From NCBI GenBank assembly GCA_017411385.1, contig JAFQQF010000009.1:1-64000 (forward strand): a stretch of DNA of 64,000 bases, given 5' to 3'. The notes under the pieces were generated by a model. It made no database searches. It was not told where the DNA came from and saw only the letters and a list, made by a program, of their open reading frames with translations. Positions 1-64,000 of the stretch are shown here, piece by piece (positions within the stretch are counted from its first letter, which is position 1; every line of letters starts with the position of its first letter). Both the position numbers and the translations under genes were made by a program. Source of the DNA: Ruminococcus sp. (GTDB lineage: Bacteria; Bacillota; Clostridia; Oscillospirales; Acutalibacteraceae).

Positions 1-44
1 AATTGATCCGAATCCTTTGAAATTTTCAGTTTAAGGAGGACATT

Positions 45-1772
45 ATGAACGGTATAACCATTATGCTTATATCCATTGCCGTGTTGCTTTTAGCATACAT
101 TTTTTACGGCAGATGGATTGCTAAAAAATGGGGAATAGACCCCAAGCGTAAAACTCCTGCTTACGAGCAGAGAGACGGTGTTGACTATGAGCCTGCTCCC
201 AGAAGCGTGGTGTTCGGCCATCAGTTTGCATCCATTGCAGGTGCAGGTCCTATCAACGGCCCCATTCAGGCGGCAATCTTCGGTTGGGTGCCTGTGCTTT
301 TGTGGGTGCTTATAGGCGGTGTGTTCTTCGGTGCAGTGCAGGACTTTACCTCTATGTACGCATCTGTTCGTAACAAAGGCAGAAGCATAGGATATATTAT
401 CGAAAAATACATCGGCAAAACAGGTAAGAAAATGTTTCTTCTTTTTGTGTGGCTTTTCTGTATTCTTGTTGTTGCAGCTTTTGCAGACATAGTTGCAGGC
501 ACATTTATGGGCTACACAGTAACCGAAGGCGTAAGAGGTGCCAACATAACCGCCAACGGTGCAGTGGCAACCACCTCAATGATGTTCATTGTGTTTGCTA
601 TTGCTTTGGGACTATTGCTTAAATACACAAAGCTTCCCGCTGCCGTTAATACAGTAATCGCCATAGCTATGCTTGCTGGTGCTGTTGTAATCGGCCTTAA
701 TTTCCCTATGTATCTGCCGCTTAACGCTTGGCACATTTTAGTTTTTGTATATATTTTTATTGCCTCGATTGTGCCTGTGTGGCTTCTTTTGCAGCCCAGA
801 GATTACCTCAACAGTTACCTTCTGGTTGCTATGATTCTGGCGGCAGTTGTAGGCGTTTTCGTTGCAAATCCCACTATAAACCTGCCCGCTTTCACAAGCT
901 TTAACGTAGACGGCAATTATCTTTTCCCCATACTTTTCGTAACTATCGCCTGCGGTGCAGTTTCAGGCTTCCATTCTCTGGTTTCCTCAGGTACTGCTTC
1001 AAAGCAAATTAAGAACGAAAAGGATATGCTCCCTGTTTCTTTCGGTGCAATGCTCCTTGAGAGTATGCTTGCCGTTGTAGCTCTTATCGCAGTTGCATCC
1101 TTTGCAACCGGTGAGGCTTCAGCTCAGGGTCTTGAAACACCTGCTCAGATTTTCGCAGGTGCGGTGGCAGGCTTCCTTACAAAAATGGGACTTCCCAACG
1201 ATGTGGTTTTCACCCTCATCACTCTTTCAATTTCAGCCTTCGCCCTCACATCCCTTGACTCTGTGGCAAGAGTCGGCAGACTCTCTTTTCAGGAGCTTTT
1301 CCTCGATGATTCCATCAAAGATGAAAACATCGGTCCTGTAAGAAAGGTACTTACAAACAAATACTTCGCAACCTTTATAACTCTTGCGCTTGCCTTTGGT
1401 CTTACCTTGGTAGGCTATAAGAACATCTGGGCTTTGTTCGGCGCTTCAAACCAGCTTCTCTCTGTGTTTGCGTTCCTTGCCTGTGCGGTGTTCCTCAAGC
1501 GAAAGAAGAAGGTTCGCTGGTTCCTTTATATCCCTCTGGGTGTTATGATGGCAGTTACCTTTACTGCACTTTCAATGACAATCTTCTCAAAGGCAAAGGT
1601 GCTTGTAACCGCTACAAGTGCAGACATCTTCGGCGATGTTTTACAGCTTGTGTTCGCAACTCTTATTGTGGTTTTGGGCGTTTGCGTGGTTATTGACGGA
1701 GTTAAGAAGCTCTTCGGCAAAGACGAAGAAATCGAAGCAGAACCTGAGAAAATCAGCGAAAAGGTTAACTAA
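45..1772 (+). CDS. cstA: CstA-family carbon starvation / peptide transporter
   Basis: This 575-residue polytopic membrane protein matches the CstA family, whose characterised members take up peptides or pyruvate during carbon limitation. The N-terminus carries the family signature region (AYEQRDGVDYEPAPRSVVFGHQFASIAGAGPINGP, about residues 38-73, in part), followed by many hydrophobic helices and a charged C-terminal tail. It is shorter than the roughly 700-residue E. coli CstA, as is usual in Clostridia. The start is fixed by AAGGAGGA seven bases before ATG. It ends just before a hairpin terminator shared with the convergent gene. The substrate cannot be told from sequence. Confidence 0.93.
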   Translation: MNGITIMLISIAVLLLAYIFYGRWIAKKWGIDPKRKTPAYEQRDGVDYEPAPRSVVFGHQFASIAGAGPINGPIQAAIFGWVPVLLWVLIGGVFFGAVQDFTSMYASVRNKGRSIGYIIEKYIGKTGKKMFLLFVWLFCILVVAAFADIVAGTFMGYTVTEGVRGANITANGAVATTSMMFIVFAIALGLLLKYTKLPAAVNTVIAIAMLAGAVVIGLNFPMYLPLNAWHILVFVYIFIASIVPVWLLLQPRDYLNSYLLVAMILAAVVGVFVANPTINLPAFTSFNVDGNYLFPILFVTIACGAVSGFHSLVSSGTASKQIKNEKDMLPVSFGAMLLESMLAVVALIAVASFATGEASAQGLETPAQIFAGAVAGFLTKMGLPNDVVFTLITLSISAFALTSLDSVARVGRLSFQELFLDDSIKDENIGPVRKVLTNKYFATFITLALAFGLTLVGYKNIWALFGASNQLLSVFAFLACAVFLKRKKKVRWFLYIPLGVMMAVTFTALSMTIFSKAKVLVTATSADIFGDVLQLVFATLIVVLGVCVVIDGVKKLFGKDEEIEAEPEKISEKVN

Positions 1773-1820
1773 AGAATATACATTTACAGACCTGTTAACC
1801 CAAACAAAATAGCAAAATCA

Positions 1821-1860
1821 AAAAGCAACCTTGCAAATCAAACGCAAGGTTGCTTTTCTT
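1821..1860. terminator. bidirectional intrinsic terminator
   Basis: A perfect inverted repeat (AAAAGCAACCTTGC against GCAAGGTTGCTTTT, nine-base loop) lies between convergent genes. It has a T run on both strands, so it can end both cstA and the CoA-disulfide reductase gene. Confidence 0.9.
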
Positions 1861-1868
1861 TGTGGTTC

Positions 1869-3551
1869 TTATTTACACTCGGTACAAATATATTCAGGCA
1901 CGGATTTTTCGTTTATAACCGACTCATAAAATCTGTAGCCTCCTGCCAGATTGTAGCAGTCATAGCCGTAGCCTGTCAGGATTCGGCAGGCAATGTAGCT
2001 TCTCAGTCCGCTGTGGCAATGAACATACACAGGCTTGTCCTTGGGGATTTCGGAAATCCTCTCACGGAGAGAGTCCAGAGGAATATGCATAAAGCCGTCG
2101 ATTCTGCCCCTTGCAACCTCGGTAGCGGTTCGTGTGTCAAGTAAAGTCACGCTTGAATCTCTTGGCAGACTTTCAACATCGTGCCAGAAGAACTGCTTGA
2201 GTTTGCCTGTGATGACATTCTCAGCCACAAAGCCGACCATATTCACAGGGTCTTTTGCCGACGAGAAGGGCGGTGCATAGCAAAGCTCAAGCGAAGCCAG
2301 GTCGGTGACCTTTGCACCCAATCGGATAGCGGTGGCGATAACATCCATCCGCTTGTCCACTCCGTCAAAGCCAACAATCTGAGCACCCAAAATTTTATGG
2401 GTGGCCTTGTCCCAAAGCACCTTCACCGACATCATAGTCGCATCGGGATAATAGGACGCGTGAGAGGCTGAGTAGGTGTAGGTTTTGTCAAAATCAAAGC
2501 CTGCATCTTTGGCTGATTTTTCGTTAAGACCTGTCGTAGCAACGGTCATATCAAAAAGCTTTAACACCGATGAACCCTGTGTACCCTCGAACTCTGAGGG
2601 AATACCGCAGATGTTGTCGGCAACGATTCTGCCTTGCTTGTTTGCAGGGCCTGCAAGAGGGATGAAAGCAGGAGCATTCGTGACGAAATTCTTGATGCTA
2701 ACCGCATCGCCTACTGCGTAAACGCTTTCAACATTTGTCTGCATATTGGAGTTTACGACAATGCTTCCTCTGCCGTCAAGCTCAACGCCTGAATCTTTAA
2801 GAAAAGCCGTGTCGGGACGGACTCCCACGGACATAATCACCATATCAGCTTCGATACATCCGTTGTTGAGATGGATTTGTAAATTGCGGTCACTTTCTTT
2901 GATAGCGGTGACACCGTTCTTAAGAATCAGGCGAATGCCCTGAGCCTTTACATATCGGTGAACTTCCGTAGCCATATCGAAATCAAGAGGTGCAATCAGA
3001 TGGTCGGAAAGCTCAACGATAGTCACCTCAAGTCCTGCTTTTTTAAGGTTCTCAGCCATCTCAACTCCGATGTAACCACCGCCTACAACAACTGCAGACT
3101 TTGGCTTCTCTCGGTCAATGTAGCCTTTGATTTTCATAGTGTCGGGGATGTTTCTGAGAGTGAAAACCCTATCACTATCTGTACCTTCAATATTGGGAGC
3201 GATAGGGAATGCACCGGGAGAAAGCACAAGGCTGTCGTAGCTTTCTTCATAGGCATCACCTGTGATTACGTTCTTAACAGTCACAACTTTTCGGGCAGAG
3301 TCAATAGAAATCGCCTCGCTGAAAATACGGACATCAATGTTGAAACGAGCCTTGAAGCTCTGGGGTGTCTGCAATGTCAGGTTGGCTTTGCCCCTGATTT
3401 CACCGCCAATGTAGTAAGGCAGACCGCAGTTGGCAAAGGAGATGAACTCCCCACGCTCAAGAATGATAATCTCAGCACTCTCATTAAGCCTCCTGAGCCT
3501 TGCAGCACAAGACGCACCGCCTGCCACTCCGCCAATAATCAATGTCTTCAT
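1869..3551 (-). CDS. CoA-disulfide reductase with C-terminal rhodanese domain
   Basis: A 560-residue FAD/NAD(P)H pyridine-nucleotide disulfide oxidoreductase. The N-terminal dinucleotide motif is GGVAGGASCAARLRR, the redox cysteine sits in SFANCGLPYYIGG, and a second nucleotide-binding site is VVVGGGYIGVEMAE. The last 100 or so residues are a rhodanese domain with the loop VHCHSGLRS. Such fusions reduce CoA disulfide or CoA persulfide and polysulfide in anaerobes. An upstream TTG extension is possible, but ATG at 3551 has GGAGG six bases before it. It is divergent from a second rhodanese gene, suggesting a shared role in sulfane sulfur handling. Confidence 0.92.
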   Translation of the reverse strand: MKTLIIGGVAGGASCAARLRRLNESAEIIILERGEFISFANCGLPYYIGGEIRGKANLTLQTPQSFKARFNIDVRIFSEAISIDSARKVVTVKNVITGDAYEESYDSLVLSPGAFPIAPNIEGTDSDRVFTLRNIPDTMKIKGYIDREKPKSAVVVGGGYIGVEMAENLKKAGLEVTIVELSDHLIAPLDFDMATEVHRYVKAQGIRLILKNGVTAIKESDRNLQIHLNNGCIEADMVIMSVGVRPDTAFLKDSGVELDGRGSIVVNSNMQTNVESVYAVGDAVSIKNFVTNAPAFIPLAGPANKQGRIVADNICGIPSEFEGTQGSSVLKLFDMTVATTGLNEKSAKDAGFDFDKTYTYSASHASYYPDATMMSVKVLWDKATHKILGAQIVGFDGVDKRMDVIATAIRLGAKVTDLASLELCYAPPFSSAKDPVNMVGFVAENVITGKLKQFFWHDVESLPRDSSVTLLDTRTATEVARGRIDGFMHIPLDSLRERISEIPKDKPVYVHCHSGLRSYIACRILTGYGYDCYNLAGGYRFYESVINEKSVPEYICTECK

Positions 3552-3583
3552 AATCCTACCTCCAATCAAAGGTTTATAAATAT

Positions 3584-3612
3584 ATTATACCACATGGATT
3601 TTAGGATAACAA
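3584..3612 (-). promoter_or_regulatory. sigma-A promoter for CoA-disulfide reductase
   Basis: On the minus strand TTGTTA (3612-3607) and TATAAT (3589-3584) are 17 bases apart, about 33 bases before the start codon. Confidence 0.75.
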
Positions 3613-3685
3613 TTAAAATTATTGTCTGGACTTGTGATGCTTTGTGTGATTATTCTTTGCATAGCTGTAAACAATGAAAGATTGA

Positions 3686-3714
3686 TTGAGAATTTCCGAA
3701 GATAATGGTATAAT
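3686..3714 (+). promoter_or_regulatory. sigma-A promoter for rhodanese lipoprotein
   Basis: TTGAGA (3686-3691), 17-base spacer and TATAAT (3709-3714) stand 20 bases before the rhodanese lipoprotein start. The region between the two divergent promoters also holds GTAAACAATGA (3667-3677), a match to the att-like repeats at 8953 and 27075. Confidence 0.8.
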
Positions 3715-3734
3715 ATTTGCGAAGGAGAGATACT

Positions 3735-4139
3735 ATGAAAAAACTAAGGAGACTTATTATAATGCTTATGATTTCACTTTGCTTATTCGGACTTTGCGCC
3801 TGTCAGGGCGTTGGAAATAGGGACAACCTCGGTTACGAGCAGATAACTCAGGATAAAGCAAAAGAGATAATGGACAGCGGTGCAGAGTATATCCTCATCG
3901 ATGCCCGTACAGAGTCGGAATTTGCCGATGGACATATCGAGGGTGCAATCCTCATCCCCGAATACGAAATTGCAAGTCGAGCTGAACAGGAGCTCCCCGA
4001 CAAAGATACATTGATACTCGTCTATTGCCGAAGCGGCAGACGAAGCAAAATCGCCTCAGAAGAACTTGTAAAGCTCGGCTACGCCAACGTAAAAGAATTT
4101 GGAGGTATTATCGACTGGCCCTATGAAATAGTAAAGTAA
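3735..4139 (+). CDS. rhodanese-like lipoprotein
   Basis: A 134-residue protein with a lipoprotein signal peptide (positive start, hydrophobic core, lipobox LFGLCAC) followed by one rhodanese domain. The active-site loop is VYCRSGRRSKIA, with the catalytic Cys in CRSGR. It should act on sulfane sulfur outside the membrane, anchored by lipid. The start at 3735 is chosen over an upstream in-frame start because AAGGAGA lies just before it. It is divergent from the CoA-disulfide reductase gene, so the two may be coregulated (inference). Confidence 0.88.
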   Translation: MKKLRRLIIMLMISLCLFGLCACQGVGNRDNLGYEQITQDKAKEIMDSGAEYILIDARTESEFADGHIEGAILIPEYEIASRAEQELPDKDTLILVYCRSGRRSKIASEELVKLGYANVKEFGGIIDWPYEIVK

Positions 4140-4155
4140 ATAAATATCAAATCAA

Positions 4156-4209
4156 AACTCCCTGAGAAATCCGAGCGTTTTTGCACGATCACCATCAGGG
4201 AGTTGTTTT
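4156..4209 (+). terminator. intrinsic terminator with large loop
   Basis: AACTCCCTGA (4156-4165) pairs with TCAGGGAGTT (4195-4204), followed by a T run. It terminates the rhodanese gene and marks the left edge of the AT-rich accessory block. Confidence 0.75.
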
Positions 4210-4374
4210 TAGTTTGTAGGATAGTTTAAGTTTAGGTTAAAGTCAACTATTTTATTCAGCATTTTTATTGCACTCATCCTTGCACCGGGGTGAGGCTTTT
4301 TTATTGCTATGTGCTGATAATTTGGAGTGTGTTGTATTGGCAATTTTATAATCTCAGTATATAGTCCGTCCTTC

Positions 4375-5190
4375 TTACTTTGCGAAAAAGTTCGCATATC
4401 CTTCAAATTCTTTTTTTCGTTGCTCATGTGTTATATATAAAGGACTTATGTAGTGATTAGCTTTTAGCCATTCCGCATAATCCAATATTGTATTATCGAT
4501 TATATTGATAACATATTCGATACCATACATAACAATTATAAAATATGCCTTTCCTTGAGAAGTAAATAAAAAATCAAATTCATAATTGATGTGAGTTGTG
4601 ACATCACCATAATACGCTTCGTTGCGAGCATAAATTCTCCGAGCGCTGTATTCCCAAATGTAATTTCCGCCGTAACGAACATATTCCCGAATCTTTTTAA
4701 ATGCCTTATCTTCAATAATGTAATCTATTACATTCATATCATCAAGACATTTATATACAAAAGCCTCCACAGCCATTTTTGCTAAAAGTCGGGATAAATT
4801 ATAATCGGGTTTTGTGAGTAATTCATCTGTTCTTTTGAGGTATTTTTGATAATTAAATACAGCTTGTTCAACTTCTTCCTCGGTTTTGTCTTCGTGCGAC
4901 AAAACAAGATGCAAATCTTGAGAAAGTTGCATTATGTTCTTAGTTGGTAAGTCAGCAAAATTATTTACCACTTTTCCATCTCTATTATGTATCTCGAGTT
5001 CTTGTCTTAATTGAAGAACCGCTTCTGAATTAAGAAATGGAGATTCGATTTTGCGCGCGAAATAATTATTGCATTTGTCGCATACGACACCCTTGGGTAA
5101 AACTGAAATAGAATTGCCAAACGATGCCGGAACAATATGTTCTACACTTTTTGATGATGAGGAATCATTTCCACAGAAAATACATCTCAT
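4375..5190 (-). CDS. HNH endonuclease-like protein
   Basis: A 271-residue protein opening with a zinc-ribbon HNH layout: CIFCGN, then SVEHIVPASFGN (the His and following residues of the HNH core), then CDKCNNYFARKIESP. This CxxC...EH...CxxC...N pattern is typical of HNH nucleases of restriction and toxin systems. The remaining 200 residues are not recognised; they end in an aromatic beta-rich segment. It is the last gene of a four-gene minus-strand operon. Start is ATG at 5190, two bases past the previous stop; a TTG at 5196 overlapping that stop is an alternative. Target (DNA or RNA, self or foreign) is unknown. Confidence 0.8.
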   Translation of the reverse strand: MRCIFCGNDSSSSKSVEHIVPASFGNSISVLPKGVVCDKCNNYFARKIESPFLNSEAVLQLRQELEIHNRDGKVVNNFADLPTKNIMQLSQDLHLVLSHEDKTEEEVEQAVFNYQKYLKRTDELLTKPDYNLSRLLAKMAVEAFVYKCLDDMNVIDYIIEDKAFKKIREYVRYGGNYIWEYSARRIYARNEAYYGDVTTHINYEFDFLFTSQGKAYFIIVMYGIEYVINIIDNTILDYAEWLKANHYISPLYITHEQRKKEFEGYANFFAK

Positions 5191-5192
5191 AA

Positions 5193-5573
5193 TCAAACAT
5201 ATACAAATGATTGCGGAGCTGCTTTAATGCCGTAATCCATTAATGTTTTTGGCGTATCATATACTTTGATTTCGCCTAATTTATACGCAAATGCTACTGT
5301 TCTGTTGTTAAAATACCTATCAAAGAATGCTTTACTAATACCCGATTCATTTTTGGTCTGTTCCCAAAGTTCATCAGGGGGAAGTTCTAATACATCAACA
5401 ATTTCAGCTTCTGCTACAATTCGTTTTATGGGAGTTGTTTCGTAAATTATTATAGACGAGATATCTTGCTTAGCAGCAATTTTGCGATACTCGTATTTCT
5501 TTATCCCTGCAATAATGTTTTGAACATGTTCGGGATTTATAGATATAAGTATTTTTCTTTTCATTACACTCAT
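5193..5573 (-). CDS. ASCH/PUA-like domain protein
   Basis: A 126-residue single-domain protein resembling the ASCH (PUA-like fold) family: MKRKILISINPEHVQNIIAGIKKYEYR... with the family pattern of a short strand, a helix ending in KKYEYRK, and a later strand RIVAEAEIVDV. ASCH domains bind RNA or modified nucleotides; YqfB-like members are hydrolases. It begins in an ATGA overlap with the upstream multidomain gene, so translation is probably coupled. Its N-terminus resembles the first domain of that neighbour (INAGNKKHEYRL), suggesting duplication within the operon. Confidence 0.8.
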   Translation of the reverse strand: MSVMKRKILISINPEHVQNIIAGIKKYEYRKIAAKQDISSIIIYETTPIKRIVAEAEIVDVLELPPDELWEQTKNESGISKAFFDRYFNNRTVAFAYKLGEIKVYDTPKTLMDYGIKAAPQSFVYV

Positions 5574-7432
5574 ACCTCCATTCCTAATTTGTATATAGTT
5601 TCGAATTGTTCTTTTGATATCTGATTAAAGGGGCGTGGTCCAGCGGTTTTACCCACTATTCCGTTTGCTCGTAATTGATCCAAAGTTACTTTTGTAGTAA
5701 AGGGCATATAATCGAGTAGTTTAATTACGATCGGACGAGTCTTATGCATTTCCCTGATTTCTTCTTCGGTAAACACAGAACGGTTTTTGCATATACTTAC
5801 ACATTCATCAGCAGTTTCTGTTTTGATTATGTTTTCGATAATGGCAATGCCAGTTACAACAGAAGAATACTTTTTATAGCCTTGATCCGCTATCCTATAT
5901 ATTACAAACAAATCTCCCGGATTAGCATGCGCGTCATAAGAACCAGAAAGATAGATTTTCTCCAAAGCATATCGATGAGCTTTTTTGTCTTCATACAGAT
6001 GCATATCCTCATTTTTTAATATCATATCGGGAAAGAGATCTGTATGATACTGGGCATATATAGGCAGAAAATAGCAATCAGGTGCAGATTTGAGAAGAGG
6101 ATAGTTAAATTTGGGACTTTCGTTAGAATCATATGTTTCCATTGTTTTTACAAGAACAAGTTCGCCATTTGGTTTATAGCCGTGTTTGCGGAATCCCCAT
6201 TCTTCCATTAACAACTTCAACCGTTTGACCCCTTCGCGCTTATTTTCAAACAGAGTAACATAGATTTCATCAACCTTGCGGCTTCTTGCATTGTCGAAAA
6301 TTATTTTTAAGAAGCGTTCACCAAGACGGAAACCAGTTTGCTCAATTTTAAATGTTCCTACCTTCATTCTACGCTTGGGCGCAAGTGGCGGTGTTACTTT
6401 TAAATAGTCAGGTTCATCCTCATATTCGTCTTTGAGGTACAAAAAGCCTTGTAACAACCCGGATTCATTTTTGAATATATATGCCTTTTCTTTATTACGA
6501 GCTTTTTTCTTAAACCAATTATCAAAAATAACTCCCTCATAATCTTCTCTCAATGTATCAAAAAATGAAGAGTTTAAATCTATATCGCCAAATTCGCTCA
6601 ATGTAACTGCCAACATTTTATATTCAATATTTTGGGGATCGCAGGTTTCAAACCATGACAAAAGTTCTGCTGATGTAAGAACTCTATCCCGTATGTATAA
6701 CTCCTGTGCCTTTCTCAAAATAAGGGTATCATCCGTTAGAAGTATGCCGACATTACCGTCATACACCTCGCGCAACAAAGTATTATCAATAATTCCGTTT
6801 TGATCTTTTGGATACCTAGAAATTATTGCTTCAAAATAATCGTCCGTTTGATGCGTGAAGGAAGGCAAAGTGTTATACGATTTCAGCTTTGTAAGCATAT
6901 TGTTTTTAATTGCTTCATCGCGGTGAGTAGAGAGTTCCTCTTCGGAACACTTATGAACGAAAATCTCAGAGCCTTTTTTCGCAAACCAATTAAACAAACT
7001 GGCTATTTCGAAGGTTGCATTGTTGCTGCTTTCTCTTTTGATTATGATATTAGTGCCAATAAGGATGCTGGATTGTAATATATCCGTTTTAAGCGGCTCA
7101 ATTTCATAAACGATAATACCATAGGTATCGACTTCATCTTTGGGATAAAACTTATAACACTCCCGCAACGCTTCATCAATCGTGGAATATAAGTTTTGAA
7201 AATCTTGTTGCCAATTATCTTCCAGAGCTTCTCTCCAACCGGGAAAAATTTTTATACCTTTTACAGTGGTCTTTACAAACACGGATCTGTTTTGATTAGA
7301 TACCAAAACCAGAGTATCACCAATTTTAACTTGTGTTCTTTCCGGGGATGCTAATCTGTATTCGTGTTTTTTATTGCCGGCATTGATTTCGCCGATGAAT
7401 TTATCTCTAATTTTCAAGTAATATGTTTTCAT
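5570..7432 (-). CDS. four-domain protein: ASCH - PIN-like - GNAT - EVE/ASCH-like
   Basis: A 620-residue protein with a rare domain order. Residues 1-112 form an ASCH/PUA-like domain (KFIGEINAGNKKHEYR). Residues 118-265 look like a PIN nuclease domain (ILIGTNIIIKRES near 123-135; acidic LLTDDTLILRKA near 231-243). Residues 270-430 look like a GNAT acetyltransferase (GFRLGERFLKIIF near 367-379; EEWGFRKHGY near 410-419). Residues 450-615 look like an EVE/ASCH-type domain. The first conserved PIN aspartate is a glycine (IGTN rather than IDTN). GGGAGA precedes ATG. It lies 15 bases after the XRE gene and overlaps the next gene by 4. A role in conflict or RNA modification is inference; domain calls are by eye. 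Confidence 0.75.
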   Translation of the reverse strand: MKTYYLKIRDKFIGEINAGNKKHEYRLASPERTQVKIGDTLVLVSNQNRSVFVKTTVKGIKIFPGWREALEDNWQQDFQNLYSTIDEALRECYKFYPKDEVDTYGIIVYEIEPLKTDILQSSILIGTNIIIKRESSNNATFEIASLFNWFAKKGSEIFVHKCSEEELSTHRDEAIKNNMLTKLKSYNTLPSFTHQTDDYFEAIISRYPKDQNGIIDNTLLREVYDGNVGILLTDDTLILRKAQELYIRDRVLTSAELLSWFETCDPQNIEYKMLAVTLSEFGDIDLNSSFFDTLREDYEGVIFDNWFKKKARNKEKAYIFKNESGLLQGFLYLKDEYEDEPDYLKVTPPLAPKRRMKVGTFKIEQTGFRLGERFLKIIFDNARSRKVDEIYVTLFENKREGVKRLKLLMEEWGFRKHGYKPNGELVLVKTMETYDSNESPKFNYPLLKSAPDCYFLPIYAQYHTDLFPDMILKNEDMHLYEDKKAHRYALEKIYLSGSYDAHANPGDLFVIYRIADQGYKKYSSVVTGIAIIENIIKTETADECVSICKNRSVFTEEEIREMHKTRPIVIKLLDYMPFTTKVTLDQLRANGIVGKTAGPRPFNQISKEQFETIYKLGMEV

Positions 7433-7447
7433 ATTATTTCTCCCTTA

Positions 7448-7831
7448 TCATAACGACGCAAACAATTTGTTGATTTGTATGAGCATATCGTTAGAAATGT
7501 GTTTGTCCCCAAGCAAACGCAGCGAATTGTTGAGTCCATTGTTAGTAACAAGTATTTCGCACACATCGGGGGGTGGAAGCTCTCTAATACAACTATATAA
7601 AACATCCATTTCTTGACGTTTTTTATCTGAAGGTGCTAATTCCAATATGATTTTTTCATATACTTCCGGGCTAGGAGCATTAATACCCTTTTCAATATAA
7701 CTAAGATTTGATGCAGGAATCTCAATTGCACGGGCAATTTCGCGTAGACTTCTTTTGCCTCGACAAAGAGCTAGTAGCGCACCTAATTGCTGCTTCTGCT
7801 CTTTTTTGCTATCAAAGTTCTTTTTGGGCAT
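7448..7831 (-). CDS. XRE-family HTH regulator of the ASCH/HNH operon
   Basis: A 127-residue protein with an N-terminal Cro/C1-type helix-turn-helix: LRGK-type opening, REIARAIEIPASNLSYIEKGINAPSPEVYEKI (residues about 35-66, in part), and a short C-terminal helical tail. It is the first gene of the minus-strand operon and starts with AAGGAGG before ATG. It likely represses its own operon and perhaps the divergent TIR gene across the 203-base intergenic region. Such regulators usually control toxin or defence loci. Confidence 0.85.
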   Translation of the reverse strand: MPKKNFDSKKEQKQQLGALLALCRGKRSLREIARAIEIPASNLSYIEKGINAPSPEVYEKIILELAPSDKKRQEMDVLYSCIRELPPPDVCEILVTNNGLNNSLRLLGDKHISNDMLIQINKLFASL

Positions 7832-7869
7832 TGTTTTGCCTCCTTGTTATATGTTATATTACATAGAAC

Positions 7870-7898
7870 AGCATACCATAAAAATTGTATTATGTCAA
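7870..7898 (-). promoter_or_regulatory. sigma-A promoter of the XRE/ASCH/HNH operon
   Basis: On the minus strand a perfect TTGACA (7898-7893), a 17-base spacer and TATGCT (7875-7870). A short inverted repeat TATGT/ACATA (7850-7854 and 7861-7865) lies between this promoter and the start codon and could be a regulator site. Confidence 0.82.
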
Positions 7899-7973
7899 CG
7901 TTGTTCAGTTTGGGTGGTCAATACCACAACAACTTTTGTTATGATAGATCTTCCTATCGCAGTTTAATGACGC

Positions 7974-8002
7974 TTGAAATAGAGCAATGTAAGAAGTATA
8001 AT
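7974..8002 (+). promoter_or_regulatory. sigma-A promoter of the TIR gene
   Basis: TTGAAA (7974-7979), 17-base spacer, TATAAT (7997-8002), placed 33 bases before the TIR start codon and divergent from the XRE operon promoter. Confidence 0.82.
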
Positions 8003-8034
8003 AAATATATCTTAAGAGTTATTGGAGGAAAATC

Positions 8035-8856
8035 ATGAGTAGCATTTTTCTTAGTCATAGTTCTAACGATAAACCTTTTGTACGAAAGTTGGCAGCTGAT
8101 TTGCGACGTGCTGGATTCTATGTTTGGGTTGATGAGGCAGAGATTAAAGTAGGAGATTCGCTAATTGAAAAAATAGAAGATGGTATTGATAATACGGATT
8201 TTTTAGGAGTTGTTATTTCGCAGAATTCGCTCTCATCCGAATGGGTGACACGCGAAGTTAGAATAGCATTAAGTCAAGAGATTGCAGGTCGCCGTGTTAA
8301 GGTGCTTCCTATATTGTTAGAGCCTGTTAGTATTCCCTCGTTTTTAGTAGATAAAAAATATGCCGATTTTACTACTGAAGAAAAATATAATAATTCGTTG
8401 CAAGAAGTTATCAAAAGTTTATCGGAGCTACCTGTAGACGGAACAAGAACTTCGTTTTCTGCTTCGGAAATGTCATTTTACAAGACTCAGTTGGAAAACC
8501 TAAGACAAGAACTGGATGTAACTCGGGGAGAACGAAGAATGTTGTTAGAGAGACTCGAAAAGGAGCGTAGACACATTCCGGACCGATTAAAAGAAGCGAT
8601 TGATAGTGAAAGCATCTTATATCCAGAACTTGCAGATATTAATAGGCTGTATTCATTCCAAGTAGGCAAATGTAACGTGACAGCAGGATATTTATTACAT
8701 TGTCTTAGAAAAGAACATATAAAAGGTGGTCCGCATCAGATTGTATTACTTTGTCACTATGAAAATAAAAAAGATGAATTATCTCTGTTGCTAGAAGCCA
8801 CCTTACGTAGAGTGATTTCTCTTCAGGAATCCGGTAAAGATTTAGTGATACTGTAA
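8035..8856 (+). CDS. TIR-domain protein with coiled coil and unknown C-terminus
   Basis: A 273-residue protein. Residues 1-125 form a TIR domain: IFLSHSSNDKPFVRKLAADL at the start, then FYVWVDEAEIKVGDSL, and SSEWVTREV, in which Glu74 sits at the position of the catalytic glutamate of TIR NADases. Residues about 140-180 are charged and heptad-like (probable coiled coil). The last 90 residues are unrecognised. Bacterial TIR proteins often cleave NAD or make cyclic ADP-ribose signals during antiphage defence. GGAGG precedes ATG. It is divergent from the ASCH/HNH operon and ends at a strong terminator. A link between the two is inferred from position only. Confidence 0.88.
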   Translation: MSSIFLSHSSNDKPFVRKLAADLRRAGFYVWVDEAEIKVGDSLIEKIEDGIDNTDFLGVVISQNSLSSEWVTREVRIALSQEIAGRRVKVLPILLEPVSIPSFLVDKKYADFTTEEKYNNSLQEVIKSLSELPVDGTRTSFSASEMSFYKTQLENLRQELDVTRGERRMLLERLEKERRHIPDRLKEAIDSESILYPELADINRLYSFQVGKCNVTAGYLLHCLRKEHIKGGPHQIVLLCHYENKKDELSLLLEATLRRVISLQESGKDLVIL

Positions 8857-8890
8857 TTAGACAAATAAAATATGGACTTCGATATTATTT

Positions 8891-8938
8891 AACCTCCCCG
8901 AGAGCAAGAGGCTGTGCTTGCTCTTGGGGAGGTTTTAT
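8891..8938 (+). terminator. intrinsic terminator of the TIR gene
   Basis: AACCTCCCC (8891-8899) pairs with GGGGAGGTT (8926-8934), with an inner AGAGCAAG/CTTGCTCT stem, followed by TTTT. Confidence 0.9.
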
Positions 8939-8952
8939 TGGCGGTAAAAAAA

Positions 8953-8973
8953 CTGCATCGCAGTAAACAATGA
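8953..8973. other. att-like repeat (copy 1)
   Basis: ACTGCATCGCAGT is a short inverted repeat followed by AAACAATGA. The 15 bases CGCAGTAAACAATGA (8959-8973) recur exactly at 27075-27089 beside a tRNA-Val terminator. A weaker copy of the inverted part, CTGCACTGCAGTAA, lies just after the second recombinase gene (25036). The position, between the TIR module and the ABC-3C module, fits an attachment site of an integrative element. Only direct tests of excision would prove it. Confidence 0.5.
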
Positions 8974-9011
8974 AAAAACACAAAATAGTTTATAAAATGC
9001 TTTGTGTTTGG

Positions 9012-9070
9012 GATATATCGCATACGATTTGTCGTAAATACTCATATAATGGAATTAACGATATATCGTA
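9012..9070 (+). promoter_or_regulatory. promoter and palindromic operators of the XRE gene
   Basis: TATAAT at 9045-9050 is flanked by two inverted repeats with the same half-site: TACGA-TTTG-TCGTA (9023-9036) and the perfect palindrome ACGATATATCGT (9058-9069). A third half copy, GATATATCG, is at 9012-9020. They bracket the -10 element, as expected for autorepression by the XRE protein encoded at 9085. No good -35 match is seen. Confidence 0.65.
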
Positions 9071-9084
9071 AAGAGGTTGTTCCT

Positions 9085-9327
9085 ATGACTATTAAAGAAG
9101 CTGTTGAAAAAAGAATTGTTGAGCTGTGTACTGAGAGGGGCATAGCTATAAATGCATTAGCAAATATTTCAGGTGTTTCACCTTCCACTGTGTATAGCAT
9201 ACTCAATGAGAAAAGTCAGAATCCAGGAGTTTGTTCTATTAAGAAAATCTGTGATGGCTTAGAGATTAGCATAAGAGAATTCTTTGATAGCAACCTGTTT
9301 GATGTCCTCGAACAGGAAGTTAAGTAA
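9085..9327 (+). CDS. small XRE-family HTH regulator
   Basis: An 80-residue protein that is almost entirely one Cro/C1 helix-turn-helix: KEAVEKRIVELCTERGIAIN, then ALANISGVSPSTVYSILNEK, then a third helix region ending in SIREFFDSNLF. This small type is common in clostridial mobile elements. ATG at 9085 is preceded by AAAGAGG; the longer frame from 9004 runs through the promoter and is rejected. The palindromes just upstream suggest it represses itself and possibly the HD/ABC-3C genes that follow. Confidence 0.88.
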   Translation: MTIKEAVEKRIVELCTERGIAINALANISGVSPSTVYSILNEKSQNPGVCSIKKICDGLEISIREFFDSNLFDVLEQEVK

Positions 9328-9463
9328 GATGGAATTTTATCTGTATTAGCAAAGATAAAGAAATGATCGAAGAGGTAAGAGATTCTCTGCAATATCATAA
9401 ATTGTTGAAGTATGAAAGAATAAATATATGATACGCTCTTATAAAATCATTAGGAGGGATTAT

Positions 9464-10531
9464 ATGCAGACAATCAGAGAGTTGTTTGAAGAAATATCGA
9501 GTAATAGACGAAGATGGTCGTACTATAGTAATCCGAATATTTCTATCCGAGGGGTATGGGAAGATAGTGACGGTGATGCTGCTTTGAACTTTATTAAAAG
9601 ATATTTTAGTTTAGCTAATAAAAGTGGTGTGTTTAGAGATAAGCAATTATGTAGAAAGGAATCATATATAAAGGCACGTTCAAATCATATTATCTCTACG
9701 TTTTTGTTAGGAATAAAAATTGCAGAGAGTTTTAATATTGATTGTGATATTCGGTCTGATGAAGGCTTTAATTTTAAGTATTATTGGTTTTTATCTTGTT
9801 TATATCATGATATTGGTTATGCGTATGAGAAAAACAGAAGAGAAAGACAATTAAGTATGATACGAGTAGATGGTCTTGATGCATTACAGCAAATTTGTGA
9901 TATTGAATATTTAGATGATAGAGTTTTCCAATCACTAACCAGAGAGCAGGTTGATATATACTTGAAAGGGCGTGCTACATCTCGTTGTGGATACCATGCT
10001 GTTGTTGATCACGGTATAGTTGGTGGTTTGTTGATTTATGATCGATTACGAAAACAATATGAAGAATCGTGGAAAAACAGAACTAATACAAGCGACGAAC
10101 GCACGAGTTTTTATGTTTATACTGAAGATGGGAGAAGGTTACATTTATCCGACAGACATTATGATGCGTATGCTTATGTTGCCGATGCAATTATTAGACA
10201 TAATGTTTTTAACGATACTTTGAAAATCTATATGAATGAACTGCAGCCTTGCGATGGATATTTTTTCGATAGAAAAATATCTATTGTATCTAATGTGATT
10301 GGATTTGTGTTAGGTATAGCAGACACGATTGAACCATCAAAAAGAGGAACAAAATATATAGATGAAGTGAAAATAGAAGAATTACAATCAGAGCCGGGGA
10401 TAAGGCTACTTGTAACTGATAAGATATATAATAAATTGTATTGTAATATAGACAGTCTGTCGGATTGGTTATGTGTAAATGTGAAAGTCACCGCGAAAGA
10501 TGGAGAAATGATTATTGAAATAAAGAATTAA
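9464..10531 (+). CDS. HD-domain protein (putative metal-dependent phosphohydrolase)
   Basis: A 355-residue protein with the pattern of an HD phosphohydrolase: a His in SNHIIS (about 75), the HD pair in SCLYHDIGYAYEK (His115-Asp116), further histidines in YHAVVDHGIVGGLLIYDRL (in part) and AIIRHNVF, and a late Asp in GIADTIEPSKR. HD domains hydrolyse nucleotides or phosphodiesters; the substrate is unknown. AGGAGGGA precedes ATG at 9464. It sits between the XRE regulator and the ABC-3C genes, on the same strand and with the same AT-rich codon use, so it may be part of that defence cassette (inference). Confidence 0.78.
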   Translation: MQTIRELFEEISSNRRRWSYYSNPNISIRGVWEDSDGDAALNFIKRYFSLANKSGVFRDKQLCRKESYIKARSNHIISTFLLGIKIAESFNIDCDIRSDEGFNFKYYWFLSCLYHDIGYAYEKNRRERQLSMIRVDGLDALQQICDIEYLDDRVFQSLTREQVDIYLKGRATSRCGYHAVVDHGIVGGLLIYDRLRKQYEESWKNRTNTSDERTSFYVYTEDGRRLHLSDRHYDAYAYVADAIIRHNVFNDTLKIYMNELQPCDGYFFDRKISIVSNVIGFVLGIADTIEPSKRGTKYIDEVKIEELQSEPGIRLLVTDKIYNKLYCNIDSLSDWLCVNVKVTAKDGEMIIEIKN

Positions 10532-10646
10532 TAATGTAGTTGGATATTAAGTAAATAATTAGGTTTATTTGCTTAAAAAGACAGAAAATATGGGTATTGG
10601 AAAAGAAATTTAGTAGACTGGCTTGTTAATAAATAGAGGTGATAAA

Positions 10647-11846
10647 ATGTGTAAGAATACGCACGTACCAGATAAGTTAGAAGGATATTTGTTACAAAGT
10701 AGACATGCACTATACAATCTGATTTTGCTTGAAGATGGGGTGGTTAGTGTTGAGGCGATTGATGATGTGGCTCTTGAGACGAACGAATTAATAGTAGCAC
10801 AGCAAACCAAAAGCGTATTATCAAATAATAACCCCGTTACAGATAAAGCGGTAGTGTTTTGGAAAACACTATATAACTGGTGTTGTTATATTGCTAATGG
10901 TGATTTTTCGTGTAAAAACCCTATATTAAGGTATGTTGTTGTTTCATCACATAATCTAAATGTAGGAAATATACCAGATTCTTTTTTTAATGCTAAAACT
11001 GTAATGGAGGCAAAAACCGCATTAGAGTCTGCTCGATGCCATTTTTATGATGGAGACGACATATCACCTAGAGTGTCTGAAGAGTGCAAGCCCTTTATCC
11101 AATATTGCTTTTCTAGTGAAAACGAAGAGATAGTAATTAAAGTAATATTAGCTATAGAGTTAGAGTTACACGAAAACACATATGATGAAGATTTAAGAAT
11201 AAAATTTTCAAAGCAAATAATACCTAAAGAATACCTAAATGAGTTGTTAACTTTTATGCTTGGCTGGGTAGAAGAAAAAATACATTCTTTTACTAAAAAT
11301 AACAAACCTGCATATATCTTAGTGGATGATTATAGAGAAGCTTTATTAAGAGAAGTTAGAGGTAGAAACGCAAGTGTAATTTTAAGTGCTGTATCAACAT
11401 CTCCTAATAGCTTTGAAACAAACCAAGAGTTAGAGCGTCGTGATAATTACATAAAACAGCTTGAATTTATAGAGCTGGACTATACAGATATCTATTCTGC
11501 TGCAAGCGATTATTTACGAACGAAGTCGGAAGTTGTCGAATGGGCAAAGCGAGGATTGGTTACACAGCAAAGTTTTGAAGATTATAATGATTCCTTAATA
11601 AGAATATGGAGAAATACAAAACATTTGAATGAGGTAAGAGATTTTTCTGATGAATGTAAAAAAGGAAGAACACTTTATTTTGAATGTGATAAAGCAGTAG
11701 CTGATAAACAATTGCAAGGTAAAGCGGTTCCTTCTTTCTTTGGTAGTGGGGCTTTACACTCTCTGGCGAATGAACCAAGTGATTCGCCCAAAATAGGTTG
11801 GCATCCAAATTATTTGAACTTGTTAAAGGAGAAAGAAGATGAATAA
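10647..11846 (+). CDS. ABC-3C system effector with DUF4297/Cap4-like nuclease motif
   Basis: A 399-residue protein. Its N-terminus has the layout of DUF4297-type PD-(D/E)xK nucleases: GYLLQSRHALYNLILL, then VSVEAIDDV with Glu36 and Asp39-Asp40, then IVAQQTKS with the QxK motif at 53-55. The C-terminal half, with an HP-rich end (KIGWHPNYLNLL), fits the conserved C-terminal domain of effectors in ABC three-component systems. It would be the toxic or cutting component, held in check by the ATPase and middle component. AGAGGTG precedes ATG. The last bases overlap the middle-component start. The nuclease assignment rests on motif spacing only. Confidence 0.78.
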   Translation: MCKNTHVPDKLEGYLLQSRHALYNLILLEDGVVSVEAIDDVALETNELIVAQQTKSVLSNNNPVTDKAVVFWKTLYNWCCYIANGDFSCKNPILRYVVVSSHNLNVGNIPDSFFNAKTVMEAKTALESARCHFYDGDDISPRVSEECKPFIQYCFSSENEEIVIKVILAIELELHENTYDEDLRIKFSKQIIPKEYLNELLTFMLGWVEEKIHSFTKNNKPAYILVDDYREALLREVRGRNASVILSAVSTSPNSFETNQELERRDNYIKQLEFIELDYTDIYSAASDYLRTKSEVVEWAKRGLVTQQSFEDYNDSLIRIWRNTKHLNEVRDFSDECKKGRTLYFECDKAVADKQLQGKAVPSFFGSGALHSLANEPSDSPKIGWHPNYLNLLKEKEDE

Positions 11847-12321
11847 AGAAGTTTACAATGTTCAAAATCCCGCTATTGGTGCAGCTATTCTTTGGCGATT
11901 TATCTGCGGATACAAGTCTAAAGATAACAAACCTACACCATTTCCTCTTTTGTTTATAGTACTACCAATTATCTTTAGAGAAGATTTGTGTGCAGTTATA
12001 AAAAGCACACAAAAGAAGAAGGGGTTATCCAAAGTATCTGAAAAACTGTTTGATGGTAAAAAAATTGATGAACTATATTCGATTAATAACTCGGCTATTG
12101 AAATGCGTTCCTTGACATTAGCTTCATTTAATGTAGGCATTTTATCTAATATATTTAAAATGGATTATGAAAAAGCGTTGGTGTATGCGTTGATAGATAC
12201 CAACAAAAGTGTTTTTGCATCGTCTACTAAATATCTATTGGATTCGGCAGAAAAATTAGGAGCGTGGTGTTCTGAATTAACACTTCTTGAAATTAGTGAG
12301 TGGCTAAAAGTGAGGTTTTAA
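11839..12321 (+). CDS. ABC-3C system middle component
   Basis: A 160-residue protein that matches the middle component of ABC three-component systems: YNVQNPAIGAAILWRFICGY at the start, then PFPLLFIVLPIIFREDL, then KSVFASSTKYLLDSAEKLG near the end. These small proteins link the effector to the ATPase. The start overlaps the effector stop by eight bases and has AAAGGAG before it. The gene ends two bases before the ATPase start, so the three genes form one tightly packed unit. Confidence 0.85.
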   Translation: MNKEVYNVQNPAIGAAILWRFICGYKSKDNKPTPFPLLFIVLPIIFREDLCAVIKSTQKKKGLSKVSEKLFDGKKIDELYSINNSAIEMRSLTLASFNVGILSNIFKMDYEKALVYALIDTNKSVFASSTKYLLDSAEKLGAWCSELTLLEISEWLKVRF

Positions 12322-12323
12322 TA

Positions 12324-14276
12324 ATGAGGTTTATAATAAAGAAAGTAATTTTGTGGCCTAAAGATGAAAATTGTAAATTTAGAACGGTAACGTTTGAAGA
12401 GGGTAAGATCAATATAATTACAGGTGCTTCTAGAACTGGCAAATCCGCTATTATTCCAATTATTGATTATTGTTTGGCTTCGGATAAATGTACAATTCCC
12501 GTGGACACCATTAGAAATAAGACTGCGTGGTTTGGTGTTTTGGTTTTATCGGATGATGAACAAATACTTATTTGTCGAAAAGAACCCGGAGTGAAGTCTA
12601 GTTCTGGAGAAATGTATCTTTTACGCGGAACGGATGTTACTATTCCTGACCATATTGAATCAAATACAAATGTTACTGAAGTGAAAAATGTATTGAATGA
12701 ATTCTTTTCAATGTCATTTTTAGCTTTAGATCCCGCTAATAGAGATGGATTTTCGTCACGAGCATCGTATAGAGATTTTATGGCATTTCTTTTTCAACCG
12801 CAAAATATAGTTGCAAATGCAGATGTAATGTTTTACAAAGCAGACACTATGGAACATCGCCAGAAGTTAATTAACATTTTCCCTTATGCGTTGGGAGCGG
12901 TAACACCTCAAATTTTAGCGGCACGCCAAGAATTGGATAGGATAAAAAAGCAAAAAGAACGTATGCAAAGAGATCTTGACTCAATAAAGGATGTTGCTGA
13001 AGGCTGGAGACACGAGATTGTATCATGGCTTGCACAAGCAAAAGAATTTGGTTTGATCGAACAATATGATGAGCATATGAGTTTTGAAGACCAGATATCA
13101 ATATTAACAGAAATTATTAGCAAAAACGAGAATGAATCTAGTATACAATCGTCTAACATTAAAGATTTATCGTCTGAAATACTTGCCTTGCGCAGAGAAG
13201 AACATAAGGTATCTGCTCAATTGTTTGCTTTGCAAAAGAGATATACGGAAATGCTTCAATTGAAAGATTCGTTAGGAGATTACGAAGACTCATTAAAAAT
13301 ACAAGTTCAAAGATTAGAGATATCTTATTGGCTAAAAGAGTTGGCAAGCCAATCAAAGGTATGCCCATTTTGTAATAATGAGCATACAGGAGACAATAAT
13401 GAGTTGGATACGTTGTGTCAAGCGATTGAAGAAATTGAGAAGTCAGCTTCAAGTGTAAAGACTATGCCCGCTGCATTTGAAAGAGAATTACAGTATGTAC
13501 AAAAAGATATAGATATTTACACAGACAAATTAAATGCTATTAGAAATAGATTGTTAGTTGAAAGTGGACAGCAGGCACATGATTCTAACAGAAAGTATAC
13601 ATTAACGGGAATTTCGCGTTTTTTAGGTAGAATGGAAGCCAGTTTGCAAACTTTTAGTAAAATTGGAAGTGATAGTGAACTGGAAACACGGATTTCTGAA
13701 TTGGATGAAAGAATAGATGTATTGTCTAAGATCGTTAATGAGCGTGAAATAAAGAAAAAAGTTGATAATGCTATAAGATACGTAAACGCAACGATTGGGG
13801 AAATAATTAAAGACTTAGATGTGGAACACCCTGATGATCCTGTAGACTTTGTATATAAAGATCTTACGCTTAAGGTTAAGAATGCTCTTGGACGTGATGA
13901 TTATTTGTGGGAGATAGGAAGTGCATCAAACTGGTTAGCTTATCATATTGCTACCATTTTGGCTTTTCAACAATTCTTTCAAAGACAAACTAGTGTTTCT
14001 GTACCAAATTTTGTGATTTTAGATCAGCCAAGTCAGGTTTATTTTCCACAGCGAGCAAATTCAGAGAATGATACCGTTACTATCAAAGATGAAGACAAGG
14101 AAGCGGTCAAGAAAATATTTACTTGTATGGATGCGTTTTTAAAAAGAACGAAAGGTGCTGTTCAAATTATAGTTACAGAACATGCAGATGATGATATTTG
14201 GGGAGGCATTGATTCGGTTCATCTTGTAGAAAGATGGCGTGGTGAGAATAAGTTGGTTCCTCAAGAATGGCTATAA
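12324..14276 (+). CDS. ABC-3C system ATPase (DUF3732, SMC/Rad50-like)
   Basis: A 650-residue SMC/Rad50-like ATPase. Walker A is GASRTGKS (residues 34-41). Two coiled-coil arms flank a CxxC hook (VCPFCNNEH, Cys347 and Cys350). The C-terminal part has the DUF3732 signature FVILDQPSQVYFP, which holds Walker B (Asp567). This family is the ATPase of ABC three-component conflict systems, which are thought to sense invading DNA and release the effector. ATG at 12324 is preferred because it is two bases after the previous stop; the ribosome site is weak, consistent with translational coupling. Confidence 0.9.
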   Translation: MRFIIKKVILWPKDENCKFRTVTFEEGKINIITGASRTGKSAIIPIIDYCLASDKCTIPVDTIRNKTAWFGVLVLSDDEQILICRKEPGVKSSSGEMYLLRGTDVTIPDHIESNTNVTEVKNVLNEFFSMSFLALDPANRDGFSSRASYRDFMAFLFQPQNIVANADVMFYKADTMEHRQKLINIFPYALGAVTPQILAARQELDRIKKQKERMQRDLDSIKDVAEGWRHEIVSWLAQAKEFGLIEQYDEHMSFEDQISILTEIISKNENESSIQSSNIKDLSSEILALRREEHKVSAQLFALQKRYTEMLQLKDSLGDYEDSLKIQVQRLEISYWLKELASQSKVCPFCNNEHTGDNNELDTLCQAIEEIEKSASSVKTMPAAFERELQYVQKDIDIYTDKLNAIRNRLLVESGQQAHDSNRKYTLTGISRFLGRMEASLQTFSKIGSDSELETRISELDERIDVLSKIVNEREIKKKVDNAIRYVNATIGEIIKDLDVEHPDDPVDFVYKDLTLKVKNALGRDDYLWEIGSASNWLAYHIATILAFQQFFQRQTSVSVPNFVILDQPSQVYFPQRANSENDTVTIKDEDKEAVKKIFTCMDAFLKRTKGAVQIIVTEHADDDIWGGIDSVHLVERWRGENKLVPQEWL

Positions 14277-14339
14277 TATTTTATCTGGACTTGTGAAATG
14301 CTTTGTGGTATATGTTTGTACTGCGAAGGAGGTGCTGAG

Positions 14340-14447
14340 ATGGCACGGTATGCAGTACAAGCAATAAAACAAAATAAAGATTTGAGCGATTCGATATCAA
14401 CGTTAGTTGATGTTGGGTCGCTCTTTTCTTATGTGGAGGAGGGTTAG
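14340..14447 (+). CDS. 35-residue small protein of unknown function
   Basis: A short frame (MARYAVQAIKQNKDL... ending FSYVEEG) has a strong ribosome site, GAAGGAGGTG, six bases before ATG. Its TAG stop lies one base before the ATG of the DUF6809 gene. The tight coupling supports translation. There is no recognisable domain. It could serve mainly to couple translation into the next gene. Confidence 0.6.
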   Translation: MARYAVQAIKQNKDLSDSISTLVDVGSLFSYVEEG

Positions 14448-14448
14448 G

Positions 14449-14730
14449 ATGACTATACTTGAAGATTTATGGTACGGAAATGTAAGACCGACGGAGAGAA
14501 GCGTTGAGAGAGGCGGTAGGCTTGATAATCTTATGAAGCTGTTGTGTCAGAATGAGGATGATTTAATGTCAGGGCTTACAGAAAAACAGAAGGAAAGTTT
14601 TGATAAGTTCAAAGACTGCCAGTCGGAGATTACGGACTTTCTTGAAACCGAAGCCTTTACATCAGGTTTTACCATAGCAGTAAAGCTTATGGTTGAGGTT
14701 ATGAAAACCATGGAAATACCTGAGGCATAG
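14449..14730 (+). CDS. DUF6809-like small helical protein
   Basis: A 93-residue acidic helical protein: MTILEDLWYGNVRPTERSVE at the start and FTIAVKLMVEVMKTMEIP near the end. The opening ILEDLxYGNxxP and the closing GFxxAxKLMxEV pattern resemble the DUF6809 family, found widely in clostridial genomes and their mobile elements. Function is unknown. It follows the 35-residue gene by one base and precedes a lipoprotein gene by 13. Confidence 0.75.
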   Translation: MTILEDLWYGNVRPTERSVERGGRLDNLMKLLCQNEDDLMSGLTEKQKESFDKFKDCQSEITDFLETEAFTSGFTIAVKLMVEVMKTMEIPEA

Positions 14731-14743
14731 AAAGGAGAATCGT

Positions 14744-15415
14744 ATGAAAAAGAAAATACAGATAGCATTAATATTTGCAGCTCTGATATGTATGAGTCTC
14801 AGTGCTTGTGCCAAAGCAGAGATAGTGCGAACAGATACAACGCTCTTTGAAATCACTACAACAGTTTCTGTAACAACAGTGATACCTACAACTGAGTCAG
14901 AGAAAACTACAGCGGTACCTTCAACCGAGGCTGTAACAACGCAAACGGTAGCCGAGGTTGTAGCAGAGACAACTGTCACTACTCTTCCAATCGAAACACC
15001 TGAAATTGAAACAGAAATGCCACAGATATACGAACCGACTGAACCTGTGGAAGACGCTGTGGTAACAGAACCGATTATTACAGACAATACAGAAATACCA
15101 CATAGTCAGTTATGCACAGATGAAAACATGAGCAAAGTTACGTTAGTAATAAATAATCATTTTGCAAATATGGGTTCTCCATACAATCCAACCCTCAACA
15201 AAGATAACTGTGGTTGGTTTCTTACACAAACCTTGATGTCTAAATACGAGGAGTGTTCAGTAAACAAATTTACAAATGACACATTAGTATCCTTCATCAA
15301 TGAAGCTAACGCGTTCTTGGAAATGTCGGATGCTACTTACACCGACTGGACAATCAACTGCTATGCAGAAAAACAACCCGACGGAGAGTATAATATATAC
15401 TTCTGTCACGAATGA
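14744..15415 (+). CDS. putative lipoprotein with Thr-rich linker
   Basis: A 223-residue protein with a lipoprotein signal (MKKKIQIALIF..., lipobox SLSAC), then about 80 residues rich in Thr, Val, Pro and Glu (a cell-wall spanning linker), then a Cys-containing C-terminal domain (about 120-223) that is not recognised. It would be anchored outside the membrane. AAAGGAG precedes ATG. It is probably cotranscribed with the two small upstream genes and ends at a hairpin terminator. It may be a surface or conjugation accessory factor, but nothing in the sequence shows this. Confidence 0.75.
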   Translation: MKKKIQIALIFAALICMSLSACAKAEIVRTDTTLFEITTTVSVTTVIPTTESEKTTAVPSTEAVTTQTVAEVVAETTVTTLPIETPEIETEMPQIYEPTEPVEDAVVTEPIITDNTEIPHSQLCTDENMSKVTLVINNHFANMGSPYNPTLNKDNCGWFLTQTLMSKYEECSVNKFTNDTLVSFINEANAFLEMSDATYTDWTINCYAEKQPDGEYNIYFCHE

Positions 15416-15430
15416 TTACATCACACACAG

Positions 15431-15460
15431 GGTGCAGGCTTAGGCTTGCACCTTGTTTTG
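15431..15460 (+). terminator. intrinsic terminator of the lipoprotein gene
   Basis: GGTGCAGGC pairs with GCTTGCACC (one G-U) around a four-base loop, followed by TTGTTTTG. Confidence 0.75.
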
Positions 15461-15489
15461 CATTATGAATACTGCTCTCACTATTTATT

Positions 15490-15567
15490 AAGCAAAGGGT
15501 ATAAAGTCACATTCTAATTATCGTTATCAAGACGAATGAGAATGAGGTCTTGTGCCCTTTGCTTTTT
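15490..15567 (+). other. extended imperfect hairpin ending in a T run
   Basis: AGCAAAGGG (15491-15499) pairs with CCCTTTGCT (15555-15563), followed by six T. Inside, AGTCACATTC pairs imperfectly with GAATGAGGTCT, and TCGT with ACGA. The result is a rod of about 75 bases with internal loops. It could be a second terminator or the end of a small structured RNA. No gene or promoter assignable to it was found between it and the previous terminator. Confidence 0.45.
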
Positions 15568-15627
15568 TATTTTGAAAAATTTTTTATATAAACCGAAATT
15601 TGTTTGGTGCAAAAGCAAAATTTTTGT

Positions 15628-16885
15628 GACATATAAGTAGTAGAAGGTGTTTTTTTAGTTAACTTTAACAAAGTTGTAAAAAGTGGTTAAGAAATTGGCT
15701 TTCTCGTGCTCTACCATATAGAGGGTATTTTTGGTGGAAGAAAAAATATATAAATATTTGTTTGTGAAAATCCAAAAAATAGTCAGCAATAAACGAAATT
15801 GAAAATTTTATAAAATAATTTTGGTAAAACGGGAAAATTTTTGCCTTATAAGGAGTAGGGGTGTGGCTGAAAAATTATGATTCATAGATATCAATAGGGA
15901 GCATGTTTTTTAGTTGGTTTTAACGAAGTTGTTATTTTTGCTTATAATTTTGGCTTTTTCGTGCTCTAGTATATAGGGGGTATTTTTTGTCATATAAAGA
16001 GTAGAGGGGTAATGCGGATTTTCTTCGTCATTTTTCTTTATGGAAAATGTCGAAAAATAATTTCTATTGTGCATAAGGGAGAAATTGCAAAAACGTGTTG
16101 TAAAAAAGGCTTTCTCGCCCTCTACATATTGAGGGGGTTTTTAAAAAATGATAAATTTCGTGAGAATTTATGATTGTAAAAACTTCAAAAAGTCAGCAAC
16201 AAATATATGAAAGACGTATAAATTTTCTCGGATATCTTATTCGAGAAAGCTAATTTCAGATTGGTTTGTTTGTGCATTGTTCTGAATTTTTTTAAAAGTG
16301 TGTTTTAAAAGTCGATTTTCGTTCCTATTACATATAGAGGGTGTTTTTTCGAAAGACAAATTTATAGAAAATTTGGTTGTAAAAATCAAGAAAAGTCACA
16401 GATAAGTAATGGGGGAGTAAGAAAAGAATTATGAAAATTTTTGTAAAGTTTACCAAAATGGTTTACAAAATGACCTTCTGCTTCTCTAGTAATTGAGAGG
16501 TGTCAAATTGGATTTTTAAAATAAGAGGTTGGTGAGACGCATATGTGAAATTGCAAGGCGAAATGTACAACTTAGTCGCATTTGAATTGTGCGTTGTTCT
16601 GAAATTTTAAAAAAGTGTTGTTCAAAAGTCGATTTTCGTTCCTGTACATATGGAGGGTTTTAATTTTTGGTTGTTAAAATACGAATTCTATTCCTATACA
16701 AGTGGAAGATATTTTGAAGAAATTTCCGTCACTTTACGAAAAAAATCACATATAAGGGATAGAAGGGTAAAAAGTTTCAGGTTAGAGGGGTACAAAAGTC
16801 GATTTTTGTTCCTGTACATATGGAGAGTTTAAATTTTTGGTTGTTAAAACAGGATTTTCATTCCTATACAAGTAGAGGGTATTTT
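15628..16885. repeat. iteron-like repeat array, candidate replication origin
   Basis: A gene-free AT-rich stretch with about 14 variants of one motif, roughly ATATAnnnAGTAGAGGGTnTTTT. Many copies are preceded by a partner arm so that they can form a short hairpin (for example CTCTA-ccata-TAGAG at 15710). Positions begin near 15628, 15696, 15844, 15951, 15990, 16108, 16311, 16395, 16471, 16628, 16685, 16746, 16798 and 16852. Longer imperfect duplications exist: about 75 bases at 16270 and 16586, and about 55 bases at 16628 and 16798. The array sits directly before a RepA-like ATPase gene, as plasmid iterons do. Origin function is inference. Confidence 0.65.
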
Positions 16886-16998
16886 CAGTTCTCTTTGTTG
16901 AGGCTGTTTGAAATATAAAACCTTATGAAAGGTGGTGGTTGTCAAAATCAACCGCTGATATTTAATTGGGAAACAAATTTTATGAAGGAGGTGATACT

Positions 16999-17988
16999 AT
17001 GATTAGAAAGTCGAAACTGAATGCTATCGACGGTGAAACTTTAATGGACACACGCTTCGATCCTGTGGCGTTTTGTGTTGATACGCTTCTGCCCAAGGGC
17101 GTTGCAATCCTTGGCGGTGCTTCTAAGATCGGTAAGTCCTGGTTGGTGCTTGACCTTTGTGTGAGGGTTGCCAAGGGCGAAGATATGTGGGGCATGAAAA
17201 CCGCAGGCGGGACAACCCTCTATCTTTGTCTGGAGGACACTCTCAGGCGTGTGCAGGACAGGCTCAACAACATCACAGACGATGTTCCTGCCAACGTGTT
17301 TTTTGCTAATGCTGCAAGCACTCTTGCAGAAGGTCTTTGTGCCCAGATACGAAGATTTGTAAAGGATCATCCCGACACTTGTCTGGTTGTTATTGATACT
17401 TTCCAGATTATCCGTGACGAAAATAAAGACACGTCATACTCTAAAGATTACTCTGACTTGCGTTTGCTGAAAGAGGTCGCAGACGAGCTCGAGATTACTG
17501 TCTTGCTAGTGCATCACATTCGCAAGCAGGGGGATAACGACCCGCTTAACAAACTGTCGGGTACAACAGGTGTTGCAGGTGCGGTTGATACTGTCTTCAT
17601 TCTTGACAGAAGCAATCGCAACGATACCTGTGCAACACTCCTCTGTACCGGAAGGGATATTGAAGATCGTCAGCTGGAGCTTAAGTTTTCCAAAGAAGAT
17701 TTTGTCTGGAATCTTGAAGCTGACAGCATGGAAACTCCTGAGAAGTTTCTCCCAACTGAAATGGAAGGTCTGATTTTCCTTATGAGGGAAATCAAAAAAT
17801 TCAGCGGTTCCAATTCGAAGTTCGTAGATTTATTTAATCAACACAACGGAAGTTCGGTAACTGCTAAAAAGTTAAAGCAGATGATGAACAAATGGAGATA
17901 CGAGCTTGAGGGCTTGGGAATTCGCTACTACAGCCATCGAAGCAACGGCATCCGACTTCTGGATATTACATATTCCGAAGCAGCATAG
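16999..17988 (+). CDS. RepA-like AAA ATPase (hexameric helicase family)
   Basis: A 329-residue RecA-fold ATPase of the AAA_25/RepA family. Walker A is GGASKIGKSWL, Walker B is LVVIDTF, and VLLVHHIRKQGDNDP followed by LSGTTGVAGAVDTVF is the family signature. Relatives are plasmid replicative helicases (RSF1010 RepA type) and proteins of integrative elements. GAAGGAGGTG precedes ATG at 16999; an upstream in-frame start lacks a site. Its place right after the iteron-like array supports a role in element replication. Its GC content is clearly higher than the defence genes on either side. Confidence 0.88.
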   Translation: MIRKSKLNAIDGETLMDTRFDPVAFCVDTLLPKGVAILGGASKIGKSWLVLDLCVRVAKGEDMWGMKTAGGTTLYLCLEDTLRRVQDRLNNITDDVPANVFFANAASTLAEGLCAQIRRFVKDHPDTCLVVIDTFQIIRDENKDTSYSKDYSDLRLLKEVADELEITVLLVHHIRKQGDNDPLNKLSGTTGVAGAVDTVFILDRSNRNDTCATLLCTGRDIEDRQLELKFSKEDFVWNLEADSMETPEKFLPTEMEGLIFLMREIKKFSGSNSKFVDLFNQHNGSSVTAKKLKQMMNKWRYELEGLGIRYYSHRSNGIRLLDITYSEAA

Positions 17989-18100
17989 TGACGGAAAGTG
18001 CCGCAAGTGACGCAAATATTCGGTGCCGTATTTTGCGGCACTTGCGTTCCTTTGCGACCCTGTTTTAACAAAAATTATTTAATTGAAAGGACAAAATTAC

Positions 18101-18311
18101 ATGAAAAAAATCAAATATAAAATCGTTTGATGAACTGCCCATGTTCCTAAACGCCGAGGATATTTCCGAGGCTTTGGGCATTGCAATCTCAACTACATAC
18201 GAACTGATGAAGCAGAAAGGTTTTCCTTCCCTTAAAATCGGCAGGAGGTATGTGGTGGAAAGAGAAAATTTTATTAAGTGGGTGCAGAAGAACTCAGGTG
18301 GTAGTTCTTGA
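18101..18311 (+). pseudogene. excisionase-like HTH gene with apparent frameshift
   Basis: After AAAGGAC and ATG at 18101 comes a run of seven A. Read directly, the frame stops after ten codons. If one A is skipped, the frame continues as KSNIKSFDELPMFLNAEDIS... through a MerR/excisionase-type helix-turn-helix (STTYELMKQKGFPSLKIGRR) to the stop at 18309. A start at ATG 18141 would still give a 56-residue protein holding the whole HTH. The cause may be a sequencing slip, a real mutation, or slippage on the A7 run. It overlaps the next gene at TTGA. Confidence 0.65.
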
Positions 18312-18745
18312 GTTACACTCCGAAAAATAAACGTGACGGCATCAGAAATTCTTTCTTGATGCCTAACGAAATCTTTGCCTTAGGGCTTTCGGGCGGAGCG
18401 ATTCTTGTCTATACATACCTGAGATATTGCGAGAACCGTGAAACCTATCAATGCTATCCGAGTTACAAAACCATTGGCAAGGCGGTGGGTATGAGCAAGA
18501 ACACCGTGAAGAAATATGTAGATGTTCTTCGTGATAAAGGGCTAATCGAAACGGAAAACACCTCGGTGGTAACCGCCAAAGGTCAAAAGAGAAACGGCAA
18601 TCTTCTCTATACCTTGCGTCCTGTTGAAGAAGCGGTGAAGCTTTTTTATGAGGAACAAAACCGAAGGCTTAATGAAGAAATCGGTCGGGCACAGACTCTC
18701 AAAAACATTGAAAAATTCGGTGTTCAGGTGGAGAAATCCGCCTGA
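18308..18745 (+). CDS. winged-helix HTH protein (replication initiator / regulator type)
   Basis: A 145-residue protein: NSFLMPNEIFALGLSGGAIL, then YQCYPSYKTIGKAVGMSKNT and VKKYVDVLRDKGLIETE. This is the pattern of the helix-turn-helix proteins next to RepA-like ATPases in clostridial elements and resembles the N-terminal domain of some replication initiators. It starts at TTG in a TTGA overlap with the excisionase-like gene, with AGGTGG upstream. It likely binds element DNA, perhaps the repeat array or the palindromes just downstream. Confidence 0.78.
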   Translation: MSYTPKNKRDGIRNSFLMPNEIFALGLSGGAILVYTYLRYCENRETYQCYPSYKTIGKAVGMSKNTVKKYVDVLRDKGLIETENTSVVTAKGQKRNGNLLYTLRPVEEAVKLFYEEQNRRLNEEIGRAQTLKNIEKFGVQVEKSA

Positions 18746-18748
18746 ATG

Positions 18749-18957
18749 TGCCGTCCGATTTTTTTGCAGGAATAAGCACTGGCGCCTTTTAGGGCGTTTG
18801 TGCAAGTCACATCGGACGGCAGTGCCGACCGTAGAGGGCTTTTTTGGGAATTTGCCTTGGATGTCATTTTAAGGCCTTAAAATGCCCATTGGCGTCAATT
18901 AAAGAAAAACTACAAAAAATCCGCATTGTGAAGGGCTTTCTTAAGGCGTCACAATGC
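18749..18957. repeat. cluster of three palindromes (oriT-like or regulatory)
   Basis: There are three separate dyads in 210 bases. (1) TGCCGTCCGAT (18749-18759) with ATCGGACGGCA (18811-18821), 11 of 11, with a nested GCAC...GTGC hairpin inside. (2) The perfect 20-base palindrome CATTTTAAGGCCTTAAAATG (18865-18884) within a longer imperfect dyad. (3) GCATTGTGA (18923-18931) with TCACAATGC (18949-18957). No gene fits the stretch. Dyad clusters upstream of ribbon-helix-helix genes are typical of transfer origins or autoregulatory sites. No relaxase gene is present in the window. Confidence 0.65.
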
Positions 18958-18971
18958 AGAAAGGAGAAATT

Positions 18972-19394
18972 ATGAGCGATATTTCAAATGCTGAGGATAA
19001 AGTGAAATTATCCGTTTATGTAAGACCTGAGACCGCTGATAAACTTAAGTCTTACTACAAATCTCTTGGCTTTAAAACCAAGTCAGATTTAATTGATGAT
19101 GCAATAAATTTCTATTGCGGATATCTTTCAGCGGATGATTGTGCGGACTTTTATCCTGAGGTTATTAAATCAGCGGTGAAAGCTAACCTCGAGAGTTTAG
19201 AAAACCGAATGGGCAGGTTGTTGTTCAAACATACCGTTGAGCTTGCAATGATGATGAATATTATTGCGGCAGTCTATAATGTTGATGAAGATACTCTCTA
19301 TAAACTCAGAGCAAAGTGTGTCAGTGAAGTTAAAAGGCTTAACGGCAGAATCAATTTCGAAGATGTTCTTCGCTATCAACGATACGAAGATTAA
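18972..19394 (+). CDS. ribbon-helix-helix protein of the mobile element
   Basis: A 140-residue protein with an N-terminal ribbon-helix-helix fold: VKLSVYVRPETADKLKSYYK, then FKTKSDLIDDAINFYCGYL. The C-terminal half is helical. Such proteins are common in clostridial integrative elements, where they regulate or join relaxosomes. AAGGAG precedes ATG at 18972, and the palindrome cluster lies just upstream as a likely binding site. It ends before a long hairpin separating it from the convergent helicase gene. Confidence 0.82.
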   Translation: MSDISNAEDKVKLSVYVRPETADKLKSYYKSLGFKTKSDLIDDAINFYCGYLSADDCADFYPEVIKSAVKANLESLENRMGRLLFKHTVELAMMMNIIAAVYNVDEDTLYKLRAKCVSEVKRLNGRINFEDVLRYQRYED

Positions 19395-19420
19395 GGTTGT
19401 TAACATCCCTTAAAATAAAA

Positions 19421-19457
19421 CATACCGCAAGAGCGAATAAAAGGCTCTTGCGGTATG
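19421..19457. terminator. hairpin between convergent genes
   Basis: A 14-base perfect stem: CATACCGCAAGAGC (19421-19434) with GCTCTTGCGGTATG (19444-19457). The T run is poor on both sides, but the site between two convergent genes fits a terminator. Confidence 0.65.
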
Positions 19458-19485
19458 CAATAAAATATGAGTTTAGGGGTACAAC

Positions 19486-22254
19486 TTACAAGAATAGAAT
19501 TAACAACATGATAATAAATAATATCGCCATACCAATAGAAACACCTGTGATAATAAGTGATTGTTTTCTTTGATGTTCAACATAATTATTGTAGTCAATT
19601 GGGTTAATGTAATATCTGTTCTTTAATTTGCTTGCAGGTAGTGTTCCATTGTGTATCAACGTATAAACATAGCCTTCACTTTTACCCAAGAGAGAACTTA
19701 TATCTTTTACTGTATAGTAATTGTCCATAGGATTTTCCTTTTGGGGATGTTTTATAGAAGGCGGGTATGTATGGTTGATTTTCGGTTGGACTGTTACATT
19801 TTCGGTGTGCTGAACAGGTGCAGGGGCGGATATTCTTGTAGAAACAGATGTAGGATTACTCTTAGGTGTATCTTTGGATTTAGGCATAACTCTTGTGCGT
19901 TTATACTCTGGCAAGCAACATCCTAACATTTGCATAATCTTTAATTCATCCAATGCATCTTGCCAAGCGTTGTGAGTTTCGTGATAGTTTGGGTTGTCAG
20001 ATAGCATTCGATAAATAGGCTCTACACCGTAGTTGCGTTTTAGTCTTCCTGTACTACAGCATTCTTCAGTTGAAGGAATCTTACAATTAAACTGACGATA
20101 GGCAGCGAGCTTCATAATGTCATACCATTCAAACATGGATAGTTCGGGTAATAGGTTGCAATCAAATGCGGCGTTATATGCAAACACCTCAGAAACGTTG
20201 TTTATCATAAGAAAAACTTTAATATTACTTATGGCTTCTTTACGAGTGCAAACAATAGCTTCCTTGCCTTCGATGTGCAAAGCGTTTGAATACACACCAC
20301 CCACGCAATACTCTGGTGTTAGAATGTAATATCTTGAGTCGATTGGTATGTAAGTTGCTGAATCTGCAATGATTACTCCTATGGACATAAGGTCGTTGTT
20401 GAAATTCGTTTCTGTATCTATAACAGCAATTTTTTTGATTTGTTTTGGTTTCGTGTACTTTTGCAAATAGTTTTTAGTTATGGCTTTTGAAACAGCATCT
20501 AAAAACGCACTCTCGTCAGGTATCTCAATTTCGTATGACATATTATTACGAGTGTTATAAAGTATGCCCCTTTTTAGACCTAATGCAATCATATAGCAAG
20601 CACACTGTAAGAAGTGCTCGTGTGTGACTTCGTAAACGAATTTAAGCTCATACACGATATCATTCTTTATAACATCTGCAATTCCAATAGCTGAGAACAA
20701 GTGTTTTCCACTATCATCTGCAAAACTGATATTACAGCGAACCTGTACTTCCTCATCAGGAGTAAAAATTGTACTTAATCTGTTTGTGAGTTGCTCTTTT
20801 TGTATTTCATTTACAAATGGTGTGATAACTTGTGTTCGATATCGTTCTTGTTTGGTTTCCCACGAAGTAAGCAAAAGTATTTTTTGGTCTAAAGTTAATT
20901 CGTTGATAAGACCATCGTAAGTCTTTTTTTCTAATTCTAAGAGAAATTCAATATCTTTATCAATATTATAATTGGCGAAAAAGACAGCTTCCTGATAAAT
21001 ACCGATGCAAGGAGACAAATCAATTAAATCGTCTTGGCTTTTAATGTCAATCTCTTTGGATAACAAATCGCTAGTAACACAGTTGATTTTTAAAAGATTG
21101 AAGCACTCCTCAATGTTTTCTTTATATTTAAAATCAAACATTTTGGAAATTCCAACGTTATCAAAATGAGTGTTTGTTTTTTGCGGAGAAGACAAGGTTT
21201 CTTCGGAAAGCATAGCTTCTTCGTTGCTAACAAAAATTATATGTTCTTTGCCTCGGCTTGCCGCAACACAAAAGATATTTCTAAGAATTTCATATGATTG
21301 CTGAGGTTTGCCAATTCTATCTGCCCAGTTTGATTCGGTAAAGTCAAAGATTACACATATTTTTCGTTCAAGACCCTTACTGCTGTCATAAGTAGTAAAT
21401 ATTGCAGAAGTCTTTTTAGGTTTTGTAGCACCGGTGGAATCTTGGTCAGATATACTTGCAAAAACAGTTTTTTTATTGAATTTTTCAGGAAAACGGGATT
21501 CTAATGTATTTAAGGTAGTCGCAAGATTGCCTGTTCTGTTGCCAAGACACAAAATATCCTTTGTGTCTTGCTGTGCTAAAAAGGCAACAACAGATTCTAT
21601 ATCCATCTCTTCAACTACGCAGTCGTCATTTACACCGATGATAGTTTTGTTCCAAATTCTACCTAACTTTTCTGCCAAGGGTGCTGAAAGTCTAAAGCAT
21701 TTAGTAAACTCTAATTTGATATATGAGCCTAAAAACTGCTCGATAAATCCAGTGACTTCAAGGGTGGTTTTATCATAAATCTTTTGTTGCATGTCGCCTA
21801 CGGCTATGATTTGTATATGAGGATTTGATTCCTTGATATGTTCAAGCATTTGGGCAAGTTCGAGTTCAATATCCTGGTACTCGTCAATTATTAAAACATC
21901 ATAATGGTCTATGCTAGGTTTTTCTTTATTAAAACGTTGAACAAGGTCAGAGACACCTGTTTTAATTCCGATTTTACTTAATTCACTGTAAGCGAAGCCG
22001 TGATAATTGGTAACAGTAATATTTGCGCCTTTGATTTTAGATTTAGCATCTAATTTTAATAATCTGTTGTATGTAAGATATAAGATTTTAAGAGTTTCAG
22101 GCAATCGACAGCAAAGGTGTTGTATGGTAGTTGTTTTACCACTACCTATACATGCATCTACAAGGATGTTGTTGCCTTCAAGAGCTTTTGTGATAAAAAG
22201 CTCTTGCTCCTCCGAAAGTACGATATCGTTTTTTGAAGAGTTATTCCTACTCAT
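19486..22254 (-). CDS. SF1 helicase - PD-(D/E)xK - DEDDh exonuclease - HTH - membrane anchor
   Basis: A 922-residue protein with an unusual domain string. UvrD-like helicase: Walker A GSGKT (37-41), Walker B DEYQD (124-128), GDMQQ, and motif VI region VAASRGKEH (330-338). A PD-(D/E)xK-like segment: Asp527 in GIADVIK and ELK at 536-538. A DEDDh exonuclease: DTE (613-615), FD (697-698), HNAWQD (761-766). After a low-complexity linker comes a MerR/excisionase-like HTH (845-895), then a hydrophobic helix to the C-terminus (899-922). GAGGTG precedes ATG; a TATAAT lies at 22309-22304 on this strand. It is AT-rich and opposite in strand to its neighbours, so it is probably cargo. A role in defence or element processing is inference. 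Confidence 0.82.
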   Translation of the reverse strand: MSRNNSSKNDIVLSEEQELFITKALEGNNILVDACIGSGKTTTIQHLCCRLPETLKILYLTYNRLLKLDAKSKIKGANITVTNYHGFAYSELSKIGIKTGVSDLVQRFNKEKPSIDHYDVLIIDEYQDIELELAQMLEHIKESNPHIQIIAVGDMQQKIYDKTTLEVTGFIEQFLGSYIKLEFTKCFRLSAPLAEKLGRIWNKTIIGVNDDCVVEEMDIESVVAFLAQQDTKDILCLGNRTGNLATTLNTLESRFPEKFNKKTVFASISDQDSTGATKPKKTSAIFTTYDSSKGLERKICVIFDFTESNWADRIGKPQQSYEILRNIFCVAASRGKEHIIFVSNEEAMLSEETLSSPQKTNTHFDNVGISKMFDFKYKENIEECFNLLKINCVTSDLLSKEIDIKSQDDLIDLSPCIGIYQEAVFFANYNIDKDIEFLLELEKKTYDGLINELTLDQKILLLTSWETKQERYRTQVITPFVNEIQKEQLTNRLSTIFTPDEEVQVRCNISFADDSGKHLFSAIGIADVIKNDIVYELKFVYEVTHEHFLQCACYMIALGLKRGILYNTRNNMSYEIEIPDESAFLDAVSKAITKNYLQKYTKPKQIKKIAVIDTETNFNNDLMSIGVIIADSATYIPIDSRYYILTPEYCVGGVYSNALHIEGKEAIVCTRKEAISNIKVFLMINNVSEVFAYNAAFDCNLLPELSMFEWYDIMKLAAYRQFNCKIPSTEECCSTGRLKRNYGVEPIYRMLSDNPNYHETHNAWQDALDELKIMQMLGCCLPEYKRTRVMPKSKDTPKSNPTSVSTRISAPAPVQHTENVTVQPKINHTYPPSIKHPQKENPMDNYYTVKDISSLLGKSEGYVYTLIHNGTLPASKLKNRYYINPIDYNNYVEHQRKQSLIITGVSIGMAILFIIMLLILFL

Positions 22255-22405
22255 ACATTGACACCTCGGTTACACAGAAAATATGTAAATTTGCCATACA
22301 CACATTATATCACAAATATAGTACCATAAAAAGTACTTTGCAAAAATCATCTGGATATTACAAACTCTTTGTGATAATGTGTTGGCTTGAGAAAGGAGTG
22401 ATAAC

Positions 22406-23563
22406 ATGGCAAAGCGCAGACCGTCGGGAGACGGAATGATAAGAAGGAAAAAGAAAGATTTATGGGAAGCACGAATTACCATAGGTTATAAAAATGACGG
22501 TTCGTCAATGTTCAAATATGCTTACGGCAAAACTCAGCGAGAGGCTCTTCAAAAGCTTCACAAACTTCTTGAAGAGTACAAAGGTATAAAGCTTACCGAA
22601 GAAAGCAACATAACAGTATCCGAATGGCTTGACCGGTGGCTCAACGAATATATGATATTCGCAGTCAGAGAAAGTACCTGGTCGGGATATGAATCAATGG
22701 CAAGGGTTCACATAAAGCCTCACATTGGCGATACACCCTTAGCCTTGCTGAAGACTGTGGACATTCAGAAAATGTATAACTACCTCCGCAAGAACGGCAG
22801 AGTTGACAAGACCAGCCCAAAGGGTGAAGGCCTTGCCGACAGCTATGTCCGCAAAATACATATGATGCTTCACGAAGCACTTGAGATGGCAGTCAGCGAA
22901 AAACTGATTGTCAAGAATCCTACAGTAGGCGCAACAGTACCCAAGAACAATTATCCGCCTATGAAAGTTCTCAATGAAACTGAGCTTCAGAAGTTTATGG
23001 CGGTTATAAAAGCAGATGAACTCTGGTGCGACTTCTTCTACACCGAGCTGACCACAGGGCTTCGCAAAGGTGAACTCTGCGGACTTATGTGGAGCGACTT
23101 TGATGTGGAGAAAGGTACCCTGAAAGTAAGCAGAACAGTCAGGGTGAAACGAGGCGGTGGACTTGAGTGGGGTGAAACAAAAACCGAGGCAGGCAGGAGA
23201 ACCATTCTCCTGCCTCCAAGCACCGCCGAGATTCTTAAAGCTCGCAAAGAAAAGGTTAAAGGGCAATGGATATTCCCTAACATCTATAAGCCTGAACTTC
23301 CGATGAACCCGAGCAGTGCATATAACAGACTGATGACTTTGCTGAAAAATGCAGACTTGCCTCGGGTTCGCTTCCACGATCTTCGCCATACCTTTGCAAC
23401 CCATGCACAGACAGGCGGTGTGGATGTGAAAACCCTCTCGAAAATCCTCGGGCACACAAATGCTTCATTCACCATAGACACCTACACTCACGTTACAACG
23501 GATATGCAAAAGCGAGCTTCGGATATCGTAGGCGGATTTATGGATGAGATTGCAGAGGTGTAA
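22406..23563 (+). CDS. tyrosine recombinase / integrase 1
   Basis: A 385-residue phage-type integrase of the Tn916/ICE kind. The N-terminus is an Arm-binding domain (MIRRKKKDLWEARITIGYKN), followed by a core-binding SAM-like domain (ITVSEWLDRWLNEY) and the catalytic domain with Arg in TTGLRKGELCGL, HDLRHTFATH, and the nucleophile Tyr in TIDTYTHV. GAAAGGAG precedes ATG. It is followed three bases later by a second recombinase gene, so the two are made together. Confidence 0.93.
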   Translation: MAKRRPSGDGMIRRKKKDLWEARITIGYKNDGSSMFKYAYGKTQREALQKLHKLLEEYKGIKLTEESNITVSEWLDRWLNEYMIFAVRESTWSGYESMARVHIKPHIGDTPLALLKTVDIQKMYNYLRKNGRVDKTSPKGEGLADSYVRKIHMMLHEALEMAVSEKLIVKNPTVGATVPKNNYPPMKVLNETELQKFMAVIKADELWCDFFYTELTTGLRKGELCGLMWSDFDVEKGTLKVSRTVRVKRGGGLEWGETKTEAGRRTILLPPSTAEILKARKEKVKGQWIFPNIYKPELPMNPSSAYNRLMTLLKNADLPRVRFHDLRHTFATHAQTGGVDVKTLSKILGHTNASFTIDTYTHVTTDMQKRASDIVGGFMDEIAEV

Positions 23564-23565
23564 AT

Positions 23566-25020
23566 ATGGCTAAGAAACGCAAACTCGGAGAAGGCACTCT
23601 CAGGCTTCGAAACGATGGCAGATGGGAAGGACGAGTTGTCACAGGCTATGATGACAAGGGTTATCCAATAACGAAAAATGTTACATCGAAAGATAAGAAA
23701 GTCTGTATGGAAAAGCTTGAGGAACTCAAGAAAGAGTACGGCACCGTAAGCACAAGGTGCAGTCCCGATATGCCTTTCGGTGAGTGGATTGACTTCTGGT
23801 ATAAAAACTTCTGCAAACCCGGTATCAGACTTTCAACTCAGGCTCATTATGAGAATCATATCTATGACCATATAATTCCCGACATCGGCAAAATTCCTCT
23901 TAACGAACTTTCTCAGTCAGACCTTCAGCAGTACTATGCAAATCTGAAAACCGACGGCAGACGTTACAGGCGAGAGGAAAACGGCACAGGACTTTCAAAT
24001 GCTATGGTAAGAGGTATTCACAAAGCTTGCAATTCATCGTTAGAGAAAGCGGTTGAGGAAGGATTGATAGATGTAAACCCGAGCAAGGGGTGTAAACTTC
24101 CGCCTAAAAGAAGTGCCGAGATGCAACCACTTTCAAAAGAAGAAGCAAGGCGATTTCTGGCACAGGCAAAAGCGGACGGAGACTACTATGAGATATTCAT
24201 TCTGGAGCTTGCAACAGGGCTTAGAATCGGAGAGGTCTTGGGACTTCAATGGGACGATATAAACCTCGATACAGGCGAGATTTACATTCAGCGTCAGGCT
24301 TGCAACATCGATGGAAATCTTCATATATCCGTACCCAAAACGAAAGGCTCTATCCGCACAATTTTGCTGCCTCCCTCAGTTACTAATATGCTCAAGTCGT
24401 ATAAGGAAACCGTAAACTCAAGGTGGGTGTTTCCTTCCCCAAAGAAAGACGATGTTCCAAGGCACCCTACCTCGGTCAGGTCAGCCTTGGCAAGGACTCT
24501 CAAAAAAGCTCAGTGCAAGCACGTGCGGTTTCACGATTTGAGGCACACCTTCGCAACCTTCTCGCTTGAAAACGGAATGGATATCAAAACCTTGTCCGAA
24601 ATCCTTGGTCACGAATCTTCGGCAACCACTCTTGATGTGTATTCTCACGTCAGCGATACAATGAAGATGCAGGCAGCTGTCAGCATCGACCGCAAAATCG
24701 GCGGTACAAACGCTCAAATGCCTGAACCCGAGAAAGTGCCCGAAGGCACCGAAAAAACGCAACAGGAGCCAAAATTCGAGCCACAAAAGCGAAAAATGCG
24801 TAAGCGTGGCACTGGCTGTGTCACAAAAATCTCCGAAAACTGCTATGAGGGCAAATATTCCCCCAATAACGCCTACGGCAAACGCATCAGCCGAAACGTC
24901 TACGCCCCCACCGAAGCCGAGTGCGAAGCAAAACTTGCCAAACTCATCAAAGAAATGAACACCGAAATCGCCACCGAAAAAGCAAAACTAAAAGCCGAAA
25001 AACTAGAGGGTAGCCTATAA
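23566..25020 (+). CDS. tyrosine recombinase / integrase 2 with extra C-terminal Arm-like domain
   Basis: A 484-residue integrase. Arm domain: LGEGTLRLRNDGRWEGRVVT. Catalytic motifs: Arg in ATGLRIGEVLGL, HDLRHTFATF, and Tyr in TLDVYSHV. It is about 100 residues longer than its neighbour. After a Pro/Glu-rich linker (about 380-415) the tail reads RGTGCVTKISENCYEGKYSP and ends in a charged helix, repeating the pattern of the N-terminal Arm domain. GAGGTG precedes ATG. It ends at a hairpin, and an att-like sequence follows within 20 bases, as expected at an element end. Confidence 0.92.
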   Translation: MAKKRKLGEGTLRLRNDGRWEGRVVTGYDDKGYPITKNVTSKDKKVCMEKLEELKKEYGTVSTRCSPDMPFGEWIDFWYKNFCKPGIRLSTQAHYENHIYDHIIPDIGKIPLNELSQSDLQQYYANLKTDGRRYRREENGTGLSNAMVRGIHKACNSSLEKAVEEGLIDVNPSKGCKLPPKRSAEMQPLSKEEARRFLAQAKADGDYYEIFILELATGLRIGEVLGLQWDDINLDTGEIYIQRQACNIDGNLHISVPKTKGSIRTILLPPSVTNMLKSYKETVNSRWVFPSPKKDDVPRHPTSVRSALARTLKKAQCKHVRFHDLRHTFATFSLENGMDIKTLSEILGHESSATTLDVYSHVSDTMKMQAAVSIDRKIGGTNAQMPEPEKVPEGTEKTQQEPKFEPQKRKMRKRGTGCVTKISENCYEGKYSPNNAYGKRISRNVYAPTEAECEAKLAKLIKEMNTEIATEKAKLKAEKLEGSL

Positions 25021-25030
25021 AGCTACCCTC
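25006..25030. terminator. hairpin at the end of the recombinase operon
   Basis: GAGGGTAGC (25006-25014) pairs perfectly with GCTACCCTC (25022-25030) across the stop codon. The T run is poor on the plus strand but present on the minus strand, so it may protect against transcription from either side. Confidence 0.6.
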
Positions 25031-25035
25031 AAATT

Positions 25036-25049
25036 CTGCACTGCAGTAA
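25036..25049. other. att-like repeat (copy 2)
   Basis: CTGCACTGCAGTAA lies 16 bases after the stop of the second recombinase. It resembles the inverted part of the att-like copies at 8953 and 27071 (CTG-N4/5-GCAGTAA). A crossover site adjoining the integrase gene is the usual layout. Confidence 0.4.
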
Positions 25050-25081
25050 TTAAAGTAGAATAAAGATATTTATATAGAAGC

Positions 25082-25110
25082 TTGCAGTATTTTGTTGTGT
25101 ATGGTATTAT
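25082..25110 (+). promoter_or_regulatory. putative promoter of the NACHT gene
   Basis: TTGCAG (25082-25087), 17-base spacer, TATTAT (25105-25110), 47 bases before the NACHT start codon. Confidence 0.6.
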
Positions 25111-25156
25111 TTAATAAAAACATACGGATTTTTCAGGTCATCGAAAGGAGTTTGTT

Positions 25157-26974
25157 ATGAACGAGTTAGACTATAATAAAATTACTGCAGATGTAATAAC
25201 TAGTTTAGCTAAAGATGCAGCTAAAGGTATTTTTCGTAAGTTGGCAAAAAAATATAAAGACTTTATAAATAAAGATGATATAGATTTTGGGGTTGCTTTT
25301 GAGAAATATTTGACCGAATCTGAAAAACATATAAGTATGGCAAAAACTATTTTATATGGTCAAACACCAAGACACCTATATACATTTTTTGAGTGTATGG
25401 GAATAAAAAATAGTCAAAATACCGTGGACACTTCAGATGTGAATAATATTTTATCAATCGGGCATAAAATTATTATAACTGGTACGGGTGGAATAGGAAA
25501 AAGTATGCTGATGCGACATTGCTTCTTAAACACCATTAGCAATACACAATTGATTCCTGTTCTTGTGGAACTTAGAGGATTAAATGAGTTTTTGCCTGAA
25601 GATATATCCATAGAGAGGTTTATTTATAACACTTTAAGAACCTTTGGGTTTAATATGGAAGAGGAATATTTTGAATATAGCCTTGAGACGGGGTGTTATT
25701 TATTTTTGTTTGATGGTTATGATGAGGTGAAGAATTTGTTGTCACCCAAAGTAGCTCAAGAAATTATAGATTTTAGCAACAAATATTCTGAAAATTATAT
25801 TGTTGTATCATCTAGACCATTGGAAGAGTTTGTAGGTTGGTCAGATTTCAATGAATATTCGTCTATGAGCTTAACAAAAGATCAAGCATTGTCGCTCATA
25901 TCAAAATTGGATTATGATAAAGAGTTGAAAGAAAAGTTTTATAAAGAATTAGATGATGAGTTGTATGAAAAATATCAGTCCTTTGCTTCAAACCCACTTC
26001 TGCTGACGATTATGTTGATGACTTTTGAGGGTAGAATTTCTATTCCAGATAGTAAAACAGACTTTTATGAGCAAGCCTTTTCAGCGCTATTCCACAGACA
26101 CGATGCAAGAAAAAAAGGGGGCTATAAAAGAGAAATACTTTCTGGGTTGAGTTATGAAGATTTTAAAAAAGTGTTTTCTTATTTTTGTTTCAGATCGTTT
26201 TTTAAAGATCAATACGAATTCACAGAAAAAACGGCATTAGAGAATATCGCAAAAGCAAAAGAAAAGACATATACTTATGGCGATTTTTGTAATACTGATT
26301 TTTTAGATGATATGGTAAAAGCGGTGTGTGTATTAGTACATGAAGGGTTGAATTACAGATTTTCACATCGCTCTTTTCAAGAATATTTTGCAGCTGTGTA
26401 TACAACACAATTAAGTGATGACGACCAAAAGAAATTTGTTACATCATGGTTAAAATCAAATAGTAGTAGATTGACTACTGATTATTTGGATATTCTAAGA
26501 GATTTACAGCCAGAGAGATTTGTCAAAAATGTTTTGTATGATCCTTTGAACGAATTGTACCGTTTGTATAAAGAGAATGGTTGTTCTAACGATTGGATAC
26601 TTCAATATGTGTATTCTGGAATGGCTATAAGAAAAAAAGAAAATGAGTATTATTCTTATATATCGATTCAAGATTCGTATTATCACACTTTGATTATAGC
26701 AATGTTGAGATATTCACATTATCCTTTTAAAGAAGATTATGAATTTAGCAAAGACGAAATCAATAAGATTGCTAAAAAGCTATGCAAAAAATATAGATTA
26801 AATCGTCCTATAGATTTTGAAGAACTAAAAGAAGATGGAATGTACGAAGAAGCAAAAAAATGCATTAATTGGGCTTTGAAGAGATTTGATAGTCTTTTCG
26901 AAGAAATCCGTAAATTTGATCTAAATGTATTTGGGAAAAAAAGAACCTTTGAATCAATGTTGGATCAATTGTGA
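25157..26974 (+). CDS. NACHT-domain NTPase (bacterial NLR-like)
   Basis: A 605-residue STAND NTPase. Residues 1-95 are helical with the segment FEKYL...KTILYG...PRHLYTFFE typical of NACHT N-terminal helical domains. The NACHT core has Walker A GTGGIGKSM (109-117), Walker B LFLFDGYDEV (182-191), a sensor region VVSSRPLEEF, and the winged-helix part SFASNPLLLTIMLMTFEG, then FSHRSFQEYFAAVYT. The last 200 residues are helical without clear repeats or an obvious effector. Bacterial NACHT proteins (bNACHT) are known antiphage factors that sense phage products. GAAAGGAG precedes ATG. AT-rich, lying between two att-like repeats. Confidence 0.9.
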   Translation: MNELDYNKITADVITSLAKDAAKGIFRKLAKKYKDFINKDDIDFGVAFEKYLTESEKHISMAKTILYGQTPRHLYTFFECMGIKNSQNTVDTSDVNNILSIGHKIIITGTGGIGKSMLMRHCFLNTISNTQLIPVLVELRGLNEFLPEDISIERFIYNTLRTFGFNMEEEYFEYSLETGCYLFLFDGYDEVKNLLSPKVAQEIIDFSNKYSENYIVVSSRPLEEFVGWSDFNEYSSMSLTKDQALSLISKLDYDKELKEKFYKELDDELYEKYQSFASNPLLLTIMLMTFEGRISIPDSKTDFYEQAFSALFHRHDARKKGGYKREILSGLSYEDFKKVFSYFCFRSFFKDQYEFTEKTALENIAKAKEKTYTYGDFCNTDFLDDMVKAVCVLVHEGLNYRFSHRSFQEYFAAVYTTQLSDDDQKKFVTSWLKSNSSRLTTDYLDILRDLQPERFVKNVLYDPLNELYRLYKENGCSNDWILQYVYSGMAIRKKENEYYSYISIQDSYYHTLIIAMLRYSHYPFKEDYEFSKDEINKIAKKLCKKYRLNRPIDFEELKEDGMYEEAKKCINWALKRFDSLFEEIRKFDLNVFGKKRTFESMLDQL

Positions 26975-27016
26975 TGTTTTTCAATAGAATCTGAGTGCTT
27001 AGATTTTTTTAGAAAA

Positions 27017-27063
27017 ACTGCTATAAATCTAAAATTGATTTTATGTACTCAATTTATAGCAGT
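27017..27063. repeat. inverted repeat at the right edge of the island
   Basis: ACTGCTATAAAT (27017-27028) and ATTTATAGCAGT (27052-27063) are perfect 12-base arms. On the minus strand the stem is followed by TTTTT and could terminate readthrough toward the NACHT gene. Its outer end adjoins the att-like repeat at 27075. Confidence 0.65.
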
Positions 27064-27074
27064 AAAATCTGGTC

Positions 27075-27089
27075 CGCAGTAAACAATGA
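27075..27089. other. att-like repeat (copy 3), island right end
   Basis: CGCAGTAAACAATGA is identical to 8959-8973. It lies 12 bases from the tRNA-Val terminator, where the chromosome-like sequence resumes. This makes it the best candidate for the right attachment site. Confidence 0.5.
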
Positions 27090-27101
27090 TATAGGCGAAA
27101 G

Positions 27102-27139
27102 AAAAAGCACTGAGGCGATTGAATCGCTTCAGTGCTTTT
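27102..27139 (-). terminator. terminator of the tRNA operon
   Basis: On the minus strand AAAAAGCACTGAAGCGATT pairs with the matching arm (one mismatch) and is followed by TTTTT, directly after the tRNA-Val 3' end. Confidence 0.85.
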
Positions 27140-27215
27140 TGGTGGGAACAACAGGGCTCGAACCTGTGACCCTCTGCTTGTAAGGCAGATGCTCTCCCAG
27201 CTGAGCTATGCTCCC
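27140..27215 (-). tRNA. tRNA-Val (anticodon TAC)
   Basis: A 76-base cloverleaf including encoded CCA. Acceptor GGGAGCA pairs with TGTTCCC (one G-U), D arm AGCTCAGCTGGGAGAGC, anticodon stem-loop CTGCCTTACAAGCAG with anticodon TAC, and T arm CAGGTTCGAGCCCTG. Confidence 0.96.
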
Positions 27216-27399
27216 ATACAACAACTTGTTTAGTTTATCATAAGTTCAAAAATAAATCAAGTATTTTTTGATACTTAAATGCGGTTTAATGTTCGGCACC
27301 ACCAAAAGGTGGCACCGACACAAATGTCTATGGGCTACGAAAAAGATATTTTTGCTGTTTTTGCGTATGAATTCGAACTCTTACATAACCGTTCGTTTT

Positions 27400-27580
27400 T
27401 AGTGAAATCGTTCGCTTACGCTCACGGTGAAATAATTTACTCCGTAAATTGTGAAATTTGATGCTATCGCATCAAGTGAAATTAAATCCACCCACTCGCC
27501 GTCGAGGCGAATTTCACACGCCGTAGGCGTATTTCACATTGCAGAGCAATATTTCACCCACCCGCAAGGGTGGATTTAGT
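27400..27580. repeat. micro-hairpin array H1
   Basis: Between the two tRNA genes lies a string of short hairpins with different stems separated by a fixed word: four TGAAAT spacers, then three in inverted form, ATTTCA. The outer arms TAAATCCACCC (27483-27493) and GGGTGGATTTA (27568-27578) close the second half. Stems include AATTTAC/GTAAATT, TTGATGC/GCATCAA, TCGCC/GGCGA, ACGCC/GGCGT and ATTGC/GCAAT. The same layout with other stems occurs at 52141-52311. From 27216 to 27400 I see nothing further. Confidence 0.8.
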
Positions 27581-27582
27581 TG

Positions 27583-27616
27583 AAAACGACAGATTCCTGT
27601 CGGAATCTGTCGTTTT
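27583..27616 (-). terminator. strong hairpin after tRNA-Pro
   Basis: A 15-base perfect stem AAAACGACAGATTCC / GGAATCTGTCGTTTT with a four-base loop lies directly after the tRNA-Pro 3' end on the minus strand, ending in a T run. It is a terminator or tRNA processing boundary. Confidence 0.85.
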
Positions 27617-27617
27617 C

Positions 27618-27694
27618 TGGTCGGGGCGACAGGACTTGAACCTGCGGCATCTTGCTCCCAAAGCAAGCGCGCTACCAAACTGCGCCACGCCCCG
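27618..27694 (-). tRNA. tRNA-Pro (anticodon TGG)
   Basis: A 77-base cloverleaf including encoded CCA. Acceptor CGGGGCG pairs with CGCCCCG, anticodon loop TTTGGGA with anticodon TGG, T arm CAGGTTCAAGTCCTG. Confidence 0.96.
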
Positions 27695-27814
27695 ATAGGT
27701 CATTTTTGTGGTGTTTCCGGGGTTTTATTGTGCTGGTTTTGAAAAGCAAATGACGTGTATTGAGGGCTTTTATGTGTGAAGCTCTCAAGGCATTTGTATG
27801 CAAACAGCTTAAAT

Positions 27815-27843
27815 ATTATACTAAATGATAGGAGTGTTGTCAA
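27815..27843 (-). promoter_or_regulatory. promoter of the tRNA-Pro gene
   Basis: Perfect consensus on the minus strand: TTGACA (27843-27838), 17-base spacer, TATAAT (27820-27815), 120 bases before the tRNA-Pro gene. Confidence 0.85.
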
Positions 27844-27945
27844 CAGGCAATTTGACAGCTGTTTTCCAAGTCTGTGAAAGCAGATGTGGCTTTAGCGTTT
27901 GTGTTGCCCGAAATATTCTGTGGCTAATGATATCTGTCATACCGA

Positions 27946-27974
27946 TTGATTAATAAAGAAATCTGTGGTAGAAT
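27946..27974 (+). promoter_or_regulatory. putative promoter of the 5'-nucleotidase gene
   Basis: TTGATT (27946-27951), 17-base spacer, TAGAAT (27969-27974), 35 bases before the ATG at 28009. Confidence 0.6.
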
Positions 27975-28008
27975 TATGTATATTCTCGGCGCAAAGAGGT
28001 GTTGTTTT

Positions 28009-29961
28009 ATGAAGATTAATTTGAATTCTTTTTTGAAAAGTCTGATGGCGGTTTTGATGTCATTGCTTCTGATTATGTCTGTGTGCTTTGGTGCAGGGGC
28101 GATTGCAGAGTCTACCGCTGATTCGGCACAGCTTGATTATGACGGAGAGTTTGTAACCGTGCTGTTTACTCACGATTTGCATTCTAACTTCCTGCCTGTT
28201 CCAAATGAAGATGGTGGTGAAGACGGAGGCTACGCCCGACTTATGACTGTTATAAATAAGCAAAGAGAAAAATATCCCGATGCAATCTTGGTTGACGGCG
28301 GAGATTTTTCTATGGGTTCTTTGTTTCAGACCTGCTTTAAAACCGATGCTCTGGAGCTTCGGCTTATGGGCAAGATGGGCTATGACGTGACTACCCTTGG
28401 CAATCACGAGTTTGACTATCTGCCCGAGGGTTTGGCTTCTATGCTCAGAAATGCTGTGGACAGCGGTGACAAACTGCCTCAAATAGTTGATGCTAACTAC
28501 CTGCCTCCCGAGAAGGGTCAGGAGGGCTACAACGAGGAAATTGTGAACGCCTTTGATTACTACGGCGTTAAGAAATACACAATTATTGAACGTGGGGGAG
28601 TGTACTTTGTTGTCTTTGGAATAACAGGTCTTGACTCAAACGATTGTGCACCCAACTCGGGAATGATTCTTGAGGATGCGGCAGAGGTTTCTCAGCAGGT
28701 TGTTGACGAGGCTCGAGCTGAGTGTAAAGCGCTTTACGGCAAAGAGCCTGTGGTGGTTTGCCTTTCTCACAGCGGTACAAGTGACGGCAAGGGCGAGGAC
28801 TACGACCTTGCAAATAAGGTTGACGGAATCGACCTTATTGTGTCAGCTCATACCCACACAACTCTACAGAATGCCATTGAGGTGAACGGTACCGCCATTG
28901 TGTCTGCAGGCAATTACGGCAAGTACTTGGGTGTGGCACACTTGAGTGTAGACTCAGACACCCCCGAGCTTGTAGGCTATGAGCTGATTCCTGTAGATGA
29001 GAATGTTGAAGAGGACATGGAAATTTCACAGCTTGTGCAGGAGTATAAAGATAAGGTAAACGAAACTTATCTTGCACCCTACGGCTTCACTTATGATGAG
29101 GTTATCCTTTCCAACAGCTACAAATTCCATACTGTCAAAGAGGTTAAGGATAAACAGCACGAATCAACCTTAGGCAATCTGTTCTCTGATGCATACAAGG
29201 CTGCAGCTGAAAAAGCACTTTCTGAAAACGTGGATGTTGCACTCACCGCAACAGGTGTTATCCGCGGTACAATTCCTGCAGGCGAGGTTACTGTAAGCGA
29301 CGTGTTCAACGCGGCTTCTCTTGGTGTGGGTACAGAGGGGGAGCTTATCAGGGTTTACCTTACAGGCAGGGACCTTAAAAATGTCTTTGAGGTAGATGCT
29401 TCTGTTCAGCCTCTGATGAAGAATGCACAGCTTTTTGTGTCGGGTGCACGGTACAGCTTCAACACAAACCGAATGATTTTCAACAAGATTATGGAAAGCT
29501 GTCTGGTTGATAATGAAGGCAATGTGATTGAGATTGAAGACGACAAGCTTTATTCCGTAGTAACAGGTATGTATGCAGGGCAGATGCTGGGCTCTGTCAA
29601 GGAAAAATCCTTTGGACTGCTTACTGTCGTTGCAAGGGATGAAGAGGGAAATCCCATTGAAATCAAGGATTTTGGCAATTATGTTATCCGTGACGAAAAG
29701 GGCAACACAGTTAAGGAATGGTATGCTATTGCCTCTTATCTTGACGAAATGATAAACGATGAAATGGACAAGCGTTACGCTGAAACAGACGGCAGAAAGC
29801 TTGTGTATTCAAGTGTGAGCCCTTCAATGATGCTAAGAAACGCCAACGTGTTTACTTACGTTGCATTAGCACTTATATTGATTTTACTTTTTGTTTTGGT
29901 GCTTGTGATTGTGCTGATAACCCGCAAGATAAAGAAAAAGAAATCATCTAAAACAAAATAA
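28009..29961 (+). CDS. membrane-anchored 5'-nucleotidase / 2',3'-cyclic phosphodiesterase family
   Basis: A 650-residue UshA-type protein. It has a signal peptide, then the metallophosphatase motifs FTHDLHSNFLPV, LVDGGDFSMGS, TLGNHEFDYL, LSHSGTSDG and SAHTHTTL, then the 5'-nucleotidase C-terminal domain with SDAYKAAAEKAL and GTIPAGEVTVSDVFNAASLG (in part), and a C-terminal transmembrane helix with a Lys-rich tail. It should dephosphorylate nucleotides at the cell surface for salvage. AAAGAGGTG precedes ATG 28009; the upstream in-frame start lacks such a site. A strong terminator follows. Confidence 0.9.
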   Translation: MKINLNSFLKSLMAVLMSLLLIMSVCFGAGAIAESTADSAQLDYDGEFVTVLFTHDLHSNFLPVPNEDGGEDGGYARLMTVINKQREKYPDAILVDGGDFSMGSLFQTCFKTDALELRLMGKMGYDVTTLGNHEFDYLPEGLASMLRNAVDSGDKLPQIVDANYLPPEKGQEGYNEEIVNAFDYYGVKKYTIIERGGVYFVVFGITGLDSNDCAPNSGMILEDAAEVSQQVVDEARAECKALYGKEPVVVCLSHSGTSDGKGEDYDLANKVDGIDLIVSAHTHTTLQNAIEVNGTAIVSAGNYGKYLGVAHLSVDSDTPELVGYELIPVDENVEEDMEISQLVQEYKDKVNETYLAPYGFTYDEVILSNSYKFHTVKEVKDKQHESTLGNLFSDAYKAAAEKALSENVDVALTATGVIRGTIPAGEVTVSDVFNAASLGVGTEGELIRVYLTGRDLKNVFEVDASVQPLMKNAQLFVSGARYSFNTNRMIFNKIMESCLVDNEGNVIEIEDDKLYSVVTGMYAGQMLGSVKEKSFGLLTVVARDEEGNPIEIKDFGNYVIRDEKGNTVKEWYAIASYLDEMINDEMDKRYAETDGRKLVYSSVSPSMMLRNANVFTYVALALILILLFVLVLVIVLITRKIKKKKSSKTK

Positions 29962-29972
29962 TTAAAGAGAAA

Positions 29973-30012
29973 AACGACCGTGGCTAAATAAAGCTGCGGT
30001 CGTTGATTTTTA
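29973..30012 (+). terminator. intrinsic terminator of the 5'-nucleotidase gene
   Basis: AACGACCG (29973-29980) pairs with CGGTCGTT (29997-30004) with a short inner GCT/AGC stem, followed by a T run. Confidence 0.88.
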
Positions 30013-30025
30013 TTCCCTCAGTCAA

Positions 30026-30376
30026 AGCCCTCTTGCCTAAAGGGGGGAAGAATGGCGAATGCCATTCAGGGGGATTCACACGCTAAGTTTTTTCAACTTA
30101 CAATCCCTCGCCAGCTTCGCTGACAGCCTTTCTGCGAAAGCGGCAACCCTTTTGTCGGCAAAGCCGACATTTCCCCTAACAGGGGAATTTCCTTTACACA
30201 AGGGAGCCCTTGCGAGGAGTCGAGGGCGTCGCCCCCTACAATAGTGCCGTTGACTTTTACTCCCTCAGTTTTTGCAAATGCAAAAACAGCTCCCTCAAAG
30301 AGGGAGCCTTTTCGGCAGGAGCTTGCCTCTGCCCTGCAAACAGGCATAAAACAGCCTCCCTTTAGACAAGGGAGGC
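30026..30376. repeat. MITE-like hairpin repeat, full copy plus fragment
   Basis: Full copy at 30026-30210: a CCTAAAGGGGGG hairpin, a GAATGGC/GCCATTC hairpin, then CTGCGAAAGCGG, GTCGGCAAAGCCGAC and CCCCTAACAGGGG hairpins, ending at CTTTACACAAGGGAGCC. The same string recurs at 34289 and 34639 and in shorter form at 35839 and 50808. From 30251 a related fragment (CTCCCTCAGTTTTTGC... AAGAGGGAGCC) fills the gap to the next gene. No coding frame here is credible. Confidence 0.88.
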
Positions 30377-30382
30377 TTAGTT

Positions 30383-32296
30383 TTATTCAAGCTCGAAGGC
30401 GCCTGTGTAAAGTCGGTAATACTGACCTTTTTCTGCAATCAAGTCATCGTGAGTTCCTCGCTCAATAATCCTGCCCTTGTCAAGCACCATAATAACATCT
30501 GAGTTCTGAACAGTTGAAAGTCTGTGGGCAATTACAAAAACTGTTCTGCCCTTCATAAGTGCGTCCATACCTCTCTGCACCAATGCTTCGGTACGGGTAT
30601 CAATAGAGGAGGTTGCCTCGTCAAGAATCATTACGGGCGGGTCGGCAATTGCAGCGCGGGCAATGGAAATAAGCTGACGCTGTCCCTGAGAAAGGTTGGC
30701 GCCGTTGTTTTCAAGCACAGTGTCGTAGCCTTGAGGCAGTCGGGATATAAAGCCGTGAGCGTTTGCAAGCTTTGCGGCGGCGATAACTTCTTCTTCGGTA
30801 GCAGAAAGCTTGCCGTAGCGTATGTTGTCCATAACCGTGCCTGTGAACAGGTTTGTATCCTGCAGAACAATGCCCAGAGAACGCCTCAGGTCGTCTTTCT
30901 TAATCTTGTTAATGTTGATTCCGTCGTAACGGATTTTGCCGTCTTCGATGTCGTAGAAGCGGTTTATCAGATTGGTGATTGTGGTTTTGCCTGCACCTGT
31001 GGCACCTACAAAAGCAACCTTCTGACCGGGCTCTGCGTAGAGGCTAATGTTATGAAGTACTGTTTTGCCCTCAACATAAGCAAAGTCTACATCAAAGAAT
31101 TTAACCTCGCCTTTAAGCTCGGTGTAGGTTACACTGCCGTCAGAGTGAGGATGCTTCCAAGCCCAGAGTCCTGTGTGCTCGGAGGTTTCAGTAAGTGTGC
31201 CGTTGTCAAGTTTTGCATTGACAAGTGTAACATAGCCGTTGTCATCCTCGGGCTTTTCGTCAAGCAGGTTAAATATTCGCTCGGCACCTGCCAGTGCCAT
31301 AACCACGGAGCTTGCCTGCTGAGCAACCTGATTTATAGGCATTGTGAAGCTTTTTGAGTAAAGCAGGAAGCTGACAATGGCACCCAATGTCAGATTAGGG
31401 TCAAAGCCTGAGATTGCAAGCATTCCGCCTACTACTGCAATGAGAACATACTGGAGATGTCCCATGTTGCCTGTGATAGGTCCTAAGATGTTTACAAACT
31501 TGTTTGCCTTGTAGGAGGTTTCGCAAAGGCTTGAGTTGAGGCTGTCAAACTCTTCCTGTGCTTTTTTTTCGTGGTTGAATACCTTGATAACCTTCTGACC
31601 GTTAATCATTTCCTGAATAAAGCCGTTTTCTTTACCCAGAGCCTGTTGCTGAACTGAGAAGTATTTTCCGCTTTTGCCTGCAACGGAGCCTGTTACCATA
31701 AGAGTTAATGCCACAAAGGCAAGCACAAAGAGTGTAAGCCACAGGTTGGTTTTAATCATAAAAACAAGGTAGACGATAATTGTGATTACAGAGGACATAA
31801 GCTGAGGTATGCTCTGAGAAACCATCTGCCTTAGGGTGTCGGTGTCGTTGGTGTAGTGGCTCATTATATCGCCGTGAGTGTGAGTGTCAAAGTATCTGAC
31901 GGGAAGCTTTTGCATATGAGAGAACATATCATTGCGGATGTCTTTCATAAGTCCCTGTGTGATAAACAGCATAAGGAGCTGTTGCAGAAGTGTTGCTCCG
32001 ATACCGCACAGGAAGATAACCGCCATACGGATAATTGCACCTAAAAGTGCCGAGTAATCTGTGCTGTTGGATGCAAGAAGCACAGAGATGTAATCGTCAA
32101 ATACTGTGCCGATAAAGCTTCCGCTTGCAGCGCTCACTATGGAGGTTACAATAATACACAGAAAAACAAGAGCATATCTGAATTTATATTCCTTCCAGAT
32201 AAAGCCTAAAAGCCGTTTGAGGGTTTTAGCCTGACTTTTGTTCATGGTGGGCTTTTTTCCTGCCAAAGCAGGGTTATGCTTCATAGGACCTGCCAT
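30383..32296 (-). CDS. heterodimeric ABC exporter, subunit B (membrane + ATPase)
   Basis: A 637-residue half-transporter: six membrane helices in the first 340 residues, then an ATPase domain with Walker A VGATGAGKTT, signature LSQGQRQ, and Walker B PPVMILDEATSSID. Between them is an insertion (about residues 355-400) seen in YfiC-like partners. Such pairs export drugs, lipids or peptides. Its ATG overlaps the stop of the upstream partner by one base (TAATG), so the two subunits are coupled. The substrate is not shown by sequence. Confidence 0.92.
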   Translation of the reverse strand: MAGPMKHNPALAGKKPTMNKSQAKTLKRLLGFIWKEYKFRYALVFLCIIVTSIVSAASGSFIGTVFDDYISVLLASNSTDYSALLGAIIRMAVIFLCGIGATLLQQLLMLFITQGLMKDIRNDMFSHMQKLPVRYFDTHTHGDIMSHYTNDTDTLRQMVSQSIPQLMSSVITIIVYLVFMIKTNLWLTLFVLAFVALTLMVTGSVAGKSGKYFSVQQQALGKENGFIQEMINGQKVIKVFNHEKKAQEEFDSLNSSLCETSYKANKFVNILGPITGNMGHLQYVLIAVVGGMLAISGFDPNLTLGAIVSFLLYSKSFTMPINQVAQQASSVVMALAGAERIFNLLDEKPEDDNGYVTLVNAKLDNGTLTETSEHTGLWAWKHPHSDGSVTYTELKGEVKFFDVDFAYVEGKTVLHNISLYAEPGQKVAFVGATGAGKTTITNLINRFYDIEDGKIRYDGININKIKKDDLRRSLGIVLQDTNLFTGTVMDNIRYGKLSATEEEVIAAAKLANAHGFISRLPQGYDTVLENNGANLSQGQRQLISIARAAIADPPVMILDEATSSIDTRTEALVQRGMDALMKGRTVFVIAHRLSTVQNSDVIMVLDKGRIIERGTHDDLIAEKGQYYRLYTGAFELE

Positions 32297-34056
32297 TATG
32301 ATAACCCTCCTTTGTTCTGAGAGGAATAAACCTCTTTGTAAATTTCGCTTGTTTCCAAAAGCTCTGAGTGAGTACCCACAGCGGATATTTTGCCTTCGTC
32401 AAGCACAACAATCTTGTCGGCGTGCTCTATAGAGGAAATTCGCTGAGCAATGATAAGCTTTGTGGTTTCGGGAATGAACTCCTTCAAAGCCTTTTGAATA
32501 AGTGCATCGGTGTGAGTGTCTACGGCACTTGTGGAGTCGTCAAGGATGAGGATTTTCGGAACCTTAAGCAAGGCTCTGGCTATGCAAAGCCTTTGCTTCT
32601 GACCGCCTGATACGTTGGTGCCGCCTTCTTCGATGTAGGTGTCGTAGCCATCGGGGAAGGTGCGGATGAATTCATCCGCACAGGCAAGCTTGCAGGCTTC
32701 GATTATTTCTTCGTCGGTAGCGTTTTCGTTGCCCCAACGGAGGTTTTCTTTGATAGTGCCCGAGAACAGCACGTTTTTCTGGAGCACCATTGCAACCGAG
32801 TCGCGAAGTGTCTTTATGTCGTAATCTCTTACATCTGTGCCGCCCACAAGGACAGTACCGCCTGTGGTGTCGTAGAGCCTTGGTATAAGCTGAACAAGGG
32901 TGGATTTGGAAGAGCCTGTGGAGCCGATGATGCCAACGGTTTCACCCGAGTTGATTTTCAGGTAAACATCGGACAGGCAGAGCTTTTTCATATCGCTTGA
33001 GTAGCTGAAATCAACATCGCGGAATTCAATTGAACCGTCTTTGACCTCATACAGGGGATTTTCAGGATTGTGGATGTCGGGAGTTTCATCAAGAACCTCT
33101 ACGATACGCTCTGCAGATGCTCTGGACATGGTAATCATAATGAAAATCATAGAAAGCATCATAAAGTTCATCAGAATCTGCATAGTGTAGGTGAACATAC
33201 TTGTAAGCTCACCCTCTGAAAGCTCAGCTCCTCCTGAGCCTACAATCAGATGTGCACCTATCCATGAAACAAGAAGCATACAAGCGTAAACACACATAAG
33301 CATCAAGGGTGAGTTAAAAGCAACGATAGTTTCCGCCTTGGTTGCAATATTGTAAATAGAGTCGGAAACGTCGGTGAACTTCTTTTTTTCAAAGTCTTCA
33401 CGCACAAAGGATTTTACAACCCTGACACCGCGTAGGTTTTCCTGAGTAACTCTGTTTAAGTTATCGTAGATTTTGAACATCTTCATAAACAGAGGGAAGG
33501 CAAACTTCATAATGAGCAGAAGTCCCAGAATAAGCACAGGCACAACGCACAGGAAGATACTGCCGAGCTTCGGGTGGATGTAAAAAGCCATGACGAAGGA
33601 GAAAATTATCATCATAGGGCTTCGCACCGCAATGCGTATGAGCATCTGGTATGAATTCTGCACGTTGGTTACATCTGTTGTCAGACGGGTGATAAGTGAA
33701 GAAGAGGAGAATTTGTCAATGTTTTTGAAGGAGTAGTTCTGGATTGAATAGAACATATCCTTTCTGAGGTTTTTGGCAAAGCCTGTGGAGGCTTTGGCGG
33801 CAAAATCTCCTGCCAAAGTGCCGAGTATCATAGAGATAAGACAACACGCTACAAGAATAAGACCAATCTTAATCAGGTTATCCGCGTTGCCCACAATCTC
33901 GCCTGCGGCGTTTTTGTAGTTGATGCCTTGGTTTATAAGCTCGGCAACAATCAAAGGAATTATAACCTCCATCAGAACCTCGCCCGAAATGAATATGGGA
34001 GCAAGGATAGAGGGAAGCTTGTATTCCCGAATGCTTTTTGCAAGTTTTTTGAGCAT
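32296..34056 (-). CDS. heterodimeric ABC exporter, subunit A (membrane + ATPase)
   Basis: A 586-residue half-transporter with six membrane helices followed by an ATPase domain: Walker A IGSTGSSKST, signature VSGGQKQRL, and Walker B PKILILDDSTSAVD. In this family the Asp in DDSTSAVD at the catalytic Glu position marks the degenerate ATP site of the pair, so the partner holds the active site. It is first of a two-gene operon. AAGGAGG precedes ATG at 34056. Confidence 0.92.
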   Translation of the reverse strand: MLKKLAKSIREYKLPSILAPIFISGEVLMEVIIPLIVAELINQGINYKNAAGEIVGNADNLIKIGLILVACCLISMILGTLAGDFAAKASTGFAKNLRKDMFYSIQNYSFKNIDKFSSSSLITRLTTDVTNVQNSYQMLIRIAVRSPMMIIFSFVMAFYIHPKLGSIFLCVVPVLILGLLLIMKFAFPLFMKMFKIYDNLNRVTQENLRGVRVVKSFVREDFEKKKFTDVSDSIYNIATKAETIVAFNSPLMLMCVYACMLLVSWIGAHLIVGSGGAELSEGELTSMFTYTMQILMNFMMLSMIFIMITMSRASAERIVEVLDETPDIHNPENPLYEVKDGSIEFRDVDFSYSSDMKKLCLSDVYLKINSGETVGIIGSTGSSKSTLVQLIPRLYDTTGGTVLVGGTDVRDYDIKTLRDSVAMVLQKNVLFSGTIKENLRWGNENATDEEIIEACKLACADEFIRTFPDGYDTYIEEGGTNVSGGQKQRLCIARALLKVPKILILDDSTSAVDTHTDALIQKALKEFIPETTKLIIAQRISSIEHADKIVVLDEGKISAVGTHSELLETSEIYKEVYSSQNKGGLS

Positions 34057-34108
34057 TCATATACCTCCTTGTATGAGTTTTTACACAAAACCATATTATA
34101 CTAATTAT

Positions 34109-34136
34109 ATTATATTTTTGCAAATTTTAATGTCAA
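34109..34136 (-). promoter_or_regulatory. promoter of the ABC exporter operon
   Basis: On the minus strand TTGACA (34136-34131), 16-base spacer and TATAAT (34114-34109), about 50 bases before the start codon. Confidence 0.82.
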
Positions 34137-34198
34137 GAAAAAGAAGGCTAAATTGACAGAAAGTTAACAATAATTAAGATCCCTCAAGAGGCACTGCC

Positions 34199-34473
34199 CC
34201 CCCTTGCCTAAAGGGGGATGCACGTAGGGGCGGCGCCTTTGTGGCAGGAGCAAGCATCTGTCTGTAGGGTACGGTGATAGGGACAAAAAGCCCCCCTTGC
34301 CTAAAGGGGGGAAGAATGGCGAAAGCCATTCAGGGGGGATTCAAACCCCAAGGCACCGCGTACCTTACAATCTCACGCACCTTCGATGACAGCCTTTCTG
34401 CGAAAGCGGCAACCCTTTTGTCGGCAAAGCCGACATTTCCCCTAACAGGGGAATTTCCTTTACACAAGGGAGC
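34199..34473. repeat. MITE-like hairpin repeat, partial then full copy
   Basis: A partial copy (CCTTGCCTAAAGGGGG) at 34199, a 45-base flank GGCAGGAGCAAGCATCTG...GGGTACGGTGATAGGGAC at 34247-34284, then a full copy at 34289-34473. The flank recurs in reverse at 47905-47957, so it is part of a longer form of the element. Confidence 0.88.
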
Positions 34474-34574
34474 CTTATAAGCCCTCCTTGTATAAAGGAG
34501 GGTGGGTTTTGCCCACGGCAAAACTCGGGAGGATTGATAAGGGTTCGGCTAAAGCGGACACTTCGGCTGAAATG

Positions 34575-34828
34575 ACAGCATCAAGGTCAATCCCTCAGTC
34601 AGCTTCGCTGACAGCTCCCTCAAAGAGGGAGCCTCTATAAGCCCCCCTTGCCTAAAGGGGGGGAAGAATGGCGAAAGCCATTCAGGGGGGATTCAAACCC
34701 CAAGGCACCGCGTACCTTACAATCCCTCGCCACCTTCGCTGACAGCCTTTCTGCGAAAGCGGCAACCCTTTTGTCGGCAAAGCCGACATTTCCCCTAACA
34801 GGGGAATTTCCTTTACACAAGGGAGCCG
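34575..34828. repeat. MITE-like hairpin repeat, fragment then full copy
   Basis: 34575-34632 is the short form (CCCTCAGTCAGCTTCGCTGACAG...AAAGAGGGAGCC). 34639-34828 is a full copy nearly identical to 34289-34473. Frames across it are not coding; they recur in every copy. Confidence 0.88.
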
Positions 34829-34860
34829 TTATAAATAAGGAGAAGTCTTTTTGAACTACA

Positions 34861-34889
34861 AAAAACCGACTGCAGAAACAGTCGGTTTT
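34861..34889 (-). terminator. intrinsic terminator of metA
   Basis: On the minus strand AAAACCGACTG pairs with CAGTCGGTTTT, followed by a T run, nine bases past the metA stop. Confidence 0.88.
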
Positions 34890-34897
34890 GTGAAGAT

Positions 34898-35815
34898 TTA
34901 TTTGATTTCTGTAATGTCGTAGGGTGTGGTCTGATACACAAAGTAGTTGAGCCAGTTGGAGTAAAGGAGATTCGCGTGGCTTCTCCAGGACACAACGGGA
35001 GCCTTTGTTTCATCGTCATTGGGAAAATAGTTCTTCGGAATTTCGATGGGCTTGCCTGCAGTTTTGTCCCTTACATACTCGTTCTTCAGGGTTTCTGCAT
35101 CGTATTCGGAGTGACCTGTAATGAAAATCTGTCTGCCCAGCTTTGTGCCCACAGCGTAAACGCCTGCCTCCTCGGAGGAAGCTAAAATTCTGAGTTCGGG
35201 TACTGCCTCGATATCCTCACGTCTGACAGTGGTGTGGCGTGAATGAGGCACCATAAACACATCGTCAAAACCGCGGAAGAGTATGGACTGCTTGTAGTCG
35301 GCGGTGTGGGGATATACTCCGAAGAGCTTCTGAGGCAAAGGCTGTTTGTTTATGCCGTAGTGGTAGTAAAGTGCTGCCTGTGCACCCCAGCAGATGTGAA
35401 AGGTGGAGGTTACGTGGGTTTTGCTCCACTCCATAATCTCGCACAGCTCACCCCAGTACTCCACCTCTTCAAAGGGGAGATTTTCCACAGGTGCGCCTGT
35501 GATAATCATTCCGTCAAACTTTCTGTCCTTTATTTCGTCAAAGGTCTTGTAGAACCTAAGCAGATGGTCAGAGGAAACGTTCTTTGACTCGTGGGTTGCT
35601 GTGTGAATAAGCTCAAGCTCTACCTGCAAGGGGGAGTTGCCCAGAAGCCTTACAAGCTGGGTTTCTGTAGCAATCTTTGTGGGCATCAGATTGAGAATTG
35701 CAATCTGCAGAGGACGGATGTCCTGAGTCATAGCTCTGGTTTCTGTAATGACAAAAATGTTTTCGTCGTTCAGAGTCTGGGTTGCAGGAAGCTCATTTGG
35801 AATTTTAATGGGCAT
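34898..35815 (-). CDS. metA: homoserine O-acetyltransferase (MetA type)
   Basis: A 305-residue MetA-family acyltransferase for the first committed step of methionine synthesis. The catalytic Cys is in [16 protein letters not shown], the His in [12 protein letters not shown]. The acyl-CoA specificity position lies in [16 protein letters not shown], where Glu follows PV; published work on Bacillus MetA ties Glu here to acetyl-CoA and Gly to succinyl-CoA, so this enzyme should make O-acetylhomoserine. That product suits the MetY gene upstream on the same strand. AAAGGGA precedes ATG at 35815; a longer frame runs into the repeat and is rejected. Confidence 0.93.
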
Positions 35816-35838
35816 ATAATCGTCCCTTTCGTGAATAA

Positions 35839-35970
35839 TAAGCCCCCCTTGCCTAAAGGGGGGAAGAATGGCGAAAGCCATTCAGGGGGGATTTATACGT
35901 TAAGGCTCTGTTCACCTTACAATCCCTCACCGCCTTTGGCGGAGCTCCCTTTACACAAGGGAGCCTTTTT
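35839..35970. repeat. MITE-like hairpin repeat, short form between metY and metA
   Basis: It has the same left end as the full copies (CCCCCCTTGCCTAAAGGGGG, then the GAATGGC hairpin) but a shorter right part ending CTCCCTTTACACAAGGGAGCC. It lies between the two methionine genes and could affect the transcript that joins them. Confidence 0.85.
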
Positions 35971-35983
35971 TGTGGTTCGGAAT

Positions 35984-37267
35984 TTATACTGCCTCTAAAG
36001 CGTTGTCAATATCAGCAATCAAATCCTCGGCAGCTTCAATACCGCAGGAGAAGCGAACAAGGTCAGGAGAAATTCCTGCTGCCTCAAGCTCTGTGTCGTT
36101 CATCTGGCGGTGTGTTGCGTTTGCGGGATGCAGACAGCAGGTGCGTGCATCTGCAACGTGGGTTTCGATAGCGGCAATTTTCAGGTTTTTCATAAAGGTT
36201 TCTGCTGCAGCTCTGCCGCCCTTTACGCCGAAGGATACAACACCGCATCCGCCGTATTTGAGGTACTTTTTGCCAAGCTCGTAGCACTCGTCACCCTCAA
36301 GTCCGGAGTATCGAACCCAAGCAACCTTGGGGTGGTTCTGCAGATGCTTTGCTACTGCAAGACCGTTTTCGCAGTGGCGCTGCATTCTCAGGTGCAGGCT
36401 TTCAAGACCGAGGTTCAGGTAGAAAGCGTGCTGAGGTGACTGGATGCATCCGAAGTCACGCATAAGCTGAGCGGTAGCCTTTGTGATGTATGCTCCTGCA
36501 AGACCGAAACGCTCGGTGTAGGTAACGCCGTGGTAGCTTTCGTCGGGAGTGCACAGTCCGGGGAATTTGTCGGGGTACTTTGTCCAGTCGAACTTGCCTG
36601 AGTCAACAATGCAACCGCCAACGGATGCACCGTGGCCGTCGATGTACTTTGTGGTAGAGTGGATTACAATGTCAGCACCCCACTCAAAGGGACGGCAGGT
36701 AACGGGAGTTGCAAAGGTGTTGTCAATGATAAGGGGCACACCGTTTTTGTGTGCAATATTTGCAAAGCGTTCAATGTCCAGCACTACTAAAGCAGGGTTT
36801 GCGATGGTTTCGCCGAAAAGTGCCTTTGTGTTGGGCTTGAATGCTGCCTGTATTTCTTCGTCGGAAGCTGTGGGGGAAACGAAGGTGAAGTCAATGCCCA
36901 TACGCTTCATTGTAACCGCAAAGAGGTTGTAGGTGCCGCCGTAGATGGCACTTGAAGCAACAATGTGGTCCCCTGCGCCTGCAATGTTGAAAATGCTGAA
37001 AAAGCTTGCTGCCTGACCTGAGGAGGTGAGCATTGCAGCAGTACCGCCCTCAAGCTCGCAGATTTTCTTGGCAACGTAGTCGTTGGTGGGGTTCTGGAGT
37101 CTTGTGTAGAAGTAACCCTCTGCTTCAAGGTCAAAAAGCTTGCCCATATCCTCGCTTGTGGCATATTTGAAGGTTGTGCTCTGCACAATGGGAATCTGTC
37201 TGGGCTCGCCGTTTGCAGGGGTGTAACCCCCCTGAACGCAGGTTGTGTCTAAATTTTTGTAGTTCAT
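35984..37267 (-). CDS. metY: O-acetylhomoserine sulfhydrylase (MetY-type PLP enzyme)
   Basis: A 427-residue Cys/Met-metabolism PLP enzyme. The PLP lysine is in VIHSTTKYIDGHGASVGG, with the ring-contact region LTSSGQAASFFSIFN and YTRLQNPTNDYVAKKI (in part). The length and the LAGAYITKATAQLMRDFG stretch fit O-acetylhomoserine aminocarboxypropyltransferase rather than the shorter gamma-synthases. It turns O-acetylhomoserine plus sulfide into homocysteine. GGGAGG precedes ATG. Upstream is a leader peptide with consecutive Met codons and a terminator. Confidence 0.93.
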   Translation of the reverse strand: MNYKNLDTTCVQGGYTPANGEPRQIPIVQSTTFKYATSEDMGKLFDLEAEGYFYTRLQNPTNDYVAKKICELEGGTAAMLTSSGQAASFFSIFNIAGAGDHIVASSAIYGGTYNLFAVTMKRMGIDFTFVSPTASDEEIQAAFKPNTKALFGETIANPALVVLDIERFANIAHKNGVPLIIDNTFATPVTCRPFEWGADIVIHSTTKYIDGHGASVGGCIVDSGKFDWTKYPDKFPGLCTPDESYHGVTYTERFGLAGAYITKATAQLMRDFGCIQSPQHAFYLNLGLESLHLRMQRHCENGLAVAKHLQNHPKVAWVRYSGLEGDECYELGKKYLKYGGCGVVSFGVKGGRAAAETFMKNLKIAAIETHVADARTCCLHPANATHRQMNDTELEAAGISPDLVRFSCGIEAAEDLIADIDNALEAV

Positions 37268-37291
37268 AATATTACCTCCCTAAGGAATTGT

Positions 37292-37324
37292 AAAAGGGCA
37301 GTTACCCCATAGGGTATCTGCCCT
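37292..37324 (-). terminator. attenuator hairpin before metY
   Basis: On the minus strand GGGCAG-A-TACCC, loop TATG, GGGTA-A-CTGCCC, then TTTT, lying between the leader peptide and metY. The 5' arm overlaps TTTTTGAGGGC, which can instead pair with GCCTTCAGAAA in the leader coding sequence (11 base pairs counting two G-U), giving an antiterminator. Confidence 0.78.
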
Positions 37325-37355
37325 CAAAAATTCATCTTTGCCGAATGATCGGTGT

Positions 37356-37418
37356 TCAATGATTTCTGAAGGCGGAGTTGCACATCATCATATGAGTTTT
37401 TTCGTAATTGATATACAT
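37356..37418 (-). CDS. Met-rich leader peptide of the metY attenuator
   Basis: A 20-codon frame with AGGAG eight bases before ATG. It reads MYINYEKTH, then three consecutive Met codons and a Cys, then NSAFRNH and stop. It starts 33 bases after the -10 element of a good promoter and lies ahead of an intrinsic terminator and metY. The order promoter, short frame with regulatory codons, terminator, biosynthetic gene is the classical plan of ribosome-mediated attenuation. Shortage of charged tRNA-Met (or Cys) would stall the ribosome and favour the antiterminator. Confidence 0.75.
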   Translation of the reverse strand: MYINYEKTHMMMCNSAFRNH

Positions 37419-37450
37419 TGCAAAGCTCCTGTGTTTCAAAATTTAAGTCA

Positions 37451-37480
37451 ATTATACAGTACAGCTTGTGAGCTTGTCAA
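37451..37480 (-). promoter_or_regulatory. promoter of the metY leader
   Basis: Perfect boxes on the minus strand: TTGACA (37480-37475), 18-base spacer, TATAAT (37456-37451). Confidence 0.85.
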
Positions 37481-37665
37481 CAGTTTTGATTGAATTAACA
37501 GGGGGGACTTGCTTCCAATAATATAAATATCCTTACTTTTTACATATATATGCAAAAAAATCTTGTATTATGCAGTCGTATTTGATATAATAATCGAATA
37601 AACTTTGAAAAGGAGGGTTGCTCCGTTTTTTGGCAACGGTTTGTCAAAAAACAAGAGTATAGACG

Positions 37666-39198
37666 ATGTTTATTAAAATACTTTTTATTGTTCTGTTTCT
37701 GGTTATTACCATCGGGGTAGGCGTGTATTGCCGAAAAAAGGCAACCGACGTTAACGGCTTTGTGCTGGGCGGAAGAGCAGTAGGCCCTTGGCTGACTGCG
37801 TTTTCTTTCGGTACATCCTATTTTTCTGCTGTTATCTTTGTAGGCTATGCAGGACAGTTCGGTTGGAACTTCGGTCTTGCCTCCACCTGGATAGGACTTG
37901 GAAACGCACTCATCGGTTCCTACCTTGCGTGGAAGGTGCTCGGCAGAAGAACCCGTGTTATGACTCAGCATTTAGGCAGTGCTACAATGCCGGATTTCTT
38001 TGAGAAAAGATATGAGTCAAAGGCACTGAAGCTTGCGGCGGCGGCAATCGTTTTCATCTTTATGATTCCTTATACCGCCTCTCTTTACAATGGTCTTTCC
38101 CGTCTTTTTGAGATGGCTTTCCACATCGACTACTGGGTTTGTGTTGTTGTAATGGCGCTGGTCACAGCCCTGTACGTGGTGCTCTCCGGCTATGTAGGCA
38201 CAGCACTTAACAGCCTTATTCAGGGCATTATAATGCTTATCGGTATTGTTGTTGTAGTTGTTGCCGCTCTCAATGTAAACGGAGGTCTTTCGGCTTCTGT
38301 GGAGCTTCTTTCTCAGGTGGAGCCTGTGGGGGATTACACTTCAATCTTCGGCCCTGACCCTGTGGCACTTCTGGGCGTTGTGCTTCTGACCTCTCTGGGT
38401 ACTTGGGGACTTCCTCAGATGATTGGCAAGTTCTATGCTATTAAGAGCGAAAAGTCCATCAAGACAGGCACCGTGGTTTCCACAGTTTTTGCAGTTGTGG
38501 TTGCAGGCGGTTGCTACTTCCTCGGCGGCTTCGGACGCATATTTATGACAGCAGATGAGGTAAACGGTCAGTTTGACTCCATTATTCCCTCAATGCTTTC
38601 AAAGATTGACTCCGATGTTGTAATTGCACTTGTTATTATGCTGGTGCTTGCGGCTTCAATGTCCACACTTTCGTCTTTGGTGCTCACATCAAGCTCTACT
38701 CTGACGCTTGACTTTATTGCTCCTATGAAAAAGACAAAAATGTCTGAAAAGAGCAAGATGTCAGCTATGAGAATTTTCCTTGTGTTCTTCATTGTTGTGT
38801 CTGCACTTATCGCCATTGTTCAGGCAAGAACAAAGATTGCCTTCATCACAGACCTTATGGGTATCTCTTGGGGCACAATGAGCGGTGCTTTCCTCGGTCC
38901 CTTTATGCTGGGACTTTACTGGAAGCGTGCCACAAAGCCTGCGGTATGGGCAAGCTTTATTTTCAGCGTCAGCATCAATGTTACCTTTATGATATTTAAG
39001 CTCAGCGGAAACATTTCACTTCTTCCCAAGCTTTTGCAGGCATCCTCAAACGTAGGTGTTATTGCAATGCTTGCGGGTATTCTTCTTGTAGTGGTTGTAA
39101 GCCTTCTCACAAAGAAGCCTGATGAAAAGAAGGTTGATGAAATGTTTGAGTGCTACGAAAAGAAGGTTACGGTTTCCCAAAGGGAAGCTTTGGAATAA
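37666..39198 (+). CDS. sodium:solute symporter (SSS family)
   Basis: A 510-residue membrane protein with about 13 hydrophobic helices and the SSS signature GWNFGLASTWIGLGNALIGS plus GTWGLPQMIGKFYAIKSEKS. It would use a sodium gradient to import a solute; the downstream genes suggest an aromatic amino or keto acid, but that is inference. The ribosome site at this ATG is weak. An AGGAGGG lies 50 bases upstream before a hairpin-forming GTTTTTTG...CAAAAAAC segment, so the leader may control translation or the true start may differ. Confidence 0.88.
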   Translation: MFIKILFIVLFLVITIGVGVYCRKKATDVNGFVLGGRAVGPWLTAFSFGTSYFSAVIFVGYAGQFGWNFGLASTWIGLGNALIGSYLAWKVLGRRTRVMTQHLGSATMPDFFEKRYESKALKLAAAAIVFIFMIPYTASLYNGLSRLFEMAFHIDYWVCVVVMALVTALYVVLSGYVGTALNSLIQGIIMLIGIVVVVVAALNVNGGLSASVELLSQVEPVGDYTSIFGPDPVALLGVVLLTSLGTWGLPQMIGKFYAIKSEKSIKTGTVVSTVFAVVVAGGCYFLGGFGRIFMTADEVNGQFDSIIPSMLSKIDSDVVIALVIMLVLAASMSTLSSLVLTSSSTLTLDFIAPMKKTKMSEKSKMSAMRIFLVFFIVVSALIAIVQARTKIAFITDLMGISWGTMSGAFLGPFMLGLYWKRATKPAVWASFIFSVSINVTFMIFKLSGNISLLPKLLQASSNVGVIAMLAGILLVVVVSLLTKKPDEKKVDEMFECYEKKVTVSQREALE

Positions 39199-39236
39199 AT
39201 AATCAAAAATCTATTTCCGTCAGGAGAGTTGAAATT

Positions 39237-40961
39237 ATGAAAGAGTTACTTATCGGCAACGCGGCTGTTGCCAGAGGTCTGTATGAAGCAGGCTGTTCTA
39301 TAGTTTCCAGTTATCCCGGTACACCCAGTACAGAGATTACTGAATTTGCCGCAAAGTATGATGAAATTTACTGCGAGTGGGCACCCAACGAGAAGGTAGC
39401 AATGGAGGTTGCCTTCGGTGCATCTGTCAGAGGCAAGCGTACCTGCTGCTGTATGAAGCACGTAGGACTTAACGTTGCTGCTGACCCTTTGTTTACTCTG
39501 TCCTATACAGGTGTTAACGGCGGTCTTGTTATCTGCGTTGCAGACGACCCCGGTATGCATTCCTCTCAGAACGAGCAGGACTCACGCCACTATGCAAAGG
39601 CTTCCAAGGTGCCTATGCTTGAGCCCTCCGACTCCAAGGAAGCTTTGGAGTTTACAAAGCTTGCTTTTGAGCTTTCCGAGGAGTTTGACACTCCCGTGTT
39701 CATCAAGATGTGCACCCGTGTTGCTCACTCCCAGAGTATTGTTGAAACCTCAGAGCGAGTTCTTCCCGAGGATAAGCCCTACGAGAAGAACCCTCAGAAA
39801 TACATAATGGTGCCTGCAAACGCAAAGCTCAGACACCCCATTGTTGAGGAGAGAACAAGAAAGCTTACTTCTTATGCTGAAACTGCTGATATCAACCGCG
39901 AGGAGTATGCAGACAGTGAGTTCGGTATCATCACAACAGGTACCTGCTATCAGTACGTTAAGGAAGTATTCGCAGACTCTGTAAGTGTTCTCAAGCTCGG
40001 TATGATTAACCCTATGCCTGTTGAGCGTATTAAGAGTTTTGCACAAAAGGTTCAGAAGGTGTATATCGTTGAGGAGCTTGACGGCATTATTGAAACTCAC
40101 GTGAAGTCCCTCGGCATTGACTGCGTAGGCAAGGAGCTTTTCTCAGAGATAGGCGAGCTTTCTCAGCTTGCAGTCGCTACTGCCTTCGGACTTGATATGC
40201 CCCGGTTTGCATCCGTTGACACCAACGTTCCCGCAAGACCTCCCGTAATGTGCGCAGGCTGTCCTCACAGAGGTATGTACTACACACTTGCAAAGAATAA
40301 GATTACAGTGCTCGGCGACATCGGTTGCTACACTCTGGGTGCAATGCCTCCTCTGAATGCTCTTGATACAACACTCTGTATGGGTGCTTCCGTGTCAGGA
40401 CTTCACGGCTACAACAAGGCAGGCGGTAAAGAAACAGAGGGCAAGACCGTTTGCGTAATCGGTGACTCCACCTTTATGCACTCAGGTATCACAGGTCTTG
40501 TGAATATCGCCTACAATGCAACAAACTCCACAGTTATCATTCTTGATAACTCTATCACAGGTATGACAGGCCACCAGCAGAACCCCACCACAGGCTACAA
40601 CATCAAGGGTGACCCTGCTGCAAAGGTTGACCTTGAAACTCTCTGCAGGGCAGTAGGTATCCAAAGCGTTCGCGTTGTAGACCCCTACAACCTTTCCGAG
40701 TGCGATACAGTTCTCAAAGAGGAGCTTGCAAAAGAAGAGCCCTCAGTTATCATCTCACGCAGACCCTGTGTACTCCTCAAGAGTGTTAAGGCAAAGCCTG
40801 CACTTGTAGTTTCCAAGGACGACTGCAAGAGCTGTAAGATGTGTATGAAGCTTGGTTGCCCTGCAATCAGTATGCACAACTCAAAGGCTGATATTGATGC
40901 AACTTTGTGCGTAGGCTGCGCAGTTTGCACACAGATGTGCAAGTTTGATGCTATTAAGTAA
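39237..40961 (+). CDS. iorA: indolepyruvate ferredoxin oxidoreductase, alpha subunit
   Basis: A 574-residue subunit of the oxygen-sensitive enzyme that oxidatively decarboxylates aryl pyruvates to aryl-acetyl-CoA with ferredoxin. Pyrimidine domain at the N-terminus (SYPGTPSTEITEF), TPP-binding motif GDIGCYTLGAMPPLNALDTT (in part) and GDSTFMHSGITGLVN, and two 4Fe-4S clusters at the C-terminus (CKSCKMCMKLGCP and CVGCAVCTQMCKF). AGGAGAG precedes ATG at 39237. It is followed by the beta subunit 12 bases later. Confidence 0.95.
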   Translation: MKELLIGNAAVARGLYEAGCSIVSSYPGTPSTEITEFAAKYDEIYCEWAPNEKVAMEVAFGASVRGKRTCCCMKHVGLNVAADPLFTLSYTGVNGGLVICVADDPGMHSSQNEQDSRHYAKASKVPMLEPSDSKEALEFTKLAFELSEEFDTPVFIKMCTRVAHSQSIVETSERVLPEDKPYEKNPQKYIMVPANAKLRHPIVEERTRKLTSYAETADINREEYADSEFGIITTGTCYQYVKEVFADSVSVLKLGMINPMPVERIKSFAQKVQKVYIVEELDGIIETHVKSLGIDCVGKELFSEIGELSQLAVATAFGLDMPRFASVDTNVPARPPVMCAGCPHRGMYYTLAKNKITVLGDIGCYTLGAMPPLNALDTTLCMGASVSGLHGYNKAGGKETEGKTVCVIGDSTFMHSGITGLVNIAYNATNSTVIILDNSITGMTGHQQNPTTGYNIKGDPAAKVDLETLCRAVGIQSVRVVDPYNLSECDTVLKEELAKEEPSVIISRRPCVLLKSVKAKPALVVSKDDCKSCKMCMKLGCPAISMHNSKADIDATLCVGCAVCTQMCKFDAIK

Positions 40962-40973
40962 GGAGGATAAGCT

Positions 40974-41546
40974 ATGACAAAGAGTATTATGATAGTCGGT
41001 GTAGGCGGACAGGGCTCCCTTCTGGCTTCTACACTTTTGGGTAAGCTTCTGGTGACAGAGGGCTACGACGTTAAGGTTTCTGAGGTTCACGGTATGAGCC
41101 AGCGCGGCGGCTCTGTTGTAACCTATGTAAAATACGGCGAGAAGGTTTATTCTCCCATTATTGAAAAGGGCGAGGCAGACTGCATCATTTCCTTCGAAAA
41201 ATTAGAGGCGGCAAGATGGGTGCAGTACCTTAAAAAAGACGGTGTTATCATCACAAACACTCAGCAGATTGACCCTATGCCCGTTGTTATCGGTGCTTTG
41301 GAGTATCCCACAGAAATCCTCACCGAGCTTTCAGAGAAGGTTAAGGTTGACGCTCTGGACGCACTCTCTCTTGCAGAGGAAGCAGGCTCCTCAAGAGCGG
41401 TTAACATCGTTCTTATGGGCAGACTTGCACGTCAGCTTGACATCCCCACAGATAAATGGGAGGATGCGTTGCGTAATGTTGTAAAGCCTCAGTTCATAGA
41501 TATTAACCTGAAGGCTTTCTCCCTTGGCTACAATTACGGCGAATAA
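40974..41546 (+). CDS. iorB: indolepyruvate ferredoxin oxidoreductase, beta subunit
   Basis: A 190-residue gamma/beta-type subunit: IMIVGVGGQGSLLASTLLGK at the start and VHGMSQRGGSVVTYVKYG, the family signatures. It completes the IorAB enzyme and is coupled to iorA (AAGGAGG before ATG). Confidence 0.95.
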   Translation: MTKSIMIVGVGGQGSLLASTLLGKLLVTEGYDVKVSEVHGMSQRGGSVVTYVKYGEKVYSPIIEKGEADCIISFEKLEAARWVQYLKKDGVIITNTQQIDPMPVVIGALEYPTEILTELSEKVKVDALDALSLAEEAGSSRAVNIVLMGRLARQLDIPTDKWEDALRNVVKPQFIDINLKAFSLGYNYGE

Positions 41547-41593
41547 TTAATAAACTTTATTAAATATTTTTTCAAAAACAGGAGGCGATTGCC

Positions 41594-42907
41594 ATGGCAG
41601 AGCGCTATTGGCAAAAAGAAATCGAGACCGCATCCAGAGAAGAAATAAGAGCTATTCAGGATGAGCGTCTTGTAAAAACAGTAAAACACGTTTACCAAAA
41701 TGTGGAAATGTACCGCAAGAGAATGGATGAAGCAGGCATAAAACCTGAGGACATCAAGAGCATTGATGACCTTAAAAAGCTTCCCTTCACCACAAAGCAG
41801 GATTTGCGAGATAACTACCCCTACGGACTCTTTGCAGTACCCACAAAAGATGTAGTAAGACTCCACGCATCCTCAGGCACTACAGGCAAGCAGATTGTAG
41901 TAGGCTACACTAAGCACGACCTTGAGGTGTGGGATGACATTGCCGCACGTCAGCTTTATGCAGTCGGTGCAGACGAAAACGACTTTGTTCACGTGGCTTA
42001 CGGCTACGGCCTTTTTACAGGCGGCTTCGGTCTTCACGGCGGTGCAGGCAGAATAGGTGCCACAGCAATTCCCGTGTCCTCAGGCAATACCGACAGGCAG
42101 ATTACAATTCTGCAGGACTTTGGCTCAACGGTTCTTTGCTGTACTCCCTCCTATGCAATGTATATTGCCGAGCAGATTAAGGCAAAGGGGATTGACCCCA
42201 AGTCACTAAAGCTCAAAGCAGGTATCTTCGGTGCAGAGCCTTGGACTGAGGAAATGCGTCACCAGATTGAAGAAATGCTTGACATCAAGGCTTACGACGT
42301 ATACGGCCTTACAGAGATTATGGGCCCCTGTGTGTCCTATGAGTGCTCCTCTCAGACAGGTATGCACGTAAACGAGGACCACTTCATTGTAGAAGCTATC
42401 GACCCCGACACCGAGGAAGTTCTTCCTTACGGTGTACCCGGTGAGCTTGTGTTCACCTGTATCTCAAAGGAGTGCTGTCCCTTTATCCGTTACCGCACAC
42501 GTGACATCGGCGTGCTCACCGTTGACAAGTGCTCCTGCGGAAGAACCTTTGTGAAGATGACCAAACCTAAGGGCAGAACCGACGATATGCTCATTATCCG
42601 CGGAGTTAACGTGTTCCCCTCACAGATTGAAACAGTTCTTCTCAAGATGGGCTATTCTCCCAACTACAAGATTTATGTTGACCGCGTGAACAACACAGAT
42701 ACACTTCTTATCCACGTTGAAATGAACGAGGATATGTTCTCTGATACAGTTACCAAGGTTAAAGAGAACGAAAAGGCTCTGGAGAGTGAGCTTCGTTCAC
42801 TTCTTGGAATCGGTGCCGACGTAAAGCTTGTTGCTCCCGGCAGCATCGAACGCTCTATGGGTAAAGCCAAGAGAGTTGAAGATAAGAGAAATCTTATAGG
42901 AGGTTAA
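41594..42907 (+). CDS. paaK: phenylacetate-CoA ligase family (PaaK)
   Basis: A 437-residue AMP-forming ligase: ASSGTTGKQIVVGYT is the ATP-binding P loop, YGLTEIMGPCVSYEC the acyl site, YRTRDIGVL and KPKGRTDDMLIIRGVNVFPS the hinge region. With IorAB it can interconvert aryl acetates and their CoA esters; run in reverse it can yield ATP from the CoA ester made by IorAB. AGGAGG precedes ATG. Start is 47 bases after iorB. Confidence 0.93.
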   Translation: MAERYWQKEIETASREEIRAIQDERLVKTVKHVYQNVEMYRKRMDEAGIKPEDIKSIDDLKKLPFTTKQDLRDNYPYGLFAVPTKDVVRLHASSGTTGKQIVVGYTKHDLEVWDDIAARQLYAVGADENDFVHVAYGYGLFTGGFGLHGGAGRIGATAIPVSSGNTDRQITILQDFGSTVLCCTPSYAMYIAEQIKAKGIDPKSLKLKAGIFGAEPWTEEMRHQIEEMLDIKAYDVYGLTEIMGPCVSYECSSQTGMHVNEDHFIVEAIDPDTEEVLPYGVPGELVFTCISKECCPFIRYRTRDIGVLTVDKCSCGRTFVKMTKPKGRTDDMLIIRGVNVFPSQIETVLLKMGYSPNYKIYVDRVNNTDTLLIHVEMNEDMFSDTVTKVKENEKALESELRSLLGIGADVKLVAPGSIERSMGKAKRVEDKRNLIGG

Positions 42908-42911
42908 GGTT

Positions 42912-43343
42912 ATGGCAATTCGTCAGATTTCAGTTTTTGTAGAAAATAAGCAGGGCTCTCTTGTGAAGATTACAGATGTCCTTGCAAAAGAAAACATCGA
43001 CCTGCGTGCAATGAGCATTGCAGATACTCAGGATTTCGGTATTCTCAGACTTATTGTTTCCGACACCGACCGAGCACTTGAAATACTCAGAAAAGAAAAC
43101 TGCATTGCAACAATTACCGAGGTAGTGGGTGCACGTCTTAGAAACGAGCCCGGTGCTTTAGCAACTGTTGTCCGTGTTCTTTCTGAAAACGGCATCAATA
43201 TGGAGTATATGTATGCTTTCAACGGTGCAACACCTCACCACGCTTACGTTGTGCTCAGAGTAGATGACAACGACAGGGTAGAGAAGCTTCTTTTGGAAAA
43301 CGGCATCAAGTCAATCACAGAGGAGCAGGTATCAGAAATCTGA
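42912..43343 (+). CDS. tandem ACT-domain protein
   Basis: A 143-residue protein made of two ACT domains: QISVFVENKQGSLVKITDVL and RLRNEPGALATVVRVLSENG. ACT domains bind amino acids, so it probably senses an aromatic or branched amino acid and regulates the neighbouring ligase or IorAB. It follows the ligase by four bases (AGGAGG inside the preceding stop region). Confidence 0.9.
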   Translation: MAIRQISVFVENKQGSLVKITDVLAKENIDLRAMSIADTQDFGILRLIVSDTDRALEILRKENCIATITEVVGARLRNEPGALATVVRVLSENGINMEYMYAFNGATPHHAYVVLRVDDNDRVEKLLLENGIKSITEEQVSEI

Positions 43344-43375
43344 TTGTTTGAGTGATTTTTTTTCAAGAAAAATCG

Positions 43376-43444
43376 TTGACAATCAGCAATAAATGCAATA
43401 AACTGAGTACAGTATTTTGCACTTTATATTAAATGTATAAAGTG
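43376..43444 (+). promoter_or_regulatory. promoter and dyad upstream of glutamine synthetase
   Basis: TTGACA (43376-43381), 17-base spacer, TAAACT (43399-43404). A perfect dyad CACTTTATA / TATAAAGTG (43420-43428 and 43436-43444) lies between promoter and start and may be an operator. Confidence 0.65.
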
Positions 43445-43470
43445 ATACATAACCTACAGGAGGTTTATAT

Positions 43471-44910
43471 ATGTTCAAAACTGTTAAAGAAGCACAGAAA
43501 TTCATCAAAGACAACGACATCAAGATGATTGACTTCAAGATGATTGACATCGACGGTCGTTGGCGTCACATCACCATTCCCTCAAACAGACTCAATGAGG
43601 ATACCATGGTTTACGGTATCGGCTTTGACGGCTCCAACTACGGCTATGCTGCTGTTGAGAAGAGCGATATGGTGTTCATCCCCAATCTTGAGTCCGCTCA
43701 GATTGACCCCTTTGTTTCTCAGCCCACACTTACAATGACCGGTGACGTTTGCATCATCGGTAAGGTTGGCGAGGCTAACAGACCCTTTGACCAGTATCCC
43801 AGAAACGTTGCAATCCGTGCTCAGGAATATATGAAGGAAATCGGCGTTGCTGATAAGATGGTTATCGGACCCGAGTTCGAGTTCCATCTTCTTGACCACG
43901 TTTCCTACGAGGCAAAGCCCAACCGCGTTGCTTACGAGGTAGACACAGAGCAGTCCGAGTGGAATTCAGGCGAGAACGAGGTTCAGAACCTCGGCTACAA
44001 GGTTCCCGGCGGCGGCGGTTACCACATTGCTGCTCCTCAGGACATTACCTACGACATCCGCTCCAGAATGTGCCTTATGCTTGAGGACTGGGGCGTAAAG
44101 GTTAAGTATCACCACCACGAGGTTGGCGGTTCAGGTCAGGTTGAAATCGAGGTTGAGCTTGGCGAGATGCTCGAGATGGCTGACAAGACCATGATTATCA
44201 AGTACATCGTTAAGAACGAGGCAGTAGCTTCAGGCAAAACTGCTACATTTATGCCCAAGCCCATCTTCGGCGAGGCAGGCAACGGTATGCACGTTCATAT
44301 GCTCCTCTTCAAGGACGGCAAGCCCCTGTTCTTTGACGAGGCAGGTTACTCAGGTCTTTCCGATATTGCACATTGGTTCATGGGCGGACTTTTAAAGCAC
44401 GCTCGTTCACTCTGTGCTATCACTAACCCCTCCACAAACTCCTTCAAGCGTCTTGTTCCCGGTTACGAGGCTCCCGTTACCATCGGTTACGCAACCTCCA
44501 ACCGCTCTGCTGTTATCCGTATCCCTGCATACGCAAAGAGCCCCGAAACAAAGCGTTTTGAAATCAGAAACCCCGATGCAACCTGCAACCCCTACTATGC
44601 TTATGCTGCTATCCTTATGGCAGGTCTTGACGGTGTTATGAACAAAATCGACCCCGAAGCAAACGGCTGGGGCCCCTATGACTACAACCTCTACAACCTC
44701 TCTGACGAGGAGAAGGCAAAGCTTCAGCACCTTCCCACAACTCTTGACGAGGCTTTGGATGCTCTCGAGGCTGACTACGAGTACCTGACAAAGGGCGGCG
44801 TATTCCCCGAGGCATTGCTCAAGACTTGGATTAAGAGAAAGCGTGCAGAGGCAAAGAAGGTTAACCAGATTCCTCATCCTGCAGAGTTCGGTCTTTACTA
44901 CGACCTGTAA
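43471..44910 (+). CDS. glnA: glutamine synthetase (type I family)
   Basis: A 479-residue glutamine synthetase, joining ammonia to glutamate. Motifs: DGSNYGYAAVEKSDM (beta-grasp end), GPEFEFHLLDH (metal Glu), NGMHVHMLLFKDGK, PSTNSFKRLVPGYEAP (ATP region with Arg), and ETKRFEIRNPDATCNPYYAY (in part). It is somewhat longer than Bacillus GlnA (about 444) and lacks an obvious adenylylation Tyr motif. AGGAGG precedes ATG. It follows the IorAB cluster but has its own promoter. The substrate could be another amine acceptor, but the motifs fit GS. Confidence 0.9.
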   Translation: MFKTVKEAQKFIKDNDIKMIDFKMIDIDGRWRHITIPSNRLNEDTMVYGIGFDGSNYGYAAVEKSDMVFIPNLESAQIDPFVSQPTLTMTGDVCIIGKVGEANRPFDQYPRNVAIRAQEYMKEIGVADKMVIGPEFEFHLLDHVSYEAKPNRVAYEVDTEQSEWNSGENEVQNLGYKVPGGGGYHIAAPQDITYDIRSRMCLMLEDWGVKVKYHHHEVGGSGQVEIEVELGEMLEMADKTMIIKYIVKNEAVASGKTATFMPKPIFGEAGNGMHVHMLLFKDGKPLFFDEAGYSGLSDIAHWFMGGLLKHARSLCAITNPSTNSFKRLVPGYEAPVTIGYATSNRSAVIRIPAYAKSPETKRFEIRNPDATCNPYYAYAAILMAGLDGVMNKIDPEANGWGPYDYNLYNLSDEEKAKLQHLPTTLDEALDALEADYEYLTKGGVFPEALLKTWIKRKRAEAKKVNQIPHPAEFGLYYDL

Positions 44911-44934
44911 TGTGTTTGCCCTGTGTGGCAAACA

Positions 44935-45021
44935 GCGATATAAATTCCTTGTGAAATTTGCGATATGTGCATAATGCACGCGATATACCTTGCGGTGCGA
45001 TATGTGCCTGTCGGCACGAGA
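44935..45021. repeat. micro-hairpin array H2
   Basis: Four GCGATAT-type spacers separate short hairpins with different stems: AAATT/AATTT, GTGCAT/ATGCAC, ACC/GGT and GTGCC/GGCAC. A hairpin TGTTTGCC/GGCAAACA at 44912-44933 precedes it. It lies between glnA and the terminator at 45031. Confidence 0.7.
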
Positions 45022-45030
45022 ATTAAACCA

Positions 45031-45069
45031 AACACCACAGATTCAAAAGCTGAGTCTGTGGTGTTTTTG
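45031..45069 (+). terminator. intrinsic terminator downstream of glnA
   Basis: AACACCACAGA (45031-45041) pairs with TCTGTGGTGTT (45055-45065), followed by TTTTT. Confidence 0.9.
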
Positions 45070-45129
45070 TGTATCTGTCTGAAAGTTTTTATTGTCATTG
45101 ACTTTTGGCGGAATTTGTAATAAAATAAC

Positions 45130-45268
45130 CCTTGGTAAGAGGGAGTAGTTTGCGGGGATACCCGCGGTGTTGCTCGTCATCACGAAGAAATTCCGGGCGC
45201 ACCCAAACCGACCTTTCGTTTTGTAACAAGACTTTTACTGCTCAAAGGGGCAGTATAGGTCTTTTTTT
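45130..45268 (+). ncRNA. yybP-ykoY (manganese) riboswitch with terminator
   Basis: CCTTGGTAAGAGGGAGTAG near the start and ACCGACCTTTCG near the end match the two conserved arms of the yybP-ykoY family, with a GCGGGGATACCCGC hairpin between. A terminator follows: AAGACTTTTACTGC against GGCAGTATAGGTCTT, then seven T (to 45268). The family senses Mn(II) and controls metal transporters; here the target is a Ca/Na antiporter family gene 32 bases on. Class assigned by eye. Confidence 0.75.
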
Positions 45269-45299
45269 ATTGCCTCAAAAGAAAAAAGGAGGAATGTTA

Positions 45300-46238
45300 A
45301 TGTTCTGGAATGTAGTTTTATTGCTTGTAGGCTTTGTGTTGCTTATAAAGGGTGCCGACTTCTTTGTTGACGGCAGTTCCTCAGTTGCAAAGCTTCTTGG
45401 AATTCCCGGTTTTGTAATCGGACTCACCATTGTTGCAATGGGCACAAGTGCCCCCGAGGCGGCTGTGAGTATCACCGCAGGTATGCAGGGCTCAAACGAG
45501 ATTGCCATAAGCAACGTTGTAGGCTCAAACATCTTCAACCTTTTGGTGGTTGCAGGTCTTTGTGCGGTTATTAAGCCCTACAAAATTGAAAAAGAGATGC
45601 TCAAGCGTGATTTCCCCGTGAACGTTGTTGTGAATGCTTTGCTTTTGGTATTGATGTTCATTGGCAAAGCGTTGGGACTTGTTGACGGTTTAGTGATGCT
45701 GGTACTCTTTATTCTCTATCTTTTCTTTGTGGTATTTACTGCCTTCAAGGATAAGGACAGCCAGTCTGAGGAGGAAGTAAAGACCATGCATCCCGTAGTT
45801 GCAGTTTTGTGCATTGTGGGCGGACTTACTGCCGTTATCCTCGGCGGAAACTTAGTTGTTAACAATGCCAAGGAAATCGCACTTGCTCTCGGTTGGTCTG
45901 AAACTTTCATCGGACTCACAATTATCGCCATCGGCACTAGCCTGCCCGAGCTTGTTACAAGCGTTGTAGCCGCTAAAAAGGGCGAGAGCGGTCTGGCTCT
46001 GGGCAACGTTATCGGCTCCAATATCTTCAACATTATGCTTATTTTAGGACTTTCAAGCTCTCTGAGCACCATTGCAGTTGACACAAGTGCTATCATCAAC
46101 GTGGTTATCCTGCTGGCTGTTACAGCTTTGGTTTATGTTGCCTGCCTTGTAAAAAAGGGAATGGGCAGAATAGTAGGCTCAGTTTGTGTGCTTGGCTATG
46201 TAGCTTACACAGCATACCTGCTGCTAACTACTATGTAA
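45300..46238 (+). CDS. CaCA-family cation antiporter (YrbG-like)
   Basis: A 312-residue membrane protein with the two inverted CaCA repeats: FVIGLTIVAMGTSAPEAAVS and FIGLTIIAIGTSLPELVTSV, each followed by NVVGSNIFN or NVIGSNIFN. It exchanges calcium, or another divalent cation, for sodium or protons. The preceding Mn-type riboswitch suggests it may export manganese here. ATG at 45300 has GGAGG seven bases before it; an ATG six bases earlier is too close to that site. Confidence 0.93.
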   Translation: MFWNVVLLLVGFVLLIKGADFFVDGSSSVAKLLGIPGFVIGLTIVAMGTSAPEAAVSITAGMQGSNEIAISNVVGSNIFNLLVVAGLCAVIKPYKIEKEMLKRDFPVNVVVNALLLVLMFIGKALGLVDGLVMLVLFILYLFFVVFTAFKDKDSQSEEEVKTMHPVVAVLCIVGGLTAVILGGNLVVNNAKEIALALGWSETFIGLTIIAIGTSLPELVTSVVAAKKGESGLALGNVIGSNIFNIMLILGLSSSLSTIAVDTSAIINVVILLAVTALVYVACLVKKGMGRIVGSVCVLGYVAYTAYLLLTTM

Positions 46239-46243
46239 ATCCT

Positions 46244-46275
46244 TCTCCCCTTTAGGCAAGGGGGCTTTGTAGGTG
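46244..46275. repeat. MITE-like repeat fragment
   Basis: CTCCCCTTTAGGCAAGGGGGCTT is the left-end hairpin of the repeat family in reverse orientation, placed after the antiporter gene. Confidence 0.75.
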
Positions 46276-46324
46276 GGCGGCACCTTCCTTTACACAAAAG
46301 GAAACGCTTGTGCTTATTACTCGC

Positions 46325-46366
46325 AAAAAAACCACCCGAAAAGTTCTGAGTAACTTTTTGGGTGGT
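46325..46366. terminator. terminator between convergent genes
   Basis: ACCACCC with AAAAGTT inside pairs with AACTTTT and GGGTGGT. On the minus strand it is followed by TTTTTTT, serving the zinc-ribbon gene. Confidence 0.82.
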
Positions 46367-46371
46367 GCTTT

Positions 46372-46782
46372 TTATATGCGGATATTCACAGAAAACTCCT
46401 GTCGGCACTTGGGGCAGCGTACTGTGTGCTTGCCCTTTCTGTGCTTGACTCTCAGCTGTGCTTTGCAGTGCTTGCATCTGATGTACCTGTGGGTTTTGAT
46501 ATCGCGGATTTTGTTTTTTTGTCTTACAAAAAACGCTTTCACAGGAGCTTCGATTTTCATATAAGCTTGGTTTTCTCTGCCTCTGCGGTAGAGGTTCTTT
46601 GAAAGTGTTCGGAACACTATGTAGCCTGCCAAAGCCAGCTCGATAAGATAAATAATCAGAGAATTTACAAAAATGTTGACTATAATGAGTACAGCATAAA
46701 TCAGGAACAGAAACTTATTGAAGCGGTCAAGTCCGTTTCTGCCAATCATAAACTGCTGTATTTTGTAAAGAAATTTGTTCAT
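46372..46782 (-). CDS. small membrane protein with C-terminal zinc ribbon
   Basis: A 136-residue protein with two membrane helices (about 22-60) followed by a basic segment and a zinc ribbon, YIRCKHCKAQLRV...TVRCPKCRQEF. The cytosolic ribbon may bind nucleic acid or protein. ATG at 46782 has CGGAGTG eight bases before it. It has no assigned function. Similar zinc-ribbon membrane proteins occur at 46961 and 57526 in this window. Confidence 0.75.
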   Translation of the reverse strand: MNKFLYKIQQFMIGRNGLDRFNKFLFLIYAVLIIVNIFVNSLIIYLIELALAGYIVFRTLSKNLYRRGRENQAYMKIEAPVKAFFVRQKNKIRDIKTHRYIRCKHCKAQLRVKHRKGKHTVRCPKCRQEFSVNIRI

Positions 46783-46889
46783 TAGTATCACTCCGTTTTT
46801 GATACTACTATTTTAACACCCAAAGTTTGCGAAGACAATAGAAATTAGTAAACAAAATGTAAACTTATTGTGTTTTTCCATACATATAT

Positions 46890-46919
46890 TTGACACGGGT
46901 TTATTATATTATGTATAAT
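46890..46919 (+). promoter_or_regulatory. promoter of the zinc-ribbon membrane protein gene
   Basis: TTGACA (46890-46895), 18-base spacer, TATAAT (46914-46919). Confidence 0.83.
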
Positions 46920-46960
46920 GAAGCCAAGGGAAAACCTTAATTAATAAAGGAGGAAATATT

Positions 46961-47710
46961 ATGAAATATTGTGCTAAATGCGGTCAGGCTATCCCTGAGG
47001 GTGCAAAGTTCTGCTCTTATTGCGGAGAGGTTACAGAGAGTGCCAAGGCATCACAGCAGGGCACTACATACTATCAGAGCCCCGCACCTGTGGAAACTTC
47101 AAAGACCTACACAAGAGAAGAGGAGCAAAAGCACCTTGACTCTCTTTCAAACCGACTCAAGTGGGAGCGTATTGCGTGGAAGGTGTCGGGTATCATCCTT
47201 CTGGTGTGCTCAATCGTTCTGCTGTCCGTAAGCACCATTTTCGGCATTGTAGGTATTGCAGGTCTTGCGACTGCTGCAGATAACCCTCAGGTTAACGTTG
47301 AGGACTACAACTTTGATGACTACGGATATCACTTTGAAGAATACGGCGGTTCCGACGATTACTATTACAACGAGTTTGATAGTTCGGCAGATGTAGGAGT
47401 TGCTGTAGCAGGCGGAATGGGTGCTTTCCTCTGGGGAATATACCTTGGTATGGGCCTTGCATTCCTGCCTATCGCTATTGTAAACCTTGTTATGGCTAAG
47501 AAGGTCGGCAAGTACAGAAATAAGATTTACACCGACTGCACCGATGCAGTAAAACACGCGACTTCCGTAGGCTCCATTGTGCTGGGTGCACTTTTCAACG
47601 AATATGCTCTCATTGCAATTATTATCAACTTTATTCTCACAAAGAAGAATAAAGAAGTCTTTGACAGAATACAGGCAAACCAGTCAGCCTACAACAACAC
47701 ACAGGCTTGA
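46961..47710 (+). CDS. zinc-ribbon membrane protein
   Basis: A 249-residue protein starting with a double-zinc-ribbon half, MKYCAKCGQAIPEGAKFCSYCG, a Ser/Thr linker, then four hydrophobic segments with an acidic Tyr-rich external loop (DNPQVNVEDYNFDDYGY and more). Function unknown; such proteins are common in Clostridia. AAAGGAGG precedes ATG. Confidence 0.82.
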   Translation: MKYCAKCGQAIPEGAKFCSYCGEVTESAKASQQGTTYYQSPAPVETSKTYTREEEQKHLDSLSNRLKWERIAWKVSGIILLVCSIVLLSVSTIFGIVGIAGLATAADNPQVNVEDYNFDDYGYHFEEYGGSDDYYYNEFDSSADVGVAVAGGMGAFLWGIYLGMGLAFLPIAIVNLVMAKKVGKYRNKIYTDCTDAVKHATSVGSIVLGALFNEYALIAIIINFILTKKNKEVFDRIQANQSAYNNTQA

Positions 47711-47731
47711 TTTATAAGCACGCAAAGCCTT

Positions 47732-47765
47732 CTGCACCGCCTCAAAATCGGGCGGTGCAGTTTTT
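47732..47765 (+). terminator. intrinsic terminator
   Basis: CTGCACCGCC (47732-47741) pairs with GGCGGTGCAG (47751-47760), followed by TTTTT. Confidence 0.9.
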
Positions 47766-47784
47766 CTGTGTTTGTTAATATGAA

Positions 47785-47957
47785 TCCCCCCTGAATGGCA
47801 TTCGCCATTCTTCCCCCCTTTAGGCAAGGGGGGCTTTTGTAGGATTGGGGATTTGAATTCCTCCCTGAATGGCATTCGCCATTCTTCCCCCCTTTAGGCA
47901 AGGGGGGCTTTTTGTCCCTATCACCGTACCCTACAGACAGGTGCTTGCTCCTGCCGA
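47785..47957. repeat. MITE-like repeats, two tandem left ends in reverse
   Basis: Two copies (47785-47838 and 47863-47911) of the block CCTGAATGGCATTCGCCATTC followed by CCCCCCTTTAGGCAAGGGGGG. The second runs into the 45-base flank that ends GGTGCTTGCTCCTGCC, matching 34247-34284 in reverse. Confidence 0.87.
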
Positions 47958-47964
47958 AAAATCC

Positions 47965-48209
47965 TTGACACTCATAAAAAATTGGAGTAAAATTATAGAG
48001 TTAAGAGTAGGCTTTGTCTGCTTTTGCATACTATAATAATACTGAGAGGTGAAAGTTAATGGACGCAGGAAGTAGTACCGGCACAGTTCCCGGGCGAAGT
48101 TGCACTTACTTTATATACCGCAGTTTTACTGCGTACATTACCTTTGCACTTTAATCCTTGGAACCGTGTCTTTTTACTTCCACCTATTAATTTTTAGGAG
48201 GAAAAGACT
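47965..48209 (+). promoter_or_regulatory. promoter and structured leader of mgtE
   Basis: Promoter TTGACA (47965-47970), 17-base spacer, TAAAAT. In the leader, GGCACAGTTCC (48080-48090) pairs with GGAACCGTGTC (48160-48170), followed by TTTTT: a terminator-like element whose long loop holds CGCAGTTTTACTGCG. GGAAGTA (48068-48074) can pair with TACTTCC (48175-48181), while AGGTGAAAGT (48047-48056) can compete for the same ACTTCCACCT (48176-48185). It does not match the M-box sequence. Metal-responsive control is inference. Confidence 0.5.
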
Positions 48210-49586
48210 ATGGAAAGGAACTATGTAACTGTCGATGTTACCATCGGCAAGCTCCTTGATGAGAAGAAATACAAAACTCTCAAGGACATCTTAAGCACTA
48301 TGAATGCTTACGACATTGCGGTGCTTTTAGAGGATATGCACGACTCAAAAATTCAGCTTTTGTTCAGAATGCTTCCTAAAGAGCTTGCGGCTGACGTTTT
48401 CGTTGAAATGGACGACGACACGCAGGAGTTTCTCATTAAGGGCTTCTCTGATTCTGAGCTTAAGGATGTTGTTGACGAATTGTCTGCTGACGATGCCGTT
48501 GACATTATCGAGGAAATGCCCGCAAACGTTGTAAAGCGAATTCTTCGTCAGGCAGACCCCGAAACAAGAAAACAAATCAACGAGCTTCTCAAATACCCCG
48601 ACGACTGCGCAGGCTCCATTATGACCACGGAGTTTGTATCCCTTCGGCCTAATATGACCGTAGAGGAGGCAATCAAGCGTATCCGCCGTACCGGTGTTGA
48701 CAAGGAAACCATCTACACCTGCTACGTTGTAGGCTCTGACTCAAAGCTTATTGGTATCACTACTATCAAGGATTTGCTTTTGGCTGAGGAAGGCGAGGTT
48801 ATTGAAGCCTTGATGGAAACCAACGTGATTTCCGTTGGTACACTTGATGACCAGGAGCTTGTTGCTCAGACAATCAACAACTACGACTTCTTGGCACTGC
48901 CTGTTGTAGACACGGAAGGCAGACTTGTAGGTATTGTTACTGTTGACGATGCTCTGGATGTTATGGTTGAAGAAACCACCGAGGATATCCAGAAGATGGC
49001 GGCTATCGGCTCCACCGACAAGCCCTATCCCAAGGTTGGCATTTTTGAAACCTTGTGGCAGAGAGTCCCTTGGTTATTATTGCTTATGATATCTTCCACC
49101 TTTACGGGCATAATAATTGCAAGCTATGAAGGAAGATTGGAAAGCGCACTCATACTTACTGCCTTTATCCCCATGCTCATGGGTACAGGCGGTAACGCAG
49201 GCAGTCAGTCCTCGGTAACCGTTATCCGAAGCCTATCCCTCGAAGAAATCGAGTTTAAGGATATCTTTTGGGTAGTGTTCAAGGAATTCCGTGTTTCAAT
49301 TCTGGCAGGTATCATCCTTGGCGTTGTCAACTTCGGCAAGGTACTGCTTATTGACGGCTGGCTCCTGAAAAACGACGAAATAAACGTCTGGATTTCACTT
49401 GTGGTAAGCATTACCCTTGTGGTGACAATTATCGTGGCAAAGATTATCGGTTGCTCACTGCCGATGATTGCAAAGAAGTTAAGGCTGGACCCTGCAGTTA
49501 TGGCAAGTCCCTTTATCACCACCATTGTTGACGTTGTTTCTCTGCTTGTATACTTCTTCGTGGCCTCTTCAATACTTAATATTTAA
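48210..49586 (+). CDS. mgtE: MgtE magnesium transporter
   Basis: A 458-residue MgtE: N-domain of helical repeats (AVLLEDMHDSKIQLLFRMLP), two CBS domains (SIMTTEFVSLRPNMTVEEAI; ALPVVDTEGRLVGIVTVDDA), a connecting helix, and five membrane helices with the pore motif PMLMGTGGNAGSQSSVTVIR. Magnesium enters through the pore; the cytosolic domains close it when Mg is plentiful. AGGAGG precedes ATG. Confidence 0.95.
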   Translation: MERNYVTVDVTIGKLLDEKKYKTLKDILSTMNAYDIAVLLEDMHDSKIQLLFRMLPKELAADVFVEMDDDTQEFLIKGFSDSELKDVVDELSADDAVDIIEEMPANVVKRILRQADPETRKQINELLKYPDDCAGSIMTTEFVSLRPNMTVEEAIKRIRRTGVDKETIYTCYVVGSDSKLIGITTIKDLLLAEEGEVIEALMETNVISVGTLDDQELVAQTINNYDFLALPVVDTEGRLVGIVTVDDALDVMVEETTEDIQKMAAIGSTDKPYPKVGIFETLWQRVPWLLLLMISSTFTGIIIASYEGRLESALILTAFIPMLMGTGGNAGSQSSVTVIRSLSLEEIEFKDIFWVVFKEFRVSILAGIILGVVNFGKVLLIDGWLLKNDEINVWISLVVSITLVVTIIVAKIIGCSLPMIAKKLRLDPAVMASPFITTIVDVVSLLVYFFVASSILNI

Positions 49587-49599
49587 GAAGGTCATCCGC

Positions 49600-50784
49600 T
49601 TGAAAAAATCAATCACATTACTTTTCATCGCCGCAGCGGTTGTGTTATTCAGCCTCTGCGGTGTGTTTTTTTACGCAAAAGCACCAAAATCACAGCCGGT
49701 AAAGGCAGAGGTAAGCTTGGGTTCGGAGGCTTCCTGCTTTTCGCTTTCTCAGGCAAGAAAGTATATATATCTATGCTCCCTTGCATCTGACGAAGAAGCT
49801 CTCTGTGAAAAGCTTCAACTTATGGAATATGAAAAATTCAGGTATATATCCCGTAATCAGGAGGATACATTTGGAAGCGGAATCGCTTTCTCTGCTTGTG
49901 AAAAAACCGAAGGCGAGAAAACCACCTTGCTTTTGGTGCTTCGGGGCACTCACAAGGGTGAGTGGTACTCAAATTTTAATATCGGAGAAGGCACAGAGCA
50001 CGCAGGTTTTTCTGCCGCAACGGACTTTGCTCAGAAAGAAATCGAAGAATATATAGCTGCAAACAAGCTTTCAAAGCAGAGCCTCGACGTGGTGATTACA
50101 GGCCATTCACGAGGCGGAGCGGTGGCAAATCTGCTGGCAAAAAGGCTTGTGGACTCAAAAGAGTACAAATCGGTCACCGCCTATACCTTTGCAACTCCCA
50201 ACACAACTACAGCAGAAAACGCTAAAGCTTTGGAGTACAGCACCATCTATAACATTATTAATCCCGAGGATTTTATCGGCTACATTCCTCTTAAAAAGTG
50301 GGGCTACACAAGATACGGTATAGATATGGAATTTCTCAGAAACACAGATGAGAATTACGAGGAAAACTACACCGCTATGCAGAAAATTTTTGAGGAGCTT
50401 ACGGGCTACCCTCACACAGGCTATCCCTTTGGTGCTTCAGACGTGCAGATTTTCCTTAATACTGCCTACAAAATTGCACCTACAGTTAGCGATTATTACA
50501 ATAAAGAGCTTACCGTTGCACCGCACCGACTGACTCTCTATGACTATATGCAGAAGGTAGGAGCACTCCTTAGCGGCGACGACACTCTGGCAAACGGAAT
50601 GTTTCTTCTTTCAAGCTCTGCAACCCCTCTTTTTGATACCCTCACAAGGTTTATGATGGAGGGTATTTCACTTGAGGATATGGCAAAGAGTGCAGACATT
50701 ACTACCTCTGCCGTGAGCTGCGGACACACCTACGAAACCTATATGGCTTGGCTTGAGGTATTGCCCGAAGATTACTTCCTGTAG
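49600..50784 (+). CDS. class 3 lipase-like alpha/beta hydrolase
   Basis: A 394-residue protein with an N-terminal hydrophobic signal or anchor (KKSITLLFIAAAVVLFSLC), then a lipase class 3 fold. The nucleophile elbow is VVITGHSRGGAVANLLAKRL, with an oxyanion region LVLRGTHKGEWYSN and a possible acid residue in NPEDFIGYIP. It would act outside the membrane on lipid or ester substrates. The TTG at 49600 is chosen because AGAAGG precedes it and the frame before it lies inside mgtE. Confidence 0.82.
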   Translation: MKKSITLLFIAAAVVLFSLCGVFFYAKAPKSQPVKAEVSLGSEASCFSLSQARKYIYLCSLASDEEALCEKLQLMEYEKFRYISRNQEDTFGSGIAFSACEKTEGEKTTLLLVLRGTHKGEWYSNFNIGEGTEHAGFSAATDFAQKEIEEYIAANKLSKQSLDVVITGHSRGGAVANLLAKRLVDSKEYKSVTAYTFATPNTTTAENAKALEYSTIYNIINPEDFIGYIPLKKWGYTRYGIDMEFLRNTDENYEENYTAMQKIFEELTGYPHTGYPFGASDVQIFLNTAYKIAPTVSDYYNKELTVAPHRLTLYDYMQKVGALLSGDDTLANGMFLLSSSATPLFDTLTRFMMEGISLEDMAKSADITTSAVSCGHTYETYMAWLEVLPEDYFL

Positions 50785-50807
50785 GATGCGCAAGCCCCCT
50801 TTTTAGA

Positions 50808-50941
50808 TATAAGGCTCCCTTGCCTAAAGGGAGCTGTCAGCGAAGCTGACTGAGGGATTGAAAGTTGAGCAGAAACTTAGCGTGTGAATCCCCCCTGAAT
50901 GGCATTCGCCATTCTCCCCCCTTTAGGCAAGGGGGGCTTTT
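50808..50941. repeat. MITE-like repeat, short form in reverse
   Basis: GGCTCCCTTGCCTAAAGGGAGC, CAGCGAAGCTG and then the GAATGGC hairpin and CCCCCCTTTAGGCAAGGGGGG: the mirror of the short form at 35839. Confidence 0.87.
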
Positions 50942-50970
50942 GTGGATTGGGATTTGAATTGAATAAAAAG

Positions 50971-51015
50971 AACTCCCTCGGCAACACTAACAAAAAAGTT
51001 AAGAGGGAGTTTTTT
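50971..51015 (+). promoter_or_regulatory. hairpin covering the ribosome site of ldh
   Basis: AACTCCCTC (50971-50979) pairs with GAGGGAGTT (51003-51011), followed by a T run that ends at the ATG at 51016. The 3' arm contains the Shine-Dalgarno-like AGAGGGAG. The element has the form of a terminator but would also hide the ribosome site, so it can act as an attenuator or translation switch. Confidence 0.7.
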
Positions 51016-51960
51016 ATGGCGACAAACAGCAGAAAGGTTGTGCTTGTAGGCACGGGTATGGTGGGTATGAGCTTTGCCTATGCAAGTCTTAATCAGAATA
51101 TCTGCGATGAGCTGGTGCTTATTGATATTGATGCTCTGCGTGCTTCGGGTGAGGCAATGGATTTGAACCACGGACTTGCTTTTTCACAGGCGAGTATGAA
51201 AATCCGAGCAGGAGATTACACAGAGTGTAGGGATGCGGACATAGTGGTAATCTGTGCAGGAGTAAACCAAAAGGAGGGTGAGTCAAGGCTTCAGCTTCTC
51301 TCACGAAACGCCGAGGTTTTCAGGAGTGTAGTAGCTCCTGTTATTGAAAGTGGCTTTGACGGAATTTTTCTTGTGGCTACAAACCCTGTGGATGTGATGA
51401 CAAGGCTTACCTTTGAGCTGTCGGGGTTTGATGATTGCAGGGTTATCGGCACAGGTACCACCCTTGATACAGCCAGACTTCGGTATCTTTTGGGCGAATA
51501 TTTTCATCTTGACCCAAGGAATGTTCATGCCTATGTTATCGGCGAGCACGGGGACTCGGAGTTTACTCCTTGGTCACAGGCTCTTCTTGCTACAAAGCCT
51601 GTGTTGAAGGTGCTTGAGGATAACAAGAATAAGTTCTTCTACTCGGATTTAGAGAGAATCAGTGTTGAGGTGAAAAACGCGGCGCAGAAAATCATAAGGG
51701 CAAAGCGAGCCACCTACTACGGCATCGGAATGTCTATTGCACGAATTGTCAGAGCAATACTTTCAGACGAGCACAGCGTGCTGACCGTAAGCGGCAGACT
51801 CAGGGGAGAATACGGCAGGACAGATGTTTTCCTCGGCAACCCCTGTATCATCGGAAGAAGTGGCATCGACCGCACCATTGAGCTTACCCTCACCAAAGCA
51901 GAGCTTGAGAAATTTCATCGTAGTTGCGACATACTTGCAGAAAGCTTTTCTCAGCTGTAA
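51016..51960 (+). CDS. ldh: L-lactate dehydrogenase
   Basis: A 314-residue NAD-dependent 2-hydroxyacid dehydrogenase of the LDH/MDH family. NAD motif VVLVGTGMVGMSFAYA, the loop with catalytic Arg (GESRLQLLSRN), VATNPVDVMT, and the active His in IGEHGDSEFTPWS. The Gln in the loop QKEGESRLQLL fits lactate rather than malate. It reduces pyruvate to lactate to recycle NADH. ATG at 51016; a longer frame from 50899 runs through the repeat and is rejected. Confidence 0.93.
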   Translation: MATNSRKVVLVGTGMVGMSFAYASLNQNICDELVLIDIDALRASGEAMDLNHGLAFSQASMKIRAGDYTECRDADIVVICAGVNQKEGESRLQLLSRNAEVFRSVVAPVIESGFDGIFLVATNPVDVMTRLTFELSGFDDCRVIGTGTTLDTARLRYLLGEYFHLDPRNVHAYVIGEHGDSEFTPWSQALLATKPVLKVLEDNKNKFFYSDLERISVEVKNAAQKIIRAKRATYYGIGMSIARIVRAILSDEHSVLTVSGRLRGEYGRTDVFLGNPCIIGRSGIDRTIELTLTKAELEKFHRSCDILAESFSQL

Positions 51961-52088
51961 TAAGCCCCCCTTGCCTAACGGGTGATGTTCTTAGCGGAGA
52001 ATTTATGCTTTGAGCAAAGTGCAAGCATCGCATTTGACTAGTCAAACGCAAATATGGGCTAAGCCCAAACCCTTATAACGACAGAAAG

Positions 52089-52129
52089 AGATAACAAATC
52101 GGTTCATAGCCGAAATGTTATCTTTTTTT
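52089..52129 (+). terminator. intrinsic terminator downstream of ldh
   Basis: AGATAACA with inner CGG pairs with CCG and TGTTATCT, followed by seven T. 51961-52088 holds only a repeat fragment (CCCCCCTTGCCTAACGGG) and no gene. Confidence 0.82.
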
Positions 52130-52140
52130 CTGTTGGTTTA

Positions 52141-52311
52141 ATGAAATCGTTGCGCGGCAACGATGAAATCTTCACTTCGTTCAGATGAAATCCAAGGACA
52201 AGTCCTCGGATGAAATCAAATCCGTCTAAATACAACCCTGCGAAGCAGGATTTCATCGCAAACGCGATTTCATCCACCAGAGGTGGATTTCACCCGTCGA
52301 AGACGGATTTG
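52141..52311. repeat. micro-hairpin array H3
   Basis: It has the same plan as H1: four TGAAAT spacers (52142, 52163, 52186 and 52210 approximately), an arm AAATCCGTC (52218-52226), three inverted ATTTCA spacers, and the closing arm GACGGATTT (52302-52310). Stems differ from H1: CGTTGC/GCAACG, CCAAGGAC/GTCCTCGG, CCTGC/GCAGG, CGC/GCG, CCACC/GGTGG. No coding potential is seen from 52130 to 52457. Confidence 0.8.
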
Positions 52312-52372
52312 GCTGCGTGTTCTCCGTTAAGGATAACACGCTAAAACGCAGGGATATTTTTTGTCTTTTGTG

Positions 52373-52401
52373 TTGAAATTATTTTACAATTATGTTAGAA
52401 T
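52373..52401 (+). promoter_or_regulatory. promoter of the S26-type peptidase gene
   Basis: TTGAAA (52373-52378), 17-base spacer, TAGAAT (52396-52401). Confidence 0.75.
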
Positions 52402-52457
52402 ACACATTGCTATAATGATATTTACTATTAGAAATTTGCTGAAAAGGGAGTTTTGTT

Positions 52458-52946
52458 GTGAACGAGTCTTTTTCAACAATAGAAGAAGCAGTTGCCCGCG
52501 AACACTTTGTTATTACTCCGCACGGAGTTAGTATGTGGCCTATGATAAGAAACGGTAAGGATACCGTGCTTATAGAGCCTGTTAACGGCAGACTGAAAAA
52601 ATATGATATACCCCTTTATAAAGATAAAAGGGGCAGATATGTAGTCCACAGAATTATTGAGGTTACCGACACAGGTTATGTTATTTGCGGTGATGGTTTG
52701 TATGAAAAGGAGTATGATATCACCGACGATAATATCTTAGGTGTTGTGGACGGGTTTTACAGAAAAGAGAAATTCATCCCCTGCACAAACAAGGGATATA
52801 TGAGATATGTAAAATTATGGGTAGGAATGATGTTTATGCGTAAGCCCATAATCAAAACGGTCAGAAAATGCAGGCGTGCAAAACAGCTCATCAAGGAGTA
52901 CTTTCTTCGCATTGTAAAAGGCAAAGGCCATTATAACAAAAAGTAA
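52458..52946 (+). CDS. S24/S26-family signal-peptidase-like protein
   Basis: A 162-residue protein with the catalytic Ser motif PHGVSMWPMIRNGKD and the strand YVVHRIIEV with a conserved His in place of the usual first Lys region, then CGDGLYEKEYDI. It resembles small S26 peptidase-like proteins that process leaders. No strong N-terminal membrane helix is seen, so it may be cytosolic or peripheral, and substrate is unknown. GTG start with AAGGGAG upstream. Confidence 0.75.
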   Translation: MNESFSTIEEAVAREHFVITPHGVSMWPMIRNGKDTVLIEPVNGRLKKYDIPLYKDKRGRYVVHRIIEVTDTGYVICGDGLYEKEYDITDDNILGVVDGFYRKEKFIPCTNKGYMRYVKLWVGMMFMRKPIIKTVRKCRRAKQLIKEYFLRIVKGKGHYNKK

Positions 52947-52963
52947 AATATTAATCATTATGA

Positions 52964-52997
52964 AGCAGTCGGCAGAGGTTCTGTCGGCTGCTTTTTT
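52964..52997 (+). terminator. intrinsic terminator
   Basis: AGCAGTCGGCAGA pairs with TCTGTCGGCTGCT (G-U pairs tolerated), followed by a T run. Confidence 0.82.
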
Positions 52998-53118
52998 GTG
53001 CCATATTAGCACGCTAAATTTTATACACGCTGATAACAAAAAAAGACAATCAAGGTTTAATTTGGAAATAAAAGATAAATTCACGCCATAATTACAAGTG
53101 AAAAAAATAGGAATGAAC

Positions 53119-53147
53119 TTGTGCGATTCCATTTATTTTGCTAAAAT
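53119..53147 (+). promoter_or_regulatory. putative promoter of the amylase gene
   Basis: TTGTGC (53119-53124), 17-base spacer, TAAAAT (53142-53147), 40 bases before the start codon. The stretch 52998-53118 has nothing else I recognise. Confidence 0.6.
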
Positions 53148-53186
53148 CATCTTAAGGTTTTGAAATCGTTCAAGGAGGAATTAGCT

Positions 53187-56165
53187 ATGCTTCGTAAAAG
53201 ACTTATCAGCTTAGTAATGGTGTTTTGCTTGATTGCATCGGCTTTTTGCCTGCCTGCAGTTAATGCGGCAGAGCTTGACACAGCAGAGGTTTCTGCTTCT
53301 GCAGAGCTTTCACAGGTTGGTGCAAATTACGGATTGGCAAAAAACATACAGGATGGTAATATTCTGCACTGCTTCAACTGGAAGTACAACGATATTAAGG
53401 CAGAACTTAAGAATATTGCAGAGGCAGGCTTTACCTCGGTTCAGACTTCTCCTGCACAGCCTGCAGGCGGCGGTGAATGGTATTGGCTGTATCAGCCTTA
53501 TGGCTTTTATGTAGGCACAAATTCTCTTGGCTCAAAGGGTGACTTGCAGTCCCTTTGTCAGGAGGCTGACAAATACGGCATCAAGGTTGTGGTTGACGTT
53601 GTTGCCAACCACTTAAACGGCGATACAAACCGCGTTCAGGACGACCTTAAGGATAATCAGTACTGGCACTCCCTCGGCGGTGTAAGCAACTGGGCAGACC
53701 GCTATCAGGTAACACACGGCGAAATCGGTATGCGTGACCTGAATTCTGAGCACAATTATGTTCAGCAGGTTGTTGCTAAATATATCAATGAGCTCAAGGG
53801 CATTGGTGTAGACGGTATCCGTTGGGATGCCGCAAAGCACATCTCACTTCCCTCTGAGGGATGTAACTTCTGGCCTGCAGTTACAAACAACGGACTTTAT
53901 CATTATGGTGAAATCCTTGTTGGTCCTGACGACAGAGGCTCAGGCAACGAAGGTCTTATGAAGGAATATACCAACTATATGACTGTTACAGACAGCTCAT
54001 ACGGTATGACTCTCAGAAACTCTTTTGCAGGCGGCGGTGTGCCTTCCTCAAATGGTAACTGGTCCAACAGAGGAATTGCCGCTGACAAGCTCATCTACTG
54101 GGGTGAAAGCCACGATACATGGTCAAACGGTCAGGATTGGGGCTTCTCCAACGGAATGAGCCAGAATACAATTGACAGAGCTTACGCTGTTGCGGCTTCC
54201 CGTGCAGGCACAAACGCTCTCTACTTCTCACGTCCCGGTACTGCTGACAAGAACGGAATTCGTTCAGGTCAGAAGGGCAGTACTTCCTTCAAGAACAATG
54301 AAATTGCAGCTGTTAACCAGCTCAAGAACGCTTGCACAGGTGAGAAAGATTATTACACAACAGGCAACAACTGTGCAGTTGTTTGCCGTGAAAGCGGTGC
54401 GGTTATCGTTGCAGGTTCAGGCGGCGGCTTCTCTGTAAACGTTCCCAACGGCGGCGGTACAACCAAGCCCGGCACATATAAAGACCTTGTTTCAGGAAGC
54501 ACATGGACAGTTACTTCCTCTAACATTTCAGGTCAGATTGGCTCTTCGGGTATTGCAGTTCTTCTCAACGCAAAGCCTGCAGGACCTTCTGCTACAGTTA
54601 CTCCCGGTTCTCAGAACTATAAGACAGACTCCCTTACACTTACACTTAACTATTCTGATGCAACAAGCGGTCAGTATTCTATTGACGGCGGTTCATATCA
54701 GAGCTTTACAAACGGTCAGAAGATTACCATCGGTGCAGGTCTGAATTACGGCACAAAGACAACTGTTTGTGTTAAGGCTATGTCAAGCACAGGCACATCT
54801 GACGTGGAAACCTACACATACACAAAGACAGACCCCTCTGCAACAGGTATCTACTTTGATAACTCAGGCAAAAACTGGAACACAGTTTATTGCTACATCT
54901 ATAAAGACGGAAACAATGCTCCCAAGGAATGGCCCGGTACACAGATGCAGAAGGAAAACGGAAACATCTGGTTCTTTGAGCCCCCTGCAGGCTTCGACAA
55001 TTGCTTCGTTCTCTTCAACGACGGCAACGGAAATCAGGTTCCCGGTGCAAATGAGTCAGGTCTTCAGTACTCAGGCTCTCCCAAGATTTATAAAAACGAT
55101 TCTTGGGAAGACTTTGCTCCCGTAAATCCTGTTAATCCCACTCAGCCTGTTACCAAGCCCACACAGCCTACACAGCCTACTCAGTCAACAACCGAAGCAA
55201 CAGAAAAGCCCACAGAGAAGCCTGTGCCCGACAATTTTGTTATGCTGGGCGATGTGGACTCAAACACAATCGTAAACATCAAGGATGCAACCATCGTTCA
55301 GAAGGCAATCGCAGGTCTTGCTGTCTTCAATGAAACAGAAAGATTTGTTGCTGATGTTGATATGGACGGCAATGTTACCATTAAGGACGCTACACTTCTG
55401 CAGAAGTATGTTGCTGAAGTGCTTGGAAGCACCCTTATCGGAACAATGGTTTCTATGAAGGGTGAGGTAATAAAGCCTACACAGCCCGACCCCACAGAGC
55501 CTTCGCCTTCTCCTACAGCTCCCACACAGGGCAATGAAAACACAATGGACCTTTCATCCCTTGGCGGTAAGGTTGTTGCAATCAAAAACAACAGCTTCTC
55601 TACTCCTTATGCCTATGTTTGGAAGTCATCCGGCGAAAATGTTATGAGCTGGCCCGGCGAGGCTATGAAAAAGCTCAACTCAGATTATTACTATGCAGTT
55701 GTACCTGAGGGCTGTGACAGAATTATTTTCAGCAACAACGGCTCAAACCAGACAGGCGATTTGAGCATTGACGGCAATTATTTAATCTATAACTGCTCAA
55801 AGGGTCAGTGGGACGGAAAGCTCTCTGATGTTGCAGATGTGACAAAGTTCCCTCTGGGCGGCAACAGCAACAATAACAACAATAATAACAATAACAACAC
55901 AAACGGCAATTATATCTACGTTAAGGATAATGCAAGCTGGGGTAATGTGTATTGCCACTCATGGGGTTCTGACGGCGCAGGCACAAGCTGGCCCGGTACC
56001 CAGATGGAGGCAATAGGCGGCGGATACTTCCGCATTGAGCTGCCCTCAGGTCACACAGGTGTTGTGTTCAATAACGGAAGCGGTGCCCAGACAGGCGACC
56101 TTTCACCTCAGGCAGGCTCCGCTTACAATAACCAGTCTAATAACTGGGAACCCTACAACGGTTGA
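53187..56165 (+). CDS. secreted alpha-amylase GH13 with CBM26-like modules and dockerin
   Basis: A 992-residue secreted enzyme. Order: signal peptide (1-27); GH13 barrel with VDVVANHLNG, VDGIRWDAAKH (nucleophile Asp), YHYGEIL (acid Glu) and WGESHDTW; an Ig-like segment (about 465-550); a CBM26-like module (IYFDNSGKNWNTVYCYIYKD); a Pro/Thr linker; a dockerin of two repeats (GDVDSNTIVNIKDATIVQKA, ADVDMDGNVTIKDATLLQKY); a Pro/Thr linker; a second CBM26-like module; an Asn-rich linker; and a third module to the end. It should digest starch and bind a cohesin scaffold, as in R. bromii amylosomes. AAGGAGG precedes ATG at 53187. Confidence 0.94.
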   Translation: MLRKRLISLVMVFCLIASAFCLPAVNAAELDTAEVSASAELSQVGANYGLAKNIQDGNILHCFNWKYNDIKAELKNIAEAGFTSVQTSPAQPAGGGEWYWLYQPYGFYVGTNSLGSKGDLQSLCQEADKYGIKVVVDVVANHLNGDTNRVQDDLKDNQYWHSLGGVSNWADRYQVTHGEIGMRDLNSEHNYVQQVVAKYINELKGIGVDGIRWDAAKHISLPSEGCNFWPAVTNNGLYHYGEILVGPDDRGSGNEGLMKEYTNYMTVTDSSYGMTLRNSFAGGGVPSSNGNWSNRGIAADKLIYWGESHDTWSNGQDWGFSNGMSQNTIDRAYAVAASRAGTNALYFSRPGTADKNGIRSGQKGSTSFKNNEIAAVNQLKNACTGEKDYYTTGNNCAVVCRESGAVIVAGSGGGFSVNVPNGGGTTKPGTYKDLVSGSTWTVTSSNISGQIGSSGIAVLLNAKPAGPSATVTPGSQNYKTDSLTLTLNYSDATSGQYSIDGGSYQSFTNGQKITIGAGLNYGTKTTVCVKAMSSTGTSDVETYTYTKTDPSATGIYFDNSGKNWNTVYCYIYKDGNNAPKEWPGTQMQKENGNIWFFEPPAGFDNCFVLFNDGNGNQVPGANESGLQYSGSPKIYKNDSWEDFAPVNPVNPTQPVTKPTQPTQPTQSTTEATEKPTEKPVPDNFVMLGDVDSNTIVNIKDATIVQKAIAGLAVFNETERFVADVDMDGNVTIKDATLLQKYVAEVLGSTLIGTMVSMKGEVIKPTQPDPTEPSPSPTAPTQGNENTMDLSSLGGKVVAIKNNSFSTPYAYVWKSSGENVMSWPGEAMKKLNSDYYYAVVPEGCDRIIFSNNGSNQTGDLSIDGNYLIYNCSKGQWDGKLSDVADVTKFPLGGNSNNNNNNNNNNTNGNYIYVKDNASWGNVYCHSWGSDGAGTSWPGTQMEAIGGGYFRIELPSGHTGVVFNNGSGAQTGDLSPQAGSAYNNQSNNWEPYNG

Positions 56166-56200
56166 CGCAATTACACTTTTTATAGTGAATTTCTTCCTAA

Positions 56201-56239
56201 AACAAGCTGACTCATTTTGGGTCAGCTTGTTCTGTTTTT
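56201..56239 (+). terminator. intrinsic terminator of the amylase gene
   Basis: AACAAGCTGAC (56201-56211) pairs with GTCAGCTTGTT (56221-56231), followed by CTGTTTTTG. Confidence 0.9.
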
Positions 56240-56311
56240 GCGTAATTATTGAATTTGAGAATAACAGGGGATATAATAACAACATATTATAAATTTTAAA
56301 GAGATGATAAA

Positions 56312-57190
56312 ATGTTTGAGTTTGTAAAGCTTGGCAAAAACACATATTGTTATACTATGCCTACCAATGTGGGTTTTTATGTGACAGATGAAAATGAGGT
56401 TTACGTAATAGATACAGGGGTTAATGAAAAATCTGCAAAGAGAATACTGGAGGTTTTGGAAAAACATAGCTGGAGTATCAAGGCGATAATTCTGACTCAT
56501 GCTCATACTGACCACGCAGGAGGCTGTAAATATCTTGTTGAGGCTACAGGATGCACAGCTTATGCCACAAGTGCAGAGAGGGTATTTGTGGAGCATCCCG
56601 ATTTGGAGCCGGCGGTTGTATACGGAGCATACCCTTGCAGGGATTTCAGAGGGAAGTTTATGAATACCCCTGCATGTAAAGTGTCCGATATAAAGGAGCT
56701 TAGTCTGCCTGTGGGTTTTGAGCTTATTCGCCTGCCCGGACATTTTGCAGATATGATAGGAGTGAAAACTCCTGATGATGTGTATTTTCTGGCGGATGCT
56801 GTCATAAGCGATAAAACCCTTGAAAGCTGTCCTATGAGCTACATTTTTGATTTGCAGAGTCAATATGAAACCTTGGAAGAAATAAAGAGATATGAGGGGA
56901 AGCTGTGCGTGCCTTCTCACGCTGAGCCTACATGGGAGATAGCCTCTCTTGCAAGCTTTAACAAGGAAAGCCTTGACAAGGTGAACGAAATTATTCTGAG
57001 CTTGCTTGAAAAGCCTGTGAGCGTTGAGGATTTAGTGAGCGAGCTTATGAACCTTTGGGACCTGCCCGAAACTTATATGCAGTATGTGATGACCTCGTCA
57101 GGTGTCAGAGGGCACCTTGTGTATCTTCGCCATAACTCTCTTGTGGAGTATGAGGTTTCAAAAGGCAGAATGTACTGGAAAAAAGTGTAA
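56312..57190 (+). CDS. metallo-beta-lactamase fold hydrolase
   Basis: A 292-residue MBL-fold protein. The zinc site is LTHAHTDHAGG; further ligands are in RLPGHFADMIG, YFLADAVISD and PSHAEPTW. The C-terminal part, about 80 residues, is a winged-helix-like extension often found in this family. It is probably a thioesterase or other hydrolase; the substrate is not clear. AAAGAGATG lies upstream of the ATG. Confidence 0.85.
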   Translation: MFEFVKLGKNTYCYTMPTNVGFYVTDENEVYVIDTGVNEKSAKRILEVLEKHSWSIKAIILTHAHTDHAGGCKYLVEATGCTAYATSAERVFVEHPDLEPAVVYGAYPCRDFRGKFMNTPACKVSDIKELSLPVGFELIRLPGHFADMIGVKTPDDVYFLADAVISDKTLESCPMSYIFDLQSQYETLEEIKRYEGKLCVPSHAEPTWEIASLASFNKESLDKVNEIILSLLEKPVSVEDLVSELMNLWDLPETYMQYVMTSSGVRGHLVYLRHNSLVEYEVSKGRMYWKKV

Positions 57191-57254
57191 TTTTATTGAT
57201 GAAATACTGGACTTTAATAACCCTGTGTGCTATAATATTCGAGCTTTCAAAAAC

Positions 57255-57331
57255 GTGGGTGTAGCTCAGCTGGTTAGAGTACTTGCTTGACATGCAAGGG
57301 GTCGATGGTTCAAGTCCATTCATCCACACCA
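57255..57331 (+). tRNA. tRNA-Val (anticodon GAC)
   Basis: A 77-base cloverleaf with encoded CCA. Acceptor GTGGGTG pairs with CATCCAC (one G-U), anticodon stem-loop CTTGCTTGACATGCAAG with anticodon GAC, T arm ATGGTTCAAGTCCAT. Confidence 0.94.
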
Positions 57332-57334
57332 GGT

Positions 57335-57370
57335 AAAAACCGCTTTTGTCTATGGACAAGGGCGGTTTTT
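57335..57370 (+). terminator. terminator of tRNA-Val(GAC)
   Basis: AAAAACCGC (57335-57343) pairs with GCGGTTTTT (57362-57370), with an inner TGTC/GACA stem. Confidence 0.88.
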
Positions 57371-57378
57371 ACAATTAT

Positions 57379-57470
57379 ATCCGTTCCCTGTGGTCACGGG
57401 TGATATATCTTCGATATGATATCACTCTGCGAGCGATGATATATGCTTTCGGCATATAAATGAAACGGAT
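57379..57470. repeat. micro-hairpin array H4
   Basis: Outer arms ATCCGTT (57379-57385) and AACGGAT (57464-57470) enclose short hairpins, such as TATC-TTC-GATA and ATATGC-TTTC-GGCATAT, separated by TGATAT-type words. Confidence 0.7.
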
Positions 57471-57525
57471 ACATCATTGAAATGCATCGGGTTTTGTGGT
57501 AAAATAAAAAAACGAGGTGATTGCT

Positions 57526-58200
57526 ATGAATTGTCCTAATTGCGGAGGACTTATAAATTTAGAGAAAAGGTATTGCGAGTTTTGTGATACTACCTTTACC
57601 GAGAAGGAGCTTGGACTTGCAACCGAGGATATACATACAAAATCTATTAAGGAAGAGAAACCCTCAGAGCCTGAGAGGGAAAAGACACTAACTGAGCAAA
57701 GGCAAGAGGAGCTTGCAAGGGAAAAGGCAAACCGCAAGACTCAGCCTGCAGATATCTCAGCCCGCGAGATAGCCACAGGTGCGGCGGTGCTGGGTGCGTT
57801 TGGACTTTTCTCGGGAATAAGAAGATTTTTCAGAAATCTGAAAAGAACCGTCTGCTTGATTCTCCTTATTATCCTTGAAATCGGCTTTGCGTTTTTGATG
57901 ATAAGCGGTAAGGTGACAGAGCTTATGCAGGGTGAAACAGAGGGATTCATCGCTGTGAATATCCTGATTATTGCAAATGCTTTGCTTGCAGGACTTATAA
58001 GCCGAATAGGCAGAATACGTGCAGGCACCGCAATTACCGCCATTGTTAATTTTTTTGCAGTTGTGTGGGTGTTTGTGTATCCGCTCATAGCCACAGGCTT
58101 TGAGGGTGCTACTGCTCAGTCGGTTGCCCTTCTTGCGGTAATCGAGATGGCAGTCCTTGCGGTGAGCGTGCTGTTCTCGCACCTTATTTACAGGAGATGA
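57526..58200 (+). CDS. zinc-ribbon membrane protein
   Basis: A 224-residue protein: zinc ribbon MNCPNCGGLINLEKRYCEFC, a charged Glu/Lys/Arg-rich segment (about 25-80), then four membrane helices. Function unknown. GAGGTG precedes ATG at 57526. The next gene starts four bases after the stop, so they form an operon. Confidence 0.78.
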   Translation: MNCPNCGGLINLEKRYCEFCDTTFTEKELGLATEDIHTKSIKEEKPSEPEREKTLTEQRQEELAREKANRKTQPADISAREIATGAAVLGAFGLFSGIRRFFRNLKRTVCLILLIILEIGFAFLMISGKVTELMQGETEGFIAVNILIIANALLAGLISRIGRIRAGTAITAIVNFFAVVWVFVYPLIATGFEGATAQSVALLAVIEMAVLAVSVLFSHLIYRR

Positions 58201-58204
58201 TTTT

Positions 58205-58729
58205 GTGACTGATAATAAAGCAAAGCTGGTAAAAATCCTCAGCATTGTTTCTGCAGGAATTATGCTTTTAGCATTGCTTGTGTTTTTTTGTTGCGTGATT
58301 CTGCAAAAGCCATTGGTAAGACTTTTTATGAAAGGGATTGAAAATGTTAGTGTGTTTTTGTTTCCTTTTGATGCTTTCTGTTCTCTTGCAGGAGGTGTGC
58401 TGTTGTCAATATCTTTGATTTTTGTAGCAGGAAACAAGAAAATCGGTGTATGGGCAGATGTGCTGGTTTTGGCTTTGTCTGCAGTTGTTAAGCCTGTTGC
58501 GGTGTATTTAATCAGCCTTCTGCAAAATTTATTTGTTACAAGAACAGTACTTGCAATGGGCAGCCAAGCAATAGCCTATAATTCAAGCTTGAATACGGCT
58601 GTGTCTGCATTTACCTCTTTTGCATCGCTTGGAGCCGTTATTTTGTATGTGGTTTGCGGAATGAGTATTATTCTGAAGCTTTCTGCAAAACAGAAAGAAA
58701 AAGCGTGCGTGCCTGAGAATTTTGTGTAA
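58205..58729 (+). CDS. small polytopic membrane protein
   Basis: A 174-residue protein with four predicted membrane helices and short loops. No domain is recognised. GTG start with AGGAGATG upstream, in an operon with the preceding zinc-ribbon protein, which it may partner. Confidence 0.7.
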   Translation: MTDNKAKLVKILSIVSAGIMLLALLVFFCCVILQKPLVRLFMKGIENVSVFLFPFDAFCSLAGGVLLSISLIFVAGNKKIGVWADVLVLALSAVVKPVAVYLISLLQNLFVTRTVLAMGSQAIAYNSSLNTAVSAFTSFASLGAVILYVVCGMSIILKLSAKQKEKACVPENFV

Positions 58730-58755
58730 ACGTGGATAATAATTTACTATGTGTT

Positions 58756-58785
58756 ACCCCGACCTGTTATGAGGTTGGGGTTTAC
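58756..58785 (+). terminator. intrinsic terminator
   Basis: ACCCCGACCT (58756-58765) pairs with AGGTTGGGGT (58772-58781), followed by TTACTTG; the T run is weak. Confidence 0.7.
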
Positions 58786-58854
58786 TTGTTAAAATAAACA
58801 AAACCTCAGGGTTACATTTGTAAATAATCTACATTCAAGGGGTGTCGTGTTTTG

Positions 58855-58884
58855 TTGACTTGTGAGTGGTTTGTATGATATAAT
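58855..58884 (+). promoter_or_regulatory. promoter of the purine operon
   Basis: TTGACT (58855-58860), 18-base spacer, TATAAT (58879-58884), 20 bases before the ZTP aptamer. Confidence 0.82.
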
Positions 58885-58903
58885 TACGATGTTGTAATGT
58901 TTT

Positions 58904-59016
58904 CTGTAACTGGCGGATTTAGTGGGTTACCACGTGGGAGCAGAAAACCTGTTAATTGTCGACCGCCTGGGCAGACTTGTAGCATTACTACAGGTCTGCC
59001 CGGTTTTGTTTTTATT
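58904..59016 (+). ncRNA. ZTP (pfl) riboswitch with terminator
   Basis: The conserved parts are present: GTAACTGGCGG (58907-58917), GTGGGTTACCACGTGGGAGC (58922-58941) and CCGCCTGGGCA (58963-58973). The terminator stem GGGCAGACTTGTAG / CTACAGGTCTGCCC (58969-58982 and 58988-59001) shares GGGC with the aptamer 3' end, so ligand binding should prevent termination. ZTP/ZMP accumulates when folate for purine synthesis is short; the gene that follows is purE. Confidence 0.95.
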
Positions 59017-59045
59017 CACTATTTTTTGTGAACGGAGGTAATATT

Positions 59046-59540
59046 ATGAAAAAAGTTGCAGTTGTAATGGGTAGCGATTCAGACCTTCCTGTTGTTAGAA
59101 AAGCAACCGACATTCTCGCTCAGTTCGGCGTGCCCTTTGAGGTGAGAGTTCTCTCTGCACACAGAACACCCCTTGAGGCTTCGGAGTTTGCACGCTCTGC
59201 CCGCGATAATGGCTTTGGGGTTATTATCTGTGCTGCAGGTATGGCGGCTCACCTTGCAGGTGCTTTTGCGGCAAACTGCTCACTTCCAATTATCGGAATC
59301 CCTGTTAAATCAAAGTATCTTGACGGTGTTGATGCACTTCTCTCAACTGTTCAGATGCCTACAGGTATGCCTGTGGCAACAGTTGCTATTGACGGAGCTG
59401 CCAACGCCGCCTTGTTGTCTATTCAGATGCTTGCGATTTCTGACGATGAGCTCAGAGTTAAGTACGATGAGTACAGAGCACAGGCAACACAGAAGGTACT
59501 TGAAAAGGACCGCGCTGTTCAGAGCGAGTTTGGTCTTTGA
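59046..59540 (+). CDS. purE: N5-carboxyaminoimidazole ribonucleotide mutase
   Basis: A 164-residue PurE: VVMGSDSDLPVVRKATDILA, VLSAHRTPLEASEFA and CAAGMAAHLAGAFAANCSLP (in part), the family signatures. It moves the carboxyl group to make CAIR in purine synthesis. First gene of the ZTP-controlled operon. CGGAGG precedes ATG at 59046. Confidence 0.96.
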   Translation: MKKVAVVMGSDSDLPVVRKATDILAQFGVPFEVRVLSAHRTPLEASEFARSARDNGFGVIICAAGMAAHLAGAFAANCSLPIIGIPVKSKYLDGVDALLSTVQMPTGMPVATVAIDGAANAALLSIQMLAISDDELRVKYDEYRAQATQKVLEKDRAVQSEFGL

Positions 59541-59587
59541 TATAAATCAGTTTATTCAATTTACATTTTATTTAAGGAGTTTTTATT

Positions 59588-60268
59588 ATGAAAGAACTTG
59601 TTTACAGAGGTAAGACTAAAGACGTATTCGCACTTGAAAATGGCAACTATGAGCTTAAGTTCAAGGACGATTGCACAGGAAAAGACGGTGTGTTTGACCC
59701 CGGTGAGAACTCGGTAGGTCTTACAATTGACGGCGTTGGCAAGGTTAACCTTGAAATGTCCGTGTACTTCTTTGAGCTTTGCAAGGCTGCAGGTATCAAG
59801 ACTCACTATGTATCCGCTGATATGGATGCAGTTACAATGGAGGTTCTTCCTGCAAAGCCCTTCGGTAAGGGCCTTGAGGTTATCTGCCGTAAGAAGGCAG
59901 TAGGTTCCTTCCTCAGACGTTACAGCGACTACGTTGAAGAGGGTGCAGACCTTCCCAACTATGTTGAGATGACCTTCAAGAACGATGCAAAGGGCGACCC
60001 TCTTGTAACAGCTGACGGTCTTGAGGTTCTGGGCGTTATGAATGCTGCACAGTACAAAGCTGTTAAGGAAATGACTCAGAAGATTACAGACATCGTAGAC
60101 GATGAGATGCAGAAGCGCGGTATGAACCTTTACGACATCAAGTTCGAGTTCGGTTATGTTGGCGATGAGGTATTCCTCATTGACGAAATCGCATCAGGTA
60201 ATATGAGAGTATACAAGAACGGTGAGTACATCGACCCCATGACTCTCTCAAAGCTTTTCTTTGAATAA
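59588..60268 (+). CDS. purC: SAICAR synthetase
   Basis: A 226-residue PurC that joins aspartate to CAIR using [24 protein letters not shown]-like ([20 protein letters not shown]) and [15 protein letters not shown]. Second gene of the operon. AAGGAG precedes ATG. Confidence 0.95.
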
Positions 60269-60284
60269 TCAATAATTTTCGAAG

Positions 60285-60311
60285 CAGCTCCCTTTTTACT
60301 GAAGGGAGCTG
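60285..60311 (+). repeat. short hairpin between purC and purF
   Basis: CAGCTCCCTT (60285-60294) pairs with AAGGGAGCTG (60302-60311) with a TTTACTG loop. It resembles the short repeat form at 50808. It has no T run, so it is unlikely to stop transcription fully. Confidence 0.7.
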
Positions 60312-60376
60312 TCGGAGTACTATATAAGAATTGTTTTTTTAGTAAATTTCACAGCGTAATCTCGGAGGTGCTCAGA

Positions 60377-61801
60377 GTGGGCGGATTTTTCGGTGCAGTT
60401 TCCAAGCGTGACTGTGTTTTAGATGTGTTCTTCGGTGTGGATTACCACTCACACCTTGGAACCTCCAGAGCGGGTATTGCTTCCTTTTGTGAGGAAGACG
60501 GCTTTCAGCGTCATATCCACAATATTGAGAATACTCCCTTCAGAACAAAATTTGAAAACGACCTTGACAAAACAAAGGGCAGGGTTTGCATAGGCTGTAT
60601 CAGCGATACAGGTCCTCAGCCTCTTTTGATTTACTCCCACAACGGCATTTATGCCATAAGCATTGTGGGCGTGATTAACAATCAGGCGGAGCTTGCAAAG
60701 GAGCTTCTTGACACAGGTAAGGTTCACTTCGGTGCTATGGGCGGAGGCAAGGTTAACGCTACAGAGCTTGTGGCAACCCTTATTGACCAGAAGCAGGATT
60801 TTGCAGAGGGCATTGCTTATGCTCAGAGCAGAGTGGAAGGTTCTCTTTCAATCCTCATTATGACAGAGCACGAGGAGTTGATTGTTGCCCGCGACATTAT
60901 GGGCCGTACTCCTGTGGTAATAGGCAAGGATGACGAGGGCTACTGTGTAAGCTTTGAGTCCTTTGCCTTCAAAAAGCTTGGCTACTCAACCGTCAGAGAG
61001 CTTGGAGCAGGCGAGATTGTAAGGCTCACCTGTGACAGCGAAGAGGTTCTCAAGGAAGCTGGCAAGAAGATGAAAATCTGCTCCTTCCTCTGGACCTATT
61101 ACGGCTATCCCAACTCCACCTACGAGGGTGTGAACGTTGAGGTAATGCGTAACAAAAACGGCGAGATTATGGCTCGTGACGAAATTAAAAACGGAACTTA
61201 TGAGGACGTGGACTTTGTGTGCGGTGTGCCTGATTCGGGTATACCTCATGCAATTGGCTACGCAAACTTCAGCGACAAGCCCTTTGCACGTCCTTTTATC
61301 AAATATACACCCACATGGCCTCGAAGCTTTATGCCTAAGAATCAGAGTGTTCGTAACCATGTGGCAAAGATGAAGCTCATCCCTGTTGAGGAGCTTATCA
61401 AGGACAAGAAGCTTCTTTTTGTAGATGACAGCATTGTCCGCGGTACACAGCTTCGAGGTACTGTTGACTTCCTTTATGACAACGGTGCCAAGGAGGTTCA
61501 TATGCGTTCTGCATGCCCCCCGATTATGTATAGCTGTAAGTACCTTAATTTCTCTTCCAGTACATCAGAGATGGACCTGCTCTCCAGAAGAATTATTATG
61601 GAGCTTGAGGGCGAGGAAGGCTTTAATTACTTGGAGGAATATGCCGACAGCACCACAGAGCGCGGCAGAAATATGCGCCGTCTTATTTGTGAGAAGCTGG
61701 GCTTTAAGTCATTGGAGTTCCAGTCACTTGACGGAATGATAGAGGCTATCGGCCTGCCTGCAGACTGTGTCTGCACATATTGTTGGAACGGAAAGGAATA
61801 A
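60377..61801 (+). CDS. purF: amidophosphoribosyltransferase (PurF family, no N-terminal Cys)
   Basis: A 474-residue PurF-family protein. The phosphoribosyltransferase motif is LLFVDDSIVRGTQLRG, with CGVPDSGIPHAIGYA and NHVAKMKLIP. The N-terminal glutaminase domain begins GGFFGAVSKRDC rather than the usual CGVFG, so the catalytic Cys1 is replaced by Gly, and the QHRGQES region is YHSHLGTSRAG. It may use free ammonia or another nitrogen route. GTG at 60377 has GGAGGTG six bases upstream, so I place the start there. It sits between purC and purM. Confidence 0.88.
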   Translation: MGGFFGAVSKRDCVLDVFFGVDYHSHLGTSRAGIASFCEEDGFQRHIHNIENTPFRTKFENDLDKTKGRVCIGCISDTGPQPLLIYSHNGIYAISIVGVINNQAELAKELLDTGKVHFGAMGGGKVNATELVATLIDQKQDFAEGIAYAQSRVEGSLSILIMTEHEELIVARDIMGRTPVVIGKDDEGYCVSFESFAFKKLGYSTVRELGAGEIVRLTCDSEEVLKEAGKKMKICSFLWTYYGYPNSTYEGVNVEVMRNKNGEIMARDEIKNGTYEDVDFVCGVPDSGIPHAIGYANFSDKPFARPFIKYTPTWPRSFMPKNQSVRNHVAKMKLIPVEELIKDKKLLFVDDSIVRGTQLRGTVDFLYDNGAKEVHMRSACPPIMYSCKYLNFSSSTSEMDLLSRRIIMELEGEEGFNYLEEYADSTTERGRNMRRLICEKLGFKSLEFQSLDGMIEAIGLPADCVCTYCWNGKE

Positions 61802-61806
61802 ATAGT

Positions 61807-62844
61807 ATGAGTAATTCAAGATCTGAGAGCTATGCAGCAGCCGGCGTTGATATTACCGCAGGCTACAAGGCTGTTGAGCTTATGAAAGCCCACATCAAGC
61901 GTACCCGTAACGAAGGCTGTCTTGACGACGTAGGTGGCTTCGGAGGTTGCTTCGGTCTTCCTACAGGTATGGAAGAGCCCGTGCTTGTTTCCGGTACAGA
62001 CGGTTGCGGTACCAAAGTAAAGCTTGCTATCCTTATGGACAAGCACGACACCATCGGTATTGATGCAGTTGCAATGTGTGTAAACGACATTATCTGCTGC
62101 GGTGCAAAACCTCTTTTCTTCCTTGATTATATCGCTTGCGGTAAGAATTATCCCGAAAAAATCGCTTCTATCGTTGGCGGTGTTGCAGAGGGCTGTGTGC
62201 AGTCAGGTGCGGCTCTCATCGGCGGTGAAACCGCAGAGCATCCCGGTCTTATGCCTTTGGAGGACTATGACCTTGCAGGCTTTGCCGTAGGTATTGTTGA
62301 CAAGAAGAAAATGATTGACAACACACAGGTTAAGGCAGGGGACAAAATTATTGCTCTGAAATCCAGCGGTGTTCATTCAAACGGCTTCTCTCTTGTGAGA
62401 AAGGTGTTTGACGTAGACAACGCAGACCTTCACAAGACCTACGATGAATTGGGCGGTAAGTCTTTGGGCGAAACCCTGCTTACTCCCACAAAAATTTACG
62501 TTAAGTCCGTGCTGGCTCTGATGGAAGAGGTAAAGGTTAAGGCTATCTCTCACATCACAGGCGGCGGCTTCTATGAGAATATTCCCCGTTCACTTCCCGA
62601 GGGCTTCTCTGCTAAGATTAAAACTGAGGATGTGCAGATTCTGCCTATCTTTAAGCTTTTGCAGAAAACAGGCTCAATCCCCGAGAGAGATATGTTCAAT
62701 ACCTTCAATATGGGCGTTGGTATGAGCATTGTTGTAGGTGCTGACGAGGCAGACAAGGCAGTTGAAATCCTCAACGCAAACGGCGAGGAAGCTTACATTC
62801 TCGGCGAAATCGTTGAGTCCTCAGAGGGTGTTATCTTATGCTAA
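61807..62844 (+). CDS. purM: AIR synthetase
   Basis: A 345-residue PurM that closes the imidazole ring of AIR: SYAAAGVDITAGYKAVELMK, VSGTDGCGTKVKLAILMDKH, GIDAVAMCVNDIICCGAKPL and SHITGGGFYENIPR (in part). Six bases after purF; AAAGGAAT upstream. Confidence 0.95.
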   Translation: MSNSRSESYAAAGVDITAGYKAVELMKAHIKRTRNEGCLDDVGGFGGCFGLPTGMEEPVLVSGTDGCGTKVKLAILMDKHDTIGIDAVAMCVNDIICCGAKPLFFLDYIACGKNYPEKIASIVGGVAEGCVQSGAALIGGETAEHPGLMPLEDYDLAGFAVGIVDKKKMIDNTQVKAGDKIIALKSSGVHSNGFSLVRKVFDVDNADLHKTYDELGGKSLGETLLTPTKIYVKSVLALMEEVKVKAISHITGGGFYENIPRSLPEGFSAKIKTEDVQILPIFKLLQKTGSIPERDMFNTFNMGVGMSIVVGADEADKAVEILNANGEEAYILGEIVESSEGVILC

Positions 62845-63452
62845 ATGATAAGAAGGTGCGTATTGCGGTCTTGGTTTCAGGCGGCGGCACCAATCTTCAG
62901 GCACTTATAGATTCACAAAAAAGCGGTGTGATTACAGACGGTGAAATCGTTCTTGTGCTCTCAAACAAAGCAGATGCTTACTCCCTTACACGTGCAGAGA
63001 ACGCAGGCATCAAGGCAGTGGCAGTTACAAAGGCTGAGTTTGGCACCGACTTTGAGAAGAAAATCGTGGAAACCTTGGATGAAAATAACATCGAGCTTAT
63101 TGTTCTTGCAGGCTTTATGTGTATTCTTTCTAAGGACTTCACAGATAAATACAAAAACAGAATTATCAATGTTCACCCCTCACTTATCCCGTCATTTTGC
63201 GGAGAAGGCTTCTACGGACTGAGAGTTCACAGAGCGGCTCTTGAGAAGGGAGTTAAGGTATCGGGTGCAACGGTTCACTTTGTAAACGAAATCCCCGACG
63301 GGGGCGAAATTATTATGCAGAAGGCTGTTGAGGTTTGCGAGGGCGACACCCCCGAAACCCTCAGTGCAAGAATTCTTGAGAATGCAGAGTGGAAGATACT
63401 GCCTGCATCAACACAGCTTGTTTGCAAAAAAATCCTAAACGGAGAAATTTAA
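62838..63452 (+). CDS. purN: phosphoribosylglycinamide formyltransferase
   Basis: A 204-residue PurN (folate-dependent): IAVLVSGGGTNLQALIDSQ, IELIVLAGFMCILS, INVHPSLIPSFCGEGFYG and HFVNEIPDGGEII. It overlaps the purM stop by seven bases. Confidence 0.95.
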   Translation: MLNDKKVRIAVLVSGGGTNLQALIDSQKSGVITDGEIVLVLSNKADAYSLTRAENAGIKAVAVTKAEFGTDFEKKIVETLDENNIELIVLAGFMCILSKDFTDKYKNRIINVHPSLIPSFCGEGFYGLRVHRAALEKGVKVSGATVHFVNEIPDGGEIIMQKAVEVCEGDTPETLSARILENAEWKILPASTQLVCKKILNGEI

Positions 63453-63478
63453 TTGTATAGAGAGAAGGAGTCAAAGCT

Positions 63479-64000
63479 ATGGATATCTACAAGATTAATT
63501 GTATTAAGGAACTGCTTTCAAACAACACATACCCCGGCAGAGGTATTGTAATCGGTAAATCCGATGACGGCAAAAAGGCTGTAACAGCTTATTTCATTAT
63601 GGGCAGAAGCGAAAACAGCCGTAACAGAGTTTTCATTGAAAACGGTGATGAGGTTATCATCCATCCCTTCGATGCTTCCAAGGTTGAGGACCCCTCTCTC
63701 ATTATCTACTCTCCCATAAGAGTTTATGAGAACAACCTGATTGTTACAAACGGCGACCAGACAGACACAGTTTACGACGGCCTTGCAAGCGGTATGAGCT
63801 TTGAACAGGCACTTACTCAGCGTGAGTTTGAGCCTGATGCACCCAACTTCACACCTCGTATCAGCGGTATGATTACCTTTGATGATAACGACTTTACATA
63901 CAAGATGAACATACTCAAAAGTGCAGATGCAGAGGGCTCAGCTTGTAACCGCTTCAATTACGCTTACAAGTCCCTTGCAGGTCTTGGCCACTTCATCCAC
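63479..64000 (+). CDS. PurO-type IMP cyclohydrolase (cut by window end)
   Basis: The first 174 codons of a gene open at the window end. The protein begins MDIYKINCIKELLSNNTYPG and has RGIVIGKSDDGKKAVTAYFI, GRSENSRNRVFI and FNYAYKSLAGLGHFIH (in part). This fits the archaeal-type IMP cyclohydrolase family (PurO, PF07826), which closes the last purine ring. Its place after purN suggests that it replaces the cyclohydrolase half of PurH here. GAAGGAG precedes ATG. Confidence 0.82.
   Translation, partial: MDIYKINCIKELLSNNTYPGRGIVIGKSDDGKKAVTAYFIMGRSENSRNRVFIENGDEVIIHPFDASKVEDPSLIIYSPIRVYENNLIVTNGDQTDTVYDGLASGMSFEQALTQREFEPDAPNFTPRISGMITFDDNDFTYKMNILKSADAEGSACNRFNYAYKSLAGLGHFIH

Follow-up and report, generated by a model that had tools for sequence, protein, structure and literature searches.

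The leader region of metY and metA

The window, by which we mean the whole 64,000-nt stretch of Ruminococcus sp. DNA that was analyzed, carries metY and metA on its minus strand, and the intergenic region ahead of metY holds a compact series of regulatory elements. A first-pass annotation had described there a consensus promoter, an AGGAG, a 20-codon frame encoding Met-Met-Met-Cys, an 11-pair antiterminator, and a terminator that shares GGGC with it. We located all of these elements in the sequence, each where it had been placed. The features of the window, with the evidence for each, are as follows.

37451..37480, minus strand: sigma-A-type promoter, TTGACA-18-TATAAT (TTGACA 37480-37475, 18-nt spacer, TATAAT 37456-37451)
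37426..37430, minus strand: Shine-Dalgarno (SD) sequence AGGAG of the leader ORF (sequence)
37356..37418, minus strand: leader ORF MYINYEKTHMMMCNSAFRNH, 20 codons plus TGA (present as a homolog in 8 of the 10 close metY copies, counting the window)
37380..37391, minus strand: control codons Met-Met-Met-Cys, ATG ATG ATG TGC (sequence and relatives)
37358..37373, minus strand: antiterminator 5' arm, GCCTTCAGAAA (37373-37363) plus extension, within the leader ORF (folding, alignment)
37320..37336, minus strand: antiterminator 3' arm, GATG...TTTTTGAGGGC (TTTTTGAGGGC at 37330-37320), its GGGC common with the terminator (folding, alignment)
37292..37323, minus strand: intrinsic terminator hairpin GGGCAGATACCCTATGGGGTAACTGCCC (37323-37296) plus TTTT, a short U-tract (sequence; −18.5 kcal/mol)
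37275..37280, minus strand: SD sequence GGGAGG of metY (sequence)
35984..37267, minus strand: metY, O-acetylhomoserine aminocarboxypropyltransferase, ATG at 37267 (TIGR01326, 561.1 bits, cutoff 495.1)
34898..35815, minus strand: metA, homoserine O-acetyltransferase (acetyl-transferring MetA), ATG at 35815 (NF047918, 500 bits, cutoff 460.5)

The antiterminator proved longer than the 11 pairs originally claimed, with an additional short helix enclosing an inner hairpin, and its arm does have GGGC in common with the terminator, whose U-tract in the window is short (TTTTACAA). The protein family matches, both above their cutoffs, bear out the naming of metY and then metA downstream. metA is probably the second gene of the metY unit; the same-strand order of metY and then metA recurs in all nine other close copies and at locus L022. 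The next gene upstream, a sodium/solute symporter gene starting at 37666, lies on the opposite strand. Because it is divergent, a transcript that reaches the hairpin starts in this intergenic region, and the hairpin is to be read as the attenuator of the metY unit rather than as the end of another transcript. The leader peptide has no match in NCBIfam or Pfam, and the leader RNA of the window has none in Rfam.

Dispersed palindromic repeats lie at 34198-35966 of the window, between metY and metA and behind metA (three copies of 88 nt and two of 97 nt); allowing at most one mismatch, the window contains 9 occurrences of their core, CCTTTAGGCAAGGGGGG, against 0 expected. The window also carries two Gut-1 RNAs, one at 27506-27582 between two tRNA genes and one at 52245-52315, and a ZMP/ZTP riboswitch on the plus strand at 58896-58979.

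Conservation and alternative folds in close relatives

When 100 genomes of the genus were searched by protein, every one of them, our own included, had metY, and we examined 30 of these loci. We defined close copies as metY genes of at least 87% identity with upstream sequence, a line chosen in this analysis, which gave 10 copies: the window, eight copies at 87 to 96% identity (L191 to L198), and L031 at 88%. A 95% match in genome G778 is a fragment that lacks its start and was left out. The alignment of metY leaders that the first-pass annotation had proposed finds the Met-codon ORF, antiterminator, and terminator together in 8 of the 10 copies (the window, L191, L192, L194, L196, L197, L198, and L031). 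These eight leaders, the window clade, all have an SD-like stretch, and the window and its seven leader-keeping relatives match the consensus promoter at 12 of 12 bases. Their peptides range from MYINYEKTHMMMCGSAFRSH to MKSLYVNYNMMMCTCAFKN; the Met run is three codons long in seven of them and two in L192, and Cys follows the run in seven, with Arg in its place in L196 (Met-Met-Met-Arg). At 21 other loci of the genus (66 to 72% identity) no such leader was found in the 230 nt upstream, L214 ending at a contig end and L219 containing a run of N, and metY copies only slightly more distant than the close set (78 to 85%) are mostly without one as well.

The remaining two close copies, L193 and L195, keep the promoter and a weak hairpin (−8.3 and −5.1 kcal/mol, respectively) and have neither the leader ORF nor the antiterminator. 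Relatives that lack the Met codons and keep the hairpin had been named in advance as telling against an attenuator, and these two copies do fit that description; because the antiterminator is lost too, however, the entire control segment is gone there and not the codons alone. The place ~130 nt before metY has no leader ORF with an SD sequence in either copy, and in L195 ATGTGCTTATGC stands shortly past the −10 box, perhaps as a remnant. Such losses raise the alternative that the window's attenuator is itself vestigial, still transcribed with its regulation lost and heading toward the L193/L195 state. Its short U-tract, the mere four bases shared by the two helices, and the two leaderless relatives would suit that history, but the Met codons, SD sequence, promoter, and all 10 core antiterminator pairs are intact in 8 of the 10 copies, and we consider it very unlikely.

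The two alternative pairings can be read directly from the alignment. The leader codons contain GCCTTCA(A/G)AA, which pairs with the TTTTTGAGGGC segment, and the 10 core pairs of this antiterminator form in all 80 cells of the alignment (window plus seven relatives), against 33 to 75% when the partner is slid by 1 to 3 columns. This is conservation rather than covariation, since 9 of the 10 pairs never vary, and a shuffle control was not beaten (185/500). The terminator is paired in 93.3% of cells across the eight sequences; variation in both helices is too small to give statistical support for either. The duplex between the leader and the terminator arm (with up to 20 nt before it) beats dinucleotide shuffles in all eight leaders, with 0 to 3 of 200 shuffles equally good.

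The codons GCC and TTC within the antiterminator arm are invariant in all eight leaders, and their third positions are fixed whereas those of codons 3 to 9 vary. This pattern bears on another reading, in which the product of the ORF is a functional small protein rich in Met and Cys and the hairpin is an ordinary weak terminator. The peptide is conserved among the closest relatives, as such a protein would be, but the third positions are fixed in the antiterminator arm and little beyond Met and Cys is common to the leader peptides across genera. We find this explanation scarcely credible.

To follow the folds with ribosome position, we folded the RNA at the length it has when the 3' arm of the terminator is about to be made and scored how far the outer six bases of the 5' arm are held. 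In the window clade this predicted holding is 0.79 to 1.00 for a ribosome whose A-site contains the first Met codon and 0.41 to 0.65 for one at the stop codon, and it falls in all eight leaders. The attenuators of Escherichia coli used as controls go, from stall to stop, from 0.83 to 0.01 (trpL) and from ~0.5 to 0.28 (hisL). Without a ribosome the arm is held at 0.68 to 1.00 in the window clade, against 0.05 in trpL and 0.66 in hisL; in this model, such holding would mean that a failed leader start also favors read-through. Two further computations on the untranslated RNA argue against read-through on a failed start: the leader arm is only 0.23 to 0.70 unpaired, and equilibrium energies favor the terminator in all eight leaders by 1.3 to 5.8 kcal/mol. 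When the first Met codon occupies the A-site, equilibrium favors the terminator in six of eight by 0.4 to 2.4 kcal/mol and the antiterminator in two of eight by 0.3. Because equilibrium energies mostly favor the terminator, the attenuator model needs the antiterminator to form first, in the order of folding. The two structures overlap by only four bases; the antiterminator helix is conserved in all eight leaders, and its 5' arm lies where ribosome cover would reach it. An alternative metric that forbade terminator base pairs was dropped as uninformative, being nearly constant with ribosome position even in trpL.

Leaders of like design across the order

We searched for the pattern SD-ATG-ATGATGATGTGY in three overlapping genome sets, which gave matches in 10 of 398 genomes of the family (SD = GGAG), 32 of 394 genomes of the order (SD = AGG; all five matches initially without a locus were examined too), and 27 of 274 genomes of the class (31 matches). 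Among the matches listed, a reversed-pattern control gave 3 versus 11 in the family, 5 versus 35 in the order, and 7 versus 31 in the class. Most pattern matches are other reading contexts and not leaders. We applied a filter blind to the downstream gene, which demanded an SD sequence, an ORF of at most 60 codons, a promoter of at least 10/12, and a terminator of −8 or better. It passed 9 of 72 distinct ATGATGATGTGY sites at the loci from these searches, which amount to eight distinct leaders because L118 is counted twice (L022 is the same place as L118, and some genomes are possibly present twice). All eight passing MMMC leaders precede sulfur amino-acid genes: metY (window, L115, L118, and L153), metN (L131, L144, and L152), and cysK (L114). 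The MetN proteins downstream carry a NIL domain above the Pfam cutoff and score below the NCBIfam MetN cutoff.

A leader before metG (L116) did not pass because the script used the more distant start codon; measured from the closer one, its promoter matches at 11/12. At L119 a contig end cuts the locus and the downstream gene is missing. L134, a short MMMC ORF, was dropped because it lacks a good promoter and, in the stretch examined, is not followed on its strand by any ORF of 120 codons. In the class search 0 of 27 new loci passed the leader filter, one match (G920, third place) lying outside these loci, and at this sampling of the class the MMMC form is seen only inside the order. Our own genome reads ATGATGATG at 44 places, and of the 30 examined only the window's resembles a leader. 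A Trp-codon pattern run on 127 genomes mostly returned, among the matches listed, what looks like GTGGTGG inside ordinary genes.

Leaders were also sought without the pattern. Candidate lists comprised short ORFs with enough Met or Cys (some lists also admitted any neighboring Met/Cys), and leaders were chosen from them by eye for promoter, SD sequence, and hairpin. A metN search of the order matched 62 of 245 genomes at 64 places; 50 places were examined and 49 had usable upstream sequence, among which seven carry a Met-Cys leader ORF (L223, L225, L226, L227, L229, L232, and L299). L223 contains just two internal Met and a single Cys, and L225 has a weak SD sequence and a 9/12 promoter. The 110 metY loci screened (30 plus the best 80 of 582) yielded six leaders (window, L022, L031, L040, L050, and L074), and another 40 metY loci, taken in list order with a few places skipped, yielded none.

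After setting aside the window clade and L022, and dropping L227 and L229 as near copies of L226, eight distinct peptides found without requiring MMMC remain, and all eight contain Met-Cys (permutation P = 0.00025); for the seven metN leaders by themselves P is 0.0004. Both P values are optimistic because the leaders were picked by eye. Counting L231 would make the proportion eight of nine. That doubtful candidate before metN, left out of the counts, has few Met or Cys codons and no Met-Cys, but its alternative pairing with the terminator arm is very strong (−33.8 kcal/mol, equaled by none of 200 shuffles). Two other leaders before metN, L152 and L299, have TMCMCMP in common, with DDR a few residues on, and otherwise differ. 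By raw counts in an amino-acid-pair screen M+C is not the top pair, A/R and L/R type pairs leading; set against ten block shuffles, M+C clusters occur at 5 of 29 metN loci versus 0 to 1, and against shuffled sequence at 6 of 109 metY loci versus 0 to 3 and 4 of 28 genus loci versus 0 to 1.

Leaders of this kind with a genome handle are spread over seven family-level groups of the order (f1, f13, f14, f18, f20, f21, and f26), and before metY, metN, cysK, and metG they accompany a minority of copies. The leaders of metN, cysK, metG, and other metY genes repeat the design in sequence unrelated to the window's. In a set of 24 leaders (the 8 of the window clade and 16 distant ones including L231), mean holding is higher across the Met/Cys codons than at the stop codon in 21; L116, L119, and L225 do not fit. 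Of three more leaders that were scored, two fit (L050 and L074), and for L040 a stop-codon value is lacking; L299 stands outside the set. The duplex test against shuffles falls below 0.05 in 6 of the 16 distant leaders (L115, L118, L226, L229, L231, and L232) and in 0 of the 3 further ones. The attenuator design is thus clear in many distant leaders and not proven in each.

Methionine genes of Firmicutes are usually attributed to control by SAM riboswitches and T-boxes. Both were rejected for this leader, in whose region no Rfam covariance model matches. Of 24 genomes, 16 have SAM-I riboswitches, among them our own, where the single one precedes metK (a gene named by eye from its translated sequence); two T-boxes reach the gathering score among 30 metN loci (L236 and L240). 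A metabolite riboswitch of a new type, with the leader ORF incidental, would account for a conserved 5' RNA and terminator before a methionine gene, which is the usual sign of one, and would sit comfortably in a genome that already has a riboswitch before metK. We judge it highly improbable, for no Rfam match was found at 20 loci with 17 distinct leaders, the RNA between the two antiterminator arms is variable within the window clade, and the metN, cysK, and metG leaders are alike in amino acids and not in peptide sequence.

Proposed mechanism and known counterparts

The sequence shows the elements and how they are arranged, that close relatives conserve them, that two alternative pairings can form, and that leaders built this way recur ahead of further genes of sulfur amino-acid metabolism. 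With good confidence we read the locus as an attenuator of transcription that works through a translating ribosome, as at trp and his, and that is keyed to Met and possibly also to Cys. Three features are those expected of one: a short ORF with an SD sequence between the promoter and the first gene, an intrinsic terminator, and control codons kept in relatives. A fourth is the match between the codon run and downstream genes for making, importing, or charging that amino acid (MMMC before metY-metA; metN, metG, and cysK elsewhere). The first-pass annotation's reading of the locus as ribosome-mediated attenuation is therefore largely supported by the anatomy, by conservation in 8 of 10 close copies, and by leaders of like design and unrelated sequence elsewhere. 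What we infer from these data is that the leader is translated, that ribosomes stall on it, that transcription terminates, which way control runs, and what the effector is.

RNA polymerase would start near 37444, as placed from the −10 box, and a ribosome would follow on the 20-codon leader. Were charged elongator Met-tRNA scarce, the ribosome would wait at the Met codons and leave GCCUUCAGAAAUCAU free to pair with GAUG..UUUUUGAGGGC; the resulting antiterminator would hold the GGGC base of the terminator, and transcription would continue into metY-metA. Were Met-tRNA plentiful, a ribosome at the stop codon would cover GCCUUCAGAAAUCAU, the terminator would form, and transcription would end near 37292. 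Because Met also starts every protein, a Met-codon switch raises the question of how a lack of Met is sensed by a leader that itself needs Met to begin. Failed initiation for want of fMet-tRNA might act in the same direction, so that the device would answer Met shortage even without a leader start, although our computations disagree on this point.

The original emphasis on Met stands, with the refinement that Cys often accompanies it. The same device could instead sense a shortage of Cys, or of both sulfur amino acids equally, by stalling at Cys or at either codon. Cys follows the Met run in seven of the eight window-clade leaders, Met-Cys is present in all eight distinct MMMC-independent leaders, and the cysK leader (L114) has seven Cys. 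With Cys in the A-site, holding remains near 0.8 in L192, L197, L198, and L031, but in the window and L191 (0.50) and in L194 (0.66) it is about the stop value, since a ribosome so placed would cover GCCT. L196, moreover, reads Met-Met-Met-Arg with all else kept, and the metN and metG targets point to Met. We regard Cys sensing as unlikely, if less so than the other alternatives considered above, and continue with the attenuator keyed to Met. A more speculative extension, which we offer tentatively as a possibility, is that the Met-Cys dipeptide is itself the sensing unit of a device dispersed through the order, either as a two-amino-acid sulfur gauge responding to a lack of Met-tRNA or Cys-tRNA or through nascent-chain-specific arrest. 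The recurring pair provides a simple signature by which further members could be found and a concrete hypothesis of joint Met/Cys sensing. Within the genome a division of labor seems to exist, with SAM sensed at metK and the amino acid at metY-metA.

We conclude that the observation is real, that it is wider than first noted, and that it is best read as a Met/Cys leader-peptide attenuator, new for Clostridia as far as the literature searched shows. No Met leader in Firmicutes was met in the portions of the open-licence literature searched, which does not prove its absence. Leader-peptide attenuation as such has precedents in Firmicutes, for other amino acids and in other lineages. The Leu-rich attenuator peptide of Staphylococcus aureus ilv-leu is supported by mutants (PMC5794164, where predicted branched-chain leaders of Lactococcus and Streptococcus are cited as well), and His leaders are predicted in Firmicutes (PMC2965389, PMC9413887). 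Cys leaders have been predicted in Actinobacteria (PMC1262725), as has a cysS upstream ORF with Cys codons in Rhodobacterales (PMC8632094). Like the leaders described here, these place Cys codons in a leader ORF ahead of cysteine genes; the excerpted accounts mention no Met runs, and the Mycobacterium leaders are described there as lacking conserved terminator hairpins (PMC1262725, PMC8632094).

The closest mechanistic likeness is to the trp and his attenuators of Proteobacteria (E. coli trpL and hisL), which have the same succession of tandem-codon leader ORF, alternative helix, terminator, and biosynthetic gene. As in trpL, holding of the terminator arm drops from stall to stop. Unlike those attenuators, the window's leader uses Met and Cys codons and resides in a clostridial host; unlike trpL, its clade shows a smaller drop and an arm held without a ribosome, though the latter is also seen in hisL. 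The first-pass annotation had called a Met-codon attenuator unusual, and it is, but an incomplete precedent is reported in the metL leader of Streptomyces lividans TK24, which has Met and Cys codons, precedes metNIQ, lies on a leaderless transcript, and yielded no typical terminator (PMC8079986). That leader resembles ours in combining Met and Cys codons, Met-Cys pairs included, there ahead of a methionine transporter; it differs in being actinobacterial, leaderless, without a typical terminator, and placed before metNIQ rather than metY-metA (PMC8079986). If the Met-Cys dipeptide is a sensing unit, its presence in S. lividans metL as well would make it either convergent or ancient.
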